A DNA stretch of 64,000 nt from Candidatus Hinthialibacter antarcticus. Its GTDB lineage: Bacteria; Hinthialibacterota; Hinthialibacteria; Hinthialibacterales; Hinthialibacteraceae. A program made the translations under genes and the position numbers. How positions within the stretch are numbered: position 1 is the stretch's first letter; each line of letters opens with the position of its first letter. Where the stretch lies: contig JAVCCE010000015.1 of NCBI GenBank assembly GCA_030765645.1, positions 186,001 through 250,000 on the forward strand, in the 5' to 3' direction. Below the pieces are notes generated by a model. It saw only the letters and a program-made list of their open reading frames with translations. It made no database searches and was not told the DNA's origin. Shown here one piece after another: positions 1 to 64,000 of this stretch.

Positions 1-1151
1 TGGTTGTCTTTGAGCGCTCCGGTCACGACCTCAGACGCGCTGGCCGACGCCTCGTTCACCAAGATCACCATGGGGATATCGCTAAACCCGTCCAGGCTGG
101 TGATTGAATCGCGAAATTCTTTATAGGGCGATTCGCGCCCGTAGGTATACGTAATCAACTCGCCTTTGGGCAGAAAAATATCAGCAATTTTAACCGCCTG
201 GTCAAGATAGCCGCCGGGATTATACCGCATATCAAAAACGAGTTTTTCCATGCCCAGCGTTTTTAAGTAGAGCAGCGCGTCGCGTACGTCTTTGCTGGAA
301 TATTGATAAAAACTCGATAAGCGGATATACCCGATGCCGCTCTGCTCGCCTTCGTCATCAAGCATCTCGCGCATGATGTGAACTTCGCTATTGATAGGCG
401 CGCGTTTGAGGGTGAACTCTAACAGTTCCGGCGCATCCTTGCGCTTCACCGTCAAATTCACTGGCGTGTCTTTTTCGCCTTTAATCAGATCAATGGCTTC
501 TTGTAATTTGTCAGCATAGGCGCCTTCGAGTTCTGAAAGCGGCTTGCCGTTAACGCCAGTGATAATATCGGAGGGCTGGATGCCGTTTTCGTAGGCGGGC
601 GAACCCTGCAACGGGGTAATCACCAGCACGCCGAGGTCGGATTGGGTGTCCCAATCTACGTGGATGCCAACGCCGTAAAATTGATGAGACTCATCGGGCT
701 TTCCCGACAAGACGCGCTGAAGTTCCTGGTGTTCGACGGGCGGCAGATACTGGCTATAGGGGTCTTCGAGGGCGATCACTAACCCATTGATGGAGCGGTT
801 CCACAAGTCGCGAACGGTCGGCGTGGCCCCTTCAGGCAGTTGGCGCGAAACCAGTTCCAATGCGGTTTGGATGCGCTGGCTATAGATGGCTTGTAATTCT
901 TTCGAGGGCGCATCGACCGGCACAACCGCCACCAAGCGTTCATTGGTTACTGGCAGAATGGTTTCGAGGCTCTTCCACGAATGTTCGAACAAATCGGCAA
1001 AATCGACTTTGTCTTCATAGCGCTCGCTGATTTGTTTGGTGACTTGATAAAAATTTCTGTGCCCTAAGTCATAATCCTGTTTATTGTCCGCCGCAGCGGT
1101 CAGGCACATAGAAAAGATTAGTATTGCAATCCATTGATTCAAACGCATCAT
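1..1151 (-). CDS. S41 C-terminal processing peptidase (CtpA/Tsp-like), 3' end outside window
   Basis: Reads leftward from the ATG at 1149-1151 and is still open at base 1, so about 383 residues are visible and the C-terminus is missing. The first residues (MMRLNQWIAILIFSMCLTAA) look like a signal peptide, so it should act in the periplasm. A PDZ-type segment follows at about residues 155-235 (motifs YGVGIHVDW, GIQPSDIITGVNGKPL). The S41 protease core follows it, with GYIRLSSF, DMRYNPGGYLDQAVKIADIF and NEASASASE. By family alignment the nucleophile is the middle serine of that last motif, about residue 371. The catalytic lysine, normally about 25 residues later, lies beyond the edge. The family trims or degrades periplasmic proteins at their C-termini. 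An ATG ATG pair makes the exact start ambiguous by one codon. Family assignment is secure; substrate is unknown. Confidence 0.93.
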   Translation of the reverse strand, partial: MMRLNQWIAILIFSMCLTAAADNKQDYDLGHRNFYQVTKQISERYEDKVDFADLFEHSWKSLETILPVTNERLVAVVPVDAPSKELQAIYSQRIQTALELVSRQLPEGATPTVRDLWNRSINGLVIALEDPYSQYLPPVEHQELQRVLSGKPDESHQFYGVGIHVDWDTQSDLGVLVITPLQGSPAYENGIQPSDIITGVNGKPLSELEGAYADKLQEAIDLIKGEKDTPVNLTVKRKDAPELLEFTLKRAPINSEVHIMREMLDDEGEQSGIGYIRLSSFYQYSSKDVRDALLYLKTLGMEKLVFDMRYNPGGYLDQAVKIADIFLPKGELITYTYGRESPYKEFRDSITSLDGFSDIPMVILVNEASASASEVVTGALKDN

Positions 1152-1306
1152 CCATATCCTTCGAATGAGATTTTTCTAAGTAATTGTAGTGAATCCAAGA
1201 CGATATATAAAGTTATTTCGCTGGGATTTTAGAAATATATCCAATGGCTCACCGTTGAGTGAAGTTGGACCGGGCTTTCGTAGACGCCATCTCAAAAATC
1301 CTTCAT

Positions 1307-1369
1307 CGTTCGCTGCGTACGGGCTTTCAGGCCCTGATGCACAGGCGCTCCCGGAGTTGCACCCATGCC
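1307..1369 (-). repeat. Degenerate copy A of the ~77-bp palindromic element
   Basis: Lies in the 284-bp gap between the S41 protease and the O-antigen-ligase-like gene. It matches the copies at 15137, 40576 and 55694 over the hairpin core GGGCTTTCAGGCCC, the CACAGGCGCTC segment and one end (GTTGCACCCATGCC). The other end has diverged and the second inverted repeat is not recognisable. I see nothing else in this gap. Confidence 0.75.
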
Positions 1370-1435
1370 AAAATTGGTCTGTCAATTGTTAAAAGGTTGC
1401 AAGATTTTTCGTCATCATTGTTATTGAGACCGCTT

Positions 1436-3925
1436 CTAGTATACCTGAAGTATCGGCGCCAGCAGCTGATTGACTAATACGAAGCGAAACGGCTCCAATT
1501 GGGCCGCGTCGACGCCCGCATCAACCGCACGGCGCCAGCCGATTATAGACTCAAACGGATGGCCGCCCAGAGAAGAAACGATCATCGAATAATACCACAC
1601 GGCTGAATCACCCGCAACCCGCTCTTTTTGTTGAAGTTCGAGCAAGAAGTCCCGCGCTGGCTCATACTCGCCCCGGCTGAGGCGCTGTAACAAAATATCC
1701 GACAGTAATTTTTGAAAGAGCGCCCGGTTTTCATCGCTCCATTGGACGCTTGCCGCGACAACATACACATCTTCCGCCAGATCGAGGCGCTGGCTGCGAA
1801 TGTAAAATTCGACGGTTTGCCGGGCGACTTCAAAGTTGTGCGGGTCATTATGGGCGCTCATGCTAAATAGAAAGGCCGCCGAAAGCCAGTCGCCTCTCGC
1901 TTCTGCGCTGAACGCCGCTGGAAGCAATGAGCGCTCGACGAACCCGGGGAATTTCAAGGTCAGTTCGCTGACAAAATACAGCCCCTCTTCAGTGCGCCCG
2001 GTCTTGCCCAAGGCGAGTGCCAGCCAACTCAGCACGTCTTCATCGGTGGGCATAATTTTTGACGACGCGGTGAAGGCCTGGATCGCTTTTTCTGCGTCTT
2101 CGGGCGATTGCGAATGTTCCCACGCCCATAAATAGGCTTGTCCTAAATAGGTATAGACGCCGTAATAGGTGTAACTTTTGAGCGTCTCTTCAAACAGTTC
2201 AATACTACGCCGGACTTGTTCAACGTCACTCGCTAATTTGCCGCGTTCGTAGGTATCAATCGCCAAAATATATCGGTTGGAACCCAGTTCGGGCGCAATT
2301 TCAATCGAACGCTGTAAACTGAGATAGCCCCATTCAAGCCATTGGTTTGCCCCGTCCCTATCGCCTTCGGCGGTCAGATTGGCGGCGGCGACCCCATAGC
2401 GTCCATGCAATTTGGCAAGGTAATCGGCCAGCATGTATTGATAGACTGGCATCGCGGTAATGAAGAACGCAACCACGCCAACCGCCCCCATCGCCCATTT
2501 TTGAGGCGCAGCGAGTTTGGTCAGCCAGTCCGGCGACCACTCACGGAATTTGGGCGAAGCCAGGTGGGCGACCAGCGCCCAGTTGGCGATGAACAAACAA
2601 CTCGCCGGGGCTTCATGAAAGGGGAACCCAAACAACGCGCGGGTCATGGTCGCCAGGGTTGCCGTCGCGGCGAAAATCCCCAGCAATGACCGCTTGTCAT
2701 AGAGCAACTGACCAATACATCGCAAATGAACGGTAAACAGCCAAATCATCAGCAATAAGCCGGGCAGCCCCAATTCGGCCCAGGCCTGAAAATAGTCGTT
2801 GTGCGCCCGTTGGGTGATAGACCCCACAGGAGGAAGCCCGATCGAGGTTCGGGGGTGCGCCTCAAACCACTCGCTTTGATACTCAGGATACTGTTGCATC
2901 CATGACGCGAAACCGACGCCGGTCAGCGGCTTGTCTTTCACCATTTGCAGCGACATCCACCAGACGCGCGGGTAGGTTCCGGTCATGAGGTCCTGGTAGG
3001 AGGTGGTGAAGCGCCCGAAGACATTCTGATTGACGAACTCTGAACGCGGCATCATCCATACGGCGAATAAGACAACGATAAACAGCGCCCCAAGACTAAG
3101 CCCGCGCAGCGCCCATTGGCGTATCGCCTGTTTGGCTTCTTCGTGCGAGTCGCCAAACGCCCAACGCAACCCGGCGCGCTGGAACGCATAGACCAAAAAC
3201 AGCGTTGTGGTGATTAACATCAGGGCGACGCCGCGGCTTCCGCCGAGAATGATTAATGCCAATCCCAACAAAACATACGCCGCCGTGAAGACGCGCAGCC
3301 CGACGCTTCGCGCGCGAAGGCCGATGGCGCCAGCGAGGATGCAGGCAATGGCGATGTAGCCCGTGCTGGGGTTGTTATGCCCGAGAAATGAGCAAAGAAA
3401 CTGGCGCTCGTAGGAACCTTTCGACAAGGTCATCGCTTCAAAGCCGGGAAATGCAAACCCCGGCGTATCGGTCGACATCTGGCGCAAGCAGCCCAACATC
3501 ACGCACATGCCCGTGAAGAAGACCGTCCAGACAAACAGGCTGCGGAATTTTTTATAGCGAAAACACACCGTCCAAAGCGGAAACGCCGACAGCAACGCGA
3601 AAAAGATATACCCGTGATAAAGCGCCGACTCGTCCGGGGCGGAAAAGGTTCGCAACGCCGCCCACGCAGCGAACAACAAAACGGGCGCGTCGTATGGCGT
3701 CTTCGCCAGGGTAAACCGCCCGACCGCCAAACAATGGCCCAAATAGGCCAGCCACGCCGACAACGCGAGAACTTGCCCCAGCAAAAATTTGTTGATTAAG
3801 ACATCGGTGAAATGCCCGTTGTAATACAACGCGGTAGAGACCAACTGAAAACACAGCAGGCATAGGGTTAGATGTAAAAACACGGTAGGCCGAGTCGCGA
3901 GATCGGCTTTGGGCCGTTTAACCAT
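1436..3925 (-). CDS. O-antigen ligase/Wzy_C-like membrane protein with C-terminal TPR domain
   Basis: An 829-residue polytopic protein. About ten or more hydrophobic segments fill residues 15-500. The large Wzy_C/O-antigen-ligase loop carries GGSRGVALML near residue 230, TGVGFASWMQQYPEYQ near 335 and the typical QRAHNDYFQAWAELGLPG near 370. Known members transfer or polymerise undecaprenyl-linked glycans on the periplasmic face. From about residue 520 to the end the chain becomes soluble and helical with TPR-like repeats (for example YGVYTYLGQAYLWAWEHSQ), an architecture common in large O-antigen ligase family proteins of uncultured phyla. The start overlaps the stop of the upstream histidine kinase as TAATG, so the two are probably translationally coupled. 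No lipopolysaccharide or capsule cluster is adjacent. The acceptor (lipid A, protein or exopolysaccharide) cannot be read from sequence. Confidence 0.85.
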   Translation of the reverse strand: MVKRPKADLATRPTVFLHLTLCLLCFQLVSTALYYNGHFTDVLINKFLLGQVLALSAWLAYLGHCLAVGRFTLAKTPYDAPVLLFAAWAALRTFSAPDESALYHGYIFFALLSAFPLWTVCFRYKKFRSLFVWTVFFTGMCVMLGCLRQMSTDTPGFAFPGFEAMTLSKGSYERQFLCSFLGHNNPSTGYIAIACILAGAIGLRARSVGLRVFTAAYVLLGLALIILGGSRGVALMLITTTLFLVYAFQRAGLRWAFGDSHEEAKQAIRQWALRGLSLGALFIVVLFAVWMMPRSEFVNQNVFGRFTTSYQDLMTGTYPRVWWMSLQMVKDKPLTGVGFASWMQQYPEYQSEWFEAHPRTSIGLPPVGSITQRAHNDYFQAWAELGLPGLLLMIWLFTVHLRCIGQLLYDKRSLLGIFAATATLATMTRALFGFPFHEAPASCLFIANWALVAHLASPKFREWSPDWLTKLAAPQKWAMGAVGVVAFFITAMPVYQYMLADYLAKLHGRYGVAAANLTAEGDRDGANQWLEWGYLSLQRSIEIAPELGSNRYILAIDTYERGKLASDVEQVRRSIELFEETLKSYTYYGVYTYLGQAYLWAWEHSQSPEDAEKAIQAFTASSKIMPTDEDVLSWLALALGKTGRTEEGLYFVSELTLKFPGFVERSLLPAAFSAEARGDWLSAAFLFSMSAHNDPHNFEVARQTVEFYIRSQRLDLAEDVYVVAASVQWSDENRALFQKLLSDILLQRLSRGEYEPARDFLLELQQKERVAGDSAVWYYSMIVSSLGGHPFESIIGWRRAVDAGVDAAQLEPFRFVLVNQLLAPILQVY

Positions 3926-5565
3926 TACAGCGCGTCGCTCTCCTCAAGGGGTAAATGTACGGTGAAGGTCGTACCGGCGCCTTCGGTGCTGGCGACTTCG
4001 ATTCGACCGTTCATAGAATAAATGATTTGGTGGACAATCGAGAGGCCAAGCCCGGTGCCGCTGGCTTTTTTGGTAAAAAACGGGTCAAAAATTTTGTCGA
4101 GTTCTTCTTTGGCGATGCCGGAGCCTTCGTCGGTCACGTCGATGATCGCTTCTGCGCCGCGCACCCGCATGTGAACGCGCAGTTTGGCGTCCAGCGGCGC
4201 CTGCTCCATGCTCTGTAAGGCGTTTAATAACAGATTGACAAACACCGCCGTCAGCTGGCCTTCATTCACGAAAATCGGGACCGCCTGTTTGGGCAGCGAG
4301 GTTTCAATGATGCGCGTCCCGGCTTGGTATTTCACCAACGCGGTGGAACTCTGAAGAATATCGCGCAAGTCATGGTGGGCGGGCGTGTCGCGCTTGGGCG
4401 AGGCCAGCGACAACAAGCGGTCAATCATATTTTGACAGCGGGTGGTTTCGGTCTCGATCAGTTCCAGTTCTTCGCGGTTGGGGTCGTCTTCGTCGGCTTT
4501 TTGGCGGACGTAAGCCGCGCAAGATCGAATAATGCCCAGCGGGTTGCCTAACTCATGCGCCAATCCCGCCGCAATTTGTCCCGCGATGGTCAAGCGGTCT
4601 GAGCGCATGATGCCCGCCGCCGGGGGTTGTTTGGGATCGCGCTCCGAGATCAACGCGATACAGTAGCGTTTGTTTTGCAGCCCCAAAAAGGTCGGCAGGA
4701 TTTGCACGGTCTCAGGCCGGTCATCGTCCGGCAGGGTAATCATTTCATCCATTGGGGTTTCGGCGTGAAAGCGCAACAGCAGGGCGTTACGGATCGACTG
4801 GGTGGCTTCCGGCCAATCATCAACTTTCGATTTGGGCAGTTCGATGATTTGCCGCGCCGCTTCAGAGGCGACTTCGAGTTTGCCCTTGTCGTCCACGATG
4901 AAAAATTTCACCGGAAACTGCTGTTGAATATCAGTCCAAAAATCATTGCGCCGCGCTAAGGCGTGACATTGGCGGTTGAGCGCGTCGATCCAAACGTGAA
5001 AGACGCGGGCGCTCACCCACATATAGAACAACCCCGCCAGACTCAATAGCATGTCGGAAAAAATATATTTCGGCGCGCCGGTAGGCGATTGATACGAACT
5101 CAAGAGGCCGTAAATCGCAATCACAATCACGCCGCCGAAGACGCTGTCCAACAATAATTGGGTAAACTTCTTGAAACGCGGCGCCAACAACATCACCGCC
5201 ATCGGCTGTAAGAACAAAAACCACAAGTAATTGCCCGCGTCGGGAACAAAGATCAAGAAAAACACAAACGAGGCGTCGGCGCCCAACGACAGCCCATTGA
5301 GCCAGGCGATGGTATGGCGGTTTTTGAGGCGCCCTTCGGAATCGCGGCGATGGCTCATCCACAACATCAAGACAAACAGCAGCGAAACCGCCGTATAGAT
5401 AATGGTCGGCGTGACGAAATGATAAATCGCCGAACGAAACGCCGAGGTCGAGAGGATCCACTCATACGCGACCGTGGTGGGAATAATAAACCACTTGTTG
5501 ACCAGCAAGAGCCGGAACAACATGCGTTCGCGTTCGTCAACTTCGTGAATTTGCGCGGCGTCCAT
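3925..5565 (-). CDS. Membrane-anchored sensor histidine kinase
   Basis: A 546-residue kinase. Residues about 25-210 hold five or six hydrophobic helices without a large periplasmic loop, so it probably senses within or through the membrane. A PAS-like linker follows at about 215-310 (KFFIVDDKGKLEVASEAARQ). The HisKA box is AGLAHELGNPLGIIRSCAAY, with the phospho-accepting His near residue 337. The HATPase_c domain shows the N box VNLLLNALQSM, the G box DEGSGI, DPFFTKK and GTGLGLSIVHQI. It lacks a receiver domain, and no response-regulator gene is in the window, so it is an orphan kinase. Its TAATG overlap with the O-antigen-ligase-like gene suggests a link to envelope glycan assembly, which is inference only. 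Confidence 0.92.
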   Translation of the reverse strand: MDAAQIHEVDERERMLFRLLLVNKWFIIPTTVAYEWILSTSAFRSAIYHFVTPTIIYTAVSLLFVLMLWMSHRRDSEGRLKNRHTIAWLNGLSLGADASFVFFLIFVPDAGNYLWFLFLQPMAVMLLAPRFKKFTQLLLDSVFGGVIVIAIYGLLSSYQSPTGAPKYIFSDMLLSLAGLFYMWVSARVFHVWIDALNRQCHALARRNDFWTDIQQQFPVKFFIVDDKGKLEVASEAARQIIELPKSKVDDWPEATQSIRNALLLRFHAETPMDEMITLPDDDRPETVQILPTFLGLQNKRYCIALISERDPKQPPAAGIMRSDRLTIAGQIAAGLAHELGNPLGIIRSCAAYVRQKADEDDPNREELELIETETTRCQNMIDRLLSLASPKRDTPAHHDLRDILQSSTALVKYQAGTRIIETSLPKQAVPIFVNEGQLTAVFVNLLLNALQSMEQAPLDAKLRVHMRVRGAEAIIDVTDEGSGIAKEELDKIFDPFFTKKASGTGLGLSIVHQIIYSMNGRIEVASTEGAGTTFTVHLPLEESDAL

Positions 5566-5708
5566 AAGCGTTAGAAGTTAATTCTGTTTAATACAAGACA
5601 ATATCAAAATCGAACCAAAACATCTCATTATTATCAAGAAAATAGCACGGTCTTGTAAACATGCGAAGCAAACCGCTCAAAAGAAAGAAAAGAATCGAGC
5701 CTAAGTTC

Positions 5709-6071
5709 CTAGTCGGGTTTATATATCCGAATTTGATTGCGCTGAACAATCCACAGATTTCCATCAATAGAATTGTCAGTCAATTTAGATAAGAGATTTT
5801 TTGAAAATTCTATAAAATCTTGATAGGCGGGATTCGGAGGGACTCTCAGTACAACGATCCCTGAATAATCCGATGGATTGAATACAAGAGGATTGCTAAA
5901 ATCTAAATCGAGAGTAACCAGGCATCGTTTTTCCGCCTGGCATACTTGAATCAACTGCTGATCGGTCGCGCCTGATAACCCCTCTTGGCGCACTGTTTCA
6001 ACATCATATCCAGATTCTCGAAACAGGAGCGCAACTGCTCGACCCAGGTTTTCGTCAAGTTTGATTTTCAT
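5709..6071 (-). CDS. DUF5615 PIN-like toxin of a DUF433/DUF5615 pair
   Basis: A 120-residue protein with the DUF5615 pattern. It opens with MKIKLDENL, continues with GYDVETVRQEGLSGATDQQL and CLVTLDLDFSN, and ends in strand-rich sequence. DUF5615 proteins have a reduced PIN-like fold and are predicted RNases of type II toxin-antitoxin modules. The conserved acidic residues at the DEN and DLDF positions are consistent with a metal site. The start overlaps the stop of the DUF433 gene by four bases (ATGA), the usual antitoxin-first order. Activity has not been shown for most members, so the toxin role is inferred from family and pairing. Confidence 0.85.
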   Translation of the reverse strand: MKIKLDENLGRAVALLFRESGYDVETVRQEGLSGATDQQLIQVCQAEKRCLVTLDLDFSNPLVFNPSDYSGIVVLRVPPNPAYQDFIEFSKNLLSKLTDNSIDGNLWIVQRNQIRIYKPD

Positions 6072-6313
6072 GTTTCTAATAAAATGGGGACAAAACTCTC
6101 ACGCGACATTTCTGCGCCATACGCGAGGCATGCGCGTATATCTAATTCATTAATTTCAAATTCTGCAATCATCGTCTCATGGCTCATCCCATCCGCTAGA
6201 AGATCCAGAACCAAAGAAACCCAGATGCGCCTGCCGCGAATACAGGGTTTTCCAAAACAAACATTTGGATCCACACTGATATGCTCCATTATTTGCTCTT
6301 TTTTCATCCCCAT
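6068..6313 (-). CDS. DUF433 antitoxin
   Basis: An 81-residue protein with the complete DUF433 signature: ISVDPNVCFGKPCIRGRRIW, then LLADGMSHETMIAEF, then ELDIRACLAYGAE. The family forms a helix-turn-helix-like fold and acts as the DNA-binding antitoxin for DUF5615 or PIN partners, usually repressing its own operon. The downstream DUF5615 gene overlaps it by four bases. A GAGGAA stretch lies a short distance upstream of the chosen ATG, and a second ATG two codons later is possible. About 80 bp separate it from the DUF4159 gene, with no clear operator visible by eye. Confidence 0.85.
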   Translation of the reverse strand: MGMKKEQIMEHISVDPNVCFGKPCIRGRRIWVSLVLDLLADGMSHETMIAEFEINELDIRACLAYGAEMSRESFVPILLET

Positions 6314-6396
6314 GGAACCAGTTTCCTCAGCGAATTTAAAACCCGTTATGAGAAATAGTATAGTTGAAAATAAATCAAGCGTGAAATAGGGCTTAT

Positions 6397-7062
6397 CTAA
6401 TTCGACAATGCATACAGAATAATATTCAGCGCCATATTCATGGCTTCATCGCGAACCTGCGGCGAATCTTGCGGATGCACGCCCTTGCTCTCGATGCCGT
6501 CGCCGATGTCGGTTTCATACGAATACATCACCACCAAACGGCCTTCGGAATAAATCCCCAAAACCTGCGGCGGCTTACCATCGTGTTCATGAATTTTGGG
6601 CGGGCCATTCTCAAACGGGTAGCATGAATGAAACACCGGGTGGTCATGCGGCAAGGGCGTCAGCGATGCGTCGGGAAACAGTTTCGCCATTTCCTCGCGA
6701 AACGACTCGTCGAGGCCGTAGTTGTCGTCCGCCCACAAAAAGCCGCCGCGTCGAAGATACTCGCGCAGGTTGGCCCGCTCGGCGTCGGAGAAACGCACGG
6801 TGCCGTGTCCGGTCATATAGACAATCGGGTACGAAAAAATATCGGAAGCGCCGGGCGCAATCACGGTTTCTTCGAGCGCGGTTTTCATGGCGAAGCGTTC
6901 GCGCAATTGCGTAAGCAAATTGGTCAGCGAAGTCGGGTCGCCGTACCAATCGCCGCCGCCGCTGTATTTGAGCCGCGCGAGGGTCAAATCGCCGGTCGGT
7001 TGCGCGAAGGCAACGCTTGCAGCGCAGAATAAAAAAATGACAAATACGGCAATCGGTTTCAT
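6397..7062 (-). CDS. DUF4159 domain protein, exported
   Basis: A 221-residue protein with a clear Sec signal peptide (MKPIAVFVIFLFCAASVAFA). The mature part is one DUF4159 domain: LARLKYSGGGDWYGDP, SYPIVYMTGHG, LREYLRRGGFLWADDNYG, LPHDHPVFHSCYPF and a C-terminal RDEAMNMALNIILYALS. The fold is related to class I glutamine amidotransferase-like domains, but the catalytic Cys/His are not conserved and the family has no proven activity. Longer DUF4159 proteins often sit next to MoxR/DUF58/von Willebrand genes. Here a DUF58 gene lies about 9.6 kb away on the other strand. An AAAGG ribosome-binding site sits five bases before the ATG. The ThpR gene ends 14 bp upstream, so the two may be cotranscribed. 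Confidence 0.85.
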   Translation of the reverse strand: MKPIAVFVIFLFCAASVAFAQPTGDLTLARLKYSGGGDWYGDPTSLTNLLTQLRERFAMKTALEETVIAPGASDIFSYPIVYMTGHGTVRFSDAERANLREYLRRGGFLWADDNYGLDESFREEMAKLFPDASLTPLPHDHPVFHSCYPFENGPPKIHEHDGKPPQVLGIYSEGRLVVMYSYETDIGDGIESKGVHPQDSPQVRDEAMNMALNIILYALSN

Positions 7063-7076
7063 ATTGGCCTTTCACG

Positions 7077-7634
7077 TTACCCTGCGGAGAATGGAAACCG
7101 CACCCGCTCAGTATAGATCGCCCCTTTGGGATCGAGAACGCTTTGCATCAGAGACACGCAGGAGACCGTCATGGTTGCGAGAGAGAACGACTCAAACCGC
7201 TTTGGCGAACGCAGAAATATTTTGCGTCCACGCGGCGCCCGCGCGATGGTCAAATGAGGCACGAAGGATTGTGCGTCGAATTCGACGTCAGCGTCGCGCA
7301 GCCCCTCGCGGACGGCGGCCTCTAACGCCAGCAACGCCGCGCCGCCCTGCTCGACCCCGATCCACAAAACCGATAACGCTCCACGCGGCGGAAATTGCCC
7401 TACGCCTTTGAATTCGACCGTAAACGGCGAAAATTGCATAGCAACGCCGGGCAAGCAATTCGCGATAGCGGTTTCTGTTGCTGGTTCTATATCGCCTAAA
7501 AATTTTAGCGTCAGGTGGCAATTGGCGGGACGCGTCCAGCGAATGCCGGGCAACTCAGGCGCCAACTGGTTCTGTAACCGCCCGACTTGGTTCTGTACAC
7601 TCTCAGAAAGATGGATGGATAAAAACGCTCGCAT
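7077..7634 (-). CDS. thpR: RNA 2',3'-cyclic phosphodiesterase (ThpR/LigT family)
   Basis: A 185-residue member of the 2H phosphoesterase superfamily. Both catalytic HxT motifs are present: CHLTLKFLGDI near residue 40 and PHLTIARAPRG near 127. The N-terminus MRAFLSIHLSESVQNQV is typical. These enzymes hydrolyse RNA 2',3'-cyclic phosphodiesters to 2'-phosphomonoesters and were first described as 2'-5' RNA ligases. Length fits the family. It is divergent to the GT39-like gene with a 75-bp gap that must hold both promoters. It precedes DUF4159 in the same direction. Confidence 0.93.
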   Translation of the reverse strand: MRAFLSIHLSESVQNQVGRLQNQLAPELPGIRWTRPANCHLTLKFLGDIEPATETAIANCLPGVAMQFSPFTVEFKGVGQFPPRGALSVLWIGVEQGGAALLALEAAVREGLRDADVEFDAQSFVPHLTIARAPRGRKIFLRSPKRFESFSLATMTVSCVSLMQSVLDPKGAIYTERVRFPFSAG

Positions 7635-7709
7635 GAATTCGCTCCGAAAAAATCTGCGCTATTGTAATCCCTTCCACACCAAACAACGAGCGTTGTCGCG
7701 AGGTGAAGA

Positions 7710-9590
7710 TTGAAACTCTGGGCGCCGGTCTTATGGGGCGTTGTTCTGTTCGCGGCCTGGTTCGCGCAAGGCTTGCTTTTGGACGGGCGCCTGGATGCGG
7801 GGCTTCTGACTTACCTGGCTGCAAGCGCGGGGCTATGCGTTCTTATCAAGCCGCCCAAACAAAGCGAACTCAATCTCACACGCTCCCAAGAACGCCCCGC
7901 AATCATTTACGACGTCTCGACGCCATTGGTGTGCGCCGCAGCCGCATTGGGGCTATTCTCGTGCGGCGCCGCCGCGCTGGGCGTAATGCAAAACCCCGCA
8001 TGGTTTTGGGCGGCGCTGATTTGCTGGATTGCGTTTCTGGGTTTATGTCTGCTCGCGTCACATAAAATACTGCGCACTCTATTTTCAAACCTCTACAACG
8101 AAACCTGGGCGCCGCCCGCAGCGCTGGCGCTTATCACCCTCACGCTGGGTTTATTCAAACTAACGGACATCCCCGTAACCGTGCACGGCGACGAGGGCAT
8201 GGTGGGGCTGCACGCCCGCATGGCGTTGCATGGAAATATTGAAACCATATTTTCATCGTCGTGGTATTCGATCCCGCAATTGTTTTTCGCTATCCCGGCG
8301 ATGGTCATGTCAATGGTTGGCGACAACCTGTTCGGCCTGCGTTTTACCTCCACGCTTCTCGGCGTCGCCATTGTGTTGATGACCTATCGCGCGGCGCGTA
8401 GTTTTGGCGGTGAGGCCGCCGCGTTCGCCGCAGGGTTGATGCTGGCGGCAAACCAATGGTTTTTATATTTGATGCATAGCGGGGTGCAATATATTCAGGC
8501 GCCGTTTTTTCTGGTTGGGACGTTATTATTGTGGAACCGCGTCAATCAAACGCGCTCCATCGGGTTGTGCATTCTCAGCGGCGTTTGGCTGGGGCTGGCG
8601 ATGCAGTCGTATCAGGCCAGCCATATTCTCCCGCTGCTTTGGGCCTTGTCGCAACTGTGGCTGTTCGTCTGGCGGCGCATCGACGCCCGTTGGCTGGCGC
8701 TATCGCTATTGCTCCCGCTCGTATTTCTGTTACTCACATTGGGGCCGCTGCTCACGCATGATTTGTGTAAAATATCCCGCTTGGATTTTCTCAGTTCGCG
8801 CGCGCAATCCATTTTTATTTGGAACCAAGACGCCGAAACCAGCCATTCGACTCAACGCTGGCGCAACCAGGTCGAACGGGCGCTGTTGGCTCCGGTGCTC
8901 TATTTAGACCAGAGCGCGCAATTCGGCGGCGACGCGCCCATGTTAGACCACATCAGCGCGGCGCTGTTTGTACTCGCGGCGGGCGTCGCCCTGTTGCGTT
9001 TTTATGACCCACGCCGCGCAGCGCCGCTGCTTTGGACGCTCGCCATTATGTTTACAGGCGCGGCGCTACTCATGGACGCGCCCTTTTACCCGCGCCTGGC
9101 TGGTCTGGCGCCGCTGCTCTTTATTTTAATCGCCGGGTTATTTCACGAGATCGAAACTACTGCGCTCCACATGCGCCTGCAATGGCCCACGCGCATCGCC
9201 GTCGGCCTCTTGATCGCGTTTGCGCTGTCGTCGAATGTGCACGAATTTTTTGGGCGCTACGCCCACGAAACCAGCCCGCGCAGCATCCATTATCCGCAAA
9301 CGCAACTGGCGTATTGGATCCAACAACTGCCGCCTCAAACGCAAACGTACGTCTTTGCAGGCCCGCATTGCTCTGCGCAAAGCGGGACGGTGCGTTTTAT
9401 CGCAAATGGATTTCAGCCGCGCAACGTCGCGTCCGTTGATGAAATCCCATCTTTAGAACAAAGCGTGATTGTGGTGGACCCGACGAAGAAACAATTGTTG
9501 CCTGTGATTCAGAACCAATTTGCAGGGGGGAAAGTAACGCTGCACCGCAACCCGTTCGGCGACTTGATGTTTTATACGGTCTCGTTATGA
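7710..9590 (+). CDS. GT39-like (ArnT/PMT) membrane glycosyltransferase
   Basis: A 626-residue GT-C protein with about twelve hydrophobic segments. After four N-terminal helices, the first extracytoplasmic loop carries VHGDEGMVGLHARM near residue 157. The acidic DE pair is the hallmark catalytic or metal position of the PMT/ArnT family. The motif GDNLFGLRFTSTLLGVA follows. A soluble tail of about 100 residues ends the protein. The family moves sugars from polyprenyl-phosphate carriers onto lipid or protein. The start is a TTG at 7710, supported by GAGGTG just upstream; no in-frame ATG lies nearby. The gene converges with the GAF sensor gene and overlaps its end by six bases. Donor and acceptor are unknown. 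Confidence 0.82.
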   Translation: MKLWAPVLWGVVLFAAWFAQGLLLDGRLDAGLLTYLAASAGLCVLIKPPKQSELNLTRSQERPAIIYDVSTPLVCAAAALGLFSCGAAALGVMQNPAWFWAALICWIAFLGLCLLASHKILRTLFSNLYNETWAPPAALALITLTLGLFKLTDIPVTVHGDEGMVGLHARMALHGNIETIFSSSWYSIPQLFFAIPAMVMSMVGDNLFGLRFTSTLLGVAIVLMTYRAARSFGGEAAAFAAGLMLAANQWFLYLMHSGVQYIQAPFFLVGTLLLWNRVNQTRSIGLCILSGVWLGLAMQSYQASHILPLLWALSQLWLFVWRRIDARWLALSLLLPLVFLLLTLGPLLTHDLCKISRLDFLSSRAQSIFIWNQDAETSHSTQRWRNQVERALLAPVLYLDQSAQFGGDAPMLDHISAALFVLAAGVALLRFYDPRRAAPLLWTLAIMFTGAALLMDAPFYPRLAGLAPLLFILIAGLFHEIETTALHMRLQWPTRIAVGLLIAFALSSNVHEFFGRYAHETSPRSIHYPQTQLAYWIQQLPPQTQTYVFAGPHCSAQSGTVRFIANGFQPRNVASVDEIPSLEQSVIVVDPTKKQLLPVIQNQFAGGKVTLHRNPFGDLMFYTVSL

Positions 9591-11582
9591 CTTGGGGTTG
9601 AGTTCGTCTTCGACTTCGTCGTCTGACATCGCTTCGATGACGGTTTTTAACTGCTCGATGATCTCAGGATCATAACTGCGTTCATTGAAACGCGATAAGG
9701 TGCGATGGGCTTTCAGCAACCCTTGGCGTCCATCTTCAACCGAACGCCCGTTTCGGTTCAACAGCGCCGAGAACGCATACGCAATCGCGATGATGCGCGA
9801 CCCCAGCGGGATCTCGCGCCCTTTTAGCTTATCGGGATAGCCCTCGCCGCTCCACAGTTCATTGATGTGATAGACGATGCGTCCGGCGTCGTCGGGCAAG
9901 CCCAGGCTTTCGGTCATTCGCAGACTGAGTTGCGGCCCTTTTTGGCGCTGTTCTTCATAGGGGGTCTGGCTGCCGAAAGTGCGCAACATGCCCGATTCAT
10001 TCAGCAGCGCCGCATAGACGATGTTTTGAATATCCGACTCGCCCAGTTGTAGAAACGCCGCAATGCGCTGCGCCCAACGGCAGGTCGCCGCCGTCACGCC
10101 CGGCACGCCGGGGTCTTGGCTCTCAATCAAATTGGCGATGCTGGTCAGCGCCTTGATGGTGAAGATACGCTCGCCTTCATGAGTGCGGGCGTTTTTAATC
10201 GCCAATACCGCCTGCTCAGCGAAGGTCACCAGAATCTCCCGGTCGCCCGGGGTAAAGTCGCCCTTCTTGCCCGCTACGGTCACCACGCCTTCGATGTCGG
10301 TGTCAAACAGCGCGACCGACAAATACGACTCGGCGGGATAGGTCTCGCCGGTTGCAGGCCAGGGCGGCGTGTCACAGGCGGGGTGGAAGATGACGGGATT
10401 AAAGTTTTCCGCCACCCAACCGGCCAACCCTTCGCCGATTTTCGTTTCTTTTGCGCCCGTTTCATCTTCGTCCAACCCAAGTGAAACCTTGGGAAGCAGC
10501 ACCTCGCGCTCAGCGTCGCATAACATGATCGAGCAGCGTTGCGCCTGGAGCAGTTGCAGCGTTAATTGCCCGATTTTGGGTAATATTTCATTGGTGGTGA
10601 AACTGGACGAGATCAGACGGTGGACGATATGGATCGTTGAAAGCGCTTTGTGACGTTTTTTCATGCGTTCCAAGGTGAGCGCATAATCCAACGCAGCGGC
10701 GCCGCCGGTCGCGAGCAAACGAATCAGGTTTTGCTTCACCACTGACATGCTGCCCGAGGCGGGATCGAACGTCAAAAACATGCCGATCAAATAGGCATTG
10801 CGATAAAACGAAATCGCCCAGCAGTCGGCGTCTTCATCAATCGCGTGGTTCAGGGCCGACAACGCGTCGCGCAGCCATTTGCGAAGCGGGTCGTCGGCTT
10901 CCAGCAAGCGCAGCGAACTTTCTTCGCCGCCGTGAGGGGCGACGTAATCGTAACGAGTGACTTCAAGGTCGCGGCGCTTCAACAACCCGGCGGGGTAATT
11001 CTTGATATGGGCCGGATAAAATTCGCCGTCTTCGTTGATTAATAAAATGACGCTGCGGCTGGCGCCCAACGCCTGGCTCAACGCGTCCGACTGGCGTTGC
11101 AGCAGGCGGTCGAGTTCAACCAGCGTGATGGTTTCGCCCAGAATGGAATGGACTAGTTCAAGGTCGTCATGGTCTTCAAGCGCGCCCGACAACAACGCAA
11201 AATAGCCTTCGACCATGATAAGAATTTTTTCGAGCAGCGGCCGTTGTTCGGTGGGCAAGTTGCAAACGCCCAGTCCGCCCAAAAATTCATCGCGGTATTG
11301 AAAACGCACAAACCCCTGCAAGCGACCGTGGTCGCAAACCACAATGGAAGACTGGCGTTTGGCTTGTTCAGCCAGCGTTTGTTTGCAGAGAGAGCCGTCG
11401 CCAGCGTCTTCACAATAGAGCGGCTCGGTCTCGCCGGGAAACGGCGAACGGGTGAAAGTTTCGTCGGCGATCCACCATCGCGCTTCGGGCAAAATGACTT
11501 GCACGCCCTGCTGCAGCGCAATCACATACGGATTGGCGGCAATGTCTTGAAACCGGATGTGTTGTGAATAGGGTTCAGTCAT
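9585..11582 (-). CDS. PocR-like/GAF/degenerate HD-GYP sensor protein
   Basis: A 665-residue cytoplasmic protein. Residues 1-120 hold a Cys-containing segment (YCEDAGDGSLC, IVVCDHGRLQGFV, LGGLGVCNL) that resembles PocR-type ligand-binding domains. A GAF-like region spans about 155-310. A clear GAF domain spans about 330-475 (CSIMLCDAEREVLLPKVSLG, KIGEGLAGWVAENF). The C-terminus (about 490-640) aligns with HD-GYP domains through YHINELWSGEGYPDKLKG and IPLGSRIIAIAYAFSAL. The metal-binding HD dyad is replaced by NE in AALLNESGMLRTFG, so c-di-GMP hydrolysis is unlikely and a regulatory role is more probable. Its start overlaps the end of glnD by eight bases, so the two are translationally linked. 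Confidence 0.8.
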   Translation of the reverse strand: MTEPYSQHIRFQDIAANPYVIALQQGVQVILPEARWWIADETFTRSPFPGETEPLYCEDAGDGSLCKQTLAEQAKRQSSIVVCDHGRLQGFVRFQYRDEFLGGLGVCNLPTEQRPLLEKILIMVEGYFALLSGALEDHDDLELVHSILGETITLVELDRLLQRQSDALSQALGASRSVILLINEDGEFYPAHIKNYPAGLLKRRDLEVTRYDYVAPHGGEESSLRLLEADDPLRKWLRDALSALNHAIDEDADCWAISFYRNAYLIGMFLTFDPASGSMSVVKQNLIRLLATGGAAALDYALTLERMKKRHKALSTIHIVHRLISSSFTTNEILPKIGQLTLQLLQAQRCSIMLCDAEREVLLPKVSLGLDEDETGAKETKIGEGLAGWVAENFNPVIFHPACDTPPWPATGETYPAESYLSVALFDTDIEGVVTVAGKKGDFTPGDREILVTFAEQAVLAIKNARTHEGERIFTIKALTSIANLIESQDPGVPGVTAATCRWAQRIAAFLQLGESDIQNIVYAALLNESGMLRTFGSQTPYEEQRQKGPQLSLRMTESLGLPDDAGRIVYHINELWSGEGYPDKLKGREIPLGSRIIAIAYAFSALLNRNGRSVEDGRQGLLKAHRTLSRFNERSYDPEIIEQLKTVIEAMSDDEVEDELNPKS

Positions 11583-14211
11583 CTTGCAGCCCGTCGTTCG
11601 CTACTTTTTTGACCAATTGTTTCAGCTGTTCCAGCGTATCCGCATCTAGTATTTTTTCGCCGTTGCAGTCGGTGATGTAAAACACGTCAACCACCCGGTT
11701 GCCCTGGGTCACCAGGCGGGCGAAATCAATGTTCATATTTAATGAAGAAATGGCGGAAGACAAGCGCTGCAGCAGCCCGGATTGGTCAACGCAATATATT
11801 TCTAACACCGTGAAGCGCGCTGAGACGTCATTGAGCACCTTTACGCGGGTTTTGAAACTGCTGCGTCCAATCACCGATTTATTCATTGACACAGGGATCA
11901 CTGGCAGCTCGCCGTCTTTTCGCAAGAGCATCTGGATGCGCTCTTTTAATAGACGCTCCCGCATTTCATCAATTTCCGTGTTTCCGATTTCATCTCGAAT
12001 GACAATGTTATTGACGACCATGCCGTCGCGGCGGGTATTGAGATTGGCTTCAATGATGCCGAAATTTTCCAGCATGATGGCGGTGCAAATACGGTTAAAC
12101 AGACCGACCTTGTCGCGAAAAGCGATGAACAAATTACGGCAGGCCGCGTCGACGTGCGACTCCAACGTCACCACGGGAATCTCGCCGTCGAAATGGGCGA
12201 TGCCGCGAATATGCTGGGCAATGGTCTTGCGCGATTGGTGAATCATATAGCTGGGCGGGAAAAAATCGAGATGGTTTTGTACCAGTTCCCGGCTGAACTT
12301 GTCTGAGAGAGCGTCAATCAGCGATTCTTTTCGCGATTTTATTTTTTCTTGTTTGTCTTCGTCGGTCTCGCCTTCGCTTAAGAACACCTCTCGCGTAGAA
12401 CAATATAATTGCCAGAGTAGATTATTTTTCCATTCCGTCATTGAATCTTTCGAGACGGACTGAATGTCAACATAAGTGAGCAAATACATCATGTCGAGTT
12501 CAATTTGGTTTTCAAACGCATCACTGAAGTCGGCGTTTACGTCGGGGTCTGATAAGTCGCGGTGTTGGGCGATATGGCTCATTAAGAGGTGATATTTAAC
12601 GAGAAAGATCAGCTGGTTTTTCTGGCGTTCGGGCATACGAAGCCGTTTGCCGACTTCGGCGACGACGAAGGCGCCGCGGGTCGAGTGGTCTTCGTTGCTG
12701 CCCTTGCCGATGTCGTGCATCAACACCGCCAGCCGCACCACGTCGCGATGTTTACATTCCGCCCAGATGCGCGCCCGCTCACGGGCGAAACTCATGGAAT
12801 CTTCGCCGAAGGTTTCTAGATGCTGCAAGCACAACAGCAAGTGTTCATCCACCGTATATTTATGGGCGAGATCGTAGCGCACCAAAAACGAGATCGGTTT
12901 CCACTCAGGAAACAAGCGCTCGAGAACGCCGGTGTCGCGCATCAAGCGCACTTCGTTGTGAATGGGGCACGGCAGCGAGAAAAACCGCTGCAGCAGGCCC
13001 GCATTTTGGCGGTCTTGGCGAAAGGCTTCATCCAAGAGTTCCAGGTTATCGCGAATCGCCAGGACTGCTTCAGACGACATCACTTTTTGATGGACGGCAG
13101 CATGGACAAAGGCCATTAAAATACGCTGCGGGTTGTGTTCAAAGAAATGCAGGTTCGGCGGGATGTGCAGTACATTGCCCCGGGTATAAAACCCTTCCGA
13201 CAACTTTTTTTTGGGCTGGGGCAGGTAGCGTTCAAAGAACGTTCTGGGTTTGCACTTTTCCTGCATGATCTCAGCGAAATCGCGCAACGCTTTGGCATGG
13301 GTGAAGTAGTCGCGCATCATCTCTTCTTCAGAGAGATGGCCGTCGCGGTCAACATACCCAAGCCGGGTCGAGACTTCATGCTGCAGCGGCATGATGAGAA
13401 CGTCTTGTTCTTTTCCCGTCAAAAAGTGCAGGTCCGTCCGAAGCCGCCAGACGAATGTCAAGGCCGCGTCGACGCGTTCCATCAGTTCGTCGTCGATAAT
13501 ATGGCTGCGCTTGAGGTGCAACAGTTTGAGAGTATGCCCCACCATCAGCGACCCCAGCCAGAGGCCGAAGTGATAGTCGCGCAGCCCGCCGGGGCTTTCT
13601 TTGATGTTCGGTTCGGTAATGTTGATAGTGCTGCCAAAGCGTTTATGGCGTTTTTCGCGCTCGGTGATTTTTCCGCGAATATATTCTTTTCGATAGCGGC
13701 GGCTATTGCGCCACAGCAGTTCTTTAAATTCTTCAAACAGGCGCCAGTCGCCGGCGAGAAAGCGGCTCTCGCTCAATGCGCTCTGGCTATGGGGGTCGTT
13801 GTAGGCCATGTCGAGCGACTGACGAAAACTGCGGCAGCAATGCCCCACCTGAAAACCTAAATCAAACAGCGTCCGAAAGAACGATTTGACCAGTTCGCCT
13901 TGTTCGGCGGTGAGGGCGGACTGATATAAAAACAGGATGTCAACATCCGATTTGGGGTGCATCTCGCGGCGCCCGTAACCGCCTTGCGCCAGGAGAAGCA
14001 GGTTGGGCGGCATCTCCGACTGATTAAATCGCTTGTGGAGATGCTCCGATAACAGCTGAATCACCATCGAGTCGGTGGCGTTGGTGATTTCACGAACAAT
14101 ATCGCGAGAATCGTGACCGTGCTCGTGCATCTCGCGAATTTTGGACAAATTTTCTTTATATTGCCCGTAAATTTTTGATATTTCCGATTCAACCGGGGCG
14201 GCAAGAACCAT
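11575..14211 (-). CDS. glnD: [Protein-PII] uridylyltransferase/uridylyl-removing enzyme
   Basis: An 878-residue GlnD with all four domains. The nucleotidyltransferase motif is GGYGRREMHPKSDVDILFL near residue 100. It is followed by the GlnD linker (TEPNIKESPGGLRDYHFGLW), an HD domain (LAVLMHDIGKGSNEDHS near 495) and two C-terminal ACT domains (about 690-870; VGLFNRICTAIMLENFGIIE and QSGLLQRLSSAISSLNMNID). GlnD uridylylates PII when glutamine is low and removes UMP when glutamine is high; the ACT domains sense glutamine. No glnB or glnE lies in the window, but glnA does, 33 kb away. The length matches the E. coli enzyme (890 aa). The overlap with the downstream GAF/HD-GYP-like gene suggests a shared transcript. 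Confidence 0.95.
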   Translation of the reverse strand: MVLAAPVESEISKIYGQYKENLSKIREMHEHGHDSRDIVREITNATDSMVIQLLSEHLHKRFNQSEMPPNLLLLAQGGYGRREMHPKSDVDILFLYQSALTAEQGELVKSFFRTLFDLGFQVGHCCRSFRQSLDMAYNDPHSQSALSESRFLAGDWRLFEEFKELLWRNSRRYRKEYIRGKITEREKRHKRFGSTINITEPNIKESPGGLRDYHFGLWLGSLMVGHTLKLLHLKRSHIIDDELMERVDAALTFVWRLRTDLHFLTGKEQDVLIMPLQHEVSTRLGYVDRDGHLSEEEMMRDYFTHAKALRDFAEIMQEKCKPRTFFERYLPQPKKKLSEGFYTRGNVLHIPPNLHFFEHNPQRILMAFVHAAVHQKVMSSEAVLAIRDNLELLDEAFRQDRQNAGLLQRFFSLPCPIHNEVRLMRDTGVLERLFPEWKPISFLVRYDLAHKYTVDEHLLLCLQHLETFGEDSMSFARERARIWAECKHRDVVRLAVLMHDIGKGSNEDHSTRGAFVVAEVGKRLRMPERQKNQLIFLVKYHLLMSHIAQHRDLSDPDVNADFSDAFENQIELDMMYLLTYVDIQSVSKDSMTEWKNNLLWQLYCSTREVFLSEGETDEDKQEKIKSRKESLIDALSDKFSRELVQNHLDFFPPSYMIHQSRKTIAQHIRGIAHFDGEIPVVTLESHVDAACRNLFIAFRDKVGLFNRICTAIMLENFGIIEANLNTRRDGMVVNNIVIRDEIGNTEIDEMRERLLKERIQMLLRKDGELPVIPVSMNKSVIGRSSFKTRVKVLNDVSARFTVLEIYCVDQSGLLQRLSSAISSLNMNIDFARLVTQGNRVVDVFYITDCNGEKILDADTLEQLKQLVKKVANDGLQDD

Positions 14212-14366
14212 GCGTAGATTAACCAGACAATAAAAATTAGTATCAAATTCACGCAGGAGAGGGCGTCTGCATCTCGACTGGACGCCGCAACGCCGTTACA
14301 ATCTCCGTTGCGAAAGATAATGAGTATGACTGCTTCAGTTTACTCGATTTCGCATGGACATTGAAT

Positions 14367-14450
14367 GCCGGAGTGGTGGAACTGGTAGACGCGCCAGATT
14401 CAAAATTTGGTATCCTCCGGGATGTGAGGGTTCGATTCCCTCCTCCGGCA
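14367..14450 (+). tRNA. tRNA-Leu (anticodon CAA)
   Basis: An 84-nt cloverleaf. The acceptor stem GCCGGAG pairs with CTCCGGC and the discriminator base is A. The anticodon loop TTCAAAA is closed by CCAGA/TTTGG and presents CAA, reading UUG. The variable arm is long, as in type II tRNAs, and the T arm contains GGTTCGATTCC. CCA is not encoded, so it must be added after transcription. The gene lies between divergently oriented glnD and the repeat-rich stretch. Repeat elements begin about 150 bp downstream. Confidence 0.95.
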
Positions 14451-14596
14451 CATCAATCCCCGCCGTTTTTTCTTGAGTAGGTTTATAGAAAAACATTCCT
14501 CTGTAATTTTATACGCAGCAACCGCCCTCGTTCCACGATGGCTATTTCGGTTTTCCAATTCGTTTCTGTTTCGTCAGACAACCCCCACCCTGGCCC

Positions 14597-14779
14597 AATG
14601 TCATTGACTTAAGGGGTGGCAAGCCAAGGCGTCGCGAAGTGAAGGCAGCCCTTGATGCAACGAATCAAAAATATATCAGCTATGTAGGGGCGCAACGTGT
14701 TGCGCCCGAATCCCCCCTGGCGCTTCCAGCGCCGTCCCCCCTTAAAAAGGGGGGCTAAAAGTCTTAAGTCAATGACATT
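14597..14779 (+). repeat. Composite GC-rich palindromic element, copy 1
   Basis: About 183 bp bounded by a perfect 17-bp inverted repeat, AATGTCATTGACTTAAG at 14597 and its complement at 14763. Inside, in order, are a GGCGTCGCGAAG-type hairpin, a GGGGCGCAACGTGTTGCGCC hairpin, GGCGCTTCCAGCGCC, and CCCCCCTTAAAAAGGGGGG. A related copy in the opposite orientation lies at 42223-42377. No protein-coding content is visible. The right end runs in frame into the DUF559 remnant. Structure is typical of a non-autonomous (MITE-like) element. Confidence 0.75.
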
Positions 14780-15076
14780 GCACCCACAGAACGAATTCTC
14801 TGGCGACGATTGCGGCTCAGGAAAATGCTCAATCTGCATGTTCGCAGGCAGTGTCCTGCTGGAAACTATATTGCTGATTTTCTGATTCCCGATTGCAAGA
14901 TTGTGATTGAACTCGACGGCGAATCGCATGATTTTTCTGTTGAACACTACAAGCAACGAGATGAATTCTTTCAAAATAAAGGCTATCTTGTGCTCCGTTT
15001 CAAAAATGAAGATATACATGATCGGCTAGACGAGGTTCTTGAGGCCATTTACGCTGCGTGTAGCCAACAGGGCTAA
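14771..15076 (+). pseudogene. DUF559 endonuclease-fold protein, 5' end replaced by a repeat
   Basis: The frame is open from 14768. After a few codons inside the palindromic repeat it reads PTERILWRRLRLRKM, CPAGNYIADFLIPDCKIVIE, LDGESHDFSVEHYKQRDEFF and LVLRFKNEDIH. This is the compact DUF559 (Vsr-like, PD-(D/E)XK) domain, with the conserved VIELDG acidic strand. Intact family members carry ten to twenty more residues before the ERxLW motif, including their start. Here that part is repeat DNA and only a weak TTG at 14810 or upstream GTG/ATT codons are available. DUF559 proteins are short, mobile and of unproven function. Probably a remnant, but expression from an alternative start cannot be excluded. 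Confidence 0.7.
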
Positions 15077-15136
15077 CCTTTGAGCAAAAAGATTCATCCG
15101 GTTCCGGCATATCAAAAATTGCCAAACAAGATTAGG

Positions 15137-15213
15137 TATGGGTGCAACTCTGGGAGCGCCTGTGCATAAGGGCCTGAAAGCCCGCACTGAAGCGAGCAGA
15201 GTTGTACCCATGC
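15137..15213 (+). repeat. ~77-bp palindromic element, copy B
   Basis: Starts ATGGGTGCAACTCTG and ends CAGAGTTGTACCCATGC, so the termini are nearly perfect inverted repeats. The centre can form GGGC-CTGAAA-GCCC flanked by GTGC/GCAC. It is almost identical to copies at 40576 (reverse) and 55694 (same orientation). It lies between the DUF559 remnant and the first bPH2 gene. The surrounding 15077-15340 holds nothing else that I recognise. Confidence 0.85.
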
Positions 15214-15340
15214 CTATTGCAGAGAAATAAAAAAGTATCCAATTTACAGAAGAACCAGAAAAGATTTCTCATTCATCTACAATGGCGCCGCTTGGAATCT
15301 TGGGCATTGAATGGAACAATAGAGAAAACAGCAAAAGAGA

Positions 15341-15862
15341 ATGACTATGGACCCTCAACTGGAAGCACGGATTTTCGCCCTGGAACGCCCCAATAAGAAA
15401 CTGCTTGTCTTATATTTCGTCCGCAGTCTGGCGGCGCTGATCGGGTTCCCACTGGTGTTTGTTCCGTTGTATTTGAAATACATCTCACTGCGCTACCAAA
15501 TCGACAAAGAGGGCGTGGGCGCCTCGTGGGGCGTGTTTCACAAACGCCAAATCTATTTGAACTACTCGCGCATCCAAGACATTCACGTCCAACGCAGCCT
15601 GGTCGAGCGCTGGTTGGGGCTGGGCACGGTTGAAATTCAAACCGCATCCGGCAGCGCGACGGCGGAACTCTCCATCGTCGGGCTGGAAGAATACGACGCC
15701 ATTCGTGATTTTCTCTACACGAAAATGCGCGGCGCGCGCGGTCTCGACGAAGACGCGGAAGACGATGCGCCTGAGGCTGACGGCGAAGCGGTGGCGCTGT
15801 TGCGTGAAATTCGCGACGCCTTGCGCGATCTAAAAGACGGGGGAGGCAACGCTCATGTATGA
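15341..15862 (+). CDS. Membrane protein with bacterial PH domain (bPH2/YdbS-like), first of a pair
   Basis: A 173-residue protein. One strong hydrophobic stretch at about residues 20-45 (LLVLYFVRSLAALIGFPLVF) precedes a bPH2/DUF304 domain at about 47-135. Its motifs are LRYQIDKEGVGASWGVFHKR, RIQDIHVQRSLVERWLGLGT and VEIQTASG. These match the YdbS family, where I-D..V..R..L.R..GLG..V is conserved. The acidic tail ends in an amphipathic helix (ALLREIRDALRDL) that recurs at the end of the neighbouring protein. bPH2 proteins usually come in pairs and their biochemical role is not established. The gene overlaps the next by eight bases. An alternative ATG lies two codons downstream and has better ribosome-binding spacing. 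Confidence 0.85.
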   Translation: MTMDPQLEARIFALERPNKKLLVLYFVRSLAALIGFPLVFVPLYLKYISLRYQIDKEGVGASWGVFHKRQIYLNYSRIQDIHVQRSLVERWLGLGTVEIQTASGSATAELSIVGLEEYDAIRDFLYTKMRGARGLDEDAEDDAPEADGEAVALLREIRDALRDLKDGGGNAHV

Positions 15863-16604
15863 TGGCGTCAAAGACCTCATTCTCGATCTGTTGAGCGCGC
15901 CCAAAGAGGCGCCGGCGGCGCCCTCTGGCCCGCATACCACGCAGCGCACCTTTCGCGCGTCGAAACAGTTTTTGCATTACCGTTGGCTGCACCTCGCCCT
16001 CGGCGCGATCTTTCTCGGGACGCTGTTCTTCATCATCACCATTGTGTTGATTATCAACGAACCGCTGATCGGCGTATTGGCGGGCGCGTCGCTCGCTGCG
16101 CTGTGGGCGATGATTTTTATCAGCGCGTTTTTCTTGATCCGGCTCGAATACGACATGCGTTATTACATCATCACCGACCGCAGCCTGCGCATCCGCAAGG
16201 GCGTGTTGAGTATTTTGGAACAAACCCTGACCTTCGCCAACATTCAAAATATCAGCATCGAACAAGGCCCGATTGAGCGTATCTTCGGCATCTCGCGCCT
16301 GGTGGTTGAAACCGCCGGCGGCGGTAGCGGCGTCACCCAACAGCAAGTACAAACCGCCAATTATCACCAAGCGGTGATGGACGGGCTGGATAACGCCGAA
16401 GAGTTGCGCGATCTGGTGCGCAACTATCTAAAGCATATCCGCACCAACAGCGGATTAGGCGACCCAAGCGCCCCCACAAAACGCCGTAGCGGCTTTTCGG
16501 CCAATGAAATTGACGTGCTGCGCGAAATCCTCACGGAAATTCAAACCATGAAGCCGTCATCCGGCGAGGCCCCGCCGCAACACCCAGGTCCGGCTGGCGC
16601 CTGA
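15855..16604 (+). CDS. Membrane protein with bacterial PH domain (bPH2/YdbT-like), second of a pair
   Basis: A 249-residue protein with two hydrophobic helices at about 50-75 and 78-100. A bPH2 domain follows: YYIITDRSLRIRKGVLSI, TFANIQNISIEQGPIERIFG and SRLVVETAGGG. The C-terminal segment EIDVLREILTEIQTM mirrors the terminal helix of the upstream protein, suggesting that the two interact. The overlap with the first bPH2 gene indicates translational coupling. The DUF58 gene begins 60 bp downstream in the same direction, so the group may form one envelope-related operon. No function is proven for the family. Confidence 0.85.
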   Translation: MYDGVKDLILDLLSAPKEAPAAPSGPHTTQRTFRASKQFLHYRWLHLALGAIFLGTLFFIITIVLIINEPLIGVLAGASLAALWAMIFISAFFLIRLEYDMRYYIITDRSLRIRKGVLSILEQTLTFANIQNISIEQGPIERIFGISRLVVETAGGGSGVTQQQVQTANYHQAVMDGLDNAEELRDLVRNYLKHIRTNSGLGDPSAPTKRRSGFSANEIDVLREILTEIQTMKPSSGEAPPQHPGPAGA

Positions 16605-16664
16605 CGAAACGGGACAAATACGATACAATTTTGTTTTGCGAACGATAGATTCTAAAGGGATCAC

Positions 16665-17558
16665 ATGCCGGGACCCATCCTAGACGCAGCGGTTTTATCT
16701 TCTATTTCACATCTCGAACTCCACGCCCGCCAGGCGGTGGAGGGCGCTGTGTCGGGTATGCACCACAGCCATCTGATGGGACGCAACGTCGAGTTCAGCG
16801 AACACCGCCCCTACAACCCCGGCGACGAACTGCGTCACATCGACTGGCGCGTCTTCGCGAAAACCGACCGCTTCCACGTTAAACAATTTGAAGAAGACAC
16901 CAACTTGCGCACGCAAATTCTCATCGACCTCAGCGGGTCGATGTGGTTTGGCGATACGACCACCAAGGCGCTCTATTCGCAGCAAATGGCAGCGGCGTTC
17001 TCGTACCTGATTCTGCATCAAGGCGACAGCGTCGGTCTCGCAACATTCGACCAGAAAATCAGCGAATACCTGCCGCCGCGCAACCGCCGCGAGCAATGGA
17101 GCAACATTCTCGAAACGCTGGTAAAAACCGAACCCAATGCGCACTCCTCCAACATCAGCGGCGCGTTGGAACTGATGCGCGAATTCGTCAAAAAACGCGG
17201 CATCTTCATTCTCATTTCCGACCTCATTGAAGATCCCGAGCGGGTGCTGCAAGCGTTATCGGTCATGCAAAAAATGAAACAAGACGTTATCGTGTTTCAT
17301 GTCTTGTCGCCCGAAGAACTCGACCTGCCTTATCGCGGCACCGTTGATTTTTACGGCGCCGAAGGCGAAGAGGACACCCTGCGCACCGCACCGAAAAAAT
17401 TGCGAGACGGCTACCGCCGCCGCGTTGAATCCTTTATCGAAACTTATCGCAACGCCTGTCTGGAAATGGGCGCCGATTATCAACTCACGCGCACTGATCG
17501 TCCGCTCGACCAGATGCTGCGCGAATATCTCCAACAACGCATGAAACAAATGGTTTAA
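16665..17558 (+). CDS. DUF58 family protein (vWA-like)
   Basis: A 297-residue soluble protein. The DUF58 signature is HRPYNPGDELRHIDWRVFAK near residue 47. It is followed by a von Willebrand A-like fold whose first metal-site motif reads ILIDLSGSMWFG (DxSxS intact), and by KKRGIFILISDLIED. DUF58 genes typically sit beside MoxR ATPases and vWA membrane proteins and are thought to take part in chaperone-like assembly of envelope or enzyme complexes. No moxR gene is nearby; here the partners are bPH2 proteins upstream and a lytic transglycosylase two bases downstream. That context suggests a cell-envelope role, which is inference. Confidence 0.9.
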   Translation: MPGPILDAAVLSSISHLELHARQAVEGAVSGMHHSHLMGRNVEFSEHRPYNPGDELRHIDWRVFAKTDRFHVKQFEEDTNLRTQILIDLSGSMWFGDTTTKALYSQQMAAAFSYLILHQGDSVGLATFDQKISEYLPPRNRREQWSNILETLVKTEPNAHSSNISGALELMREFVKKRGIFILISDLIEDPERVLQALSVMQKMKQDVIVFHVLSPEELDLPYRGTVDFYGAEGEEDTLRTAPKKLRDGYRRRVESFIETYRNACLEMGADYQLTRTDRPLDQMLREYLQQRMKQMV

Positions 17559-17560
17559 CC

Positions 17561-18718
17561 ATGACGCTTCGATTCACTCCACTCGTTTTTTTATTCATTG
17601 CGATTAACGCCCTCGCGCAAACCGCGCAGGACCTCGACTTGGTCAAGCTCAAAAACGGTACGTTGCTTGAAGGCTGCATCGTGTTGGAATCAAACCAGTC
17701 GGTCAAAATTGAAAACGGCGCCGGGGCGTTTGCGATCCCCAAAGACCAGGTAGACTCGGTCGTCCACGCCGAACGCGGCGAGAGCGAATTGCTGCTCGGG
17801 CAACAACTCTTTCAACGCAGCCAATTCGACCGGGCGCGCGCCTTTCTTCAACAAGCCAGCCGCGTCGCGAAATGGCGCGCCAAAGCGCTTGACCTCATCG
17901 AGCGCCTCAACCAGGAAGTCGACCGCCAACGCGAAAAAGAACGGGAAGAAAAGGCGCGCAAGATTGAACGCCTCATTCAACAAAAAGGCATCAAGCAAGC
18001 GCTCGAAGAACTCAAACAAAAAAATGAAAATGACGATTTAGAATTCTGGGGCGGGATGCGCGGCAAACTGCACATGGCGATGGCGCGCGAACGCATGGAC
18101 CACCTCGACCTGCGCAGCGCCGAGCGCCATCTGGTGTTGGCCGCCGACTACGGCGTTGATCCGGCGACATGGGAGAAGGTGCGTCAGGAACTGGTACAGT
18201 TGCGCACGTACCGTTTGCGCTACGGCGCCGACGCCCTCGCTGAGCATCGCCCCAAGGCCAAGAAAAAACCCGCAAAGCGCACCGAGTTTCTCGCCTCCGT
18301 CAAACGAGCACAATCCAACGGCGAAAAATTACCTCCGCTGGAATGGCTGGAATGGGTGGACCAATACGCAGAGGAAAACCAACTCGATCCACTGTTGGTG
18401 TGGGCGCTGATCGACGTGGAATCGTCATGGCGAAAAGACGTGATCTCGCACAAAGGCGCACAAGGGTTGATGCAACTCATGCCCGGCACCGCCAAAGACG
18501 TTGACGTCACCGATCCGTTTAATCCAGAAGAAAACATTCGCGGCGGCACACGCTATATCCGTTTCTTATTAGACATCTTCAATGATGAGGACAAAGCGCT
18601 GGCGGCCTACAACACCGGGCCGGGCCGGGTTGAACGCAGCGGCGTCACTGGCGCAGGCCAGCGCTATATCGAAAAAGTACGCACCCGCTTACAGAAACTC
18701 GAAACGCGGTTCGGGTGA
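17561..18718 (+). CDS. Lytic transglycosylase (SLT domain) with N-terminal beta-barrel-like and coiled-coil regions
   Basis: A 385-residue exported protein with signal peptide MTLRFTPLVFLFIAINALAQ. Residues about 24-70 (LKNGTLLEGCIVLESNQSVK and AFAIPKDQVDSVVHAE) resemble the small beta-barrel 'LKNGxxLeGxV' domain seen in exported proteins of several uncultured phyla. A highly charged coiled coil spans about 110-160. The C-terminal 125 residues are an SLT domain. The catalytic Glu lies in LIDVESSWRKD, followed by KGAQGLMQLMPGTAKD, GGTRYIRFLLDIF and ALAAYNTGPGRVE. The enzyme cleaves peptidoglycan to 1,6-anhydromuropeptides. It starts two bases after the DUF58 stop. The N-terminal architecture is unusual for the family. 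Confidence 0.9.
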   Translation: MTLRFTPLVFLFIAINALAQTAQDLDLVKLKNGTLLEGCIVLESNQSVKIENGAGAFAIPKDQVDSVVHAERGESELLLGQQLFQRSQFDRARAFLQQASRVAKWRAKALDLIERLNQEVDRQREKEREEKARKIERLIQQKGIKQALEELKQKNENDDLEFWGGMRGKLHMAMARERMDHLDLRSAERHLVLAADYGVDPATWEKVRQELVQLRTYRLRYGADALAEHRPKAKKKPAKRTEFLASVKRAQSNGEKLPPLEWLEWVDQYAEENQLDPLLVWALIDVESSWRKDVISHKGAQGLMQLMPGTAKDVDVTDPFNPEENIRGGTRYIRFLLDIFNDEDKALAAYNTGPGRVERSGVTGAGQRYIEKVRTRLQKLETRFG

Positions 18719-18911
18719 CGTTGAACCCGTCGCCGTTCTGTTCGTCCTGGTTTGATTTGCATCGCCGCCAGCGAACGCGACGCCAGCGTGATAGAAAATT
18801 CGTGTTCACGAGATCGAATCAGCCTTCCATGTCAGTGCGCAAACTCCGCCTCACAATTGCTCTTATTCACAGGTTGGCGTACACTACTCTATCATGTTAA
18901 TTCAAGGAACG

Positions 18912-19073
18912 ATGTTTACCATTTTATTACTGGGCGCCGTGATTGGCTTAGGCGTTGCCAGCGGATATCTATTGGGCAAACGCCGCAAACGGCCCTTGCC
19001 GCCTGAAAGTGGTTCAGGCTGGACGAACAACGCCATTCGCAGGCAAGGCGAATCCGGCAAGGGAATTCGATAA
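18912..19073 (+). CDS. Small single-pass membrane protein, 53 aa
   Basis: The frame from ATG 18912 to TAA 19071-19073 encodes MFTILLLGAVIGLGVASGYL followed by LGKRRKRPLPPE and a hydrophilic tail ending GKGIR. One hydrophobic helix with small-residue (Gly/Ala) spacing and a positive-inside KRRKR cluster indicates an N-out/C-in anchor. A weak AAGGAA lies six bases before the ATG. The stop is eight bases before the Rrf2 start and its region carries the GAGG that serves that gene, which supports a real cotranscribed ORF. No family recognised. The 193 bp between the transglycosylase and this gene hold nothing I can name. Confidence 0.5.
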   Translation: MFTILLLGAVIGLGVASGYLLGKRRKRPLPPESGSGWTNNAIRRQGESGKGIR

Positions 19074-19080
19074 GAGGCTG

Positions 19081-19527
19081 ATGAAATTTTCCAAAACCAC
19101 TGATTACGCGTTGCGGGTCATGATTGCGCTGGCGAAAGCGGGCGAGGAACGATTGAGCCTGCAAGTATTGGCGAAGCGCGAGGGCATTCCCCGCAAGTTT
19201 CTCGAACACGTCGTTCGCAACCTCAAAGAGGCCGAATTGCTGAAAAGCAGCCCCGGCCCCAAAGGCGGCTATTCACTCAGGGAACCGCCCGCGCTGATTT
19301 CTATCAGCCGCATATTGATCGCCTCGCAGGGCCCCTTGCTTTCGACCGAACACATGGACGGCGAAGGCTTGCCCGAACACGCCAAAGAGCCGGTCGTGCG
19401 CTTACGCCGGGTGATGGAAGAAATCCGCATGTTCGCGCGGCAGCGGTTGGAGTCGATTACCCTCGCTGACCTCGCCCACGTCGAAGAAGCCGGCGTCGAC
19501 AAAGACGTCATCATGTATTACATCTAA
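19081..19527 (+). CDS. Rrf2 family transcriptional regulator without cysteines
   Basis: A 148-residue winged-helix protein beginning MKFSKTTDYALRVMIALAKA, the canonical Rrf2 N-terminus. LSLQVLAKREGIPRKFLEHV is the recognition region and LKSSPGPKGGYSL is the wing. IscR, NsrR and RsrR bind Fe-S clusters through three cysteines at about 90-110, but this protein contains no cysteine. It must therefore sense something other than an Fe-S cluster or act as a cluster-free repressor, as CymR does. The ATG at 19081 is preferred over upstream in-frame starts because GAGG lies four bases before it and the family begins exactly there. folK starts four bases after its stop. Confidence 0.9.
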   Translation: MKFSKTTDYALRVMIALAKAGEERLSLQVLAKREGIPRKFLEHVVRNLKEAELLKSSPGPKGGYSLREPPALISISRILIASQGPLLSTEHMDGEGLPEHAKEPVVRLRRVMEEIRMFARQRLESITLADLAHVEEAGVDKDVIMYYI

Positions 19528-19531
19528 TCTC

Positions 19532-20059
19532 GTGTCAAATAAAACAACATTGGCTTACATAGCGCTTGGGTCGAATTTGGGCGACCGGGAAGCGCTCATT
19601 GATCAGGCCATTGAGCAAATCCATCGGGACGCTGCCATTCTGGGATTGCGATGTTCGCCTCTCTACGAAACCGCTGCGGTTGAAATCGGCGACGCCCCGG
19701 CGTTTATCAACGGCGTGATTGAAGCGCAGACATCGCTCGCGCCGGAGGACTTGTTGCAGCGTCTATTATCAATTGAACACACAATGGGGAGAGAACGCCC
19801 CGCTGACGGAGGACATGCCTCGCGCACCATTGACCTCGACCTGTTGCTTTTTGGCGACCAGATCATCCATACGCCCGCGCTACAAGTTCCCCATCCGCGC
19901 ATGAACGAGCGACGCTTTGTCTTGCAACCGCTGGCGGACCTCTGCCCTGATCTCACTCCCCCGGGGCAACAATACAGCATCGCCGAATTGCTCAACCAAA
20001 CGCCGCCCGACAAAAACAGCAAGCGCGTCCGGGAAGCGAAACAATGGGCGGAGAAATGA
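19532..20059 (+). CDS. folK: 2-amino-4-hydroxy-6-hydroxymethyldihydropteridine pyrophosphokinase
   Basis: A 175-residue FolK starting at a GTG. Family motifs are AYIALGSNLGDREALI at the N-terminus, the SPLYETAAV strand, FINGVIEAQTSL, HTMGRERPADGGHASRTIDL and LLLFGDQIIH. The protein transfers pyrophosphate from ATP to the pterin in folate synthesis. The usual DLDLL and PHPRMNERRFVL segments, which bind Mg-ATP and pterin, are present. The gene sits between rrf2 and a glycosyltransferase whose ATG overlaps its TGA. Other folate genes are not adjacent. Confidence 0.95.
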   Translation: MSNKTTLAYIALGSNLGDREALIDQAIEQIHRDAAILGLRCSPLYETAAVEIGDAPAFINGVIEAQTSLAPEDLLQRLLSIEHTMGRERPADGGHASRTIDLDLLLFGDQIIHTPALQVPHPRMNERRFVLQPLADLCPDLTPPGQQYSIAELLNQTPPDKNSKRVREAKQWAEK

Positions 20060-21426
20060 CGCAAACATCATCGCCGGTTCGCGGCGCGGTCGGGTTAATT
20101 ACGCTCGGCGTGTTGAGCGCATTGGGCTACGTCTATCTGTTTCGCTTGTCGCTCGAAGACCTGTCGCCGCGCACCAGCCAGCCGGAACTGATTACGCTTT
20201 TTCTGATTACTTATTTCATCTTGTTCGGCCTTTACCTATTGCTGATTACGCCCTTGGTTTGGAAACCGGGCCTCGACCCTCGCCACCTGTGGTTCGGCAT
20301 CGCCTTCGGGCTGCTATTCCGGGCGATCCTGCTGCCCAGCGATTTGATTTTAGAAAATGATATTTACCGCTATTTGTGGGACGGTCACACGCAACACCAA
20401 GGCGTAAACCCCTATCGCTACGCGCCCTCGGAGCCTGAAACCCGCGACTACCGGACAGACTATTTTCAGCAGATCAATTACAAGTACGTCCCGACCATTT
20501 ATCCGCCGACGTTGCAGATGATTTTCTTTCTATCAGAAGGCGTATATCCCGGCAGCGTCGTCGGCATGAAATTCATCTTGTTAATCTTCGACGCGCTAAC
20601 GATTTTCTTGTTGCTGTCGTTGCTGGAAGCGCTCAACAAGCCGCCGGAGTGGTGCCTGATTTACGCCTGGTCGCCGCTGGTGATAAAAGAGGTCGCGAAC
20701 TCCGGCCATGCCGATACGGTCAGCGCGTGTTTATTGGTCGGGTTCTTTCTGCTGCTGGCAAAGGGGAAACCGCTGTGCAGCGCAGCCGTGTTGGCGGCGA
20801 TGACGCTGACCAAATTCTTCGGCGTGTTTCTCTTGCCGCTATTGCATCGGCAATGGAACTATTGGACGTATGTATTTTTTTTCGCAGCGATTTTATTTCT
20901 CTATGCGCCGTTTCTCGCGCCCGGCGTGAACCCATTTGCGGGCTTTATGGCGTTCTCAAATGAATGGCAGTTTAACGCGGGCGTGTATGAGTTGTTCTCA
21001 TTTTCGTTTGCACGGTTTGGCGGGTTTGAGCCAGGCGCCGCCTCGATGCTTACACGACGAACCCTGTTCGCCTTGGTTCTTCTCACTGCCGCATGGCAGG
21101 CGTTGCGTCTCTATTGGCGCCCCGGCCTTGAACAAACGATGCGCTCTACGTTCATTGTGCTCGGTGCGCTACTTCTCTGCTCTCCGGTTATGAACCCCTG
21201 GTATCTGGTGTGGATGGTCCCGCTGATGTGTGTGTTCCCAAACAAAAGTTGGATCGCGCTGACCGGGTTGGTCTTTTTATCCTATACCTATTATTACGAC
21301 CTCAGTTTCCCCTGGTGGGTGAAGGCGACCGAGTTCGGCGTGTTCTTTTTTCTATTGCTCGACGACGCTTTGCCCTGGCGAAGAAATGGTGCGCCTGTAG
21401 CCCTGCCGACTCTTAGTAGCCGTTGA
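20056..21426 (+). CDS. GT87/MptA-like polyprenyl-phosphate mannosyltransferase-type membrane protein
   Basis: About 456 residues with ten to twelve hydrophobic segments. The conserved region ENDIYRYLWDGHTQHQGVNP near residue 105 and KYVPTIYPPTLQMIFFL near 140 are typical of GT-C mannosyltransferases of the GT87 group. There the Asp in the first extracytoplasmic loop is catalytic. YAWSPLVIKEVANSGHAD and VMNPWYLVWMVPL also fit. The ATG at 20056 overlaps the folK stop as ATGA and has GGAG upstream, so it is preferred over the ATG at 20044. The gene converges with the pseudopilin gene and overlaps its 3' end by 14 bases. Sugar and acceptor are unknown. Confidence 0.75.
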   Translation: MTQTSSPVRGAVGLITLGVLSALGYVYLFRLSLEDLSPRTSQPELITLFLITYFILFGLYLLLITPLVWKPGLDPRHLWFGIAFGLLFRAILLPSDLILENDIYRYLWDGHTQHQGVNPYRYAPSEPETRDYRTDYFQQINYKYVPTIYPPTLQMIFFLSEGVYPGSVVGMKFILLIFDALTIFLLLSLLEALNKPPEWCLIYAWSPLVIKEVANSGHADTVSACLLVGFFLLLAKGKPLCSAAVLAAMTLTKFFGVFLLPLLHRQWNYWTYVFFFAAILFLYAPFLAPGVNPFAGFMAFSNEWQFNAGVYELFSFSFARFGGFEPGAASMLTRRTLFALVLLTAAWQALRLYWRPGLEQTMRSTFIVLGALLLCSPVMNPWYLVWMVPLMCVFPNKSWIALTGLVFLSYTYYYDLSFPWWVKATEFGVFFFLLLDDALPWRRNGAPVALPTLSSR

Positions 21427-22051
21427 TGATTTCGCAGTATGAATCAATGAACGGGCCGCCTTTGGGGCCGACCCATAAAATATCGCCGTAACTGACCAAC
21501 CCGTTGGTCGGGTTATACACAAACAATGGCGAGCCTGCCGGACAGCCCTCGGCAGCATTGTTAAATTCACGCCCGCCCGCATAACTGTTGACGCCGTCAG
21601 GCCCCCAGCCGTTGATGCGAAACTGATGTCCCCAGGCGTCCGGGTCGACCTCGTTATCGCCGTTGGTGACCTCGACATAATCATAGGCGTCGCCCCACTG
21701 CTCCAACTCGGCTTCGTCTTCATAATTAACGAACGGGTCAATCGGAACCTGCCCGATGTATGCGACAGGCGTTGTCAGGCGGTAATAGCGAATCACGAGC
21801 GGGTGCATGTGATCGTCAACATTGACCCACGCCCGCGCCTGCCGCCAGGGCGGATAAACTTTGTGGTCGAGACGATAGGCTTCGAGCGATTCACTGATAT
21901 ATTTCATATCGGTAAGATTTTGCGATAACTTCGCCCGTACCTGGGCGATCATAAATTTCGGGACAGCCATCGTGGCAAGGATCACCAGAATCCCGATGAC
22001 AATCAGCACTTCAACAAAACTGAATGCGGACGTATGACGGCGAAAATTCAC
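21413..22051 (-). CDS. GspG-like pseudopilin with Ala before the processing site
   Basis: A 212-residue protein starting at GTG 22051, chosen because GTAGGAG lies eight bases upstream and this gives a short basic leader, MNFRRHTSA. The N-methylation helix FSFVEVLIVIGILVILATMA follows, with Glu at position +5. The residue before the predicted cut is Ala rather than the usual Gly. KFMIAQVRAKLSQNLTDMKY and LTTPVAYIGQVPIDPF are typical of stand-alone type II secretion G-like pseudopilins. The remainder is beta-rich with many Gly/Asn. A prepilin peptidase is at 41353 and a second pseudopilin at 46342, but no gspD/E/F genes are here. It is divergent to the YfhO-like gene. Confidence 0.85.
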   Translation of the reverse strand: MNFRRHTSAFSFVEVLIVIGILVILATMAVPKFMIAQVRAKLSQNLTDMKYISESLEAYRLDHKVYPPWRQARAWVNVDDHMHPLVIRYYRLTTPVAYIGQVPIDPFVNYEDEAELEQWGDAYDYVEVTNGDNEVDPDAWGHQFRINGWGPDGVNSYAGGREFNNAAEGCPAGSPLFVYNPTNGLVSYGDILWVGPKGGPFIDSYCEIINGY

Positions 22052-22133
22052 GCAACAAACTCCTACAGGCGAATTCAAAATGCTTCTTTTATAGGATATC
22101 AACTTTTATAGAAAATGTCGCCTGTGTTTTCGC

Positions 22134-22161
22134 TTGACAAAGCTTCGTGTATTCTTAATCG
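22134..22161 (+). promoter_or_regulatory. Candidate sigma-70 promoter for the YfhO-like gene
   Basis: TTGACA at 22134-22139 is followed after 16 bases by TAATCG at 22156-22161. The -35 box is perfect and the -10 box weak. It lies about 75 bases upstream of the ATG at 22236, in the gap shared with the divergent pseudopilin gene. Confidence 0.35.
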
Positions 22162-22235
22162 TTTACAAAGCGGGCAAATACGGAGTACGCTTTCGTAAGC
22201 CAAAAGACCAGAGCGAATGAGAACCCGGGCTAACT

Positions 22236-25200
22236 ATGAACCAGACGCAAAACCGCACAAATGAACTATGGGTGTTCGCCTTCACGCTGGCGGCGATGAT
22301 CGCGCTGTTTTGGTGGCGGGTGTGGACGCCCTTCGCCGCCGACCGCATGCACTTCACCGACGACATTCTCATCAAAGATTTCGCCACCCGCATGGGCATG
22401 TTCCGCACGGCGCTGTCAGGCAGCCTGCCGCTGTGGGACCCCTATCAATTCGGCGGCTGGCCCGGCGTCGCCAATTGCGAGGCGGGTTTTTTCTATCCGT
22501 TCCATTGGCTGATGGCGCCGTTCATCGGCTGGCCCGAAACCGCGTACCTGATTGCGCAGCTGACCGTGATGCTGCATCTCTTCATTGCGGGCATGGGCGC
22601 CTACCGTCTTTCGCGTGAAATAGGCCTGTCGCCCTGGGGCGCGGCGCTGTGCGCGATTGCGTTTACCTTTTGCGGGTTCCACTGCGCCCATAAAAAACAT
22701 ACGAATATGTTGTTTGCGTTAGTTTGGTTTCCGTGGCTGCTCTTGTGGGCGGAACGCTGGGCGCGTTCGCCGCAGGCACGCTCATTATGGCCGATGACGC
22801 TTTTATTGGCGCTGGCATTTTTGGCCGGACACCCACAGGCCGCGCTCTATATGTCGTTGCTCTTAATTGCGCGGATGCTCTACGGCGTCTGGACGCAAAC
22901 CCAAGACGCGCCGCGCACCGCCGCCGTCTTATTCAAACGCTGCCTGCCCATTGCGGTCCCGTTCGCCGTTGGCTTCGCTATCGCTGCCGCGCAGTGGTTC
23001 CCCACGCTTGAAATGATTGCGTTGGGTGAACGCGCCGAGGCGGGGCAATTCGCGCGCAGCACCGAATTTTCCATGCCGCCGTATGAACTGATCGACGCCG
23101 TGTTGCCCGAGGCCTTACGCAACTGGTCGCAGGTGGAAGTGTTCTATTGGGGAATCATTCCGCTCCTGTTGGCGCTGTTCACCGTGCTGCGGGGCAACTT
23201 GAACGCCTTTGAAAAATATTTGTTGGCGTCTGGATTGATCGCCATTGGCCTTTCGATGGGCGAATGGATGTTTCTCTATGACATCAGTTACGTACTGGTT
23301 CCCGGCGTGGCCTGGGTCCGGGCCCCCAGCCGCTGGATCTATTTCGCCAGTTTGCCCGTCGCCTTTTTTGCGGGCGCCGGGCTGGATTGGGTCCGCGCAA
23401 ATGCTGCGCGTATGCACGACTCCAACGAAGCGCGTCTGTTCTACCGCGTGGTTTCCGGCGCGGGGGCGTTGCTTATTATTGTTCTGTTGCTAGTTGTATT
23501 GATGAATACCATTAACGCAGGCGGCGGCGCTGCCACCGATGAAATTTCTCAGCGCCTTTTGATTAGCGTGATCTGGCTGGCGTTTTTCGCTGGAGCGTTT
23601 TTCTTGCTGCTGCGTCTCGTCCAAACCGGCAAATGCCCGCCCACCGCGTTCGCGGTCTGCATCATCGCGCTGGCCTGGATCGACCTGGGCGTTCATTACC
23701 GCAATCTCGATCTCGCGCCCGGCGCCGGCGGCTATCCGGCTGACCCGCTGGTGGATGAAGTGCGCAGCCTCACCTGGAACCACCGCGCGAAAGTATTTCT
23801 CGGCGGCGGCGGTATTCGCAATCAATATCACGGCGCCGCGCAAGGGTTTTATGAACTCGACGGCAACTCGCCGCTGACGCCGCAAATCAACCTGTCGCTG
23901 CGGCAAGACACAGCTCTGGTAAATCCTGACAACCCCAACCTCACGTTATTACAAATGTGCGGCGTCGGCGCCATTGTGAACGATTCGCGCCGATTACCGT
24001 TAGAGTACGAATGGCGACTGCCGTTTTTATATCTCTCTCAGACGCCGCCCATTCGCGCCCGCGCAACCCGCGATGTGTTCCAAACCGATTTAGAAACGCA
24101 GCGCGAACTGTTGGCGCTGCAATCGTTCCCCTACAACGATGTAGTTCTTGTTGAAACGGATGACGCGACAAACGCGAAGCCAGTCCCGGCGCAAGACGCC
24201 GTCTTTTGCAAACCGTTTCTGCTCGCCAGCGCGTCCGCCAACGCGGTCAAGCATGGCGCCTATCTCATCATCAACGGCGAGAATGTGTTTGACGAACTGG
24301 TCCCGCCGGATGATTCCGCAGCGGGTTATTATTTTGCGGTGGCGCACCCAAAAACCGGCATGATCGAAAAGAAGGGCTATTTCAACTTGATGTTCAGCAT
24401 CAGCGTGCCCGGTTACCCCGAGCATGAACGGATGGCGAATTTTATCGAATCCGTGCCGGAAGGGCGCATCGTGTTCGCCGCCGTGCGCGATAACGCCAGC
24501 GACCATTTACTCGCTCAAGGCCTGGGCGTGTTCCGCGCCATTGGCGCTTCGGTGGATGTACGAACCACGTTTCGCCTCGCTCACGCTGTGGTCGGCGTCA
24601 AAGGGGCGCCGCTGGGTTCCGCCCTGGAAGTCGCGTCCGCTACCGAAGCGCTCGTGCTTCAATCCAACAAAAAAATGTATATCAGCGGCAGTAAATCGCA
24701 ACAGCCCAAGCCCGACTGGATCGCGACAGGCACTTTCGCCGAAGACTGGTACCGGTTATTTGAAGACATCCATGATACGCGTTTTGCTCCCTGGAAATAC
24801 GCGGGCGTGGTACCTCCGGCCACAGAAACGCCGCCCATTGTCGCGCCGATGGTTGTGTTTTCATCCATCCAACCCTGGGAGTCGCTCGACGGTGACATGC
24901 AGGTCGGCAAGGCGGGCATTCTCATCGGCGGCGTTGACCATTCGCTGAACAAACGCGGCTATAACCTGGTCGCCTACAACGCGGGCGCGCAGAAGGTTAT
25001 TGCCTCAGAGAATTTTGACTTGGCGGATGATCTTGATTTAAATAATCCGCAAAATTCTTACGTCAAAGACCCGCCTGCGGAAAATATCCGTATGCGCGAA
25101 TTCATCGAGGACGCGCCCGACGGGACGTACATTCTCGGCGCGCTCTGCGGCGAAGGGACGGATTTATTGTTACGGAAAACGGTTGATCTGTTGCGTGAAA

Positions 25201-25787
25201 ATGGCTCGCAGTTTGAATATCATCTCGAACCTGACAGCCGAAAACACCTGTCTCACGCGTTCGTCATGATTAAAGGAACCACGCAATGCTCAGAAACATT
25301 TCAATGGCAGGGGCCGGATTCAATCGCCTTCACCCGCTACCCCAACGGCCCGGCGTTGACGCGAACCGACTTCATTCAGCCGCGTGAACAAAACATACCC
25401 GCAGACCCGGTCAAAGAATTATTTGAGAAGACCTACGACCCGGCGGCGAACGATGCTTCCGTTGCTCAAGTGTGGCTGGTGGATGAGCCAACCCCCAACC
25501 GCCTGCTGGCCTCCGGCAGTTCGGAATCAGGCGGGACGGTTCTATTTGGCGAAATCGCCTATCCCGGTTGGAAGGCGTACGTCGATGGGCGCCCGCAGCC
25601 GATTCAACGGATCAATTACTTTTTCCGGGGCGTCAAAGTCGAAGCGGGGGCGCACCAGATCGAACTGGTGTATCAACCCGCGAGTTTTATCTTAGGAGCG
25701 GTCGTTTCGTTAATCGCAGCCATCGCGACTCTGATTTGGGGCTGGTTGATTTTTCGGTCGAACAGGTCGCGCGACGCATCAATGTAA
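22236..25787 (+). CDS. Giant YfhO-like membrane protein with two ILEI/FAM3-like domains
   Basis: 1183 residues. The first ~460 carry about thirteen hydrophobic segments with YfhO/GT-C-type motifs: FTDDILIKDFATRMGMF, LPLWDPYQFGGWPGVANCEA, FCGFHCAHKKHTNMLFALVW and LAFLAGHPQAALYMSL. The extreme C-terminus matches YfhO (IAYPGWKAYVDGRPQPIQRI, EAGAHQIELVYQPASF, last helix). Between them lie two copies of an ILEI-like fold, at about 671-794 and 887-1013. Copy 1 shows MANFIESVPEGRIVFAAVRD and RLAHAVVGVKGAP. Copy 2 shows ILIGGVDHSLNKRGYNLVAY, REFIEDAPDGTYILGAL and LSHAFVMIKGT. YfhO takes part in glycosylation of lipoteichoic acids in Firmicutes; ILEI domains are glycan-linked in eukaryotic FAM3 and POMGnT1 proteins. 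A glycan-processing membrane role is likely; substrate unknown. Confidence 0.8.
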   Translation: MNQTQNRTNELWVFAFTLAAMIALFWWRVWTPFAADRMHFTDDILIKDFATRMGMFRTALSGSLPLWDPYQFGGWPGVANCEAGFFYPFHWLMAPFIGWPETAYLIAQLTVMLHLFIAGMGAYRLSREIGLSPWGAALCAIAFTFCGFHCAHKKHTNMLFALVWFPWLLLWAERWARSPQARSLWPMTLLLALAFLAGHPQAALYMSLLLIARMLYGVWTQTQDAPRTAAVLFKRCLPIAVPFAVGFAIAAAQWFPTLEMIALGERAEAGQFARSTEFSMPPYELIDAVLPEALRNWSQVEVFYWGIIPLLLALFTVLRGNLNAFEKYLLASGLIAIGLSMGEWMFLYDISYVLVPGVAWVRAPSRWIYFASLPVAFFAGAGLDWVRANAARMHDSNEARLFYRVVSGAGALLIIVLLLVVLMNTINAGGGAATDEISQRLLISVIWLAFFAGAFFLLLRLVQTGKCPPTAFAVCIIALAWIDLGVHYRNLDLAPGAGGYPADPLVDEVRSLTWNHRAKVFLGGGGIRNQYHGAAQGFYELDGNSPLTPQINLSLRQDTALVNPDNPNLTLLQMCGVGAIVNDSRRLPLEYEWRLPFLYLSQTPPIRARATRDVFQTDLETQRELLALQSFPYNDVVLVETDDATNAKPVPAQDAVFCKPFLLASASANAVKHGAYLIINGENVFDELVPPDDSAAGYYFAVAHPKTGMIEKKGYFNLMFSISVPGYPEHERMANFIESVPEGRIVFAAVRDNASDHLLAQGLGVFRAIGASVDVRTTFRLAHAVVGVKGAPLGSALEVASATEALVLQSNKKMYISGSKSQQPKPDWIATGTFAEDWYRLFEDIHDTRFAPWKYAGVVPPATETPPIVAPMVVFSSIQPWESLDGDMQVGKAGILIGGVDHSLNKRGYNLVAYNAGAQKVIASENFDLADDLDLNNPQNSYVKDPPAENIRMREFIEDAPDGTYILGALCGEGTDLLLRKTVDLLRENGSQFEYHLEPDSRKHLSHAFVMIKGTTQCSETFQWQGPDSIAFTRYPNGPALTRTDFIQPREQNIPADPVKELFEKTYDPAANDASVAQVWLVDEPTPNRLLASGSSESGGTVLFGEIAYPGWKAYVDGRPQPIQRINYFFRGVKVEAGAHQIELVYQPASFILGAVVSLIAAIATLIWGWLIFRSNRSRDASM

Positions 25788-28475
25788 TGTGGGGCGATGA
25801 AGACAACGATGAACCGATTTGGCGACATCTTTTTGAAGCACGGGTTTTAATAAAACATCAGCAATCTCGACATCGGCAATCATCCGTTCATGTTCAGGAC
25901 CAACATACCCCGTACAAAGAACCACAGGAACATCCTCTCGGATTTGAGCGATTTCCTGCGCGACCTCAATGCCCGACCGATGCGGCATCGACATATCGGT
26001 AATCACCATGTCATACGAACGGGGGTTTGCCTTGAACGCCTCAAGCGCTTCGCGGCATGAAACAAAGCCCTCCACTCGATAGCCCAATTGCGATAACGAA
26101 AGTTTTAGCATTTCGACAATAGGCCATTCATCATCAACAATCATAATGGTTTCGCCAGCGCCTACCGGCAACAACGGTTCGCTGTGTTGTGGATTTTCAG
26201 CCTTATTTGGCAATAACGGGAAAGACGCGGTCACGGTTGTCCCGCCTCCGACTTCACTTTGGATATCAATGAATCCGTGATGGTCTTTCACAATGCCATG
26301 CACCACCGACAACCCCAACCCGGTACCGTCGCCTTTTTTCTTGGTGGTGAAATACGGCTCAAAGACGCGTTCCATCGTTTGCTCGTCCATGCCCACGCCA
26401 GTGTCGCTGACTTTTAAGACGCAATAGCGTTCTTCACCCGGCGTCGAATTTCGCTCCGTCGTTTGAGTAATGGGCGCCGGTTCGCATTTCATCGTGACCG
26501 ACAACACGCCGCCGCGGTCGCGCATGGCATGATAGGCGTTGGTGCACAGGTTCATCATCACTTGGTGCATCTGAGTCGGATCGCCAAAAATACAAATATC
26601 ATCCGACTCGATCTCACTGAGGATTGTAATATTTTTGGGGATCGAAGCGCTGAGCAACTTCAAGGCTTCTTTTAGGATTGGGCTTAAGTGGATAGATTGT
26701 TTTTCCTGCTCGGTTTGGCGGCTAAACGAAAGAATCTGGTTGATTAATTCTTTGGCGCGCATACTGGCTTTAATGATGTTCGACTGTTGGTTATACAGTT
26801 CCCCCCCTTGCGGCAACTGAGACCGCACCAGTTCCGCATAGCCCATCGTAGCCATCAGAATATTGTTAAAATCATGCGCGATGCCGCCGGCGAGCGAACC
26901 AATCGCTTCCATCTTTTGCGATTGGCGCAGGTGTTGTTCTAACTGCTTTTTCTCTGTTACGTCGCGTTTCACGGCAACGTAATTTACGATGGTTCCATAC
27001 GAGTCAACCACTGGAGACAAGGTGGCTTCTTCTTCAAAAAGTTCTCCGGTTTTGCTTTTATTAATCAAAACGCCGGTCCAGACTTTCCCTGCCGTTAATG
27101 TCTTCCACATCTCCTCATAAAAGCCGCAGTCATGTTTTCCACTTTTTAGTACTCTCGGGTTTTGGCCTAATGCTTCAGCGCGCGTATACCCTGTCACCTG
27201 CTCAAAATACGGGTTAACATAAATAATACGCCCTGCGCTGTCAGTAATCACAATGCTTTCGGCGGCTTGCTCAATCGCGGTTTCGAGCAGGATTCGGTCT
27301 TTCTCCTGCGAAATCAGCTGGGTAATATCCTGAAGCAGACCGATGGAACCGATCACGATTCCTTGGTCGTTCTTAATTTGAACGGCGGAGTCAGACAACC
27401 AGCGCTCTTCACCCGTCCTGGTTTCGGCCCGGTAGTGCGCATGCCAGTGAGTTTCTTTGCCAGTTTTCACGGCCTCGACCGCTTCTAGAGCGGGCGTGGC
27501 TTTTAAGTCGTCTAACAAAAACAGTTCTTTCTCACACCGCTCCCACGCATCACGTGAAAACTCACTGGCCTCATAGCCTAATAATTTTTTGATGCCTGAT
27601 CCAACAAAATCATAGTCATCCCGTTCGTAATTCAGGTAATAGGGGACGCAGCCAGCCAGCTCGATAGCGTCACGATAAATTTTTTCGCGCTCGACCAGTT
27701 TTTGCTGGCTCTTGCGCAATTCCGCCTCCGCAAACATCCGGTCGCTGATGTCACGGGCGAATTCAACGACGCATTGCTTACCGTCCAACTGGATCGGATA
27801 CGCATGGAACTCAAACATTTTTTCAGCCGGTTCGCTGTCATCGCCGTTCACGTTCCGTTCAACAAACGGGTGGCTGAAATAAAAATGATCACGTTTTTTT
27901 TGTATCACTTCCTGGACAGAGCAATCTACACAGCAAGGAGATGAGCGGTTGCAAAATGCTTCATAACATTTTTTGCCGACGCAGCCTTTATACAGTTTTT
28001 CTACATTTTGACTGACAAAGACGATATTAAAATCTTCGTCCGTTACTGCAATGCGGTCAGGAGTATGAGAGAGAATTGAAAACAACTTGTCGCGTTCATC
28101 AGATAATGAACGCTCATACCGGCGTAGGTCCCCGATGGCCCGGTTCACATATAAGCCCGAAACAAAGAGTACAATGATGCCGACATGTAGCATCATCAAG
28201 GAATCATGTAATACGAGGCCCTCGAATACCGCCTGCATAAATAGAAAGCAGCCGATGTATGAAATCGCGGTAACGGCGTAAAAGGTATTGCGGCGAAAAT
28301 GGTAAGCGCTGTATAAAATTGGTAAAGCAATAATCGCAAGCATTTCATCAGAAATGCTTGCGGAAAAGAATCGCCAAAGAATATAGACGACAGAACAATA
28401 AAGAATACTGGAAAGAATATAGATAATGAGAAAGCGGATTTCACGACGGGAAAATAACGGAAAGTTTGACATCAT
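25779..28475 (-). CDS. Hybrid sensor histidine kinase (membrane, multi-PAS, HisKA, HATPase, REC)
   Basis: An 898-residue protein. Four or five hydrophobic helices occupy residues 10-115. A first PAS domain (about 135-245) contains a Cys-rich insert, KGCVGKKCYEAFCNRSSPCC followed by VDCSV, as in redox- or metal-linked PAS domains. Two further PAS/PAC domains span about 260-515 (QDITQLISQEKDRILLETAI, GYTRAEALGQNPRVLKSGKH). HisKA has AGGIAHDFNNILMATMGYAE with His near 534. HATPase shows NLCTNAYHAM, DTGVGM and GDGTGLGLSVVHGI. The terminal receiver has IMIVDDEWP, its Asp near 827 in MVITDMSMP, and the Lys in LLKPV. All phosphorelay residues are present. No partner regulator or Hpt gene is nearby. 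Its 3' end overlaps the convergent YfhO-like gene by nine bases. Confidence 0.93.
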   Translation of the reverse strand: MMSNFPLFSRREIRFLIIYILSSILYCSVVYILWRFFSASISDEMLAIIALPILYSAYHFRRNTFYAVTAISYIGCFLFMQAVFEGLVLHDSLMMLHVGIIVLFVSGLYVNRAIGDLRRYERSLSDERDKLFSILSHTPDRIAVTDEDFNIVFVSQNVEKLYKGCVGKKCYEAFCNRSSPCCVDCSVQEVIQKKRDHFYFSHPFVERNVNGDDSEPAEKMFEFHAYPIQLDGKQCVVEFARDISDRMFAEAELRKSQQKLVEREKIYRDAIELAGCVPYYLNYERDDYDFVGSGIKKLLGYEASEFSRDAWERCEKELFLLDDLKATPALEAVEAVKTGKETHWHAHYRAETRTGEERWLSDSAVQIKNDQGIVIGSIGLLQDITQLISQEKDRILLETAIEQAAESIVITDSAGRIIYVNPYFEQVTGYTRAEALGQNPRVLKSGKHDCGFYEEMWKTLTAGKVWTGVLINKSKTGELFEEEATLSPVVDSYGTIVNYVAVKRDVTEKKQLEQHLRQSQKMEAIGSLAGGIAHDFNNILMATMGYAELVRSQLPQGGELYNQQSNIIKASMRAKELINQILSFSRQTEQEKQSIHLSPILKEALKLLSASIPKNITILSEIESDDICIFGDPTQMHQVMMNLCTNAYHAMRDRGGVLSVTMKCEPAPITQTTERNSTPGEERYCVLKVSDTGVGMDEQTMERVFEPYFTTKKKGDGTGLGLSVVHGIVKDHHGFIDIQSEVGGGTTVTASFPLLPNKAENPQHSEPLLPVGAGETIMIVDDEWPIVEMLKLSLSQLGYRVEGFVSCREALEAFKANPRSYDMVITDMSMPHRSGIEVAQEIAQIREDVPVVLCTGYVGPEHERMIADVEIADVLLKPVLQKDVAKSVHRCLHRPTLH

Positions 28476-28582
28476 GCTTTTTCACCACGCAGTTGTACAT
28501 ACAAGTATAACAGATGCATGAAAAAGCAGAAGGAATTGCTTGCACTCCAACTTACAAGCAAATGCTCATATTTGAAACGAGA

Positions 28583-28602
28583 CGCTCATTAAGCAATGAG
28601 CG
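28583..28602 (-). other. Perfect hairpin spanning the dxs stop codon
   Basis: CGCTCATT-AAGC-AATGAGCG forms an eight-base-pair stem and four-base loop that contains the dxs stop codon. No run of T follows on the minus strand, so it is a poor intrinsic terminator. It may stabilise the 3' end of the mRNA. Confidence 0.35.
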
Positions 28603-30490
28603 CCGAAGCTTTTGACTGCACAAACGCTTCAATTCGCTTGGCGGCCAAGTCGGGAGAGATTCCATGGTCGGCGAATACCACTTTGCGGGGGCCATGTTCA
28701 ACGACCTCATCGCGAATCGCCAACCGCAGCAATGGAATGTTTTCTAATCCATTGTCGTGCAGCGCTTCTGAAACCGCCGCGCCAAACCCGCCCGCGATGG
28801 TGTGGTCTTCATAACTCACGAAATGATGATGGTCTTTCGCCATTTCTTTCAACATTTCAACATCAATGGGTTTGGCGAACCGCATATTCACGATGGTCGG
28901 GTTAATGCCGCTTTTTTGAAGATGCTCAGCGACATGGTCAGCCATGTTGACCATGAAGCCATAGGCAAGAATCGCAACCTCTGAGCCTTCATGGACCACT
29001 TCGCCTTTACCAATCGGCAAGGGCTCTTCTTCGGTTGACCATTCAACGCCCTGACCGTTTTCACGCGGATAACGCACGGCAAAAGGCCCGTTATGATTGA
29101 GGCCCGTCCAGAGCAGCTGTGAAAGTTCTTTTTCATTCGACGCCGCCGACACCACCATATTGGGAAACGTGCGCAAATACGCAATGTCATACAAGCCCTG
29201 GTGAGTCGCGCCGTCGTCGCCCACCACGCCGCCGCGGTCTAAGGCAAAGATCACGGGCAGGTTCTGGATGCACACATCATGGTAAATCTGATCGTAAGCG
29301 CGTTGTAAGAAGGTGGAATAAATCGCCGCGACCGGGCGAATGCCCTCACAGGCCATGCCCGCCGCTAAGAGAATCGCATGTTGTTCAGCGATGCCAACGT
29401 CGAAGAATTTGTCGGGCGCATGTTCTTGCAGCGCCGAGAGCCCGGTGCCGCCTGGCATGGCTGCGGTGATGCCGACCACGCGCGGGTCCTTGTCAACCAT
29501 TTTGCAAATCACGTCGCTAAACACCTTGGTATAGGCGGGAGGCGAGGGCTTTTCGGTCGTCGATTTTTTCGCCGACGGCTTGCCGGTATCAATGTCAAAC
29601 GGCTTGGCGCCGTGCCACATCGCCGGGTCGCTAGCGGCGTATTTATAGCCGTGGCCTTTTTCGGTGATGATGTGCAGCAACTTCGGCCCAGGCAATTTTT
29701 TGATGCCCTTGAAGGTTTCTTCTAATAAGTGAACGTCATGCCCGTTGATTGGCCCGAAGTAACGGAAACCGAGTTCCTCAAAAAACACGCCGGGAACAAT
29801 CAACGACTTGATGCTCTCCTGCACCTTTTTGATGCGGGTGCGGATGGCGTCGCCCAGGCTTTTTTCGATGACCTTATCAATATCGCCCTGAATTTTGTTG
29901 TAGTAATAGCTGCTGATGATGCGGTTGAGATAATGTGAGATGCCGCCCACGTTGGGGGCAATCGACATGTCGTTATCGTTGAGAATGACGAGAATATCCG
30001 AGTCGAGGTGTCCGGCGTGATCGAGGCCTTCATACGCCACGCCGCCAGTCAGGCCGCCGTCGCCGATGATGGCGACCACTTTATTGTCGCCGCCCTTTAA
30101 ATCGCGCGCCGTCGCCATGCCCAATGCGGCTGAGATCGACGTACTGGCGTGGCCCACGCCAAAGGCGTCGTGGGGGTTCTCGTAGCGGCGGGGGAACCCG
30201 CTCAGCCCTTCATATTGGCGAATGGTATGAAACTCATCGCGGCGCCCGGTCAACAGTTTGTGCGGATAGGATTGGTGTCCGACGTCCCACACCATTTTAT
30301 CTTTGGGGCTGTCATAGACCCGGTGCAGCGCGATGGTGAGTTCAACGGCCCCTAAATTGGGCGCAAGGTGTCCGCCTTTTTGACTGACAACATCAATAAT
30401 CTGTTGGCGGATGTCCTCCGCAAGCAACTCCAATTCGTTGGAGTCTAACGTCTTTAGATCCTCTGGACCGTTGATGCGTTCAAGAACCAT
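28589..30490 (-). CDS. dxs: 1-deoxy-D-xylulose-5-phosphate synthase
   Basis: A 633-residue Dxs. KGGHLAPNLGAVELTIALHR and MVWDVGHQSYPHKLLTGRRD open the thiamine-diphosphate domain. GDGGLTGGVAYEGLDHAG is the TPP motif, and NDNDMSIAPNVGGIS completes it. The pyrimidine domain has DVGIAEQHAILLAAGMACEG with the conserved Glu. DRGGVVGDDGATHQGLYDIA and the C-terminal YEDHTIAGGFGAAVSEAL fit. It condenses pyruvate and glyceraldehyde 3-phosphate in the first step of the MEP isoprenoid pathway. It is last in the leftward run after the prenyl diphosphate synthase, 80 bp downstream of it, a conserved pairing with xseB-ispA. Length and motifs are complete. Confidence 0.97.
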   Translation of the reverse strand: MVLERINGPEDLKTLDSNELELLAEDIRQQIIDVVSQKGGHLAPNLGAVELTIALHRVYDSPKDKMVWDVGHQSYPHKLLTGRRDEFHTIRQYEGLSGFPRRYENPHDAFGVGHASTSISAALGMATARDLKGGDNKVVAIIGDGGLTGGVAYEGLDHAGHLDSDILVILNDNDMSIAPNVGGISHYLNRIISSYYYNKIQGDIDKVIEKSLGDAIRTRIKKVQESIKSLIVPGVFFEELGFRYFGPINGHDVHLLEETFKGIKKLPGPKLLHIITEKGHGYKYAASDPAMWHGAKPFDIDTGKPSAKKSTTEKPSPPAYTKVFSDVICKMVDKDPRVVGITAAMPGGTGLSALQEHAPDKFFDVGIAEQHAILLAAGMACEGIRPVAAIYSTFLQRAYDQIYHDVCIQNLPVIFALDRGGVVGDDGATHQGLYDIAYLRTFPNMVVSAASNEKELSQLLWTGLNHNGPFAVRYPRENGQGVEWSTEEEPLPIGKGEVVHEGSEVAILAYGFMVNMADHVAEHLQKSGINPTIVNMRFAKPIDVEMLKEMAKDHHHFVSYEDHTIAGGFGAAVSEALHDNGLENIPLLRLAIRDEVVEHGPRKVVFADHGISPDLAAKRIEAFVQSKASALIA

Positions 30491-30570
30491 TCGTTCTTTA
30501 CCTAAACCTTTACCTTTATCGTTTTCGCCGAATCTAATAGTATGACTGCATCATCTATCGAGAGAAAGTG

Positions 30571-31536
30571 CTAGCTCTCGCGCTCGACCAACTCATTGGT
30601 GATGTCAATTAACACAGTCGCCCGGTCGCCTTCCGGTTCTAACAGTGAAAGGATGTCGTTTTTGAGCGATTGGACGCGCCCGCGCGACTTTTCGAGACCG
30701 ATCAAAGCCGGATAGGTCAGTTTACCATGTTTTTCGTCTGCTCCGGCTTCTTTTCCGAGCGCTTCCGTATCACCGACCACATCCAAGATATCGTCAACCA
30801 CTTGAAAGATCAAACCAAGTTTTTCGCCGACTTCTTTTAATATACGACAATCGCGCTCATTGCCTTTCACCATGTGGGCGCCCATGGTCAATCCGGCGCG
30901 AATCAGGGCCGCCGTTTTGTGCATGTGAATATATTCTAGAATTTGTTCATCGCCGGGTTTGTTCTCATATTCCAAATCAACCACCTGGCCCGCGACCATG
31001 CCGGGATATCCACAAGCGACCGCCAGCTCACGCGCTACATAGTAACTACGTTCGGCGAAGCATTCGGGAACACTGGCGAGCAATTGAAACGCCAAGGTGT
31101 GAAGCGCGTCGGCGGACAGCACCGCCATCGCCTCGCCAAACACCTTGTGCGAGGTCGGGCGCCCGCGCCGCAGGTCGTCGTCATCCATGCAAGGCAAGTC
31201 GTCATGGACCAGCGAATAGGTGTGAACCATTTCGATCGCGCAGGCCGAAACCAGCAGCGCTTCTTTCAATTCGCCGTCAACGCCGTCCCAGTAATTTCCA
31301 GCGTAGAGGTTCTCGCCGGAGACGCCCCGGCAAAAATCCGCTCCGATTAAAACCAGTAGCGGACGGATGCGTTTGCCGCCCGCTTCGAGCGGATAGCGCA
31401 TGGCCTCGTTGAGTTTTGCAGCCACGCCGTCCGGCTTAGGCAACAGTTTCCACAATATGTCTTCGATCTCAATGCGACGTTGTTTGAGATAGGTTTTACA
31501 CTGCGATTGGTCTTGTTTGGCGGCGCTCACGGCCAT
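30571..31536 (-). CDS. ispA: Polyprenyl (farnesyl/geranylgeranyl) diphosphate synthase, IspA type
   Basis: A 321-residue trans-isoprenyl diphosphate synthase. GGKRIRPLLVLIGADF precedes the first aspartate-rich motif, HDDLPCMDDDDLRRGRPTSH, of the DDx4D bacterial type. The second is FQVVDDILDVVGD with KEAGADEKHGKLTYPALIGL after it. The small spacing and residues before the first motif (MVHTYSLV) suggest a C15-C20 product, but farnesyl versus geranylgeranyl cannot be decided. A GGAAGTAA ribosome-binding site precedes the ATG. It sits between xseB and dxs, the arrangement known from many proteobacteria. The protein has a few more residues than E. coli IspA, mainly an insertion near residue 75-90. 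Confidence 0.93.
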   Translation of the reverse strand: MAVSAAKQDQSQCKTYLKQRRIEIEDILWKLLPKPDGVAAKLNEAMRYPLEAGGKRIRPLLVLIGADFCRGVSGENLYAGNYWDGVDGELKEALLVSACAIEMVHTYSLVHDDLPCMDDDDLRRGRPTSHKVFGEAMAVLSADALHTLAFQLLASVPECFAERSYYVARELAVACGYPGMVAGQVVDLEYENKPGDEQILEYIHMHKTAALIRAGLTMGAHMVKGNERDCRILKEVGEKLGLIFQVVDDILDVVGDTEALGKEAGADEKHGKLTYPALIGLEKSRGRVQSLKNDILSLLEPEGDRATVLIDITNELVERES

Positions 31537-31571
31537 TTACTTCCTTTCCTTGTTGCTAACCGGGGCGACGA

Positions 31572-31817
31572 TCATTCCTGATCGTCAAACGGCTCTTCGC
31601 TCCAGGTCTCACCTTGTTGTTCTTCTGTCAATTTATTTACGCGGGTCTCGACTTGATTCAGCCGTTCCGAGCATTTTTGAATGAGTTCCATGCCTTCGAT
31701 AAACGATTTTTCCATGGCTTCGAGCGACAGGCCGCCCTCGTCGAATTCTTCGATGATGGTTTCGAGCCGCGCCATGCCTTTTTCGTAATCGAAAGGCTTG
31801 TCAGTTTTTTTCGTCAT
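31572..31817 (-). CDS. xseB: Exodeoxyribonuclease VII small subunit
   Basis: An 81-residue protein starting MTKKTDKPFDYEKGMARLET, then IIEEFDEGGLSLEAMEKSFI and KCSERLNQVETRVNKL. This is the two-helix XseB fold with the conserved F-(E/D)-x-x-L-x-x-I-(V/I)-x-x-(L/F)-E pattern. The ATG at 31817 is chosen over longer upstream frames because it fits the family start and because the upstream extension lies inside xseA in another frame. The start overlaps the end of xseA by 17 bases. XseB subunits bind XseA to form the ATP-independent single-strand exonuclease VII. Confidence 0.95.
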   Translation of the reverse strand: MTKKTDKPFDYEKGMARLETIIEEFDEGGLSLEAMEKSFIEGMELIQKCSERLNQVETRVNKLTEEQQGETWSEEPFDDQE

Positions 31818-33096
31818 TGATCTCGACCTCTTTGACCTCGGCGCCAAGCGCGCCGTTCGCCATCTGCACCCGAATGCGTTCGCCGGGCTGTACTTCATTG
31901 GCGCGTAACACCGGGGTTCCATCTTGGCGGCGGCAGATACTATAGCCGCGTTCCATCATTTTATGCGGGTCATAGCTGCGCAAAAAGCCGGACAGCGTTT
32001 CGAGCGACTGGCGCTTTAATGCAAAACCATGGCGAAACACGCGTTGTAACGATGCGCGGCGGTCTTGCAGCGCCGCGCGTTTTTGTTGGATGGTCGATGT
32101 CATCCATTGTTGAAAGCGCTCTGCGCGGTCATCAAGACGCTGGCGCTCTTGAAACACCATCGCGCGGGGATGTCGTGTTTTCACTGCGTCACGCATGGCC
32201 TTGAGCCGTCCGCGTTCGCTTTGCAGCGCATTGGAAGCGTTTCGCAACAAGCGTTCGCGCGCGAGTTGCAGGCGCCCGCGATGGACGTCATAGATATCAC
32301 ATAAAACCTGCGCCGCCGCCGTTGGGGTCGCCGCGCGATAGTCCGCAGTGAAATCGGCGATACTGAAATCAATTTCATGCCCGACGCCGCTTATGATTGG
32401 AACCTTGGAAGCGGATATCGCTTTTGCGACGATTTCTTCATTGAAGGACCACAAATCTTCTAGACTGCCGCCGCCGCGTATCAGCGCAATCATATCGAAG
32501 CGCCCGCTTTGGTTGACCGCCTTAATCATGGCGGCGATTTCTTGCGCGGCTTCGGTCCCCTGTACGCGCACCGGACACACCGTCGCTTCAATCGGACATC
32601 GCGACAGCCGCAGGGTTCGGATAAAGTCTCGCACCGCCGCGCCCGTGGGCGAAGTAATCACCGCAACGCGTTTTGGCCAGTCGGGCAGCGACTGCTTGCG
32701 ATCCGGGTCAAACAGCCCTTCATCGGCGAGGCGGCGTTTGAGCGCTTCAAAGGCTTGCTGCAAGGCGCCCACGCCCGCCAGGCGGATCGAATTGACCACC
32801 AGCTGATATTGTCCGCGCGGCGGATAAAGCGTAATCGACCCGCCCGTCACCACTTCGCGTCCATCATGAAGATCAAGCCCGCTCCAGCGCGAGGCGGTGC
32901 TGCGCCAGGCGACGCAAGAGAGCACCGCGTTTTTGTCTTTCAGATTAAAATACACATGCCCGGACGGCGCTTTTTTGAAGTTGGAAATCTCGCCCTGCAC
33001 CTGCACCCACTCGTAGCGTTCTTCCAGCGACTGACGAATTTCGTCCGTCAATTCAGACACTGACAACGGCGGGCGCATGGGCGCTTCCTGGTTCAT
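31801..33096 (-). CDS. xseA: Exodeoxyribonuclease VII large subunit
   Basis: A 431-residue protein. The N-terminal OB fold shows PLSVSELTDEIRQSLEERYE, VQGEISNFKKAPSGHVYFNL and DKNAVLSCVAWR. The catalytic domain shows KRVAVITSPTGAAVRDFIRT, DMIALIRGGGSLEDLWSFNE and ISGVGHEIDFSIADFTADYR. The expected long helical region and a beta-rich C-terminus (MMERGYSICR) follow. It degrades single-stranded DNA from both ends and acts in repair. The start shares one base with the stop of the upstream YmdB gene, and its end overlaps xseB, so the three are translationally coupled. Confidence 0.96.
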   Translation of the reverse strand: MNQEAPMRPPLSVSELTDEIRQSLEERYEWVQVQGEISNFKKAPSGHVYFNLKDKNAVLSCVAWRSTASRWSGLDLHDGREVVTGGSITLYPPRGQYQLVVNSIRLAGVGALQQAFEALKRRLADEGLFDPDRKQSLPDWPKRVAVITSPTGAAVRDFIRTLRLSRCPIEATVCPVRVQGTEAAQEIAAMIKAVNQSGRFDMIALIRGGGSLEDLWSFNEEIVAKAISASKVPIISGVGHEIDFSIADFTADYRAATPTAAAQVLCDIYDVHRGRLQLARERLLRNASNALQSERGRLKAMRDAVKTRHPRAMVFQERQRLDDRAERFQQWMTSTIQQKRAALQDRRASLQRVFRHGFALKRQSLETLSGFLRSYDPHKMMERGYSICRRQDGTPVLRANEVQPGERIRVQMANGALGAEVKEVEINDEKN

Positions 33097-33929
33097 CAGG
33101 CGTGCTCCGTGTCGGGCAGTGCGCCGTTGGTTTGAATGCGCTCGATCTTAATGGCGCACCCGGTTTCTTTATTCACTTTGACCAGAACGCCCATGATTTT
33201 CACATTATCTTTGGCGATACGAAACGGTTGGCGGATACCGGACACAAAACTGGTCACCGCCGTGTCGATGTCCATACCAATAACCGAATCATGCGAACCG
33301 GTCATGCCCGCATCGGTGATGAAAGCGGTGCCGTTGGGCAGAATGCGTTCATCGGCGGTTTGTACGTGGGTATGCGTGCCGACGATGGCGCTATAGCGTC
33401 CGTCCATGCGCCACGCCATCGCGATTTTCTCGGAGGTCGATTCGCCGTGCAGATCCATAAAAAATACTTTGTGCGAACCATATTGATCGTACACTTCATC
33501 GGCGGCGTGAAACGGACAATTGATGGGGTTCATAAACAAGCGGCACAAAAACTGCGCAATCACTACCGGCGTTCCGTCGGAAGCTTTCACCACCGTCGCG
33601 CCGCGCCCGGGCGTTCCCTCCGGGTAATTGGCGGGCCGCACGATGCGCTTGTCATGGTCGATGAACGAAAAGATCGAGCGGTTGTCCCACGAGTGGTTGC
33701 CCAGGGTGATCGCGTCCACGCCGCTATCGTAAAATTGCTGCGCGACGTCGTAGGTCAGCCCTTTGCCTCCAGCGGAATTTTCTCCGTTGGCGATACACAA
33801 ATGGACGCCGTGCTGCGACCGTAATTGAGGCAATCGGCGGGCCAGGACTTCGCGCCCCGGCCGGCCAAATACGTCTCCAATAAACAGAATATTCAGGGCA
33901 TTCCCGTTATCATCTGCACTCACGCGCAT
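33096..33929 (-). CDS. YmdB-family metallophosphoesterase
   Basis: A 277-residue member of the TIGR00282/YmdB family. Metal-binding motifs are in order: NILFIGDVFGRPGREVL, CIANGENSAGGKGL, ITLGNHSWDNRSIFSFI, FFMDLHGESTSEKIAMAW and IVGTHTHVQTADERILPNGT. Family proteins hydrolyse 2',3'-cyclic AMP and related nucleotides and influence motility and biofilm decisions in Bacillus. The gene lies 24 bp after rny, an association widely conserved between RNase Y and YmdB and consistent with a shared role in RNA turnover. It abuts xseA. All expected Asp, Glu, Asn and His ligands are visible. Confidence 0.93.
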   Translation of the reverse strand: MRVSADDNGNALNILFIGDVFGRPGREVLARRLPQLRSQHGVHLCIANGENSAGGKGLTYDVAQQFYDSGVDAITLGNHSWDNRSIFSFIDHDKRIVRPANYPEGTPGRGATVVKASDGTPVVIAQFLCRLFMNPINCPFHAADEVYDQYGSHKVFFMDLHGESTSEKIAMAWRMDGRYSAIVGTHTHVQTADERILPNGTAFITDAGMTGSHDSVIGMDIDTAVTSFVSGIRQPFRIAKDNVKIMGVLVKVNKETGCAIKIERIQTNGALPDTEHA

Positions 33930-33953
33930 CTCCTAATCAATCGAGCGGCCATC

Positions 33954-35504
33954 CTAACGTGCATAGGCCACCGAGCGCGTTTCACGAATCACCGTCACTT
34001 TAATGTGGCCCGGATAATCCATTTCATCTTCGATTTTCTTAGAAATGTCATACGCCATTTTGACCGAACCCTGGTCGTCAATTTCATCCGGCAGCGCAAC
34101 AACGCGCACTTCGCGTCCGGCTTGAATCGCGAAGCATTTTTCCACGCCGGTGAATGAGGTAACGATGCTTTCGAGTTTTTCTAAGCGCTTGACGTAATGG
34201 TCGATGGTTTCGCGGCGGGCGCCGGGGCGCGCGGCGGAAATCGAGTCAGCAACCAGGACGAGGATCGCTTCAGCGGTTTCAAACTCCACGTCTTCGTGGT
34301 GGGCCGCGACCGCGTTCACGACTTCAGGCCGTTCGCCGAATTTGCGGCAGATGTCCGCGCCAATCGAGGCGTGAGTGCCGTCGCGTTCAAAGTCGACCGC
34401 CTTGCCCAAATCGTGCAGCAACGCGCCGCGCTTGGCGATTTCGGTATTGAGGCCGAGTTCCTCTGCCAGCGCCGTCGCCATAAAGGCGCATTCGCGGGCG
34501 TGATAGAGTTGGTTTTGTCCGTATGAATAGCGGTATTTCAGGCGTCCTAGCACTTTCACGATTTCTGGGTTCATATCGAGAATGCCTAAGTCAAAGAGAA
34601 CGCGCTCTGCGGCTTCGCGCATGTCTTCTTCCATATCTTTCATGACTTTTTCGTAGACTTCTTCGATGCGGCCCGGGTGGATGCGTCCGTCGGCGATGAG
34701 TTTTTCCAGCGTCTGGCGGGCGGCTTCGCGGCGGATGGGGTCAAAAGCCGACATGACCACGGTGTCGGGCGTATCGTCGATAATCAGGTTCACGCCGGTG
34801 ATGGTTTCAAAGGCGCGGATATTGCGTCCTTCACGGCCAATGATGCGGCCTTTGATTTCGTCTGACGGCAGCGCGACGGTTGATACGGTGGTTTCGTTGA
34901 CCACTTCGGTGCAGCCGCGCTGCATGGTTTCGACAACAATCCGGGCCGCCTCGCGCGACGCATTGGCTTTGGCGTCATCAAGAATCTCTTTGATGATGCG
35001 CGCCGCGTCGCGGCGAACGTCCGACTCCAGTGATTTCAACAGCAAGTCTTTGGCTTGTTCTGAGGTCAATCCTGAAATGCGCTCCAAGTGGGTGCGTTCT
35101 TCATGGATGAGTTGATCGAGTTCAGTTTCTTTCTTTTCGAGGTCTTTATCTTTCTTTTCTAAACGAACGGAGAGTTCCTGTGTTTCTTTTTCGCGTTTTT
35201 CAATTTGACCGCTGCGTTCTTCGACTTGCGTTTCACGACGGTCAAGTTTTTTCTCAATCTCGTTGAGTTCTTTCGTGCGTTTGCGTTCTTCTTCTTCCAT
35301 GCGGGTCTTGTCGCGAAGCATCTGCTCTTTGGCTTCAAACGCAGCTTCCTGACGGATCGTCGCCGCTTCTTTTTGCGCTTCTTCCCGGATACGGGCCCCC
35401 AATTGTTCCAGACTGCCAATTTCTTTGGCGATCATCGATTTATTCAGAACGAAGCCGATAATCAAACCGACTAGCAGCCCCACTACAGCAAGAATATATT
35501 CCAT
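33954..35504 (-). CDS. rny: Ribonuclease Y
   Basis: A 516-residue protein. One N-terminal membrane anchor (YILAVVGLLVGLIIGFVL) is followed by a long Glu/Lys-rich coiled coil to about residue 200. A KH domain follows (EIKGRIIGREGRNIRAFETI, GVNLIIDDTPDTVVMSAFDP). The HD domain carries RGALLHDLGKAVDFERDGTH and AVAAHHEDVEFETAEAILVL, and KMAYDISKKIEDEMDYPGHI closes the protein. RNase Y is the membrane-bound endonuclease that initiates mRNA decay in many bacteria lacking or supplementing RNase E. Length and order match the family. It starts 30 bp after nnr and precedes the YmdB gene. Confidence 0.97.
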   Translation of the reverse strand: MEYILAVVGLLVGLIIGFVLNKSMIAKEIGSLEQLGARIREEAQKEAATIRQEAAFEAKEQMLRDKTRMEEEERKRTKELNEIEKKLDRRETQVEERSGQIEKREKETQELSVRLEKKDKDLEKKETELDQLIHEERTHLERISGLTSEQAKDLLLKSLESDVRRDAARIIKEILDDAKANASREAARIVVETMQRGCTEVVNETTVSTVALPSDEIKGRIIGREGRNIRAFETITGVNLIIDDTPDTVVMSAFDPIRREAARQTLEKLIADGRIHPGRIEEVYEKVMKDMEEDMREAAERVLFDLGILDMNPEIVKVLGRLKYRYSYGQNQLYHARECAFMATALAEELGLNTEIAKRGALLHDLGKAVDFERDGTHASIGADICRKFGERPEVVNAVAAHHEDVEFETAEAILVLVADSISAARPGARRETIDHYVKRLEKLESIVTSFTGVEKCFAIQAGREVRVVALPDEIDDQGSVKMAYDISKKIEDEMDYPGHIKVTVIRETRSVAYAR

Positions 35505-35534
35505 GGTATTGATACATCCTTTCTATCTATGTCA

Positions 35535-37127
35535 TCACGCGCAAATCATTGCGCGTTGTTTACAAGAATTGCGCACCGCCGCTAACGCAGCAGGGAGCGC
35601 ATTGGAAATTTCGCCCGCCGCCAATGACTCCGCGCCGGATTCTTCAACGATAATGTCCGCTGCCAACCCATGCAGGTAAGCGCCGCAGGCCGCAGCATTT
35701 TGAGGCGCCAGTCCATTCGCTAACAAAGCGCCGATCATGCCCGCGAGAGTGTCGCCCATGCCGCCCGACGCCATCGCGGGATTGCCGGTGGGATTCACCA
35801 AATGCGGCTCGCCCGCCTTTGCGACAAGCGTCTTGGGGCCTTTGAGCGCGACCACCCCATTGCCGACAGCGAGTTTCTGTGCAGCGCCCCAACGGTCGGT
35901 TTGTACATCCGCAGTGGAACACTCCAACAGCCGCGCCGCTTCGCCGGGATGCGGCGTAATCACCCAGGGCGCAGCCCGCGCCTGGAGATCACTCAACGAA
36001 AGAGCGAACAGCCCGTCGCCGTCGATCAACAACGGTTGCTTGATTTCTCGACACGCCCGTTTCACCAACGCTTGCGTACTTTCGTCGCGTCCCAATCCAG
36101 GGCCAATCACCACCGCATCAAAGCGGGCAAAGTCAATTTGATCGAACGCCGTCTGCGAAAACGCGCCGCTGGCGGTTTCATCCACTGGCAAAGTCATCAT
36201 TTCCCAAACGCCGTTTGCATACAGCGGCAGCAAAGACGCCGGACACGCAGCCGTCACCAGCCCCGCGCCCATTTTGACCGCCGCCCTGGCGCACAACAGC
36301 GCCGCGCCAGTCATGCCGCGCGAACCCGCGATGGTCAACACATGGCCTTTAGAGCCTTTATGAGACGAACGCCCCGGTTGCAGCAGCCAATCATCAATTT
36401 GGCGAGGTTGCAGCAACTCCGCGCAAGATTCAGCGGCTTGCATCAAATCAAGCGGAAAACCGATATCGAGAACTTCGAGCGATTGATAATAATTCAGCCC
36501 CGGCGGCAAGACATGCCCCACCTTGGGCAAGCCCATGGTGTAGACCGCGTCAGCGTATACGGCGTCGCCTGCGACCGCGCCGCTGTCGGCGTCCACACCG
36601 GAACACACATCAACGGCGGCGACCCAACAGTGCTTCGCCCGCGCATTCATCGCCTGCACCGCCTTGGCGAACAAGCCGCGCGGCGCGCCAGACGCCCCCG
36701 TACCAAGCAGGGCGTCCACCCAGACTTGAGCGCGACAGGCCGTCTCAAGAAATGCGTCTAAATCGGCCTCAGTTTCACACTCATAAACGCAAACACCGCA
36801 TTCGAGGGCGCGTTGATATTCTTTTTGGGCGTCGCCCTTGAGAGCGGCGCCGCTTGCCAATAGCGCAACTTGAGGCGAATAGCCTTCTTTATGTAAAATT
36901 CGGGAAATGACGAACCCATCGCCGCCGTTGTTGCCGCGTCCGCACAAAATGGCAGAGTCGAATAATTGGCTGGTAGGAACAGACGCAAGAATGCGGCGGG
37001 CGACGCTTTCCCCCGCGCGGTTCATTAATTGTTGACCGGGCACACCGCGATCTTCGATTGAGATACGATCAATCTCAGCCATCGCGCGGCCAGTCACAAT
37101 GCGTAACGGATACGGGGCAAATACCAT
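35535..37127 (-). CDS. nnr: Bifunctional NAD(P)H-hydrate epimerase/dehydratase
   Basis: A 530-residue fusion. Residues 1-220 form the YjeF_N epimerase domain, with AILCGRGNNGGDGFVISRIL, ALLGTGASGAPRG and AVDVCSGVDADSGAVAGDAV. Residues about 235-510 form the ADP-dependent dehydratase domain, with SSHKGSKGHVLTIAGSRGMT, GAALLCARAAVKMGAGLVTA, AVVIGPGLGRDESTQ, PHPGEAARLL and NPTGNPAMASGGMGDTLAGM. The protein repairs damaged NADHX and NADPHX. In proteobacteria the fused gene often lies next to tsaE, but tsaE is not seen here. It starts the rny-ymdB-xse-isp-dxs run. Confidence 0.96.
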   Translation of the reverse strand: MVFAPYPLRIVTGRAMAEIDRISIEDRGVPGQQLMNRAGESVARRILASVPTSQLFDSAILCGRGNNGGDGFVISRILHKEGYSPQVALLASGAALKGDAQKEYQRALECGVCVYECETEADLDAFLETACRAQVWVDALLGTGASGAPRGLFAKAVQAMNARAKHCWVAAVDVCSGVDADSGAVAGDAVYADAVYTMGLPKVGHVLPPGLNYYQSLEVLDIGFPLDLMQAAESCAELLQPRQIDDWLLQPGRSSHKGSKGHVLTIAGSRGMTGAALLCARAAVKMGAGLVTAACPASLLPLYANGVWEMMTLPVDETASGAFSQTAFDQIDFARFDAVVIGPGLGRDESTQALVKRACREIKQPLLIDGDGLFALSLSDLQARAAPWVITPHPGEAARLLECSTADVQTDRWGAAQKLAVGNGVVALKGPKTLVAKAGEPHLVNPTGNPAMASGGMGDTLAGMIGALLANGLAPQNAAACGAYLHGLAADIIVEESGAESLAAGEISNALPAALAAVRNSCKQRAMICA

Positions 37128-37197
37128 TATCAGCTCATGGGCAAGAGCGATGTCCCACGGCTGAGAAAGAGAGCGTTACCTTAAACAAACAGGCTTC

Positions 37198-37533
37198 TTA
37201 TGTCGCGTTGTCGTCTTCAACGTCACGATAAAAGAAATCGTGAAGAAAGACCAAAAGCGCGACCACTAAAAAACCCTTCCATAAGGTATCGAAAAAGAAA
37301 TCGACGGCGATTTTCTCAAATTTTAAGTCATCGAGTCCGCTGTTGCCTAAAAACTTCATCGTCACGAATTTTTGCAAATATGCGAATGCAACAAAAAAGA
37401 TTGAGACGACGATGTAGTCATAAAAATAAAAACGCCGATGCACCACGCCCTTTTTCTCAACTTCTTGAGGACGCGCTACAGACGCTGGCGGCGGTGTTTC
37501 CGTCGTTTTTCGGCTTTTCTTTCCACGTGCCAT
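37198..37533 (-). CDS. Small membrane protein of unknown function, 111 aa
   Basis: A protein with a basic, Pro-rich N-terminus (MARGKKSRKTTETPPP), a first hydrophobic helix (YDYIVVSIFFVAFAYLQKFV) and a second (LWKGFLVVALLVFLHDFFY) near the C-terminus, ending in an acidic tail. Both ends are predicted cytoplasmic. I do not recognise a family. It is in the same direction as nnr, 70 bp upstream of it, and is separated from yqeK by 209 bp of AT-rich DNA that should hold its promoter. Codon use resembles its neighbours. Real coding is supported by the sensible topology, but no homology evidence is available. Confidence 0.6.
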   Translation of the reverse strand: MARGKKSRKTTETPPPASVARPQEVEKKGVVHRRFYFYDYIVVSIFFVAFAYLQKFVTMKFLGNSGLDDLKFEKIAVDFFFDTLWKGFLVVALLVFLHDFFYRDVEDDNAT

Positions 37534-37742
37534 TTTACAAAGCCCTTGTGTTTGTGTGTATTGTAAGTCCAGATAAATCTATTTGGGAAGGGCGGGAAGC
37601 CCTGATTCAATCGAACGAATACGTTTCACGCCTGCTCCCTAAAAACGTCTTACAAACCAAAAAGTCTCGGTCTCGTCATTTTTTACGTCAATTTTTGATA
37701 CAAACATAGAAATTCGGTGAATCAACTTTAAATTTAATATTT

Positions 37743-38333
37743 TTATAATTTTTGTAATGAATCTAGATATGTCTTGACTTCATAGGCGATTGGGTGAACC
37801 AGGCGCCCCTTGTCTTGAACCGACTTAATTTTTGAATCAGACACCAATCGTAAGCCAGCCAGCGGGTCTTTTCGAGTGGTTTCTAAATAGTCTTCGCGAA
37901 AATCAAAATACGAGCGCCCCGGTTCCAGATAATCCGACAGATACACGATCCAACCCAGCGGGGTCAAATTGGGGTGTCCGGTTGGATGATAGGCCACTGC
38001 CATCAAGACGCCATAGTCGCCAATATTAAATGTATTTTTCATCATCAGGGCGCCATGCGGCGCATGGGCTAAAGTCGGCAAGCGCATCAATTCCTTGCCG
38101 TAGACCACCCGTCCGTTGGTGGGCAGGGCCGCCCGCTGTTCTTTGTTGAGTTCTTTGGCGCAATCGTGAAAGAGCGCCGCCCAGGCCAAATGCGTACGGT
38201 CAATCTTAAATTGGCCCCATGCGTCCGCCAGGTCAAACGCGGTTTCCATCACGCCAAGGCAATGCTCATAGCGCTTTTCAGAAATACACGTTTTGAGATG
38301 GGCGACGGCGTCAGACGGTAATAAATCAATCAC
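37743..38333 (-). CDS. YqeK-like HD-domain hydrolase (Ap4A hydrolase family)
   Basis: A 196-residue HD protein. SEKRYEHCLGVMETAFDLAD supplies the first His (RYEHC). LAWAALFHDCAKELNKEQ is the HD motif. PTLAHAPHGALMMKN, AVAYHPTGHPNLTPLGWIVY and LSDYLEPGRSYFDFRE complete the conserved YqeK set. B. subtilis YqeK is a symmetrical diadenosine tetraphosphatase using iron; the same role is likely here. yqeK usually lies with nadD and rsfS. Here neither is adjacent; the upstream gene is a TPR lipoprotein whose stop is 11 bp before the YqeK start. Confidence 0.9.
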   Translation of the reverse strand: MIDLLPSDAVAHLKTCISEKRYEHCLGVMETAFDLADAWGQFKIDRTHLAWAALFHDCAKELNKEQRAALPTNGRVVYGKELMRLPTLAHAPHGALMMKNTFNIGDYGVLMAVAYHPTGHPNLTPLGWIVYLSDYLEPGRSYFDFREDYLETTRKDPLAGLRLVSDSKIKSVQDKGRLVHPIAYEVKTYLDSLQKL

Positions 38334-38344
38334 GGTGGCGGTTA

Positions 38345-40453
38345 CTACTCCAAACGGTGAATTTTGTCCAAGAGGGCTTGCTGAAAGTCCGGCGTAAACT
38401 CAAATGGATAATCAGGACCTGCGTCGAGCGCCTGTCGCCAGGCCTGCAATGCTTTTTCCGTCATTCCCTTTTTTGCGTACGCATCGCCCAAGTGATCGAG
38501 AATGATGGGATGGTCTTCTTCTATTTTGGCGGCGCGTTCGAGTTGGTCAATCGCTTCGTCATACTTTTCTAAACGAAAATAGGCCCAACCCAGACTATCG
38601 ATATAATTTCCGTTATTGGGCTGAATATGCAGCGCCTTTTCGATCAGCCCCAGCCCTTCTTCGACTTTCAGGCTGCGGTCGGCGAAGGTGTAGCCTAAAT
38701 AGTTATACGCCTCGGGGTCGCCAGGAAAGCGCTCGATGAGTTCGCGCATGACGGTTTCTACATCTCCCAGGCGGTCTTGTTTATCATAAACATACGCGAG
38801 TTGAAAGCTCGCCTGACGATGTTGAGATGACGAAATATCCAACAACGGCAAGGCTTTTAAGTACGCTTGCCCCGCCTCCGACCACTCCTCGCGGTCAGAA
38901 TGCGCCAGCCCCAGCCCCCGCCAGACCGACGGTTGATTGGGGAACGCCAAGGTCGCGCTCATCATGGCGCTGAGCAAGTCCGACGACAGATTTAAGCGCA
39001 GCAAGGCATGACGCAAATAAGAGCGATATTGAAATTGTTCCAACAAAAGCAGCACCCGGGTTTCATTCTCTGCAATCGTCGCCTGACGCAGTTGCTTAAT
39101 TAACGATGATAGATAGCCGCGCAATTCGTTGTCGTAACCCAAATAATTGGCAACCGCCGCTTGTGAGAACACCAGACGGACGGGTTCGGGATTTGACGCG
39201 GCGGCTTGGTTGAGAATTTCATACAGGCGGGGGAGCAACCCATGCGTCTCGAGCGTCTTAAATGAATTGCGATGAATCAGGTCTAGTAAAAATGAATTGA
39301 CATTGCGCTCGTTGGCTTGCGCCAGTGCGCGTTCAAATCCACTCAAAAAGCGCTGATAGGCCTCTTCGTTGCGGTCGGCGGTTTGCAAAATTTCGAGTTG
39401 AAGCCGATTGAGGCGATAGTCGGCGGGTTTTTGTTTGACGGCCGCTTCGGTCTGCTCGACGGCGGCGTCGGTATCGCCCATTTTGACGGCAATCAGCGCC
39501 AGATTGCGCGACGCATCCAGGTCGTCTGCGTCTAACTCTTTAATTCTCTTGTATTGAAACGACGCTTCGCGCCATGATTCACGCTGAAAATAGAGCAACC
39601 CCAGCAAGCGGCGGATGCGCAGTTCTTCATTGGCGCCGTCAACCAGATTCAACGCATTCAAAAACGCTTCAATGGCGGCGTCTGCGTTGCCGATCAGGCT
39701 GTTGAGTTCGCCAATCTTCACATGCGCGTCATAGTAGTCAGGCAAGAGTTCCGCAATGCGGTTATATTCGGTCAGCGCGTCCGGGAAGCGCCGAACCCGC
39801 GAATACAACAACGCGGCGCGGTAGCGATATTCCAGCTCGCGGGCGGGATCGAACTCAATCAGTTGGTGGTATAGTTTCGCCGAGTCATCAAAACGGCGGG
39901 CGCGTTCATACACGTTCGACAGTTCAAATAGCGCTTCGAGATCGCGGGGTGAATCCTGCAAAATGATCTGGTAATGTTCAATCGAACGCGCCCAATCTTT
40001 TTTTTCGGCGTAACTCAACGCCAAAACGCGATGTAAGTCGAGATCGTCCGGCGATTCGAGCAGCCGGGCTTCCGCCACATGGATGGCCTCATCGACTTTA
40101 CCGCTTTTCAGCAGGGCTTCGCCCGCGCGGGCGCCGAGGTAGTCTGATTTGGGTTGAAGTTCGCGGGCCTTGCTATAGGCTTCGCCAGCCTCCGCAAATT
40201 TATTTTTTTCTTCCAGCATTGCGGCTTCAAGCAGGGCCTCGTACAGTTTGCGGCGGTCATCGTAAGTAATCTGCGGCGCAGGAGTCACGGTCGGCTGCGG
40301 CGTAGGCGTCGCAGTCAATGTAGGCGCGGTGATTGGCGTCGTAGTTGGGTTTTCAATCTGTTGATTGGCGACTTCACGCTGAGATTCTTCAGGCGCGATA
40401 CAGCCCGTGATGAAAACGCATGCCAACGCTAGCCAAACAAATGAACGCATCAT
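38345..40453 (-). CDS. TPR-repeat lipoprotein
   Basis: A 702-residue protein with a type II signal sequence, MMRSFVWLALACVFITGC, and Cys at position 18 as the lipidation site. A Thr/Pro-rich linker of about 30 residues (TTPITAPTLTATPTPQPTVT) follows. The rest consists of ten or more tetratricopeptide repeats: for example ALLEAAMLEEKNKFAEAGEA, DLEALFELSNVYERARRFDD, DPEAYNYLGYTFADRSLK and YIDSLGWAYFRLEKYDEAID. TPR lipoproteins act as scaffolds in envelope assembly or secretion. It probably shares a transcript with yqeK. Specific partners cannot be inferred. A copy of the 77-bp palindrome lies about 120 bp upstream. Confidence 0.88.
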   Translation of the reverse strand: MMRSFVWLALACVFITGCIAPEESQREVANQQIENPTTTPITAPTLTATPTPQPTVTPAPQITYDDRRKLYEALLEAAMLEEKNKFAEAGEAYSKARELQPKSDYLGARAGEALLKSGKVDEAIHVAEARLLESPDDLDLHRVLALSYAEKKDWARSIEHYQIILQDSPRDLEALFELSNVYERARRFDDSAKLYHQLIEFDPARELEYRYRAALLYSRVRRFPDALTEYNRIAELLPDYYDAHVKIGELNSLIGNADAAIEAFLNALNLVDGANEELRIRRLLGLLYFQRESWREASFQYKRIKELDADDLDASRNLALIAVKMGDTDAAVEQTEAAVKQKPADYRLNRLQLEILQTADRNEEAYQRFLSGFERALAQANERNVNSFLLDLIHRNSFKTLETHGLLPRLYEILNQAAASNPEPVRLVFSQAAVANYLGYDNELRGYLSSLIKQLRQATIAENETRVLLLLEQFQYRSYLRHALLRLNLSSDLLSAMMSATLAFPNQPSVWRGLGLAHSDREEWSEAGQAYLKALPLLDISSSQHRQASFQLAYVYDKQDRLGDVETVMRELIERFPGDPEAYNYLGYTFADRSLKVEEGLGLIEKALHIQPNNGNYIDSLGWAYFRLEKYDEAIDQLERAAKIEEDHPIILDHLGDAYAKKGMTEKALQAWRQALDAGPDYPFEFTPDFQQALLDKIHRLE

Positions 40454-40575
40454 TAGATTCCTTCAAACCAAAAGCGACGTATCACTGTATTAAACGAACG
40501 CGCGTTTAAATTGTCTTGCTGGCGCCACCCAAATTAATTACCATTTTTTAACAATTTGACCGTTTGTTGCGAAAC

Positions 40576-40653
40576 GCATGGGTACAACTCTGCTCGCTTC
40601 AGTGCGGGCTTTCAGGCCCTGATGCACAGGCGCTCCCAGAATTGCACCCATGC
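40576..40653 (-). repeat. ~77-bp palindromic element, copy C
   Basis: On the plus strand it runs GCATGGGTACAACTCTG to TTGCACCCATGC, the reverse orientation of copies at 15137 and 55694. Both 17-base ends are present with one or two mismatches. The core GGGCTTTCAGGCCC forms the apical hairpin. It lies in the 295-bp gap between the TPR lipoprotein and the HIT gene; the rest of the gap shows nothing recognisable. Confidence 0.85.
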
Positions 40654-40748
40654 CAACGTTGGTTTATCTAAATGTGATATGCTTAATTCTCTATTCAAAA
40701 ACGATTGATAACGAGATGGCTTCTCGACAGATTGTATTCTCAACAATC

Positions 40749-41108
40749 TCAGCCGGGCGGCCAGCGCATAAAGCGCCCCGCCAACAAGTGGCAATGAAGA
40801 TGGTAGACCGTTTGTCCGCCATTATCGCCGGAATTGATCACCAGCCGATAGCCTTCGTCATAAACGCCGCGTTTTTTGGCGATGGCAGCCGCCGCCTGAT
40901 TGATCGCCTGCAGCAGATCGCCCTCATCGTCAGGGATATCCCCCACACGCGGAATATGTTTGCGGGGAATAATAAGAACGTGAAGCGGCGCCTGCGCGTT
41001 GATATCGTGAAAAGCGACGACGCGCTCGTCTTCATATTCGAACTCGGTTGGAATGTCCCCGGCCGCAATTTTACAAAAAATGCACTCCGGGTCATGGTCT
41101 TTCGTCAT
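40749..41108 (-). CDS. HIT-family nucleotide hydrolase (HinT-like)
   Basis: A 119-residue protein from ATG 41108, chosen because GGAGG lies about ten bases upstream and because it gives the usual N-terminus ECIFCKIAAGDIPTEFEYED. The frame is open for 18 further codons upstream, without a ribosome-binding site. HDINAQAPLHVLIIPRKHIP and the histidine triad YHLHCHLLAGR are intact. HinT proteins hydrolyse AMP-N linkages such as adenosine phosphoramidates. CxxC near the start may bind zinc, as in many homologues. It stands alone, divergent from the prepilin peptidase. Confidence 0.94.
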   Translation of the reverse strand: MTKDHDPECIFCKIAAGDIPTEFEYEDERVVAFHDINAQAPLHVLIIPRKHIPRVGDIPDDEGDLLQAINQAAAAIAKKRGVYDEGYRLVINSGDNGGQTVYHLHCHLLAGRFMRWPPG

Positions 41109-41352
41109 GAGTGAAATGACCTCCGGTTTTCCAAAAGGTTGATCGTAGGTAAATTCCGCCATACGAAGCCTGTACGCTTAAGAGATGGTACGACCAATCA
41201 TCTTGGCGACCTTCAATGAATCCGTCTAGTCCAAACGGTTCAGGTTAAAATTTATAACTGCATTGTTGGGGCGGGCAAATCCACGCATCTTTGTTGAAGC
41301 AGGTTCCCATTCTACAGTACAGCAATATTCGAGCGAGATGGGCTTCTGATTG

Positions 41353-42195
41353 ATGGACGGTTTTTTTCAAAATATTCCATTGGAATTTTTCGTGTTTTGC
41401 GCGGGCGTGTTTGGCGTAGCGGCGGGCAGTTTTTATCACGTCTGCGTGGTGCGCATTCCCGAAGATCAATCCATCGTCTCGCCCGGCTCGCACTGCCCGC
41501 AATGCGACACCCCGATTCATTGGTACAACAACGTCCCGGTGTTTTCTTACCTGCTGCTCGGCGGCGTATGTCCCAACTGCAAGCTGCGCATCCCGCCGCG
41601 TTATATCATTTTTGAATTGCTGTCGGCGCTGGTGTTCATGGGCGTGGTGTGGCGCTTCGGGGGGACCGCCGCGTCGCTCCCGACGGTATTTCTCTATTTA
41701 TTTCTCGTCTCTGACCTTCTGATTATCTCCGGCATTGATTGGGACCATCAATACATCCCCGACGAGCTGTCGATCCCGATGAGTTTTATCGCGCTGGCGA
41801 TAGGGGCCCTCGCGCAATGGACGGGCTGGTTCCCGATGGCGCTGGTGCAGACATTCCCTGACGCGCTGTTGGGGCTGGTGGTTGGCGGCGGCCTGATCTG
41901 GTCGATCCGCGCGATCGGCACCCTCATCTTTCAACAGGAAGCGATGGGCTTCGGCGACGTGAAGTTGATGGCGTTTCTGGGCGGATTTCTCGGCTGGCAA
42001 GAAGCGCTGTTGTGCATTTTTCTCGCTGCGTTTTTCGGTTCCATCGTCGGAATCAGCATGAAGCTGGCGGGCAAGTTAGAGAAATACGGCAAGATTCCCT
42101 TCGGGCCTTATCTGGCGCTGGGCGCGTATTGCTGTTTGTTGTTTGGACCCGAGATCATCGCGTGGTACACCAAACCGTTCACGATTTCGTTTTGA
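41353..42195 (+). CDS. Prepilin peptidase (type IV leader peptidase/N-methyltransferase)
   Basis: A 280-residue membrane protein. The N-terminal domain has FGVAAGSFYHVCVVRIP, then two zinc-type CxxC pairs, SHCPQCDTPIHWYNNVPVFS and CPNCKLRIPPRY, typical of enzymes with methyltransferase function. The catalytic aspartates of the GxGD-type protease are in SGIDWDHQYIPDEL and GFGDVKLMAFLGGFLGW. About eight helices are predicted. It should process the two pseudopilins in this window (21413 and 46342). No pilus or secretion operon is adjacent. The ATG at 41353 is used; a TTG codon directly before it is less likely. The 244 bp upstream, to the HIT gene, contain no recognisable element. Confidence 0.95.
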   Translation: MDGFFQNIPLEFFVFCAGVFGVAAGSFYHVCVVRIPEDQSIVSPGSHCPQCDTPIHWYNNVPVFSYLLLGGVCPNCKLRIPPRYIIFELLSALVFMGVVWRFGGTAASLPTVFLYLFLVSDLLIISGIDWDHQYIPDELSIPMSFIALAIGALAQWTGWFPMALVQTFPDALLGLVVGGGLIWSIRAIGTLIFQQEAMGFGDVKLMAFLGGFLGWQEALLCIFLAAFFGSIVGISMKLAGKLEKYGKIPFGPYLALGAYCCLLFGPEIIAWYTKPFTISF

Positions 42196-42222
42196 TTTTC
42201 CTTCCCCCCCCCCACCGATCCC

Positions 42223-42377
42223 AATGTCATTGACTTAAGACTTTTAGCCCCCCTTATTAAGGGGGGACGGCGCTGAAAGCGCCAGGGGGGGATATCAAAA
42301 CAGCACAAACAAAGCAATGCATTCAAGCAATATTTCAAGGGCTGCCGTCGCTACGCGACGCCTTGCCCTTGCCACCC
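42223..42377 (-). repeat. Composite GC-rich palindromic element, copy 2
   Basis: Begins with the same 17 bases, AATGTCATTGACTTAAG, as copy 1 at 14597 and continues as its reverse: GACTTTTAGCCCCCC, the CCCCCCTTATTAAGGGGGG hairpin, GGCGCTGAAAGCGCC, then a GCTACGCGACGCC hairpin and GCCACCC. The distal inverted repeat is lost. The copy lies just downstream of the prepilin peptidase, whose stop is 28 bp before it, and could also stop transcription. Confidence 0.75.
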
Positions 42378-42424
42378 AAAACCGTTCACTATTTCGTTTT
42401 AGGATTCACCTCAACGTATAGTGT

Positions 42425-42509
42425 GTGTCATTGCGAGCAAAGCGAAGCAATCTCGCTTTATTGATGGGTGAGATTGCCGTGTCGGCTTTTAGCCTCCTCG
42501 CAATGACAC
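42425..42509. repeat. TCATTGCGAG-type inverted-repeat element
   Basis: An 85-bp element with 13-bp perfect inverted ends, GTGTCATTGCGAG and CTCGCAATGACAC. An internal pair, GAAGCAATCTC and GAGATTGCC, lies inside. This sequence pattern is a widespread intergenic repeat in diverse bacteria and resembles MITE-like remnants. Together with the composite element it fills most of the 344-bp gap before the GH16 gene. Confidence 0.75.
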
Positions 42510-42539
42510 TGATGTATTTTTTATGAATTTGTTCGTACG

Positions 42540-43376
42540 CTATTCCGTTTTCTGATACACCCTCACATAGTCGACTTCATAGCGCGTGGGAAACGTCGTC
42601 TCTGATGGGTCGCCGCCGTTAGTCCCGCCGACGGCGAGATTTAACAATAAGTAATGCGGTTGGTGAAACGGGTTCTTCTTGGCGCTGTCTTGATTGACCG
42701 TCTTGGTCAGGTCAATTGTGTTTAGCAACTTGTCGTCGAGATAAATGTCGATACGTTCTTCGTCCCAATCCATGCGCCAGACGTGGAATTTTGACGCCCA
42801 CTCAGGATCGTTAAATTTCTCCATCGGCGTCTTGCTGTCGTCCCAAATTGCCTGCCAGCGGCGCCCGCTGGCCCAGCAGGCGTTGGCGAGAACCATGCCG
42901 CGATAGTATTCCATTATGTCGATCTCGCCGCAGGCCGGCCATTCGCCCGAAACGCCCAGCATCCAGATAGCGGGCCACAGCCCCGGCTCGGTTTCAAAGC
43001 GCGCGCGAACCTCAAAGCGCCCATACTGCCAGTCGTGTTTGCCGCGCGTCAGGACGCAGGCCGAAGTGTATTCAGCGTAGGGGCGGTTGCGCCGCCAGTC
43101 GCGGCTGTTTTCGTCATAGCGCGGGTTGGATTTACGCTCGCGGCGGCCTTCGATAACCAGCAAGCCGTCTTCGCAGCGGACGTTGTCTTGCTGATACCAT
43201 TGCAATTCATCGTTGCGTACAAACCCGCGCTCGTAGATCCAGTTCTCGGGATTGGGGGCGCCGTCCTGGTTAAATTCATCCGACCAGACCAGTTGGTAGC
43301 CCTCCGGCGCTTCTTGTGCGTGGGTGATTGTCGTGACGAATAATGCAATAAGAATGAGTAATGAAGTTCGGAACAT
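42540..43376 (-). CDS. Glycoside hydrolase family 16 (beta-glucanase-like), secreted
   Basis: A 278-residue protein from ATG 43376, chosen for the GGGGAA upstream and the signal peptide MFRTSLLILIALFVTTITHA that it yields. The GH16 jelly roll includes YQLVWSDEFNQDGAPNPENW, the strand GRFEVRARFETEPGLWPAIW and the catalytic loop ACGEIDIMEYY. There the two Glu residues flanking Asp are nucleophile and acid/base. HVWRMDWDEERIDIYLDD and HYLLLNLAVGGTNGGDP fit laminarinase-type members. Likely substrates are beta-1,3 or mixed-linked glucans, but agarase or carrageenase specificity cannot be excluded. The gene is flanked on both sides by palindromic repeats, which may mark it as an acquired cassette. 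Confidence 0.92.
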   Translation of the reverse strand: MFRTSLLILIALFVTTITHAQEAPEGYQLVWSDEFNQDGAPNPENWIYERGFVRNDELQWYQQDNVRCEDGLLVIEGRRERKSNPRYDENSRDWRRNRPYAEYTSACVLTRGKHDWQYGRFEVRARFETEPGLWPAIWMLGVSGEWPACGEIDIMEYYRGMVLANACWASGRRWQAIWDDSKTPMEKFNDPEWASKFHVWRMDWDEERIDIYLDDKLLNTIDLTKTVNQDSAKKNPFHQPHYLLLNLAVGGTNGGDPSETTFPTRYEVDYVRVYQKTE

Positions 43377-43423
43377 AATGGTTCCCCTTTGAGATGAATG
43401 CTTCCGTATCAGCATTGTTTGAT

Positions 43424-43579
43424 CCCCCCCCGGCGCTTCGCGCCACCCCCCTTAATAAAGGGGGCTCAAATTGCGCATCTCCATTTTTTGCAGGGCGGGC
43501 TGCTTGCGAGCACGCCCTTATCAAGAATTACGAAAAAAGCCGCCCCTCACCCCAGCCCTCTCCCAGAGGGCGAGGGGGA
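43424..43579. repeat. Cluster of three palindromic repeats upstream of GH16
   Basis: Between the GH16 gene and the M24 peptidase are three hairpins. At 43424-43467 is a relative of the composite element (GGCGCTTCGCGCC then CCCCCCTTAATAAAGGGGG). At 43493-43518 is a hairpin with ends GGGCG/CGCCC. At 43542-43579 is a CCTCACCCCAGCCCTCTCCC-type hairpin that recurs at 59999. No coding content is seen. Confidence 0.65.
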
Positions 43580-43589
43580 AAGCCGAAAA

Positions 43590-44666
43590 CTAAATCACCC
43601 GCAAATCAATCGGGGTTTGATTGAGCACTTCGCAGCCGCCCTCGCGCACCACCGCCATGTTTTCCAGGCGGATACCGCCGATTTCAGGCGCATACACCCC
43701 CGGCTCAATGGTAATGACGTGCCCGGCCTGCAAGACGCCCTCCGCGATGTACGACAGGCGCGGCGACTCGTGAATCTCTAGCCCGACGCCATGCCCCAGC
43801 CCGTGGATGAACTGGTCTTTGCGCCCCGCCGCTTCAATCACGCGGCGCGAACTCAAATCGGCCTCTTTGCCGGTCATGCCCGCCTGGATCGCGTCCGCCG
43901 CCGCCAGGTGCGATTCGAGCACCGCCGCATACATCGAGCGCACCTCGTCCGAAGGCTCGCCGAAACACACCGTACGGGTTATATCGGAGCAATAGCCGTT
44001 AAGCAAACAGCCAAAGTCAGTCAAAACAATGTCGCCTTTTTTGAGTTTACGGTTCGACGGCTTGCCGTGCGGCAGCGAGCTGCGCTCGCCGAATAGAACC
44101 AGCGAATCGAACGATTCCTTCTCGGCGCCGCCTTTCCACATTTCGTCTTCGAGAAAATGCGCCAGCTCGCGCTCGGTGATTCCCTCTTTGAGAAAACCGA
44201 GCGATTTCAGATGCGCCTCTTCGGCGACCGCTAACGCGCGGCGCAGCGCGTCGATTTCGTCGTCGTCTTTCACCACCCGCAGCGATTCAACGATGCCGTC
44301 CTGCCCGATGTATTCTTTGGCGGGCAGTTTTTCCTGCCACTGTTGAAATTTCGAGAAGGTGCAATGCCCCGATTCAAATAAGACCCGCGCGTTCGACAGG
44401 TCGCCCAGCGCGTCAGTGGCGGCTTCGTGGTCTTTGCGCGTGCCTTGAATGACGACTTCGCAGCCTTTGACTTCCTGACGAACCTGCTGGTCATAACGCC
44501 CGTCGGTGATGAAAACCAGGCGGTCGCGCCCAACAAATAAATAGGCGTGGCTGCCAGAAAAACCACACAAATAGCGGATATTGAATAGATTGGTCACAAA
44601 AAACCAATCCGCGCCTGCTTCTTCTACTTTTCGTCGAACCGCCGCCTGCCGGGATGCGTAATCCAT
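43590..44666 (-). CDS. M24B metallopeptidase (Xaa-Pro aminopeptidase/dipeptidase)
   Basis: A 358-residue protein. The creatinase-like N-terminal domain (NLFNIRYLCGFSGSHAYLFV) covers residues 1-125. The pita-bread catalytic domain follows. Its five metal ligands are all visible: the two Asp in VLTDFGCLLNGYCSDITRT, His in IHGLGHGVGLEIHESPR, Glu in VITIEPGVYAPEIGG and Glu in IRLENMAVV. This set identifies proline-specific aminopeptidases or prolidases of the PepP/PepQ type. The length suits the short YpdF/PepQ subgroup. It is cytoplasmic, without a signal sequence. It is divergent to the aminotransferase gene, with 240 bp between them in which I see no clear element. Confidence 0.93.
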   Translation of the reverse strand: MDYASRQAAVRRKVEEAGADWFFVTNLFNIRYLCGFSGSHAYLFVGRDRLVFITDGRYDQQVRQEVKGCEVVIQGTRKDHEAATDALGDLSNARVLFESGHCTFSKFQQWQEKLPAKEYIGQDGIVESLRVVKDDDEIDALRRALAVAEEAHLKSLGFLKEGITERELAHFLEDEMWKGGAEKESFDSLVLFGERSSLPHGKPSNRKLKKGDIVLTDFGCLLNGYCSDITRTVCFGEPSDEVRSMYAAVLESHLAAADAIQAGMTGKEADLSSRRVIEAAGRKDQFIHGLGHGVGLEIHESPRLSYIAEGVLQAGHVITIEPGVYAPEIGGIRLENMAVVREGGCEVLNQTPIDLRVI

Positions 44667-44906
44667 AGGTTTATTATCCTTACTGATTTAATAGAGCGTT
44701 TGTCATAATGATATCCGTTGCGCGCGCCCGGATCCGCCGCAGCGGACCAATGATAGAAACAGTGATGAAAACTGAATGCGGACACATTTTTAATTATCTT
44801 ACTATAAGACTTTTTTTTCATTGTCTAAAGCGAATCGCTTGTCTTTGGCTTGACCTTCATTGTCGCAAGAGGAAAATAGCCATATTCATCTTTTAGGAGG
44901 AGCGCC

Positions 44907-46259
44907 ATGGAATTTCCCGCATTACGTGCAGTGGGCGCATTGGATTTCTTTTCTGAATACGGCCAGATGATCTACAACCCGACCGGCATTTTTTACTGGA
45001 CGGGACGCTCAAAAACCGAGGCGAAGATTAACGCGACCATCGGGGCGGCCAAAGGAAAAAAATCGGTTGTCTTTGACGACGGCGACGACGCACGAATCAC
45101 TTTGTGCATTCCGTCCATTCAAAAGAATTTCCCTGGATTGGGCGTCGAAGAAATTTTCCCCTACGCGCCCGAAGTCGGGTTGCCGGCGTTTCGCGAGGCG
45201 TGGAAGTCGTGGATGCTGAAAAAAGCGGGCGACAACGCTGACCGCCTGGGCCGCCAAATGATGGCGCCGATGATTATGCCCGGCATCACCGGCGCACTGT
45301 CGGTGTGCCTGCGCATGTTCGTCGACCCCGGCAAACCAATCATCACGCCCGATAAGCGTTGGGAAAACTACGACAACATCTTCGACCGCAACCTCTTTCT
45401 AAAAGTCGAAGAGTTCCCGGGGTTCGACGGTCAAGACTTTAACCTGCAAGGGATGCTCGACGCCATCAACCGCGTGTGGCAAAAAGAAGACTGCGCGACC
45501 GTGGTGTTAAACTTCCCCAACAACCCGACCGGATATTGTCCGCCCAAGTCGGCGGCGCGCGAAATCGTCAATGCCATCCATGCGCTGGTCGCCAACACCA
45601 GCAAAAAATTGGTGCTTCTGCTCGACGACGCGTACGAAGGTTACATCTACGATGAAGATGCCGAACCGTGGTCGTTGTTTTACTTGTTTGAACCGCGCCC
45701 CAATTTCCTGCCGGTTAAACTCGACGGCGTCAGCAAAGAACTGTTGTGGTACGGCGCCCGCATCGGCGCGGTTACCCTCGCCCTGCCAGACGAATGGTCA
45801 AACGTCGCAGACCGCGCGGATATCGAAAAAGAAATGGAAAACAAGTTTCGCGGCATTGTACGCAACACCGTCTCGAACTGCTCGATGGTGGCGCAGTCGG
45901 CGGGCGTGAAAGCGCTGCAAAACGTCGACGCCGTGATGGCCGAACGCCAGAAGACAGTGAACGAACTCAAGCAACGCTATGACGTAATGAAGAGCGAATT
46001 GGCAAAGTTGAAAACCGATTTGCTTTCGCCCGACCCTTTCCAGGGCGGGTTTTTCTGTTTCGTAAATCTGGCGCCAAAGTCAGGGTTGAAGGCCGACGAC
46101 GTATGCGACCACCTGTTGAAAACCTACCAGGTAGGAACCGTGCCGCTGGTGCGCGACGACATTAACGGAATTCGCATCGCCTTCTGCGGCGTCGAAACCT
46201 CCGACATACCCGAGTTGGTGCAAAGCCTCGAAAAAGCAGTGTTGGATTTGGCAAAGTAA
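44907..46259 (+). CDS. Class I/II PLP-dependent aminotransferase
   Basis: A 450-residue fold-type I enzyme. IYNPTGIFYWTGRSKTEAKI opens the protein, an N-terminal arm unlike AspC. VVLNFPNNPTGYCPPKSAAR holds the substrate-binding Asn-Pro-Thr-Gly. LLLDDAYEGYIYDED carries the PLP-binding Asp and Tyr. LDGVSKELLWYGARIGAV carries the Schiff-base Lys, followed by the phosphate-binding Arg. The C-terminal FQGGFFCFVNL and GIRIAFCG fit. The substrate is not evident; the closest recognisable style is broad-specificity or aromatic aminotransferases. A strong TAGGAGGAG precedes the ATG. Transcription appears to stop at the hairpin at 46282. Confidence 0.9.
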   Translation: MEFPALRAVGALDFFSEYGQMIYNPTGIFYWTGRSKTEAKINATIGAAKGKKSVVFDDGDDARITLCIPSIQKNFPGLGVEEIFPYAPEVGLPAFREAWKSWMLKKAGDNADRLGRQMMAPMIMPGITGALSVCLRMFVDPGKPIITPDKRWENYDNIFDRNLFLKVEEFPGFDGQDFNLQGMLDAINRVWQKEDCATVVLNFPNNPTGYCPPKSAAREIVNAIHALVANTSKKLVLLLDDAYEGYIYDEDAEPWSLFYLFEPRPNFLPVKLDGVSKELLWYGARIGAVTLALPDEWSNVADRADIEKEMENKFRGIVRNTVSNCSMVAQSAGVKALQNVDAVMAERQKTVNELKQRYDVMKSELAKLKTDLLSPDPFQGGFFCFVNLAPKSGLKADDVCDHLLKTYQVGTVPLVRDDINGIRIAFCGVETSDIPELVQSLEKAVLDLAK

Positions 46260-46281
46260 CAGTCGCTCATTCATAGACTTC

Positions 46282-46312
46282 AAAAAGGCGAGCCTTAGCT
46301 CGCCTTTTTTTT
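46282..46312 (+). terminator. Intrinsic terminator after the aminotransferase gene
   Basis: AAAAAGGCGAGC-CTTA-GCTCGCCTTTTTTTT: a perfect seven-base GC-rich stem extended by A/T pairs and followed by eight T. It ends 30 bp before the convergent pseudopilin stop. The A-run at its 5' side makes it bidirectional, so it can also serve the pseudopilin gene. Confidence 0.9.
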
Positions 46313-46341
46313 ATCGTAAGTCGCAACCACTATAAATCATC

Positions 46342-46974
46342 TTACTTACTGTGGTCGCCGTGGTTGGAGCGCATCAGGTCGCCGTTTGAGATGATTCCAT
46401 TCGATGACGAATAGGGGACGCGCGACGGCGTCCAAGTGGGGATGTCGAAATTCGGGCCGATCACTTTGCCAATCGCTACCACGCCGACATCGTCATTGCG
46501 GTCTGGGCCGAAACTATACAGCACCCACAATATGTTGAGCGGCTTGGCCCATAACGGCCAGTAATTATTCGGCGAAAACGATTTGTAATCGACGTAGGTA
46601 TAGCCGTAATTCGCCTCATCCGTCGCGCCGCCGTACGCATCAGGCGCCGCTGAGTTGAACGGATCGCTGTCGGGAACACTGCTCATGTACGACACCGGCG
46701 AAGTCAACCGCGCCAACGCGCCTTTGTAGCGCCATTCGTTGTTGAGATCATGCCGAAACGGCGGGTAAGCGTTTTGGTCAAGCGCATACATTTCCAGCGC
46801 CGTGCCCAGCGCGCGCATCTCGCTTTGCGCCGCCGCCACTTTTGCGCGAATCTGCGCGTTTAAAAAATTGGGGACGGCAATCGCCGCCAGAATGCCAATG
46901 ATCGCCACAACAATTAACAACTCAATTAAAGTAAATCCATTGTTCGCATGTTTCATTTGTTGATCTTTCATCAT
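46342..46974 (-). CDS. GspG-like pseudopilin
   Basis: A 210-residue protein with a canonical class III leader. After MMKDQQMKHANNG the processed chain starts FTLIELLIVVAIIGILAAIA, with Gly at -1 and Glu at +5. VPNFLNAQIRAKVAAAQSEM and LTSPVSYMSSVPDSDPF are the conserved stalk and loop of stand-alone type II secretion G-like proteins. SNGIISNGDLMRS near the end is a motif shared by such proteins in several uncultured phyla. The third Met is an equally plausible start. It lacks adjacent secretion genes and probably relies on the prepilin peptidase at 41353 and on assembly machinery elsewhere. Confidence 0.9.
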   Translation of the reverse strand: MMKDQQMKHANNGFTLIELLIVVAIIGILAAIAVPNFLNAQIRAKVAAAQSEMRALGTALEMYALDQNAYPPFRHDLNNEWRYKGALARLTSPVSYMSSVPDSDPFNSAAPDAYGGATDEANYGYTYVDYKSFSPNNYWPLWAKPLNILWVLYSFGPDRNDDVGVVAIGKVIGPNFDIPTWTPSRVPYSSSNGIISNGDLMRSNHGDHSK

Positions 46975-47083
46975 TCAAGGAATTTATCATTAGAACTAAC
47001 AAGATTGGCGCCATAGAGGTGGGGGCGAATCATACATCAATAATTATAGTCTGCCGCGAATAAAATGACGACTTGAATATATG

Positions 47084-47114
47084 AAAAAGGCCGGGCAGTT
47101 GCGCCCGGCCTTTT
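47084..47114 (-). terminator. Intrinsic terminator downstream of glnA
   Basis: AAAAAGGCCGGGC-AGTTGC-GCCCGGCCTTTT forms a strong GC stem. Read on the minus strand it ends in a run of five T, 22 bp after the glnA stop. It probably ends the glnA transcript and may act in both directions. Confidence 0.88.
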
Positions 47115-47135
47115 GTGTTCGTTGTTCTACACGGC

Positions 47136-48545
47136 TTAGCAGTCGTAGTAGAGGAAGTATTCGTACGGCGTCGGGCGCAACTGGCAAGGTTCAACTTCGT
47201 TCTCGCGTTTGTAGGCAATCCAGGTTTCGATGACATCCTGGGTAAACACGTCGCCTTGGAGAAGAAACTCGTGATCTTTTTCTAACGCTTCCAGCGCGGC
47301 GTTCAATGAACCGGGAACCTGCGGAACGCCCGCGGCTTCTTCCGGCGACAAGTCGTAGATGTTCTTGTCGATCGGATCGCCTGGATCGATCTTGTTGAGG
47401 ATGCCGTCCATACCCGCCATGACAATCGCCGAGAAAGCGAAATAGCCGTTGCAGGAAGGATCGGGGCAACGGAACTCGACGCGCTTGGCTTTGGGGCTGG
47501 GCGAATACATCGGGATGCGGCACGCCGCGGAGCGGTTGCGCTGTGAATAGGCCAAGTTGACCGGCGCTTCATAACCCGGAACCAAACGCTTGAAGGAGTT
47601 GGTGGTCGGGTTGGTAATCGCGATAAGCGCGTTCGCGTGTTTCAAGATACCGCCAATGTACCACAAGCATTCTTGCGAAAGGCCTGCATACTTGTCGCCC
47701 GCGAAGAGAGGCTTGTCGCCGTTCCACAAACTCGAGTGGACGTGCATGCCTGATCCGTTGTCGCCGTAAATGGGCTTCGGCATAAAGGTCGCTGTTTTGC
47801 CGTGTTTCTTAGCGACATTCTTTACGATATATTTAAAGAGCATCAAATCATCGCCCATTTTCAACAGCGGCGCAAAACGCATGTCGATTTCGCACTGGCC
47901 TGCAGTCGCCACTTCGTGGTGAAGCGCTTCGACGTTAATGCCGAGTTCGAGCATGGTTGCAGCCATTTCAGAGCGAATGTCTTGCAGGGTATCAACCGGA
48001 GAGCAGGGGAAATAGCCCTCTTTGTGGCGCACCAAGTGGCCCAGGCTGGAATCGCCGTTGGCCGAGTTCCAAATCGCTTCTTGCGAGTCGATTTCAAACA
48101 TGGCGAAATTGGGTTCCTGACCGTAGCGCACGCTATCGAAAATAAAGAATTCCGCTTCAGGCCCAATAAAAACCTGGTCGGCGATGCCAGTCGATTTGAC
48201 GTATTCTTCACACTTGAACGCAACATTGCGCGGGTCGCGTGTATAGCGTTCTTTGGTAATCGGGTCCAGAATCGAGCAGGTCAATGATAAAGTCGGATAC
48301 TGCATGAACGGATCCACAAACGCCGTTGTGGGGTCAGGCAGAATCAACATGTCGCTCTCGTCAATTTTTTTCCAGCCGCGAATCGAAGAACCGTCAAAAC
48401 CAAAACCGTCTTCAAAGGAATCTTCTTCCAAGTGGCTGCAAGGAATACTGGTATGTTGCCAAGTCCCCGGCAAATCCTGGAACTTGAAATCAACAAATTG
48501 GATCCCTTTGTCTTTGATCATCGTGATTACTTCTTTTGGAGTCAT
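47136..48545 (-). CDS. glnA: Glutamine synthetase type I
   Basis: A 469-residue GS-I from ATG 48545; AAGGAGAGC lies just upstream and the family starts at [20 protein letters not shown]. Upstream in-frame codons lack homology. The beta-Grasp domain shows [20 protein letters not shown]. The catalytic domain shows [52 protein letters not shown] and [10 protein letters not shown]. The adenylylation loop reads [10 protein letters not shown] and keeps the Tyr that GlnE modifies in the GS-I beta class. This fits the GlnD gene at 11575 and suggests PII/GlnE control, although glnB and glnE are not in the window. It makes glutamine from glutamate, ammonia and ATP. Confidence 0.97.
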
Positions 48546-49125
48546 ATGTCCGCTCTCCTTACAGGTGTTGAGATAAAATAGGTGACTCGGTTTGCACCGA
48601 TTGTTTAATTCCGTGATCCGGTCCCTCAACCGGTTTGAGAACAACAACAATGAAAGGTATTCTTGCAGTGGAGTCTGTAGACAGTTTTCTTCGTTTCTAT
48701 CAAATGTCAAATGCTGGAAAACAAAACTACGCCGCCAGGATTATCAATTTTGACGCTCAACGAATCATTACCAGGCTTAAACACTCATGTCCTGCGAGAC
48801 TTCACTAAATTTTGCCTTTAACATAAAGCAGAAGCCATGCCAATAACTCAAATAAACTCAATTAATTGATTCCTATATACTTACAAAAATGTAGGATTCA
48901 TGTTGATTGAGTAATCGTTTAAAAATCAATGTTGATTTTTGACCACAAGGTCAGGAACAGACATTTCTGTAAGAATATGCCTGTTGATGTCAGAACCCAT
49001 ATTTTATCATGATGATTTTTGTCTGATAGGTTAAGACGCCTTGATTCAAGTTTGTGAAAACGTATTGATATACAGAATTTCAAATTCGCCTCATGCAGCG
49101 CATTACCCCTGAAAGAGTAGATGTC
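48546..49125. promoter_or_regulatory. Divergent glnA/der intergenic region with hairpins
   Basis: A 580-bp gap, long for this window. In the glnA leader (minus strand) two hairpins lie 40-90 bases before the start: CCGGT-TGAGGG-ACCGG at 48618-48633 and CGGT-GCAA-ACCG, with a GNRA loop, at 48588-48599. A TTGACA lies at 48705-48710 without a good -10. On the plus side, AAAAATCAA-TG-TTGATTTTT at 48921-48940 is a perfect palindrome. I find no match to known glutamine riboswitch consensus or to a sigma-54 promoter. The remaining sequence is AT-rich and unassigned. Confidence 0.4.
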
Positions 49126-50466
49126 ATGCCCAAAAAACCGCCATTGGTGGCAATCGTCGGACGACCCAACGTCGGAAAATCGACCTTATTCAACCGTATT
49201 ATCGGCAGCCGCGACGCCATCGTCGACGATCAACCCGGCGTGACCCGCGACTTAAAATACCGACCGACCGATTGGAACGGAAAACCCTTTGAGATAGTCG
49301 ACACCGGCGGCATCTTCGGCCCCGATGATGATCCGTTTTCCAAAGCGATCCAAAATCAGATTGAACGCGCGGTGCAAGCTTGCGTCCTCATTGTGTTTGT
49401 ACTCGATGGACGCGACGGCCCCACCCCGCTCGACCATGAAATTTTCAACTTGTTGCGCCGCACCCATAAACCCATTCTGTGCGCGATCAATAAGGTCGAT
49501 AACCCACGCATCGAAAATGAAGTCATCGCTTCGTTTTTTGAACTGGGCGCGGACGCCTTTCTGCCGGTCTCATCAACCCACGGTTTGGGCGTCGGCGACC
49601 TGCTCGATGAAATCGTAAAACGCATTCCCGACAATACGGCCCAATTTGAAGACGACCCGCCAGGCATCGCCATCCTGGGGCGCCCCAATGTTGGCAAATC
49701 GACTCTGCTCAATTCGCTATGCGGAAGCGAGCGGGCCATCGTGTCGCCCATCGGCGGCACTACCCGCGACCCAGTCGATGAGGTTGTTGAAGTCAACGGC
49801 AAAAAGTATCTACTGATCGACACGGCGGGCATTCGCCGCCGCTCAAAAATGAACCAGGGGCTTGAACGCTATGCCCTCAAACGAAATGAAAAGGCGCTCG
49901 ACCGCTGCGACCTCGCCTTGTTGGTCGTCGACGGCGTCGAAGGCCTCACCGAGACCGACGCCAAGGTGTTTCGCCTCGCCAAAGATACGGGAAAAGCCGC
50001 GATGATCCTGGTCAATAAATGGGACGCCATCCACGATAAAACCGAGAAAAGCGCGGGCGAATTCGCTAAAAAAATCCGCGAGGATTTGCCGTTCTTACAT
50101 TACGCGCCCTTAGAATTTATTTCCGCCATGACCAAACAGCGCCTGCACCGCATTTTTCCGCATGTTGAACGAATTCTGAGCGACTACCAATTCCGCGCGT
50201 CAACCAGTTCGCTGAACCAACTGATGGAAGGCATCATCGCGCATAACCCGCCGCCTACACATCACGGTCGCTCAGCCCGGTTGTATTATTCCACTCAAGT
50301 CAGCACGGCGCCGCCAACCTTTCTCGCGTTTGTGAACGATCCCGACGCCATTCATTTTTCGTATGAACGCTACTTGATGAACCAACTCTATCAACACTTT
50401 AATTTAGAAGGCGTCCCGCTGCGTTTGTTTTTCCGAAAGCGTGAAAAGAGTAAAGAGAACCAATGA
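49126..50466 (+). CDS. der: Ribosome assembly GTPase Der (EngA)
   Basis: A 446-residue protein with two tandem GTPase domains and a C-terminal KH-like domain. Domain 1: AIVGRPNVGKSTLFNRI, QPGVTRD, DTGG and NKVD. Domain 2: AILGRPNVGKSTLLNSLCGS, GGTTRDPVDEVVEV, DTAGIRRRSKMNQGLERYAL and VNKWD. The KH-like part ends PLRLFFRKREKSKE. Der is needed for 50S subunit maturation. The start is placed at 49126, which is preceded by AAAGAG and fits family length; an in-frame ATG at 49093 lacks a ribosome-binding site. The stop overlaps the plsY start as ATGA. Confidence 0.97.
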   Translation: MPKKPPLVAIVGRPNVGKSTLFNRIIGSRDAIVDDQPGVTRDLKYRPTDWNGKPFEIVDTGGIFGPDDDPFSKAIQNQIERAVQACVLIVFVLDGRDGPTPLDHEIFNLLRRTHKPILCAINKVDNPRIENEVIASFFELGADAFLPVSSTHGLGVGDLLDEIVKRIPDNTAQFEDDPPGIAILGRPNVGKSTLLNSLCGSERAIVSPIGGTTRDPVDEVVEVNGKKYLLIDTAGIRRRSKMNQGLERYALKRNEKALDRCDLALLVVDGVEGLTETDAKVFRLAKDTGKAAMILVNKWDAIHDKTEKSAGEFAKKIREDLPFLHYAPLEFISAMTKQRLHRIFPHVERILSDYQFRASTSSLNQLMEGIIAHNPPPTHHGRSARLYYSTQVSTAPPTFLAFVNDPDAIHFSYERYLMNQLYQHFNLEGVPLRLFFRKREKSKENQ

Positions 50467-51095
50467 TTGAAATTCTTGCTCTGGTGATTGCCTATTTGCT
50501 TGGGTCGATCCCGTCTGCGTATTACATGGGCAAGTGGGTGAAGGGCGTCGATCTGCGCACTGTCGGCAGCGGCAACTTGGGCTTCACCAACGCATGGCGT
50601 GTACTCGGCCTATGGATGAGCCTGCCGGTGTTTGCCTTCGACATTGGCAAAGGCGCGGCGGCGGTGTTGATCGCTCGAGCGTTATCGCCGGATTTAGAAT
50701 GGTTGGCCATCGCCGCCGGGCTGGTTGCGATCCTGGGGCATAACTGGACCGTGTTTCTGGGCTTCAAAGGCGGCGGCAAAGGCGTCGCGGCCTCGGCGGG
50801 CGTGTTCGCCGCGCTGACGCCCGTCCCCTTCGCAATTACCTTCACGTTATTTTTGATTATTCTTTTCACCACAAGCTATATGTCGATCGCCTCCATCAGC
50901 GGCGCGGTGATTTTGGTCACCTGCATCTACACTGCGCACGCAATGCACAGCGCCTTTGCGCCGTCGATTGAAGTGACTGCGTTCGCGACCATCGCAGCGA
51001 CCATGTTGATCGTCAAACATAAAAAAAATATCCAGCGTCTATGGGCGGGAACCGAACCGCGCATCGGGCGAAGCAAGACGGAGGAGCCTTCGTGA
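50463..51095 (+). CDS. plsY: Glycerol-3-phosphate acyltransferase PlsY
   Basis: A 210-residue membrane protein with five or six helices. The three PlsY loops are visible: YLLGSIPSAYYMGKWVKGVD, RTVGSGNLGFTNAWRVLG and GHNWTVFLGFKGGGKGVAAS. It uses acyl-phosphate made by PlsX to acylate glycerol 3-phosphate, the first step of phospholipid synthesis. The hydrophilic C-terminal tail is about 20 residues longer than in most homologues. der-plsY adjacency is common. Unusually, hisA follows and starts inside the plsY stop codon (GTGA overlap). Confidence 0.95.
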   Translation: MIEILALVIAYLLGSIPSAYYMGKWVKGVDLRTVGSGNLGFTNAWRVLGLWMSLPVFAFDIGKGAAAVLIARALSPDLEWLAIAAGLVAILGHNWTVFLGFKGGGKGVAASAGVFAALTPVPFAITFTLFLIILFTTSYMSIASISGAVILVTCIYTAHAMHSAFAPSIEVTAFATIAATMLIVKHKKNIQRLWAGTEPRIGRSKTEEPS

Positions 51096-51835
51096 TTGAT
51101 TTAATTCCAGCCATTGACCTGCGCGGCGGCAACGCAGTACGCCTGTTGCGCGGCGAATACGACCAGGAAACCATTTACTCGAACAATCCCGCCGAGTTCG
51201 CCAAAACCTGGCAAGACGGCGGCGGCGACATTGTCCACATCGTCGATCTCGACGGCGCCCGCGACGGCGCCATGCAGAACCGCGACGCCATCCGCGCGAT
51301 TGTTGAGACGCTCAGCATCAAAACAGAATTAGGCGGCGGCTTGCGCGACATGGAGGCGGTGCATTGCGTGTTGGGCGACTTGGGCGTTGACCGCGCCATT
51401 CTTGGCAGCGTGTTGTTAGAAAAACCCGACTTCGCGCGCGAGGCGGCGCAGGCCTACCCGGGTCGCATCATTCTCGGCATCGACGCCCGCGACGGTTTAG
51501 TTGCGACCCGCGGCTGGCGCGAGACCAGCCAGGTGAAGGCGGTTGATCTCGTAAAAGAATTCGCCGGGTTGGATTACTGCGCGGTGATCTATACCGACAT
51601 CGCCCGCGACGGCACCCTGGTCGGCCCCAATCTTGAACAACTGGCTGAAATGGCGGCGGCCTCTCCGTTCCCGATTATCGCGTCCGGCGGCATCGGCTCG
51701 CTGGACGACATTCGCAATGTGGTCAAACTCGCCAACACGCTTGAGCAAGGCTCCATCAGCGGCGTGATCGTCGGCAAGGCGCTCTACGAAAAAAAATTCA
51801 CCATCGAAGAAGCGGCGGCGGCGATGAAAGCGTAA
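51092..51835 (+). CDS. hisA: ProFAR isomerase (phosphoribosylformimino-AICAR-P isomerase)
   Basis: A 247-residue TIM barrel starting at GTG 51092, which overlaps the plsY stop and has GGAGG upstream. DLIPAIDLRGGNAVRLLRGE contains the catalytic Asp at the N-terminus. ELGGGLRDMEAVHCVL, ILGIDARDGLVATRGWRE, YTDIARDGTLVGPN (second Asp) and IIASGGIGSLDDI follow. These are diagnostic of HisA rather than HisF. It opens the ribose ring in histidine synthesis. No other his gene is nearby, so the gene stands outside a his operon. GCGCC-AAAT-GGCGC at 51846 forms a weak hairpin after the stop without a T-run. Confidence 0.95.
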   Translation: MIDLIPAIDLRGGNAVRLLRGEYDQETIYSNNPAEFAKTWQDGGGDIVHIVDLDGARDGAMQNRDAIRAIVETLSIKTELGGGLRDMEAVHCVLGDLGVDRAILGSVLLEKPDFAREAAQAYPGRIILGIDARDGLVATRGWRETSQVKAVDLVKEFAGLDYCAVIYTDIARDGTLVGPNLEQLAEMAAASPFPIIASGGIGSLDDIRNVVKLANTLEQGSISGVIVGKALYEKKFTIEEAAAAMKA

Positions 51836-51913
51836 CTTCTTGCGTGCGCCAAATGGCGCGGCTACAATGGCAATATGGCGCTAGACGAAAGCCATTGCCA
51901 TCTGGAGGCCAAC

Positions 51914-52336
51914 ATGTGCGCAGAATCACAACAGCATTTCAAAGCAACATTTAAACTGCCTTTTGATAATATTGAAAAGTCGATTCGGGCTATCGAAAAA
52001 GGCCTCCCTTATTCGACCATACATAAACTTCAATCTGTCTTATCGTTGACTAATCACGAACTTTCGGATATTGCCAATGTCGCTCCTCGAACCTTGTTAA
52101 GAAGAAAAACACAAGGACGGTTAACTTCGAGTGAGTCAGAAAAAGTTTTTTTGATTGCAAAATTATTCAATCGCGCGGAAGAGATATTTGGCTCAAAAGA
52201 ACGGGCCAAATTGTGGATGAAATTGTCTCAGCCTGCATTGGGCGGAAAGACGCCTTTGAAATACAGCAAGACAGTCGTCGGCGCTCAGGCGGTTGAAGAC
52301 CTCCTCGGTCAAATTGAACATGGCGTTGTGTTATGA
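51914..52336 (+). CDS. Xre/MbcA/ParS-type antitoxin
   Basis: A 140-residue protein from ATG 51914, which has CTGGAGG directly upstream. A helix-turn-helix N-terminal region (PYSTIHKLQSVLSLTNHELS, DIANVAPRTLLRRKTQGRLT) is followed by the DUF2384 region (SSESEKVFLIAKLFNRAEEI, FGSKERAKLWMKLSQPALGG) and a C-terminal segment ending VEDLLGQIEHGVV. This order is typical of antitoxins paired with RES toxins. They neutralise the toxin and repress the operon. The RES gene overlaps its stop by four bases. Confidence 0.92.
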   Translation: MCAESQQHFKATFKLPFDNIEKSIRAIEKGLPYSTIHKLQSVLSLTNHELSDIANVAPRTLLRRKTQGRLTSSESEKVFLIAKLFNRAEEIFGSKERAKLWMKLSQPALGGKTPLKYSKTVVGAQAVEDLLGQIEHGVVL

Positions 52337-52818
52337 AATTGACCGCATGGCGACTTGTTCATTCCAAGTATTTGAATAAGCCGTTAACGGGAGAGGGCGC
52401 TCAAAAAAGCGGCGGCCGCTGGAACCATAAAGGAACGCCAATCATATATGCCGCCCAAGCCATCTCGCTGTCAGTATTAGAAATATTAGCGCGCATACTT
52501 GATTCTGGCGATTTAAAACACTACCGCTTTAGGTCGGTCGAATTTGATGACTCGCAGGTTCAAAGAATTGAACAAAGCGAATTGTCGCTCAATTGGAACT
52601 CACTGCCGCCAACTAACGAAACCAAAGATATTGGCAATGAGTGGGCTAAATCAAATCAGAGCCTCATACTCGCCGTTCCGAGCGTAATCATACCGATTGA
52701 GTGCAACTATTTGATTAATCCAAGCCATCCCGAGTTTCGCTCTCTCGTGATCCATACAAACAAAGTGAAATTTGACTTTGATCAACGCTTATTATCGTTT
52801 CACCGAATAACCGCTTAG
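52333..52818 (+). CDS. RES-domain toxin
   Basis: A 161-residue protein with the RES signature. WRLVHSKYLNKPLTGEGAQK supplies the first Arg and Tyr. SGGRWNHKGTPIIYAAQAIS contains the conserved GGRWN and YAA. SVLEILARILDS supplies the Glu. NYLINPSHPEFRSL closes the domain. RES toxins are ADP-ribosyltransferase-like enzymes that degrade or transfer from NAD+ and arrest growth. The order antitoxin-toxin with ATGA overlap is complete, so the module should be functional. Its 3' end overlaps the convergent YbjQ remnant by four bases. Confidence 0.92.
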   Translation: MKLTAWRLVHSKYLNKPLTGEGAQKSGGRWNHKGTPIIYAAQAISLSVLEILARILDSGDLKHYRFRSVEFDDSQVQRIEQSELSLNWNSLPPTNETKDIGNEWAKSNQSLILAVPSVIIPIECNYLINPSHPEFRSLVIHTNKVKFDFDQRLLSFHRITA

Positions 52819-53063
52819 AGTTCCACCTTCCTCAGTTTCACTGCGGTGCCGTAACAGAAAAGTTCCGCTGCGTTTTGGGCGATGCCTGACGTTGTGAAGC
52901 GGATACAGACGATGCCGTCGGCGCCGAGTTGGGCGGCGTGTTGTTTCATGCGGTCGATGGCTTGCTCGCGAGATTCCGCCATCAGTTTGGTGTATTCCAG
53001 CACCTCGCCGCCCACGATGTTACGCAGTAGGGGGCGTCGCGCGCGACGCCCCCTAGATTGCAT
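52815..53063 (-). pseudogene. YbjQ-family (DUF74) protein with palindrome-derived 5' end
   Basis: The last 70 residues (LRNIVGGEVLEYTKLMAESR, EQAIDRMKQHAAQLGADGIV, CIRFTTSGIAQNAAELFCYG, TAV) match the conserved C-terminal two thirds of YbjQ, a small pentameric protein often annotated as heavy-metal-binding. Intact members carry about 30 more residues before the RNIVGG motif. Here that part is replaced by MQSRGRRARRPL, of which GRRARRPL is encoded by a perfect 28-bp palindrome. The upstream sequence to the next gene is only 28 bp and has no ribosome-binding site. Most likely a truncated remnant. The core fold would be incomplete. Confidence 0.75.
53028..53055. repeat. Perfect 28-bp palindrome
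   Basis: TAGGGGGCGTCGCG followed by its exact reverse complement. It lies inside the YbjQ frame and encodes an Arg-rich stretch. The GGCGTCGCG core resembles hairpins in the composite elements at 14597, 42223 and 61968. Confidence 0.9.
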
Positions 53064-53091
53064 TTATGAAAACTGTGAGAAAGGCAGTGAT

Positions 53092-54825
53092 TTACTTAGT
53101 CTTATTCTCAAACAAATATTGCCCTGACTTGCCCGCAACCACCAGATCGCGATCGCCGTCGTCGTCGATGTCGGCAAACTCCATATCCATCCCGGTGCCG
53201 ATGTTTTCGTCATACGAGATGATGTGTTTGGTAAACTGCGGGTCGGCGCCGCGTTTGACTTTGTACCAGAAAACGCACAGCGGTTCGTTGGCGCCGTTGT
53301 CAGTTCCGCCGTGGCCGCGATAGCGTTTGCCCGCCACGATGTCTTTCTCGCCGTCGCCGTCAATATCTTCTAATAAGATGATGTGAAGTTGCGAATAGGT
53401 CGGGTCGATGGTGTGATAGATCCACGCCTCGCGCCCAGCACTGTCGCGGGTTTGCTCCATCCAGAAGAGACCGAAGTCGTGCGCTTGGCCGTAGATGATA
53501 TCCGCGAGGCCGTCTTTGTTGAGATCATCCACGACGAACGGCGCACTGAGGCGTTCGGTGACGCGGTAGCTGCGCTGAAACTTCCACGGCTGCTCGGTTG
53601 ACTTCATGGGTGCCTGATACCAGCCGCTAGTGGTAAGTATGTCGTCGAACCCGTCACGGTTTACATCGCCGAAAGCCATGCCGTGTCCGCCGCCGGGGAA
53701 GCCGATGTAACGGCGCTCATACCCTAAACCTTTTGCATCCTTGCCAATATTCGCGAAATATGAAACGCCCTGACCCGGTAAGTAACTGTTGACGAGTAGG
53801 TCCATGCGCCCGTCGCGGTCGAGGTCGCAGGGGATGATGGTTTCTGTGCCGGGCAATTGGTCGCTGATGGTGTGGCGCTGCCATTTTGATTTGGCCTGAT
53901 CGCCGCCGGGGTTCTGGAACCAATACAGGAACGGTTCAAACCAGCCGCCGGACACCACGTCGAGTTTGCCGTCGCGATTTACATCGCAAACCGCTTCGCC
54001 GAAATCCTGCATAAATTCGGCGTCAGCGTTGACGTCGCGGTAGTGGTGTTTGCTCCAGATGGGCGCTTCATACCAGTTCGACCCGCTGGTGATATCGAGG
54101 TCGCCGTCGCTGTCGACGTCAAACACGGTCACGCCTTCACCGTTATGGTCGTCAAGTTGATGGGCTTCAAACTGGACGGGAGACGGCTCGGCTTTGTATT
54201 GCGGCTTGAGGTCTTTAATGCGGATATTACGAAACTCGGCGACCTGATCTTTGAGTGGTTCGCCGCCATGAACCTGAAAGCCTATGCGCCCTTTTTTTGA
54301 CCCTTCGAGATGCGTGTCTAAAACTTTGGTTGTATTGAGATATACAACGATGTGATCTTTCACGCAGATAATCGCCATTTTGTTCCATTTGCCGATCTGG
54401 TGTTTTTTGGGCGAGGCCGCAACGTAGCGAAATACGCTGCCAGTGGGAAACTCATCATCGGAATCATTAATCTGAATTTCAAATCCATGTTGTGACGGAC
54501 GGCCGTCAACGCCTTTCGGCATACGGATACCGACGCCGCTGTTGCCGCCTTTGGTAATTTTGAATTCGAGTTCGAGAGAGAAATCGTCGATCTCGCTGTA
54601 TTCGGTGAACAGCCACGAGTCGCCGCCAACAGCCGGGTCTTGGCGCCCGGTCAGTATTCCTTTTTCAACAGTCCACTTGCCCGGCCATTGCATTTGCCAA
54701 CCATCATCAAGGTTTTGACCATTAAAAATACGAATATAGCCGTCATCGGCGGGAAACTGGGCGAAGGCTGAAGATGAAACGAGAAGTAGCGCGATGAAAA
54801 AATACATTGTGCGGATGCGGTGCAT
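53092..54825 (-). CDS. Exported DUF1080 (3-keto-disaccharide hydrolase-like) plus VCBS/FG-GAP repeat protein
   Basis: A 577-residue protein with signal peptide MYFFIALLLVSSSAFAQFPA (a second Met, six codons in, may be the real start). Residues about 30-205 form a DUF1080 jelly roll: YIRIFNGQNLDDGWQMQWPG, DFSLELEFKITKGGNSGVGI, HGFEIQIND and VAEFRNIRIKDL. This is followed by seven VCBS/FG-GAP calcium-binding repeats (VFDVDSDGDLDITSGSNWYE, DVNRDGKLDVVSGGW, DLDRDGRMDLLVNSY and so on) that should build a beta-propeller. DUF1080 proteins act on 3-keto sugars or bind glycans. The fusion is characteristic of Planctomycetes- or Hydrogenedentota-like exported proteins. The gene is monocistronic; the YbjQ remnant follows. 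Confidence 0.9.
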   Translation of the reverse strand: MHRIRTMYFFIALLLVSSSAFAQFPADDGYIRIFNGQNLDDGWQMQWPGKWTVEKGILTGRQDPAVGGDSWLFTEYSEIDDFSLELEFKITKGGNSGVGIRMPKGVDGRPSQHGFEIQINDSDDEFPTGSVFRYVAASPKKHQIGKWNKMAIICVKDHIVVYLNTTKVLDTHLEGSKKGRIGFQVHGGEPLKDQVAEFRNIRIKDLKPQYKAEPSPVQFEAHQLDDHNGEGVTVFDVDSDGDLDITSGSNWYEAPIWSKHHYRDVNADAEFMQDFGEAVCDVNRDGKLDVVSGGWFEPFLYWFQNPGGDQAKSKWQRHTISDQLPGTETIIPCDLDRDGRMDLLVNSYLPGQGVSYFANIGKDAKGLGYERRYIGFPGGGHGMAFGDVNRDGFDDILTTSGWYQAPMKSTEQPWKFQRSYRVTERLSAPFVVDDLNKDGLADIIYGQAHDFGLFWMEQTRDSAGREAWIYHTIDPTYSQLHIILLEDIDGDGEKDIVAGKRYRGHGGTDNGANEPLCVFWYKVKRGADPQFTKHIISYDENIGTGMDMEFADIDDDGDRDLVVAGKSGQYLFENKTK

Positions 54826-54977
54826 GAAAAATCCCCTTTATCTTTGGATAACACAATACTCAGTTCAAACCAGCATTGTACCGCATGGAGCCGACAGACT
54901 TGTAGTGGAACAATGCGTTCTCTTTTATAATTCCCAAAACCATTTGATCCCATTACGGGAACACGTTATAATAAGAA

Positions 54978-55271
54978 ATGAGAATCATCGCAAGAAGCGC
55001 TTTGAGAGAATTCTGGCAGCGGCGTCCAGCAGCCGAACAGCCTTTAAAAGCATGGTTTCAATTTGCATCCGCTGCGGATTGGGCGACGCCGGATGAGATA
55101 AAATCTGATTATCGAAGAGCCAGTTTTCTTGAAGGCAATCGAGTCTGTTTTGATATTGGCGGCAATAAGTATCGACTCATTGTGAAAATCAATTACCCAT
55201 ACCGAATTGTTTATATACGATTTATTGGAACTCATAAAGAATATGATGCAATCAACGCAAATACCATTTGA
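54978..55271 (+). CDS. higB: HigB-type toxin
   Basis: A 97-residue RelE-superfamily protein of the HigB subgroup. It begins MRIIARSALREFWQRRPAAE and contains FEGNR-like LEGNRVCFDIGGNKYRLIVK and IVYIRFIGTHKEYDAI, with the characteristic FIGTHxEYD motif. These toxins cleave mRNA on the ribosome. Toxin-first order is normal for higBA. The antitoxin ATG lies nine bases after the toxin stop. The module is divergent to the DUF1080/VCBS gene. Confidence 0.92.
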   Translation: MRIIARSALREFWQRRPAAEQPLKAWFQFASAADWATPDEIKSDYRRASFLEGNRVCFDIGGNKYRLIVKINYPYRIVYIRFIGTHKEYDAINANTI

Positions 55272-55279
55272 GGAACGTG

Positions 55280-55651
55280 ATGAAAATTCATCCTATTAAA
55301 AACGAAGCAGATTACAAAGCGGTTCTGGATGAGATAAACAAATTGATGGACGCAGAACCGGACACTCCGAAAGGCGACCGGCTGGATGTCCTAACAACGC
55401 TTGCCGAAGCCTATGAAGCAAAACAACACTCCATTGGCGAGCCTGATCCGGTCGAAGCAATCTTGCACCGCATGGATGCGCTTGGGCTATCACGCAAAGA
55501 TTTAGAGCCGCTCATCGGAACCCGGTCTCGCGTATCTGAAATTTTGTCGCGCAAACGCCCGTTAACGATATCAATGATTCGCCGCGTACATCAATCATTG
55601 AATATTCCCGCAGACGTATTGATTCAGCCTTATCTCTTGAATCAAAGTTGA
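55280..55651 (+). CDS. higA: HigA-type antitoxin
   Basis: A 123-residue protein from ATG 55280, with AGGAAC upstream; the in-frame TTG at 55268 is less likely. The N-terminus MKIHPIKNEADYKAVLDEI and TPKGDRLDVLTTLAEAYEAK are the conserved HigA cap. The C-terminal Xre helix-turn-helix reads MDALGLSRKDLEPLIGTRSR and VSEILSRKRPLTISMIRRVH. It neutralises HigB and binds the operon promoter. The ~77-bp palindrome begins 43 bp after the stop. Confidence 0.92.
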   Translation: MKIHPIKNEADYKAVLDEINKLMDAEPDTPKGDRLDVLTTLAEAYEAKQHSIGEPDPVEAILHRMDALGLSRKDLEPLIGTRSRVSEILSRKRPLTISMIRRVHQSLNIPADVLIQPYLLNQS

Positions 55652-55693
55652 TTAGAAGCGATCTCAAAACGACTTGTCATTTCATCGTGAAAG

Positions 55694-55772
55694 GCATGGG
55701 TGCAACTCTGAGAGCGCCTGTGCATAAGGGCCTGGAAGCCCGCACTGAAGCGAGCAGAGTTATACCCATGCC
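55694..55772 (+). repeat. ~77-bp palindromic element, copy D
   Basis: Begins GCATGGGTGCAACTCTG and ends CAGAGTTATACCCATGC. It is nearly identical to copy B at 15137, with scattered single-base changes, including one that leaves the apical GGGCCTGGAAGCCC hairpin paired. It lies between higA and the terminator at 55804. Confidence 0.85.
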
Positions 55773-55803
55773 GCTCGCTGCAAAACGATTTATTTTATAC
55801 ACA

Positions 55804-55835
55804 GAAAAGCCCCCTCAATCGCGAGGGGGCTTTTT
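55804..55835. terminator. Intrinsic terminator between higA and the beta-helix gene
   Basis: AAAAGCCCCCTC-AATCGC-GAGGGGGCTTTTT: a strong GC stem with A and T runs on both sides. It sits between convergent genes and can stop transcription from either direction. Confidence 0.9.
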
Positions 55836-55856
55836 GACTTCGATGTGAATGAATAC

Positions 55857-57325
55857 TTACTGCAATTGCCAGTCAGACACAGGCGAACTTTGTCCAACCG
55901 CGCCGATGAAGGTCCCACCCACGCCAGCGGTCAGAACCGGCGAACCGTCGGCTAATTTGAAATCTCCGCTGGCGGCGTCAACATACATCGGGTCGGTGTT
56001 CAACACGTTATCGGTGATGAAAGCGCCGTCTTCGCCGAAGTATTGTTCGTTGCTGGCGAAGACGTTTGAGAACGAGACGTTAAATTCCGCCGCGAATCCC
56101 GCCAGATTTTCGATGCAGTCAAAGTCACTGATGTTCGTGTTGGTAATGGTTACGGTGATGATCGCTTCGGCGCTTTCCGGCGTGGAAATGCCGATGCCTT
56201 CGACGGAGTTATACAGGTCGCAATGGTCGAGCGTTAAGGTCACGTCGCGGCTATCATCCGGGCTTAAGCGAATTTGAGCGGTGGTGTTGCCGCTGAAGAT
56301 ACAATTGGTGATGGTTGCGGTTCCGCCTTCTTGCAGAAAACCGTAACTGTTTTCTTGAGGGCCGTTATCCTTAAAGAGAGAACCATCAATGCTCACCACG
56401 GGGCTTTCTGCGGCTTCGTTGTCTTCAAGATTGCCGGTTTCGATCTCGACTCCCGCTTCTAAATTGCCGATGAAAGTACAATTTGAAACCGTAAGGCTGT
56501 CGTCTGAGCAGCTGATGCCGGTTCCGTTATTGGTGAAGGTCGAGTCGACCACGGTCACGGCGCCGTCATCCATTTCGATGCCAGTTCCGTTGTTATCGAA
56601 TGTGCAACCTGAGAATGAAGCGTCAGGGTTCGGAACAGGCAATCCCAGCGCCGCCAAAAAGTTCACGATGGCAAAACTAAACGGCGCGTTGGTGAATGTC
56701 GTGTTTTCTACGGTTAAATTCAGCGCTAAGTTTGCGCCGCCGCCCAGGGCCGTCACTGCGTCCATGTTGGCGAGCAGCAAGCCCAGCGAGTCGCCGCCGA
56801 TGTCAGCGCCTGCGCCCACGATCACGCAATTTTTCACAACAACATTAGGCGAAACAATCGTCAGGGCCCCGTTAATGTTGGCTGCATCCAGTATATTGAG
56901 TTGTTCGGAAGGCTGAACGATGCGGAGTCCGTCGAGCACAACGCCGTCGCCGTTCACCACAACGCCGAGCAAATCAATTTCGCCAAAATCAGCGCCCAGC
57001 GCTTCCAGCGCTTTGAAGCGGTCGCCCTGGTTGGCGGCGTTAATGGTCACCGTCCCCGCCGTTTCAGCCTGAATGGTGAGATTGTTCTTAAATACAGGAG
57101 CAGCGCCGCTTAAATGGCCAATGGTGAGGTCTTCGGTATATTCACCCGCAGCAACCACAACCACATCGCCTTCCGCAGCGGCGTCAATCGCGGCTTGAAT
57201 GGTGGTAAAGTCGCCCGACCGTCAGGATTCACGGTATGGGTCGCGGCGAACGCTGTTGCTGACAGTAATGCAATCACGCTCAGGACTTTCGTTCCGGCAA
57301 ACGCCCAATTGATTAATGTTCTCAT
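55857..57325 (-). pseudogene. Exported right-handed beta-helix protein, frameshifted near its N-terminus
   Basis: The first segment, from ATG 57325, encodes a signal peptide ending ATAFAATHTVNPDG. At about 57213-57217 the frame breaks. The other frame continues DFTTIQAAIDAAAEGDVVVV and AAGEYTEDLTIGHLSG and stays open to 55857. A one-base loss in the run CGGGC (for CGGGGC) would join the two parts into about 488 residues. The body consists of parallel beta-helix repeats of the NosD/pectate-lyase-like type (IVSPNVVVKNCVIVGAGADI, VTVVDSTFTNNGTGIS, LTVSNCTFIGN, ATITNCIFSGN). No catalytic residues are recognisable. It is either a recent pseudogene or an assembly error in an intact surface protein. 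Confidence 0.75.
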
Positions 57326-57546
57326 CGTAATCCTCCAATTTCAAATAAAATGAGTAAAAGATACTATATCACGACTTTTCAAGAGTTTGGAGAATATTTT
57401 CTCCACTATTTGATAGAAATTGTACGATGTCCGTTCAACTCCATCCAAAGAGAATCCATCTAGTGATATACTGGATGGTTGCGCACTGGATAGCCGAATT
57501 TATCATCCAGAAATAAAACCTTTTTTATGATTTGAACAATATACTC

Positions 57547-59985
57547 ATGGACGAAAACGCACACGCCATTCGCGTGTTGGAATTCGATAAAATTAAAGAG
57601 GCGCTACGCGGCTTGGCTTCGTCAGTATTAGGACGCGAAGCCATCGGCGAATTGCAGCCCTATACCTACGCCCAGGCGATTCGCGGCGCCCTGGCTGAAA
57701 CCAGTGAATACTTGCGGCTGCTGCAAACCCGCCAAGAGCCGTCGCTGACGGGCTTGTATGACATCCGTGAGCCGCTGCAACGCTCGCGCAACACCGGTTC
57801 GATTCTTGACCCGGCGGAAATTCTCATCATCGGCGAGACCGTATCCGCCGCGCGGCGCATCCAAGAAGCGCTGCGACAAACCGCGCAAACCGCCCCCCGG
57901 CTGAAAGTCTACGGCGGGCGGCTGGTTCCCCACCCCGGGCTGGAAGATTCGCTGGCGCGGGTATTCGACGACCAAAAATCCATTCGCGACACCGCCTCGC
58001 GCGACCTGTCGCGCATTCGTAAATCGCTGCGCCAATTGCGGGCCGACATCACCCGTCGCCTGGACCGCCTCATTCGCGGATCGTTCAGCGACTATCTCGC
58101 GGAACCCTATTACACCCTGCGCGAAGAGCGCTACGTGTTGCCGGTGGATGCGCGCTATCAAAGCAAGGTTCCCGGCATTATCCACGACCGCTCGACGACT
58201 GGAGCAACGGTATTTATCGAACCCATGCGCCTGGTCGAAGACGGCAACCGCCTGATGGATTTCAACCGTGAAGAACAGATTGAAGTTCGCAAAATTCTTC
58301 GCGAACTCACCGCACAAATCGCCGAGCGTTCGCATGACATTGAACAAAACCTGGAAATTTTCTGCCGCTTGGATGAGATATCCGCCAAAGCGAAATTTAG
58401 CGACTTACACGAAATGAACGAACCGGTGATCGTCGAAGACGGTTCGCTCAAATTGACCAATGCGCGGCATCCGCTGTTGGTTGCTCAAATGGGACAACGC
58501 AGCGTCGTTCCGTTGAACTTACATTTTCCCGACGGCGTACGCGGCATCATCATCACCGGGCCGAACACAGGCGGCAAGACCGTCGTGCTTAAAACCATCG
58601 GCCTGTTTGCGTTGATGGCGCAATGCGGGATGCACGTCCCCGCCGACCCCGGCGTCGAACTGCCGGTCTACAAACGCATCTGCGCCGACATCGGCGACGA
58701 GCAAAGCCTCGAGCAAAGCCTGTCGACGTTTTCGTCGCACATGAACAACATCAAGAATATCCTGGAAACCGCCGACAAAGATACGCTGGTTTTGCTTGAC
58801 GAACTCGGCTCCGGCACTGACCCCGAAGAAGGCGGCGCCCTGGCCTGCGCAATCGTTGAGCAACTCTACAAACAACATTGCACCTTCTTGACCACCACCC
58901 ACTTACAAGAGCTCAAACTGTTCGCCCACGAAAACGAGGGCGTCGACAACGGCGCCATGGAGTTCGACCTCAAGTCGCTTCGCCCGACATACCGTTTTAC
59001 GCTGGGGCTGCCGGGGCGCAGCAACGCCATCTCCATCGCCAGCCGTTTGGGGTTGCCGCAGCATGTCATCGATCGCGCCCGCGTCTCCCAGCGCGAACAA
59101 GACGACACACCCGAAGCGCTGCTGTCGCGGCTCAGCGAAGAAATGCGCTGCGCCGAAGAGGCCGCGCGCAAGGCCCTGCAAGAACGAAAGAGCGCCGAAG
59201 AACTTCGCGCTGACTGCGAACGCCGCGTCGAAAGCGCCAAACGCGAAGCCCGCCATATTATCGAAAAAGGCGAACGCAAAGCGCAAAACCTGCTCTCCGA
59301 ACTCGAACGCCGCATCAAAGATTTAGAAAAAGAAGAACAGAAATTTCAACAGCGATGGAAAGAGAAACTCGACGCGCTGCTCAAAGAATCCAAACGCGAA
59401 GCGCCGCCCGAATCAACGCTCAAACAACTACGCGCGGGTTTAAAGCAAGCCAAAAAACAAGTCAGCGGCAGTGAACCCGCCCCGCATGTCGCCAAGTACA
59501 AACGCACCAACTGGCGATGGGAACAACTCAAGCCGGGGATGCGGGTGCGAATCGCGGGGCTCACCGAGATGGGCAAAGTCTTGCGCGTCTGGCCCGACCA
59601 AAAGAAAGCCGAGGTCAGCGTCAACTCGATGACGCTGCAAGTCAAACAAGACCAGATTTTGTCCGTCCACGAAACCCAACACGAACCCACGGTCGAATAT
59701 TTATCGACCGTACAAGTTGATCGCCCCGACGACGCCGAACTTTCCGTTGATATTCACGGGATGACGGTGGATGAGATGACCCCCATCGTAGAACGGTTTG
59801 TGGATCGCGGATTTCGTTCGGGCGCCCGTTTCATCACCATTGTGCACGGGCACGGCACCGGGACGTTGCGGCGCGAGGTGCGGCGGATGCTGTCCGAACA
59901 TCCAGTGGTGAGAAATTTCAAAAACGGCGAATCCTTCGAAGGCGGCCAAGGCGTCACCATCGTCAATCTCAGCTCGAGGATGTGA
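57547..59985 (+). CDS. mutS2: MutS2 endonuclease/ATPase with Smr domain
   Basis: About 812 residues. VLEFDKIKEALRGLASSVLG begins the core domain. The ATPase carries ITGPNTGGKTVVLKTIGLFA (Walker A), DIGDEQSLEQSLSTFSSHM, LVLLDELGSGTDPEEGGALA (Walker B) and TTHLQELKLFAHE. A long coiled coil (about 510-640) follows. The C-terminal Smr domain has VDIHGMTVDEMTPIVERFV and FITIVHGHGTGTLRREVRRM. MutS2 suppresses recombination and, in Bacillus, rescues collided ribosomes. It lacks the mismatch-binding domain of MutS1. The ATG at 57547 is used; a TTG at 57532 is in frame and neither has a clear ribosome-binding site. CCATC-TAGT/ACTG-GATGG at 57456-57478 forms a hairpin upstream. Confidence 0.95.
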   Translation: MDENAHAIRVLEFDKIKEALRGLASSVLGREAIGELQPYTYAQAIRGALAETSEYLRLLQTRQEPSLTGLYDIREPLQRSRNTGSILDPAEILIIGETVSAARRIQEALRQTAQTAPRLKVYGGRLVPHPGLEDSLARVFDDQKSIRDTASRDLSRIRKSLRQLRADITRRLDRLIRGSFSDYLAEPYYTLREERYVLPVDARYQSKVPGIIHDRSTTGATVFIEPMRLVEDGNRLMDFNREEQIEVRKILRELTAQIAERSHDIEQNLEIFCRLDEISAKAKFSDLHEMNEPVIVEDGSLKLTNARHPLLVAQMGQRSVVPLNLHFPDGVRGIIITGPNTGGKTVVLKTIGLFALMAQCGMHVPADPGVELPVYKRICADIGDEQSLEQSLSTFSSHMNNIKNILETADKDTLVLLDELGSGTDPEEGGALACAIVEQLYKQHCTFLTTTHLQELKLFAHENEGVDNGAMEFDLKSLRPTYRFTLGLPGRSNAISIASRLGLPQHVIDRARVSQREQDDTPEALLSRLSEEMRCAEEAARKALQERKSAEELRADCERRVESAKREARHIIEKGERKAQNLLSELERRIKDLEKEEQKFQQRWKEKLDALLKESKREAPPESTLKQLRAGLKQAKKQVSGSEPAPHVAKYKRTNWRWEQLKPGMRVRIAGLTEMGKVLRVWPDQKKAEVSVNSMTLQVKQDQILSVHETQHEPTVEYLSTVQVDRPDDAELSVDIHGMTVDEMTPIVERFVDRGFRSGARFITIVHGHGTGTLRREVRRMLSEHPVVRNFKNGESFEGGQGVTIVNLSSRM

Positions 59986-59998
59986 TTGATGTCTTTGT

Positions 59999-60031
59999 TC
60001 TCCCCCTGGGAGAGCGCTGGGGTGAGGGCTG
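59999..60031. repeat. CCTCACCCCAGC-type hairpin repeat
   Basis: CTCCCCCTGGGAGAGCGCTG then GGGTGAGGGC is the reverse-oriented relative of 43542-43579. It lies between the mutS2 stop and the end of the lipoprotein gene. Confidence 0.55.
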
Positions 60032-60042
60032 TTTCGCCTAAA

Positions 60043-60789
60043 TCAAAAATACAACTCAAGGCTTTCTTTATATTCGCTATCGTCTTCCTCTAATTGCCTA
60101 ACTTCCTCCAATATCCTCTCTCCTTCTTTTTCAGGCTTAATCCAGAGGCGAACTGCGCCAAACATTCGTGTTGTATGTTCTTCTCCCATGTACTCAAGCA
60201 AATCTTCTCTCATTAATTTTGAATAATACCAAGCCATAATTGCTTGCTCATCGACCATCCATAGAATGCACGAAGTATAGGTATGATCATTAGACTTATA
60301 CATCTGCATTCGCTTGGTATATTTTCTAACCGGCTCACCAAATGAATCATTACAATATTGGATAAATTGTTCGCTTTGCTGCACTAACCTTTCTTCAGAT
60401 CTATCTTCAATTCTTTGCGTCAATAAAATTTCATCTACCACATTACGAAAATACGACGTTCTATATGAAATTTTAATTGTACGAAAATAGCAGCGTGATG
60501 ACATGTCATCCTTTGAAATCACATAATTAGGGATACTAAACGGAAGCAAATCAGGCTCGCGCAAGTAATTCACTTGAGAGCGCACATATTTCATTGAAAT
60601 GCCGATTGTGATTTTTTTATCAACAATCTCTTGAGGCAGGAACGGTTTATCATCAGCAACCATTACAGGTTGAATTGAAGACGGGTTGATTGATTGTTGC
60701 GTTTCATCATTGGAATGATTATTTCCATTACAACCAACCACGCCTACAACAATGTTAAGCACGATCAGCACTTGTATGTATTTATTCAT
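60043..60789 (-). CDS. Putative lipoprotein of unknown function, AT-rich
   Basis: A 248-residue protein from ATG 60789, selected because AGGAGG lies four bases upstream. MNKYIQVLIVLNIVVGVVGC is a lipoprotein signal with Cys 20 at the lipidation site. An Asn/Ser-rich linker follows, then a soluble domain (VDKKITIGISMKYVRSQVNY, YRTSYFRNVVDEILLTQRIE, YTSCILWMVDEQAIMAWYYS) and an acidic C-terminal helix. I do not recognise a family. Base composition is visibly more AT-rich than either neighbour and codon use differs accordingly, which suggests recent acquisition. It lies between palindromic repeats at 59999 and 60816. Confidence 0.7.
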   Translation of the reverse strand: MNKYIQVLIVLNIVVGVVGCNGNNHSNDETQQSINPSSIQPVMVADDKPFLPQEIVDKKITIGISMKYVRSQVNYLREPDLLPFSIPNYVISKDDMSSRCYFRTIKISYRTSYFRNVVDEILLTQRIEDRSEERLVQQSEQFIQYCNDSFGEPVRKYTKRMQMYKSNDHTYTSCILWMVDEQAIMAWYYSKLMREDLLEYMGEEHTTRMFGAVRLWIKPEKEGERILEEVRQLEEDDSEYKESLELYF

Positions 60790-60815
60790 CATCCCTCCTG
60801 AATACTTCAAGCCTG

Positions 60816-60894
60816 GTAGGGTGGGCTCGCGAGCATAGCGAAGCAGCCCACCGAATTCTTGTTGCTCCCCCGAGAGCGCGCTGCGCCCCTACGT
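60816..60894. repeat. Hairpin-rich intergenic repeat
   Basis: GTAGG at the left and CCCCTAC at the right bound a hairpin GTGGGCT/AGCCCAC (60821-60851) with loop CGCGAGCATAGCGAAGC and a GAGAGCGCGCTGCGC segment. A related loop occurs at 43493-43518 (GGCTGCTTGCGAGC). Probably another non-coding repeat family. Confidence 0.5.
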
Positions 60895-60926
60895 ATTGCT
60901 TATGGTTGTTCTTATCTGAAAAGGAA

Positions 60927-61925
60927 TCACCGCTCCACCGCGCCGAGACCGTTGTGTTGCGACAGCGTCATCACGCCTTTATCGAGGCGCATTCCCTCAA
61001 ACGGATCGCCGCTGAGCAACGCCGCGCCGTCGAGGTCGACAAAATCAACCAGCGGCGCAATCTGCGCAGCGGCGGAAATTGCCAGCGAACTCTCGATCAT
61101 ACAACCCAGCAAAATGCCCATTCCATTTTGACGCGCAATCTCAATCATCTTGCGCGCCCGCGCCAGCCCGCCGCATTTGGCGAGTTTTATATTGATGCCG
61201 TCCACCACGCCAATCCAACGCGCAATGTCTTCCGGCCCCTGAACGCCTTCATCCACAAAAATGGGGATATCGGTCTGGTTGAGTTCGCTCAATTTTGCAT
61301 ACCCATCCAAGTCGTCGCGATGGATCGGCTGCTCAACCAGACGCACGCCCAATTCATCCAACTTCGGCATAAATTCGCCAGCCTGCTCTGCCCCCCAGCC
61401 TTCGTTGGCGTCGATGAACAGCGTCCCCGAATATTCCTTGCGGATTGCGCTGAGGATTTCTAAATCGCGTTCGCTGCCAAGTTTGATTTTCAACACAGGC
61501 CAGTCGCGAACGCGGTTCAGTTTTTCAAGAATGACCTCAATCGTATCAAGGCCGATGGTGAAGGTTGAAACCGGCGTCTTGGCGGGATTAATATTCCAAA
61601 TTTGGTAAAGCGGTTTGCCAATCACTTTCGCCCAGGCGTCATGCGCGGCGAGGTCGACTGCTTCGGCGAGCGCCGACTCTTTCGGAAATTGTTTCAATAC
61701 AAGTTGCGCGGCGTTTTCAGGCGTGATCGTATTTTCGACAGACGGCAAAAACGCTTGCGCCAGCTTCAACATGTATTCAACGTCTTGGCCTTTGTAATAA
61801 ATGGGCGCGCCTTCGCCCCAGCCGTCACCGAATTTCACAAACAGATTTTTGACGGAGGTGCGCGTTCCGCGGGCGATACCGAACGGGTCGCGCAGTTGTA
61901 GTTCTTTGATTTCGCAATGGTGCAT
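60927..61925 (-). CDS. Enolase-superfamily dipeptide (L-Ala-D/L-Glu-type) epimerase
   Basis: A 332-residue member of the muconate lactonizing enzyme subgroup. The capping domain starts LQLRDPFGIARGTRTSVKNL. The barrel shows the acid/base Lys in VLKIKLGSERD, metal ligands in LFIDANEGW, VEQPIHRDDL and IFVDEGVQGPEDI, and the second Lys in INIKLAKCGGLARA. GCMIESSLAISAAAQIAPLV and DLDGAALL complete it. This residue pattern and the FxIARGTRT entry are typical of Ala-Glu dipeptide epimerases used in murein peptide recycling. Other dipeptides are possible. A repeat element separates it from the transketolase genes. Confidence 0.88.
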   Translation of the reverse strand: MHHCEIKELQLRDPFGIARGTRTSVKNLFVKFGDGWGEGAPIYYKGQDVEYMLKLAQAFLPSVENTITPENAAQLVLKQFPKESALAEAVDLAAHDAWAKVIGKPLYQIWNINPAKTPVSTFTIGLDTIEVILEKLNRVRDWPVLKIKLGSERDLEILSAIRKEYSGTLFIDANEGWGAEQAGEFMPKLDELGVRLVEQPIHRDDLDGYAKLSELNQTDIPIFVDEGVQGPEDIARWIGVVDGINIKLAKCGGLARARKMIEIARQNGMGILLGCMIESSLAISAAAQIAPLVDFVDLDGAALLSGDPFEGMRLDKGVMTLSQHNGLGAVER

Positions 61926-61967
61926 GTTTCTCCTATTACCAAAATTGCATGTTGTTATGAACTCTTA

Positions 61968-62020
61968 ATCCCCCCGGCGTCTGCGACGCCACCCCCCTTA
62001 TTAAGGGGGGCTAGGGGGAT
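61968..62020. repeat. Composite-element relative with ATCCCCC/GGGGGAT ends
   Basis: About 53 bp with inverted ends ATCCCCC and GGGGGAT. Inside are GGCGTC-TGC-GACGCC and CCCCCCTTATTAAGGGGGG hairpins, the same two-module order as at 43424 and within 14597 and 42223. It lies just upstream of the epimerase start. Confidence 0.7.
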
Positions 62021-62059
62021 CCACATATCCAGACCAGATAGTTCCAAACGCTGAAAACA

Positions 62060-62091
62060 AAAAACGGAGCGCGAAATTGCGCCCCGTTTTA
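62060..62091 (-). terminator. Intrinsic terminator after the transketolase operon
   Basis: AAAACGGAGCGC-GAAATT-GCGCCCCGTTTT, with A and T runs on the two sides and one bulged base, lies 29 bp after the stop of the C-terminal transketolase gene. Confidence 0.75.
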
Positions 62092-62119
62092 ATTTGCATG
62101 AACATTAAATACGAACCCA

Positions 62120-63055
62120 TTACTTGGCTTCTTTATAAAACTCTTCCGCCACGGCGGCGATGCCTTCATCGTCGATACGATAGGCGCGGTAGAGATCAAC
62201 CTGGGTTCCTGACTGACCGAACTCGTCGAGAATGCCCCAGCGTTTCAGTTTCGCGGGCGCTTTTTCGGCGACCACTTCCGCTACAGATGAACCAAGCCCG
62301 CCGATGACGCTGTGGTCTTCGATCGTCATCAGGCATCCGGTTTCTTTGGCGCATTTGACGATCAGTTCTTCATCAATCGGCTTGATGGTGTGAATGTTGA
62401 GCACGCGGGCGTCGATGCCTTTTGACGCGAGGCGTTCTTTGGCTTTGACCGCATAACCGACCGTACCGCCGGTGGCGATGAGGGTCATATCTTTGCCGTC
62501 GGCGAGGGTGACGCCCTTGCCCATTTCAAACGTGTAATCGTCGCCGTTGACCTGGTCGAGTTTCTGGCGGGTGAGGCGCAGATAAACCGGGCCGTTGTGC
62601 TCAGCGGCGAACTGCACCGCTTGGCGTGTTTCAATATCATCGCCCGGCTGCAGCACCACAAAACCGGGAATCGAGCGCATCAGGCCAAGGTCTTCGAGGC
62701 CCATCTGGCTGTGTCCGTCTTCGCCAATGCCGATGCCGGCGTGGGTTCCGATGATCTTCACATTCGCCTGACTGTAACCGATTGACATACGGATGGTGTC
62801 AAAGCGTCCGGTGATGAAACACGCGAAGCTGCAAATAAACGGAACCTTGCCTGACAGCGCCATGCCTGCGGCGGCGCCGATCATGTTGGCTTCGGCGATG
62901 CCGAATTCATAAAACCGTTCGGGAAATTTTTCTGCAAAGTGACACGACATGGTTGACTTGCTGAGGTCAGCGTCCATCACCACGATGTCGGGATTTGTCG
63001 CGCCCAGTTCCGCCAGCGCGAGACCGAATGATTGTCTTGATGCTACGTTCGCCAT
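62120..63055 (-). CDS. Transketolase, C-terminal subunit
   Basis: A 311-residue protein covering the pyrimidine-binding and C-terminal domains of transketolase. FGLALAELGATNPDIVVMDA, FPERFYEFGIAEANMIGAAA (the Glu that activates thiamine diphosphate), IGTHAGIGIGEDGHSQMGLE and YLRLTRQKL are seen. The last domain has VLNIHTIKPIDEELIVKCAK and IEDHSVIGGLGSSVAEVVAE. It pairs with the N-terminal subunit encoded 37 bp upstream. Split transketolases are usual in many non-proteobacterial phyla and archaea. The enzyme moves two-carbon units in the pentose phosphate pathway. Ends at the terminator at 62060. Confidence 0.95.
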   Translation of the reverse strand: MANVASRQSFGLALAELGATNPDIVVMDADLSKSTMSCHFAEKFPERFYEFGIAEANMIGAAAGMALSGKVPFICSFACFITGRFDTIRMSIGYSQANVKIIGTHAGIGIGEDGHSQMGLEDLGLMRSIPGFVVLQPGDDIETRQAVQFAAEHNGPVYLRLTRQKLDQVNGDDYTFEMGKGVTLADGKDMTLIATGGTVGYAVKAKERLASKGIDARVLNIHTIKPIDEELIVKCAKETGCLMTIEDHSVIGGLGSSVAEVVAEKAPAKLKRWGILDEFGQSGTQVDLYRAYRIDDEGIAAVAEEFYKEAK

Positions 63056-63092
63056 AATACCCTTCCAATGATGAGAGAATGTCTAATCCGTC

Positions 63093-63926
63093 TTACGCGG
63101 CGTTGAGTTCTTTCAGCGCCTTTTCACATTGCTCGGCGGTTGGAGCGACGCCGTGCCAGGTATAATCGTTTTCCATAAATGAAACGCCCTTGCCCTTGAT
63201 GGTCTTCGCCCAAATCAAGGTGGGGCGGTCGGTGACGGCTTTGGCTTCGTCCAAGGCGCGCAACACCTGTTCCATGTCATGGCCGTTGATGGCGATGACG
63301 TGCCAGTTAAAGGCGCGGAACTTGGCGTCAATCGGGTCAAGCGGCATGACCTTGTCGACATAACCGTCAATTTGTCCGTTATTGTTGTCTAAAATCGCGG
63401 TCAGGTTTCCGGTTTTGTATTTGCCCGCCGCCATGATGGCTTCCCACACTTGGCCCTCTTGGGTTTCGCCGTCGCCGAGTACGCAAAACACCCGCCAGTC
63501 GGCTTTGTCCATTTTGGCTGCGAGCGCCATGCCCAGCGCAATCGACAATCCCTGGCCGAGAGACCCGGTCGAGGCTTCGATGGACGGCATACGGACGCAG
63601 TCGGGGTGGCCCTGAAAATCGGAGCCGTAGGTGCGCAGCGTGTCGAGTTGGCTGCGGTCGAGGTAGCCCGCTTGCGCCAGCGCCGAATACCACGCCGGAA
63701 TGCAATGGCCTTTCGACATAATGAAGCGGTCGCGGCCTTCCCATTCCGGGTTGCTGACGTCGTGGTTCATCACGCCGAACAACAACGCAGCGGTAATGTC
63801 TGCGACTGAGAGCGAGCCGCCGGGGTGGCCTGATTTCGCTGCAGTAATCATTTTGAGGCTGTCAATGCGAATTTGTCGCGCATATTCTTTGAGCGCGTTG
63901 ATTTCGCGCGTCAGTTGAAACGTCAT
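63093..63926 (-). CDS. Transketolase, N-terminal subunit
   Basis: A 277-residue protein with the thiamine-diphosphate-binding half. IRIDSLKMITAAKSGHPGGS, RDRFIMSKGHCIPAWYSALA, GSDFQGHPDCVRMPSIEAST and GSLGQGLSIALGMALAAKM are present. The TPP motif runs VLGDGETQEGQVWEAIMAAG to LTAILDNNNGQIDG. GKGVSFMENDYTWHGVAP ends the domain. It forms the active enzyme with the downstream subunit. GGAGC lies seven bases before the ATG. The remaining bases up to 64000 contain only the beginning of the upstream region. Confidence 0.96.
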   Translation of the reverse strand: MTFQLTREINALKEYARQIRIDSLKMITAAKSGHPGGSLSVADITAALLFGVMNHDVSNPEWEGRDRFIMSKGHCIPAWYSALAQAGYLDRSQLDTLRTYGSDFQGHPDCVRMPSIEASTGSLGQGLSIALGMALAAKMDKADWRVFCVLGDGETQEGQVWEAIMAAGKYKTGNLTAILDNNNGQIDGYVDKVMPLDPIDAKFRAFNWHVIAINGHDMEQVLRALDEAKAVTDRPTLIWAKTIKGKGVSFMENDYTWHGVAPTAEQCEKALKELNAA

Positions 63927-64000
63927 GGTTGCTCCTTTACGGCTATTGAATGCGTAATCTTGATGGAATCTGACTAGTATACTAAGCCCTGCGCAAAAAT

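Follow-up and report, generated by a model that had tools for sequence, protein, structure and literature searches.

A GAF sensor with a degenerate HD-GYP domain encoded next to glnD in Candidatus Hinthialibacter antarcticus

In Candidatus Hinthialibacter antarcticus, the end of glnD overlaps the start of a gene for a sensor protein with GAF and HD-GYP domains. This raises the questions whether the sensor still acts on c-di-GMP, and whether its position next to glnD reveals its partner. The locus was analysed in a window of 64,000 nucleotides, by which we mean the whole stretch of DNA under study, and in 14 genomes of this little-known phylum, all of which encode the sensor protein. The original prediction had outlined an open reading frame, whose limits and ATG start were confirmed here; it lies on the minus strand, which had been left unstated (Table 1). 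The full-length protein occurs once in the studied genome.

Table 1. Features of the sensor gene and its glnD neighbour (positions in the window)
Feature	Position	Strand	Remarks
glnD, [protein-PII] uridylyltransferase, 878 aa	11575..14211	-	nucleotidyltransferase, HD and ACT regions present
8-bp overlap between the 3' end of glnD and the 5' end of the sensor gene	11575..11582	-	
Sensor gene, 665 aa, ATG start	9585..11582	-	GAF-like + GAF + GAF + degenerate HD-GYP; full-length homologues in the phylum
N-terminal GAF-like domain (predicted), residues 1-139	11166..11582	-	lineage-specific, poorly conserved, cysteines variable (alignment)
First GAF domain, about residues 155-300	10683..11120	-	profile comparison, Pfam in a homologue, predicted model
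Second GAF domain, residues 331-462	10197..10592	-	Pfam GAF, E=5.1e-15
Degenerate HD-GYP domain, residues 482-641	9660..10139	-	Pfam HD_5, E=3.3e-17
NE codons, residues 528-529, replacing the HD dyad	9996..10001	-	sequence; alignment to PDB 4mcw
IN codons, residues 573-574, replacing the second metal-binding HH pair	9861..9866	-	alignment

The C-terminal domain was recognised by the Pfam HD_5 profile with 63.2 bits (cut-off 27.2). The replacement of the HD dyad by NE and the presence of a GEGYP stretch had both been predicted and were found in the sequence and the alignment. The change extends beyond the dyad. When the sensor was aligned to PmGH of Persephonella marina (PDB 4MCW), none of the eight metal ligands (E185, H189, H221, D222, H250, H276, H277 and D305) was kept, so that all eight positions are altered and not just two, and none of the five histidine positions holds a histidine. 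Judged from this alignment, the sensor is very probably non-catalytic, and the earlier description of the domain as catalytically dead has good support, which goes beyond the reasons first put forward. A c-di-GMP phosphodiesterase that is active through an unusual metal site would be in line with the HD_5 match above the cut-off and with the GYP triplet. It would also fit the homologue of genome G010, which keeps seven of the eight ligands, and on account of this protein the family may go back to an enzyme. With no ligand left in the sensor itself, however, an active phosphodiesterase was rejected as extremely improbable.

The ligands were also counted in the homologues, G007 being left out since its sensor is cut by a contig end. 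The eight complete proteins that are paired with glnD keep zero to three of the eight ligands, and the family members other than G010 zero to five. The original prediction had considered that homologues might have an intact HD dyad, the studied copy then being simply mutated. An intact HD pair was indeed seen in four of six family members, but most of the other ligands are gone from these proteins, and the domain is therefore degenerate in all of them. Ligand loss was also observed in family f5, where the sensor gene and glnD are unlinked, and is thus not tied to the pairing with glnD. A well-supported branch of the phylogenetic tree separates the glnD-paired proteins from the rest, with families f1 and f2 as sister groups; support for the position of G010 is weak (76/71), and the branch of G001 is long.

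Despite the loss of the metal centre, the HD-GYP fold is retained in the predicted model, where the pLDDT of the HD region is mostly 70-92 and the region matched solved HD-GYP proteins with VIA Z scores of 18-24. The domain does not appear to drift freely in sequence, since its mean identity within f1 is 56% and all six f1 members share a conserved motif of its own, Y-H-[VI]-[NH]-E. For comparison, the mean identity within f1 was 64% for the second GAF domain, which is the best conserved part of the sensor, and 38% for the N-terminal domain (G001, G007 and G010 left out).

According to the accessible text of PMC13090378, DvhD of Desulfovibrio vulgaris (PDB 9RBZ/9RC0) is a non-catalytic HD-GYP receptor for c-di-GMP. 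The HD and HH pairs are replaced by SQ and MN in DvhD and by NE and IN in the sensor, and DvhD still binds c-di-GMP; in both proteins a helical stalk joins the HD-GYP domain to a sensor module, and the sensor matched DvhD with a VIA Z of 19.4. A receptor of this kind, bringing c-di-GMP levels to bear on GlnD, would also be in keeping with the GGDEF proteins of the genome. The contacts to c-di-GMP at the canonical and bridging sites, as named in the available part of PMC13090378, are mostly absent, however: 1 of 12 is kept in the sensor and 0 to 2 of 12 across f1, where the loop bearing several of them is shortened. In the accessible text, DvhD is further described as a membrane protein that bears dCache and PAS domains and controls a periplasmic protease, unlike the sensor. 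Going by the contact residues, the sensor is probably not a c-di-GMP receptor in the DvhD mode, and that it conveys c-di-GMP levels to GlnD in this way is very unlikely. With no metal ligand and a single contact left, it probably acts neither as a phosphodiesterase nor as a receptor of the DvhD type.

The input side of the protein had been predicted to combine a Cys-rich PocR-like segment with GAF domains. The GAF domains were recovered, one directly by Pfam (the second) and the other by profile comparison, with an hhalign probability of 95.9% between the two, and by a GAF_3 Pfam match in the homologue of G011. The PocR-like segment was not. Pfam gave no PocR match, and a whole-genome scan with PF10114 did not have the sensor gene among its matches. 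In G006, which encodes the closest relative of the sensor (about 65% identical), the N-terminal domain contains no cysteine at all; three invariant PocR cysteines align with cysteines of the studied protein and with none in G006. The profile match was weak, with an hhalign probability of 11% against a reference of 10 PocR domains from seven genomes of the phylum. In a rerun with other settings the N-terminal domain against PocR gave 17.5, the best of 60 column shuffles 17.2 and the first GAF domain against PocR 18.1, so that PocR is not separable from chance or from GAF. With the Pfam search blank and hhalign barely above the shuffles, the PocR identity is not supported. The N-terminal domain is instead predicted to have a GAF-like fold: its AlphaFold2 model (pLDDT 83.9, pTM 0.78) matched GAF, IclR-effector and DhaR folds with Z of about 8-9 (Foldseek, VIA). 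The N-terminal alignment included G011 and G012 and left out G001, G010 and G013, where the starts are cut or unclear.

The order of GAF and then HD-GYP is shared with PmGH, which was the best match over the whole GAF and HD-GYP region (VIA Z 23.8, rmsd 6.5 Å, 333 aligned), whereas in PmGH the full set of ligands is present and the protein is an active tri-iron phosphodiesterase. V-cGAP3 of Vibrio cholerae (PDB 5Z7C) was matched on residues 0-233 (VIA Z 20.7, rmsd 2.5 Å, 177 residues). The matched half, its first HD domain, is presumably a degenerate HD domain as well. In V-cGAP3 it stands in tandem with an active HD-GYP within one protein, whereas the sensor has no fused active HD-GYP. The best NCBIfam match of the HD-GYP domain was NF053512, the NosR family, at 78.8 bits; this is far under the 400-bit cut-off, and membership was rejected. 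NosR proteins likewise have a degenerate HD-GYP output but, as far as the accessible text of PMC12570481 describes them, are response regulators with a receiver domain and belong to a nitric-oxide operon.

Taken together, these results point to a soluble multi-domain sensor with three GAF-like modules in series and long helices between them. Its C-terminal end would be a pseudoenzyme that has kept the HD-GYP fold, whereas its metal centre and almost every known contact to c-di-GMP have gone. A small molecule binding at a GAF module would shift the helical stalks of a dimer, and the pseudo-HD-GYP end would relay the signal by contacting another protein. We give a probability of about 0.6 to this reading, a non-catalytic GAF sensor that works through protein contact, whichever the partner.

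A candidate for the partner is suggested by the neighbouring gene. As in classical GlnD-PII signalling, a full-length, single-copy glnD (TIGR01693 605 bits, cut-off 519.4) lies directly upstream, and the genome has PII proteins with the target tyrosine. The predicted overlap of eight bases was verified and is kept in all six f1 genomes though the flanks vary, for example in G005. In f2 the two genes are 136-305 bp apart, and the overlap that hints at the proposed translational coupling is confined to f1. Neither the sensor start (nine genomes) nor the glnD start (five genomes) has a clear Shine-Dalgarno sequence in the 24 bases that precede it, an observation that speaks neither for nor against the coupling. 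In 9/9 genomes of the order, glnD is followed directly by the sensor gene on the same strand. Outside the order the sensor gene lies away from glnD in four of five genomes, that is, in every decidable one; the fifth, G010, was left out of the count, its sensor being at a contig end with no full glnD found.

Six pairs of neighbouring genes in the same window served as controls and were followed across the families; two of the control neighbours (60927, 18955) are not necessarily true operon partners. Four of the six pairs are kept as far as f2, and the same four extend to f3, in which the glnD pair is split; for one query the G012 locus was short (1,987 bases), and the third query was covered without f5 loci. 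These six exclude the row at 15855, which is no direct neighbour, as well as the gene at 7710, which is convergent. Since most controls are kept as far as the glnD pair or farther, its adjacency is explained by ordinary operon conservation, and with adjacency absent outside the order, co-location alone is no argument for a special functional link.

We therefore regard it as nearly an even bet that the adjacency is incidental, the shared transcript being an operon that was not broken within the order while the sensor exerts its effect elsewhere, for instance through contact with other c-di-GMP enzymes. The genome has eight GGDEF and six HD_5 matches, and degenerate HD-GYP proteins have been proposed to regulate active c-di-GMP enzymes (PMC12570481, accessible part). 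In f5, as in f3, the pair is broken, and no nitrogen theme was found among the neighbours of the sensor gene or glnD in the other families, which comprise YebC and an S41 peptidase in f3/f5, a tRNA-ribosyltransferase and a glycosyltransferase in f4, and also Phosphodiest and DprA-like proteins. Against an incidental arrangement, the sensor and glnD clusters are the only ones that the f1 and f2 neighbourhoods have in common, the two genes staying joined while others nearby change, and the overlap persists in f1 between differing flanks. The dispute concerns the step to GlnD or PII and leaves the core reading of a non-catalytic contact sensor untouched.

In the order, the protein contacted by the pseudo-HD-GYP end might be GlnD or its substrate PII, and such a contact would account for the joint production of the two. 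That the sensor acts on either of them is tentative, with odds clearly short of even, and the predicted link to nitrogen signalling is a possible one. GlnD is complete with its own ACT sensor regions and therefore lacks no function that a partner would have to supply. Of the 14 genomes, 13 have PII genes, and the copies that were read retain the tyrosine that is modified. The sensor could also be a target of PII instead of a regulator of GlnD, GlnD-modified PII binding to it and tuning a downstream output, and binding of PII to c-di-GMP enzymes has been demonstrated in Azospirillum (PMC7646526, accessible part). In all 13 PII-bearing genomes, however, the PII genes are on contigs other than that of the sensor gene. 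We also know of no PII-binding motif for such proteins, and consider the PII-target explanation quite unlikely.

The most specific form of a GlnD contact would be that a pseudo-HD-GYP GAF sensor was recruited in one order as a dedicated GlnD regulator, its GAF ligand altering PII uridylylation independently of glutamine, so that the classical switch for nitrogen status would have a second input. As a whole this is speculative and rather unlikely. In the open-access literature searched, neither a GlnD-HD-GYP pair nor such a sensor partner of GlnD was found described.

In conclusion, the family presents a graded series of HD-GYP metal-site loss, from the nearly complete site of G010 to the sites of the other members, and the intact HD pair that four members keep among mostly missing ligands makes it a poor marker of activity. 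Should the sensor indeed act on GlnD, PII signalling would gain a new input, and the sensor would exemplify how an HD-GYP enzyme can become a regulatory subunit with no further need of c-di-GMP.

The state of the metal site was analysed by aligning the sensor to PmGH, a solved active HD-GYP enzyme (PDB 4mcw). None of the eight metal ligands of PmGH was kept (E185G, H189V, H221N, D222E, H250G, H276I, H277N and D305Y), where the ligand numbering is the one we take to be that of PmGH and the residue letters were checked by script. The domain is very probably catalytically dead, as had been proposed, and this part of the finding is solid. Among the homologues of the phylum, seven ligands were kept in G010 (family f4), five each in G001 (f3) and G013 (f5), three in G005 and G003, two in G002, G004 and G011, one in G006 and G012 and none in G008 and G009 (f2); G007 (f2), where the sensor gene is cut by the contig end, is left out of these counts. 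The original prediction had reserved the case that homologues retain the HD pair and this copy is simply mutated. The pair was indeed intact in G002 to G005, but reads HE in G006, CR in f2 and NE in the sensor itself. Because family members with an intact HD pair have lost other ligands, NE looks from the alignment like a late step of decay, with other histidines lost too, and the HD dyad by itself is a poor test of activity. The GYP triplet was found as G-Y-P in the sensor, G004 and G006, but in the other three members of family f1 (the genome of the window, G000, and G002 to G006) its central residue is F, H or R.

A precedent of known structure, the non-catalytic receptor DvhD of Desulfovibrio vulgaris, has SQ in place of HD and MN in place of HH, does not hydrolyse c-di-GMP and uses c-di-GMP binding as a switch (PMC13090378). 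When the 12 c-di-GMP contact residues named in that paper were compared, 1 was kept in the sensor, 0-2 in the other f1 members, 0-1 in f5, 1 in f2 (two of the three members examined), 4 in G001, 5 in G010 and 7 in PmGH. The loop bearing several of these contacts is shorter in f1. Judged by these residues, an identity of the sensor as a c-di-GMP receptor is not obvious. In the structural comparison, VIA matched V-cGAP3 residues 0-233 (Z 20.7, 177 residues, 2.5 A), DvhD (Z 19.4, 180 residues, 3.0 A) and, over GAF plus HD-GYP, PmGH (Z 23.8, 333 residues, 6.5 A). The modelled HD-GYP fold is thus retained despite the loss of ligands and contacts. Mean identity within f1 was 56% in the HD region, 64% in GAF2, 48% in GAF1 and 38% in the N domain, and the HD region has the consensus Y-H-[VI]-[NH]-E in all six members. 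Since the fold is kept and the region is conserved with a consensus of its own, the HD-GYP end resembles a refunctioned pseudoenzyme and not a freely drifting relic.

Pfam assigned one GAF (331-462) and HD_5 (482-641) to the sensor. A further GAF at about 155-300 has support from profile comparison with the first (probability 95.9%) and from a Pfam match in the G011 homologue. The AlphaFold2 model, built from 14 homologues (mean pLDDT 80.2, pTM 0.45; domains good, relative placement not reliable), predicts three alpha-beta modules with long helices between them (111-153, 281-326 and 445-488) and the helical HD domain last. Folded alone (pLDDT 83.9, pTM 0.78), the N-terminal module showed a resemblance, with Z scores of about 8-9, to the DhaR GAF, IclR effector domains and further folds of the GAF-like type; such scores are close to the tool's own warning level. 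Because of these matches, GAF-like is a better name for this segment than the Cys-rich PocR-like one first given. In a weak alignment, three sensor cysteines match the positions of the three invariant PocR cysteines; the closest relative, G006, has no cysteine anywhere in its N-terminal domain.

Features of the window and of one related locus
Feature	Position	Strand	Remark
sensor gene	11582 to 9585	minus	665 codons, ATG start
glnD	14211 to 11575	minus	directly upstream of sensor gene
ORF	14609-15019	minus	136 aa, upstream of glnD; may not be a gene
DUF4159 protein	6397-7062		221 aa, PF13709, E=3.3e-64; near sensor locus
RNase Y, TIGR00282 metallophosphoesterase, xseA	31801-35504	minus	in a row
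transketolase halves	62120-63926		N- and C-terminal halves as two adjacent genes
sensor homologue, G010	4706-6400 (locus L057)		

The overlap with glnD was verified, the first 8 bases of the sensor gene being the last 8 of glnD. The upstream gene encodes a full-length GlnD (TIGR01693, 605 bits vs a cut-off of 519.4), in which Pfam recognises nucleotidyltransferase, HD and ACT regions. In G000 both genes have one full-length copy; two further TIGR01693 matches are short and sub-threshold, and three other sensor matches are partial and weak. For the ORF upstream of glnD, Pfam gave no match, and the other neighbourhoods compared contained no relative of it.

In the phylum sample (14 genomes, 5 families), the sensor was present in 14/14 genomes and the GlnD of the window found matches in 13, with only a short weak match in G010. 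The pairing held throughout the order (f1 and f2), adjacent and co-directional in 9/9 genomes, but the two genes are on separate contigs in G001 and G011 to G013, where different genes lie downstream of glnD; adjacency is not judgeable in G010. In f1 the first 4 to 20 bp of the sensor gene lie within the end of glnD, the figure varying with which start is taken for G003; in f2 the sensor gene follows glnD after 136, 300 and 305 bp. In the tree, a branch with full support (100/100) sets the nine glnD-paired proteins apart from the rest. The genes around the sensor outside the order are ordinary ones: G001 has YebC, G013 an S41 peptidase close by, and G010 both a glycosyltransferase and a tRNA-ribosyltransferase. 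In f5, glnD itself stands in a different neighbourhood, since it follows a Phosphodiest (PF01663) gene in G013 and G012 (loci L063 and L064) and is followed by related genes in G013 and G011 (L063 and L065), DprA-like by Pfam in G013.

For a control, six other neighbour pairs of the window were tested: RNase Y/TIGR00282, TIGR00282/xseA, the transketolase halves, a lytic transglycosylase with its upstream gene and two others. Four of the six were kept in G009 (f2) and the same four in G001, where the glnD-sensor pair is broken; none of the four tested in the f5 loci was kept. The adjacency over f1 and f2 is therefore ordinary operon behaviour. Both pairs of the RNase Y row were kept in G009 and G001, and the transketolase halves were adjacent in 9 of the 12 relatives' loci tested.

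By analogy with its solved relatives, the protein is most likely a dimeric GAF sensor, which would act by protein contact through its pseudo-HD-GYP end. In the order, GlnD, or PII, which GlnD modifies, would be the natural candidate partner. PII was found in 13/14 genomes, and the copies read keep the T-loop tyrosine that we take to be the residue uridylylated in E. coli PII. Elsewhere, PII was shown to touch c-di-GMP enzymes (PMC7646526), so a cross-talk of nitrogen and c-di-GMP has a precedent, but in the other direction. Speaking for the pairing, the sensor and glnD clusters are the only ones common to the local f1 and f2 neighbourhoods, and the pair survives in G005 despite a changed downstream flank. 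Weighing against a special link to glnD, GlnD is already complete, the pair is absent from other families and ligands were also lost in f5, where the genes are unlinked.

Taken together, the protein is a real, well-conserved degenerate GAF/HD-GYP sensor, and its link to nitrogen signalling is a guess from the order-level gene order, its only support. The G010 homologue may, by its sequence, still be an enzyme, and it offers a natural point of comparison for dating the loss of activity.

Follow-up and report, generated by a model that had tools for sequence, protein, structure and literature searches.

The 64-kb stretch of DNA analysed here, referred to as the window, contains four sites occupied by a long palindrome that folds as a hairpin and is designated H. 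The unit measures 80 bp, GGCATGGG...CCCATGCC, slightly more than the 77 bp of the original prediction, which had described a palindrome with 17-bp inverted ends in four copies at 1307 (degenerate), 15137, 40576 and 55694. A covariance model recovers exactly four sites in the window, at 1291-1369 (-), 15135-15214 (+), 40575-40654 (-) and 55693-55772 (+), and the first of these proves to possess a single arm, its other half having been deleted. All four copies are intergenic and both orientations are represented, as had been described. Chance is a poor account of them, since the 17-mer arm, with up to three mismatches allowed, matches seven times in the window against 0.10 expected. The proposed long imperfect stem-loop is likewise borne out by the three complete copies, which fold far better than shuffled sequences (z -4.2 to -7.4).

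When the copies are aligned together with their flanks, the H units of the window are seen to sit inside larger elements, the true ends of which lie 35-110 bp further out. The palindrome itself stands, but its 17-bp "ends" are hairpin arms and not transposon ends; mobility belongs to two larger MITEs, termed class A and class B. The intact H at 15135-15214 (+; covariance model R1, 100.3 bits; fold -50.9 kcal/mol, z -7.4) forms the core of the only class B member in the window, an ISL3-type MITE at 15091-15256 (+) shortened to 166 bp by an internal deletion. Its left end GATTCATCCGG and right end CAGAAGAACC match GGTTCATCCGG...CGGAAGAACC, and it is bordered by a degenerate 8-bp target duplication read from the sequence, with a left copy AGCAAAAA at 15083-15090 and a right copy AGAAAAGA at 15257-15264 that agree at six of eight positions.

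The copies at the 1307, 40576 and 55694 sites belong to class A. The first lies in a MITE of 154 bp at 1283-1436 (-), recognised from its sequence by a TIR match, AGACGCCATCTCAAAA, and flanked by TA on both sides (1281-1282 and 1437-1438). It holds a half-unit of H from which the second arm has been deleted, and the remnant at 1291-1369 (-; 33.8 bits) retains only the arm at 1352-1368. An O-antigen-ligase-like gene (1436-3925, -) ends at this border, its TAG stop codon (window 1436-1438) being made up of the last base of the MITE and the adjoining TA. The intact H at 40575-40654 (-; 89.1 bits and fold) lies within a class A MITE read from the sequence at 40537-40723 (-), with a clear end at 40723 (GAGATGGCTTC) and, near 40537, a degenerate one of approximate coordinate. 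The remaining intact H, at 55693-55772 (+; 96.6 bits and fold), occupies a class A remnant at 55655-55800 (+) with the left end AGAAGCGATCTCAAAA, a TA at 55653-55654, and a degenerate right end of approximate coordinate; the left flank of this remnant looks like a right flank in inverted form.

The expectation of many copies genome-wide, as opposed to only the four of the window, is amply confirmed. Across the 5.15-Mb genome (78 contigs), arm matches number 238 on the forward and 249 on the reverse strand, against one and one for a reversed control pattern. In 2.0 Mb of large contigs, 117 H copies or parts were found, from which a total of about 300 is estimated by extrapolation. These occur in three contexts within the one genome: stand-alone, within class A MITEs and within class B MITEs. 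No match above the gathering score was obtained in Rfam 15 for the window or for one stand-alone H; only generic microRNA hairpins came up.

Class A elements have the ends GAAGCCATCTCAAAA ... TTTTGAGATGGCTTC, which typically span 186 bp around a central H, and the median length is 182 bp. TA borders 12 of 21 left ends and nine of 21 right ends, and is present on both sides of the first window copy. Class A accordingly has the inverted ends and TA borders of a TA-target MITE of the IS630- or IS5-like kind. It is given no IS family assignment, because neither PF01609 (DDE_Tnp_1) nor PF13358 (DDE_3) has a match in the genome, and no autonomous class A transposase turned up. A search for long multi-copy IS elements in 1.18 Mb of the genome returned only a tandem pair.

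Class B elements end in GGTTCATCCGGTAAGTGAGTACC ... GGAAGAACC, measure about 232-262 bp, with most members falling within 219-263 bp, and are gene-free. Their target duplications are well defined: seven or eight of eight flanking bases are identical in 19 of 33 elements, against a shuffled mean of 1.6 (maximum 6), and the identity between flanks has a sharp maximum of 0.71 at a length of 8 bp, falling to 0.48 for 7 and 0.44 for 9. ISL3 elements generate target duplications of 8 bp. An ISL3-family transposase (PF01610) is encoded in the same genome as C-terminal fragments only. Three of these lie at contig ends, where a multi-copy IS that had collapsed in assembly would be expected to leave them; the assembly contains no complete ISL3 element. 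The left end of class B coincides with the final codons and 3' terminus of the PF01610 gene, with GGTTCATCCGGTAAATGAGTACCTACATTGATGGATGG found there at C37, C30 and C77; the reading frame closes with ...KIMAIHQCRYSFTG*, and the class B left end is the DNA outward from that point. In another genome, the last codons of an ISL3 protein with 63% identity likewise overlap a GGCTCATCC end, and a complete ISL3 element of a class-mate carries a GGTTCTTC inverted repeat. Because one end is shared with the 3' end of the PF01610 gene and because ISL3 relatives end alike, the class B MITEs were, judging from sequence, most likely moved by the ISL3 transposase of the same genome. Class B elements of 416-426 bp containing two H units each, with an interior as if tandemly duplicated, were also observed (C57:158693 and 158859; C55:5425 and 5668). 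A class B MITE or the ISL3 gene is interrupted at the ends of many contigs, including C1, C7, C9, C12, C16, C20, C37 and C77, and since contigs break inside these sequences, they explain a large part of why the assembly is so fragmented.

About 30 copies of H in 2.3 Mb lie outside both MITE classes, corresponding to about 70 genome-wide by extrapolation. The original prediction of a mobile non-autonomous element holds for H as a part of such elements, and H exists outside them as well. Gene contexts are approximate, because genes were called as greedy longest open frames, and with that qualification 15 of 33 stand-alone copies are flanked by convergent genes, where 17% would be expected (p=1e-4), four of 33 lie between divergent genes against 32% expected, and 15 of 44 facing stop codons are within 30 bp, H often lying 10-45 bp from the stop. 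The inner part, GAGCGCCTGTGCA...GGGC...GCCCGCACYGAAGCG, is nearly fixed in these copies. The outer arms differ from copy to copy yet stay paired, as in GGCTTGGG/CCCAAGCC, GGTGCGGG/CCCGCACC and GGAGCGGG/CCCGCTCC. Compensatory changes, the absence of which had been taken in the original prediction to count against a functional or mobile unit, are abundant, with 87 double-changed cells against 31.9 in shuffled and 19-32 in slid alignments, above every control. The stem even reaches into unrelated flanking DNA, where pairing extends for a mean of 2.9 bp, compared with 1.2 +/- 0.19 after the right flanks had been swapped between copies. At one arm pair (alignment A4, columns 17/79), 17 of the 26 stand-alone copies have A-C on one strand, which is G-U on the other, and none has G-U on the first strand, a bias that points to a strand preference.

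The view of the original prediction, that H is itself a small MITE with terminal inverted repeats of 17-18 bp, is hard to reconcile with these arms. H does have inverted ends, and dispersed copies do exist outside the class A and B contexts. The direct target duplications that had been proposed as a check, however, are found around class B, whereas the flanks of stand-alone copies are complementary and not directly repeated; the arms vary between copies and remain paired, unlike ends bound by a transposase; and no transposon with such ends was recognised in the genome. This identity is very unlikely. Mobilisation as a REP/REPIN-type element by a RAYT (Y1 tyrosine transposase) is hardly more attractive and is also distinctly unlikely, even though H is an extragenic palindrome with a bias towards convergent genes and some tandem copies, and two copies lie about 300 bp downstream of a RAYT-like pseudogene at C1:146816. 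The definition of a REP element includes a terminal GTAG or CGTC tag on one side (PMC3733652), and in the alignments the ends of H read GGC...GCC; at 80 bp, H is far longer than a REP of 20-40 bp; and none of three Y1_Tnp loci tested is directly flanked by it. The linked transposase that had been anticipated has a likely candidate for class B, in the ISL3 gene that shares its end, and none among the Y1 genes tested.

The C1:146816 region (L157 1327-1422 and about 1910) contains a frameshifted Y1_Tnp gene with a different palindrome, GGGGAGGGCGAACCTCCTGGTGAGCCG...CGGCTCG, on both sides, which is likely a REPIN that has a gene of its own. There are 21 occurrences of GGAGGGCGAACCTCC in 2.3 Mb, and further palindromic repeats are common, with 15 exact copies of GGTGGGTTAAGAACCCACC, 17 of CCCCCCTTTTTAAGGGGGG and 24 of GGCGCTGAAAGCGCC in the same 2.3 Mb; some other palindromic repeats are inserted into H (L029, L018). 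An integron attC identity was considered for H and rejected, as the RYYYAAC/GTTRRRY boxes are lost in divergent copies.

A stronger competitor is that stand-alone H is mainly a transcript-end element, that is, a long intrinsic terminator or mRNA 3'-end hairpin under selection, with mobility secondary, as suggested for the pneumococcal SPRITE. Its enrichment just past stop codons and between convergent genes, its depletion between divergent genes and the strong covariation of its arms would all be explained. On the sense strand of the nearer gene, T is found at 61% of the first four positions past the hairpin, though not uniformly, and a U-tract is absent from many copies. Similarly, 11 of 14 codirectional copies share an orientation trend, but at p=0.06 this bias is not significant. 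The paired flanks are not simply an A-run facing a T-run, as one position shows seven C-G and five T-A among 20 Watson-Crick pairs, the inner sequence of about 45 nt is conserved far beyond the needs of a terminator, and a terminator scan was empty at the MITE-borne window copy. As a principal role, this is possible, although on balance we are inclined to doubt it.

The process that keeps the hairpin perfect can be approached by comparing the settings in which it is found. Over arm pairs 1-8, copies within MITEs show 38 one-sided and ten two-sided changes and stand-alone copies eight and 31 (p=4e-8), a contrast that may in part be a matter of time, because the two sets differ in age. The arms of MITE-borne H thus decay on one side. 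Among the two-sided changes, 31 are of transversion type and 17 of transition type, and intermediates are rare, with five G-U and four A-C cells in the ten outer arm pairs. Template switching between inverted arms produces two-sided changes of this kind and can invert the spacer (PMC8794818, PMC8604942). One such case may be seen at C12:25029, where the core of a MITE-borne H is inverted relative to its flanks, although core inversions, a prediction of template switching, are rare among H copies. Selection alone could also yield covariation between arms. We infer that template switching during replication, perhaps aided by some selection on the hairpin as a transcript end or terminator, is what keeps stand-alone H perfect. 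A bolder extension, in which stand-alone H would be a self-repairing palindrome that keeps its arms identical, copies host bases across to give each copy a private stem, and spreads through a hairpin or single-stranded intermediate and not by a classical transposase, is unlikely.

The relationship among the three forms can be read from what class B has retained. Beside H, class B holds class A material, including the inner left flank TACGAAAA..TTCCGGC..TTGACAAACCAATTCA, and some long class B copies (e.g. C45:106844) carry a diverged class A right end that includes GGCTTCTA. Diversity is greatest in stand-alone copies (mean identity 0.80), followed by class A (0.88) and class B (0.92), and in a tree of H copies the stand-alone members separate from the MITE-borne ones with seven label changes against 23 when shuffled. 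No paralogous empty sites were found; the one BLAST match led back to the locus itself, which holds two elements side by side. The simplest order of capture is inferred to be from stand-alone H to class A to class B, although the junctions that support the direction from A to B are partly degenerate. On this evidence, H is probably an old, dispersed extragenic palindrome, maintained in perfect form by template switching and/or selection, that was captured by one MITE and then by an ISL3-type MITE and so amplified. The near-perfect stand-alone hairpin just downstream of genes would be the original form; one copy would have become the interior of a TA-flanked MITE of about 186 bp, and a class A-like copy would in turn have been enclosed between ISL3-type ends to form the second MITE, later copies of which shed parts. 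Each class would have spread by means of its own transposase.

The family looks confined to the Hinthialibacter lineage. The covariance-model search of related genomes that had been proposed found no relative of H in 98 genomes, including 13 class-mates, with the best 47-150 candidates per genome scored, such that weak relatives might be missed. Exact-pattern scans of 84,980 species genomes, which would not pick up a close relative still to be sequenced and from which the host and very near genomes were left out, found no MITE form and the core once; this match, on a Synechococcus contig, apparently lies in coding sequence and is without arms, and is taken as chance. No H was found on viral contigs.

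One hairpin in three settings provides a natural comparison, as its arms stay paired when it stands alone and decay in both MITE types. With it one can ask which of two causes, selection or template switching, lies behind the compensatory changes of repeated hairpins, a distinction that is usually blurred in studies of RNA covariation. It also provides a record of how two transposon systems captured one palindrome in turn, and repeats that bear it account for where the assembly breaks.

Each component of this system has known counterparts. The closest published case is that of the pneumococcal BOX, RUP and SPRITE repeats, short extragenic families nested in each other, among them a long hairpin at gene 3' ends (PMC3049150). 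SPRITE consists of an 18-bp duplex with a long U-rich tract (PMC3049150), whereas H is an imperfect hairpin of 80 bp with a conserved inner sequence and no regular U-tract, and H, unlike the pneumococcal repeats, came to form the inner part of two distinct MITE families. REP/REPIN elements are likewise high-copy extragenic palindromes biased towards the ends of convergent or codirectional genes, some lying inside larger palindromes (PMC3733652, PMC3116915). Stand-alone H is sited in the same manner, being extragenic, mainly between convergent or codirectional genes and near 3' ends; it differs in its longer unit and in having neither the GTAG/CGTC tag nor a flanking RAYT gene. Quasipalindromes corrected by template switching share with H arms held identical by two-sided changes, and spacer inversion (PMC8794818, PMC8604942), but H displays the pattern over dozens of dispersed copies and into host flanks, where the same mechanism would presumably be at work. 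Finally, class B resembles other ISL3-family MITEs in its gene-free interior, its 8-bp duplications and ends that match an ISL3 IS down to the 3' codons of the transposase, and differs in that this interior is a captured palindrome-bearing MITE and not deleted ISL3 sequence. The ends and duplication mark class B as an ISL3-type MITE, class A is a MITE flanked by TA, and the whole is a variation on known kinds of element.
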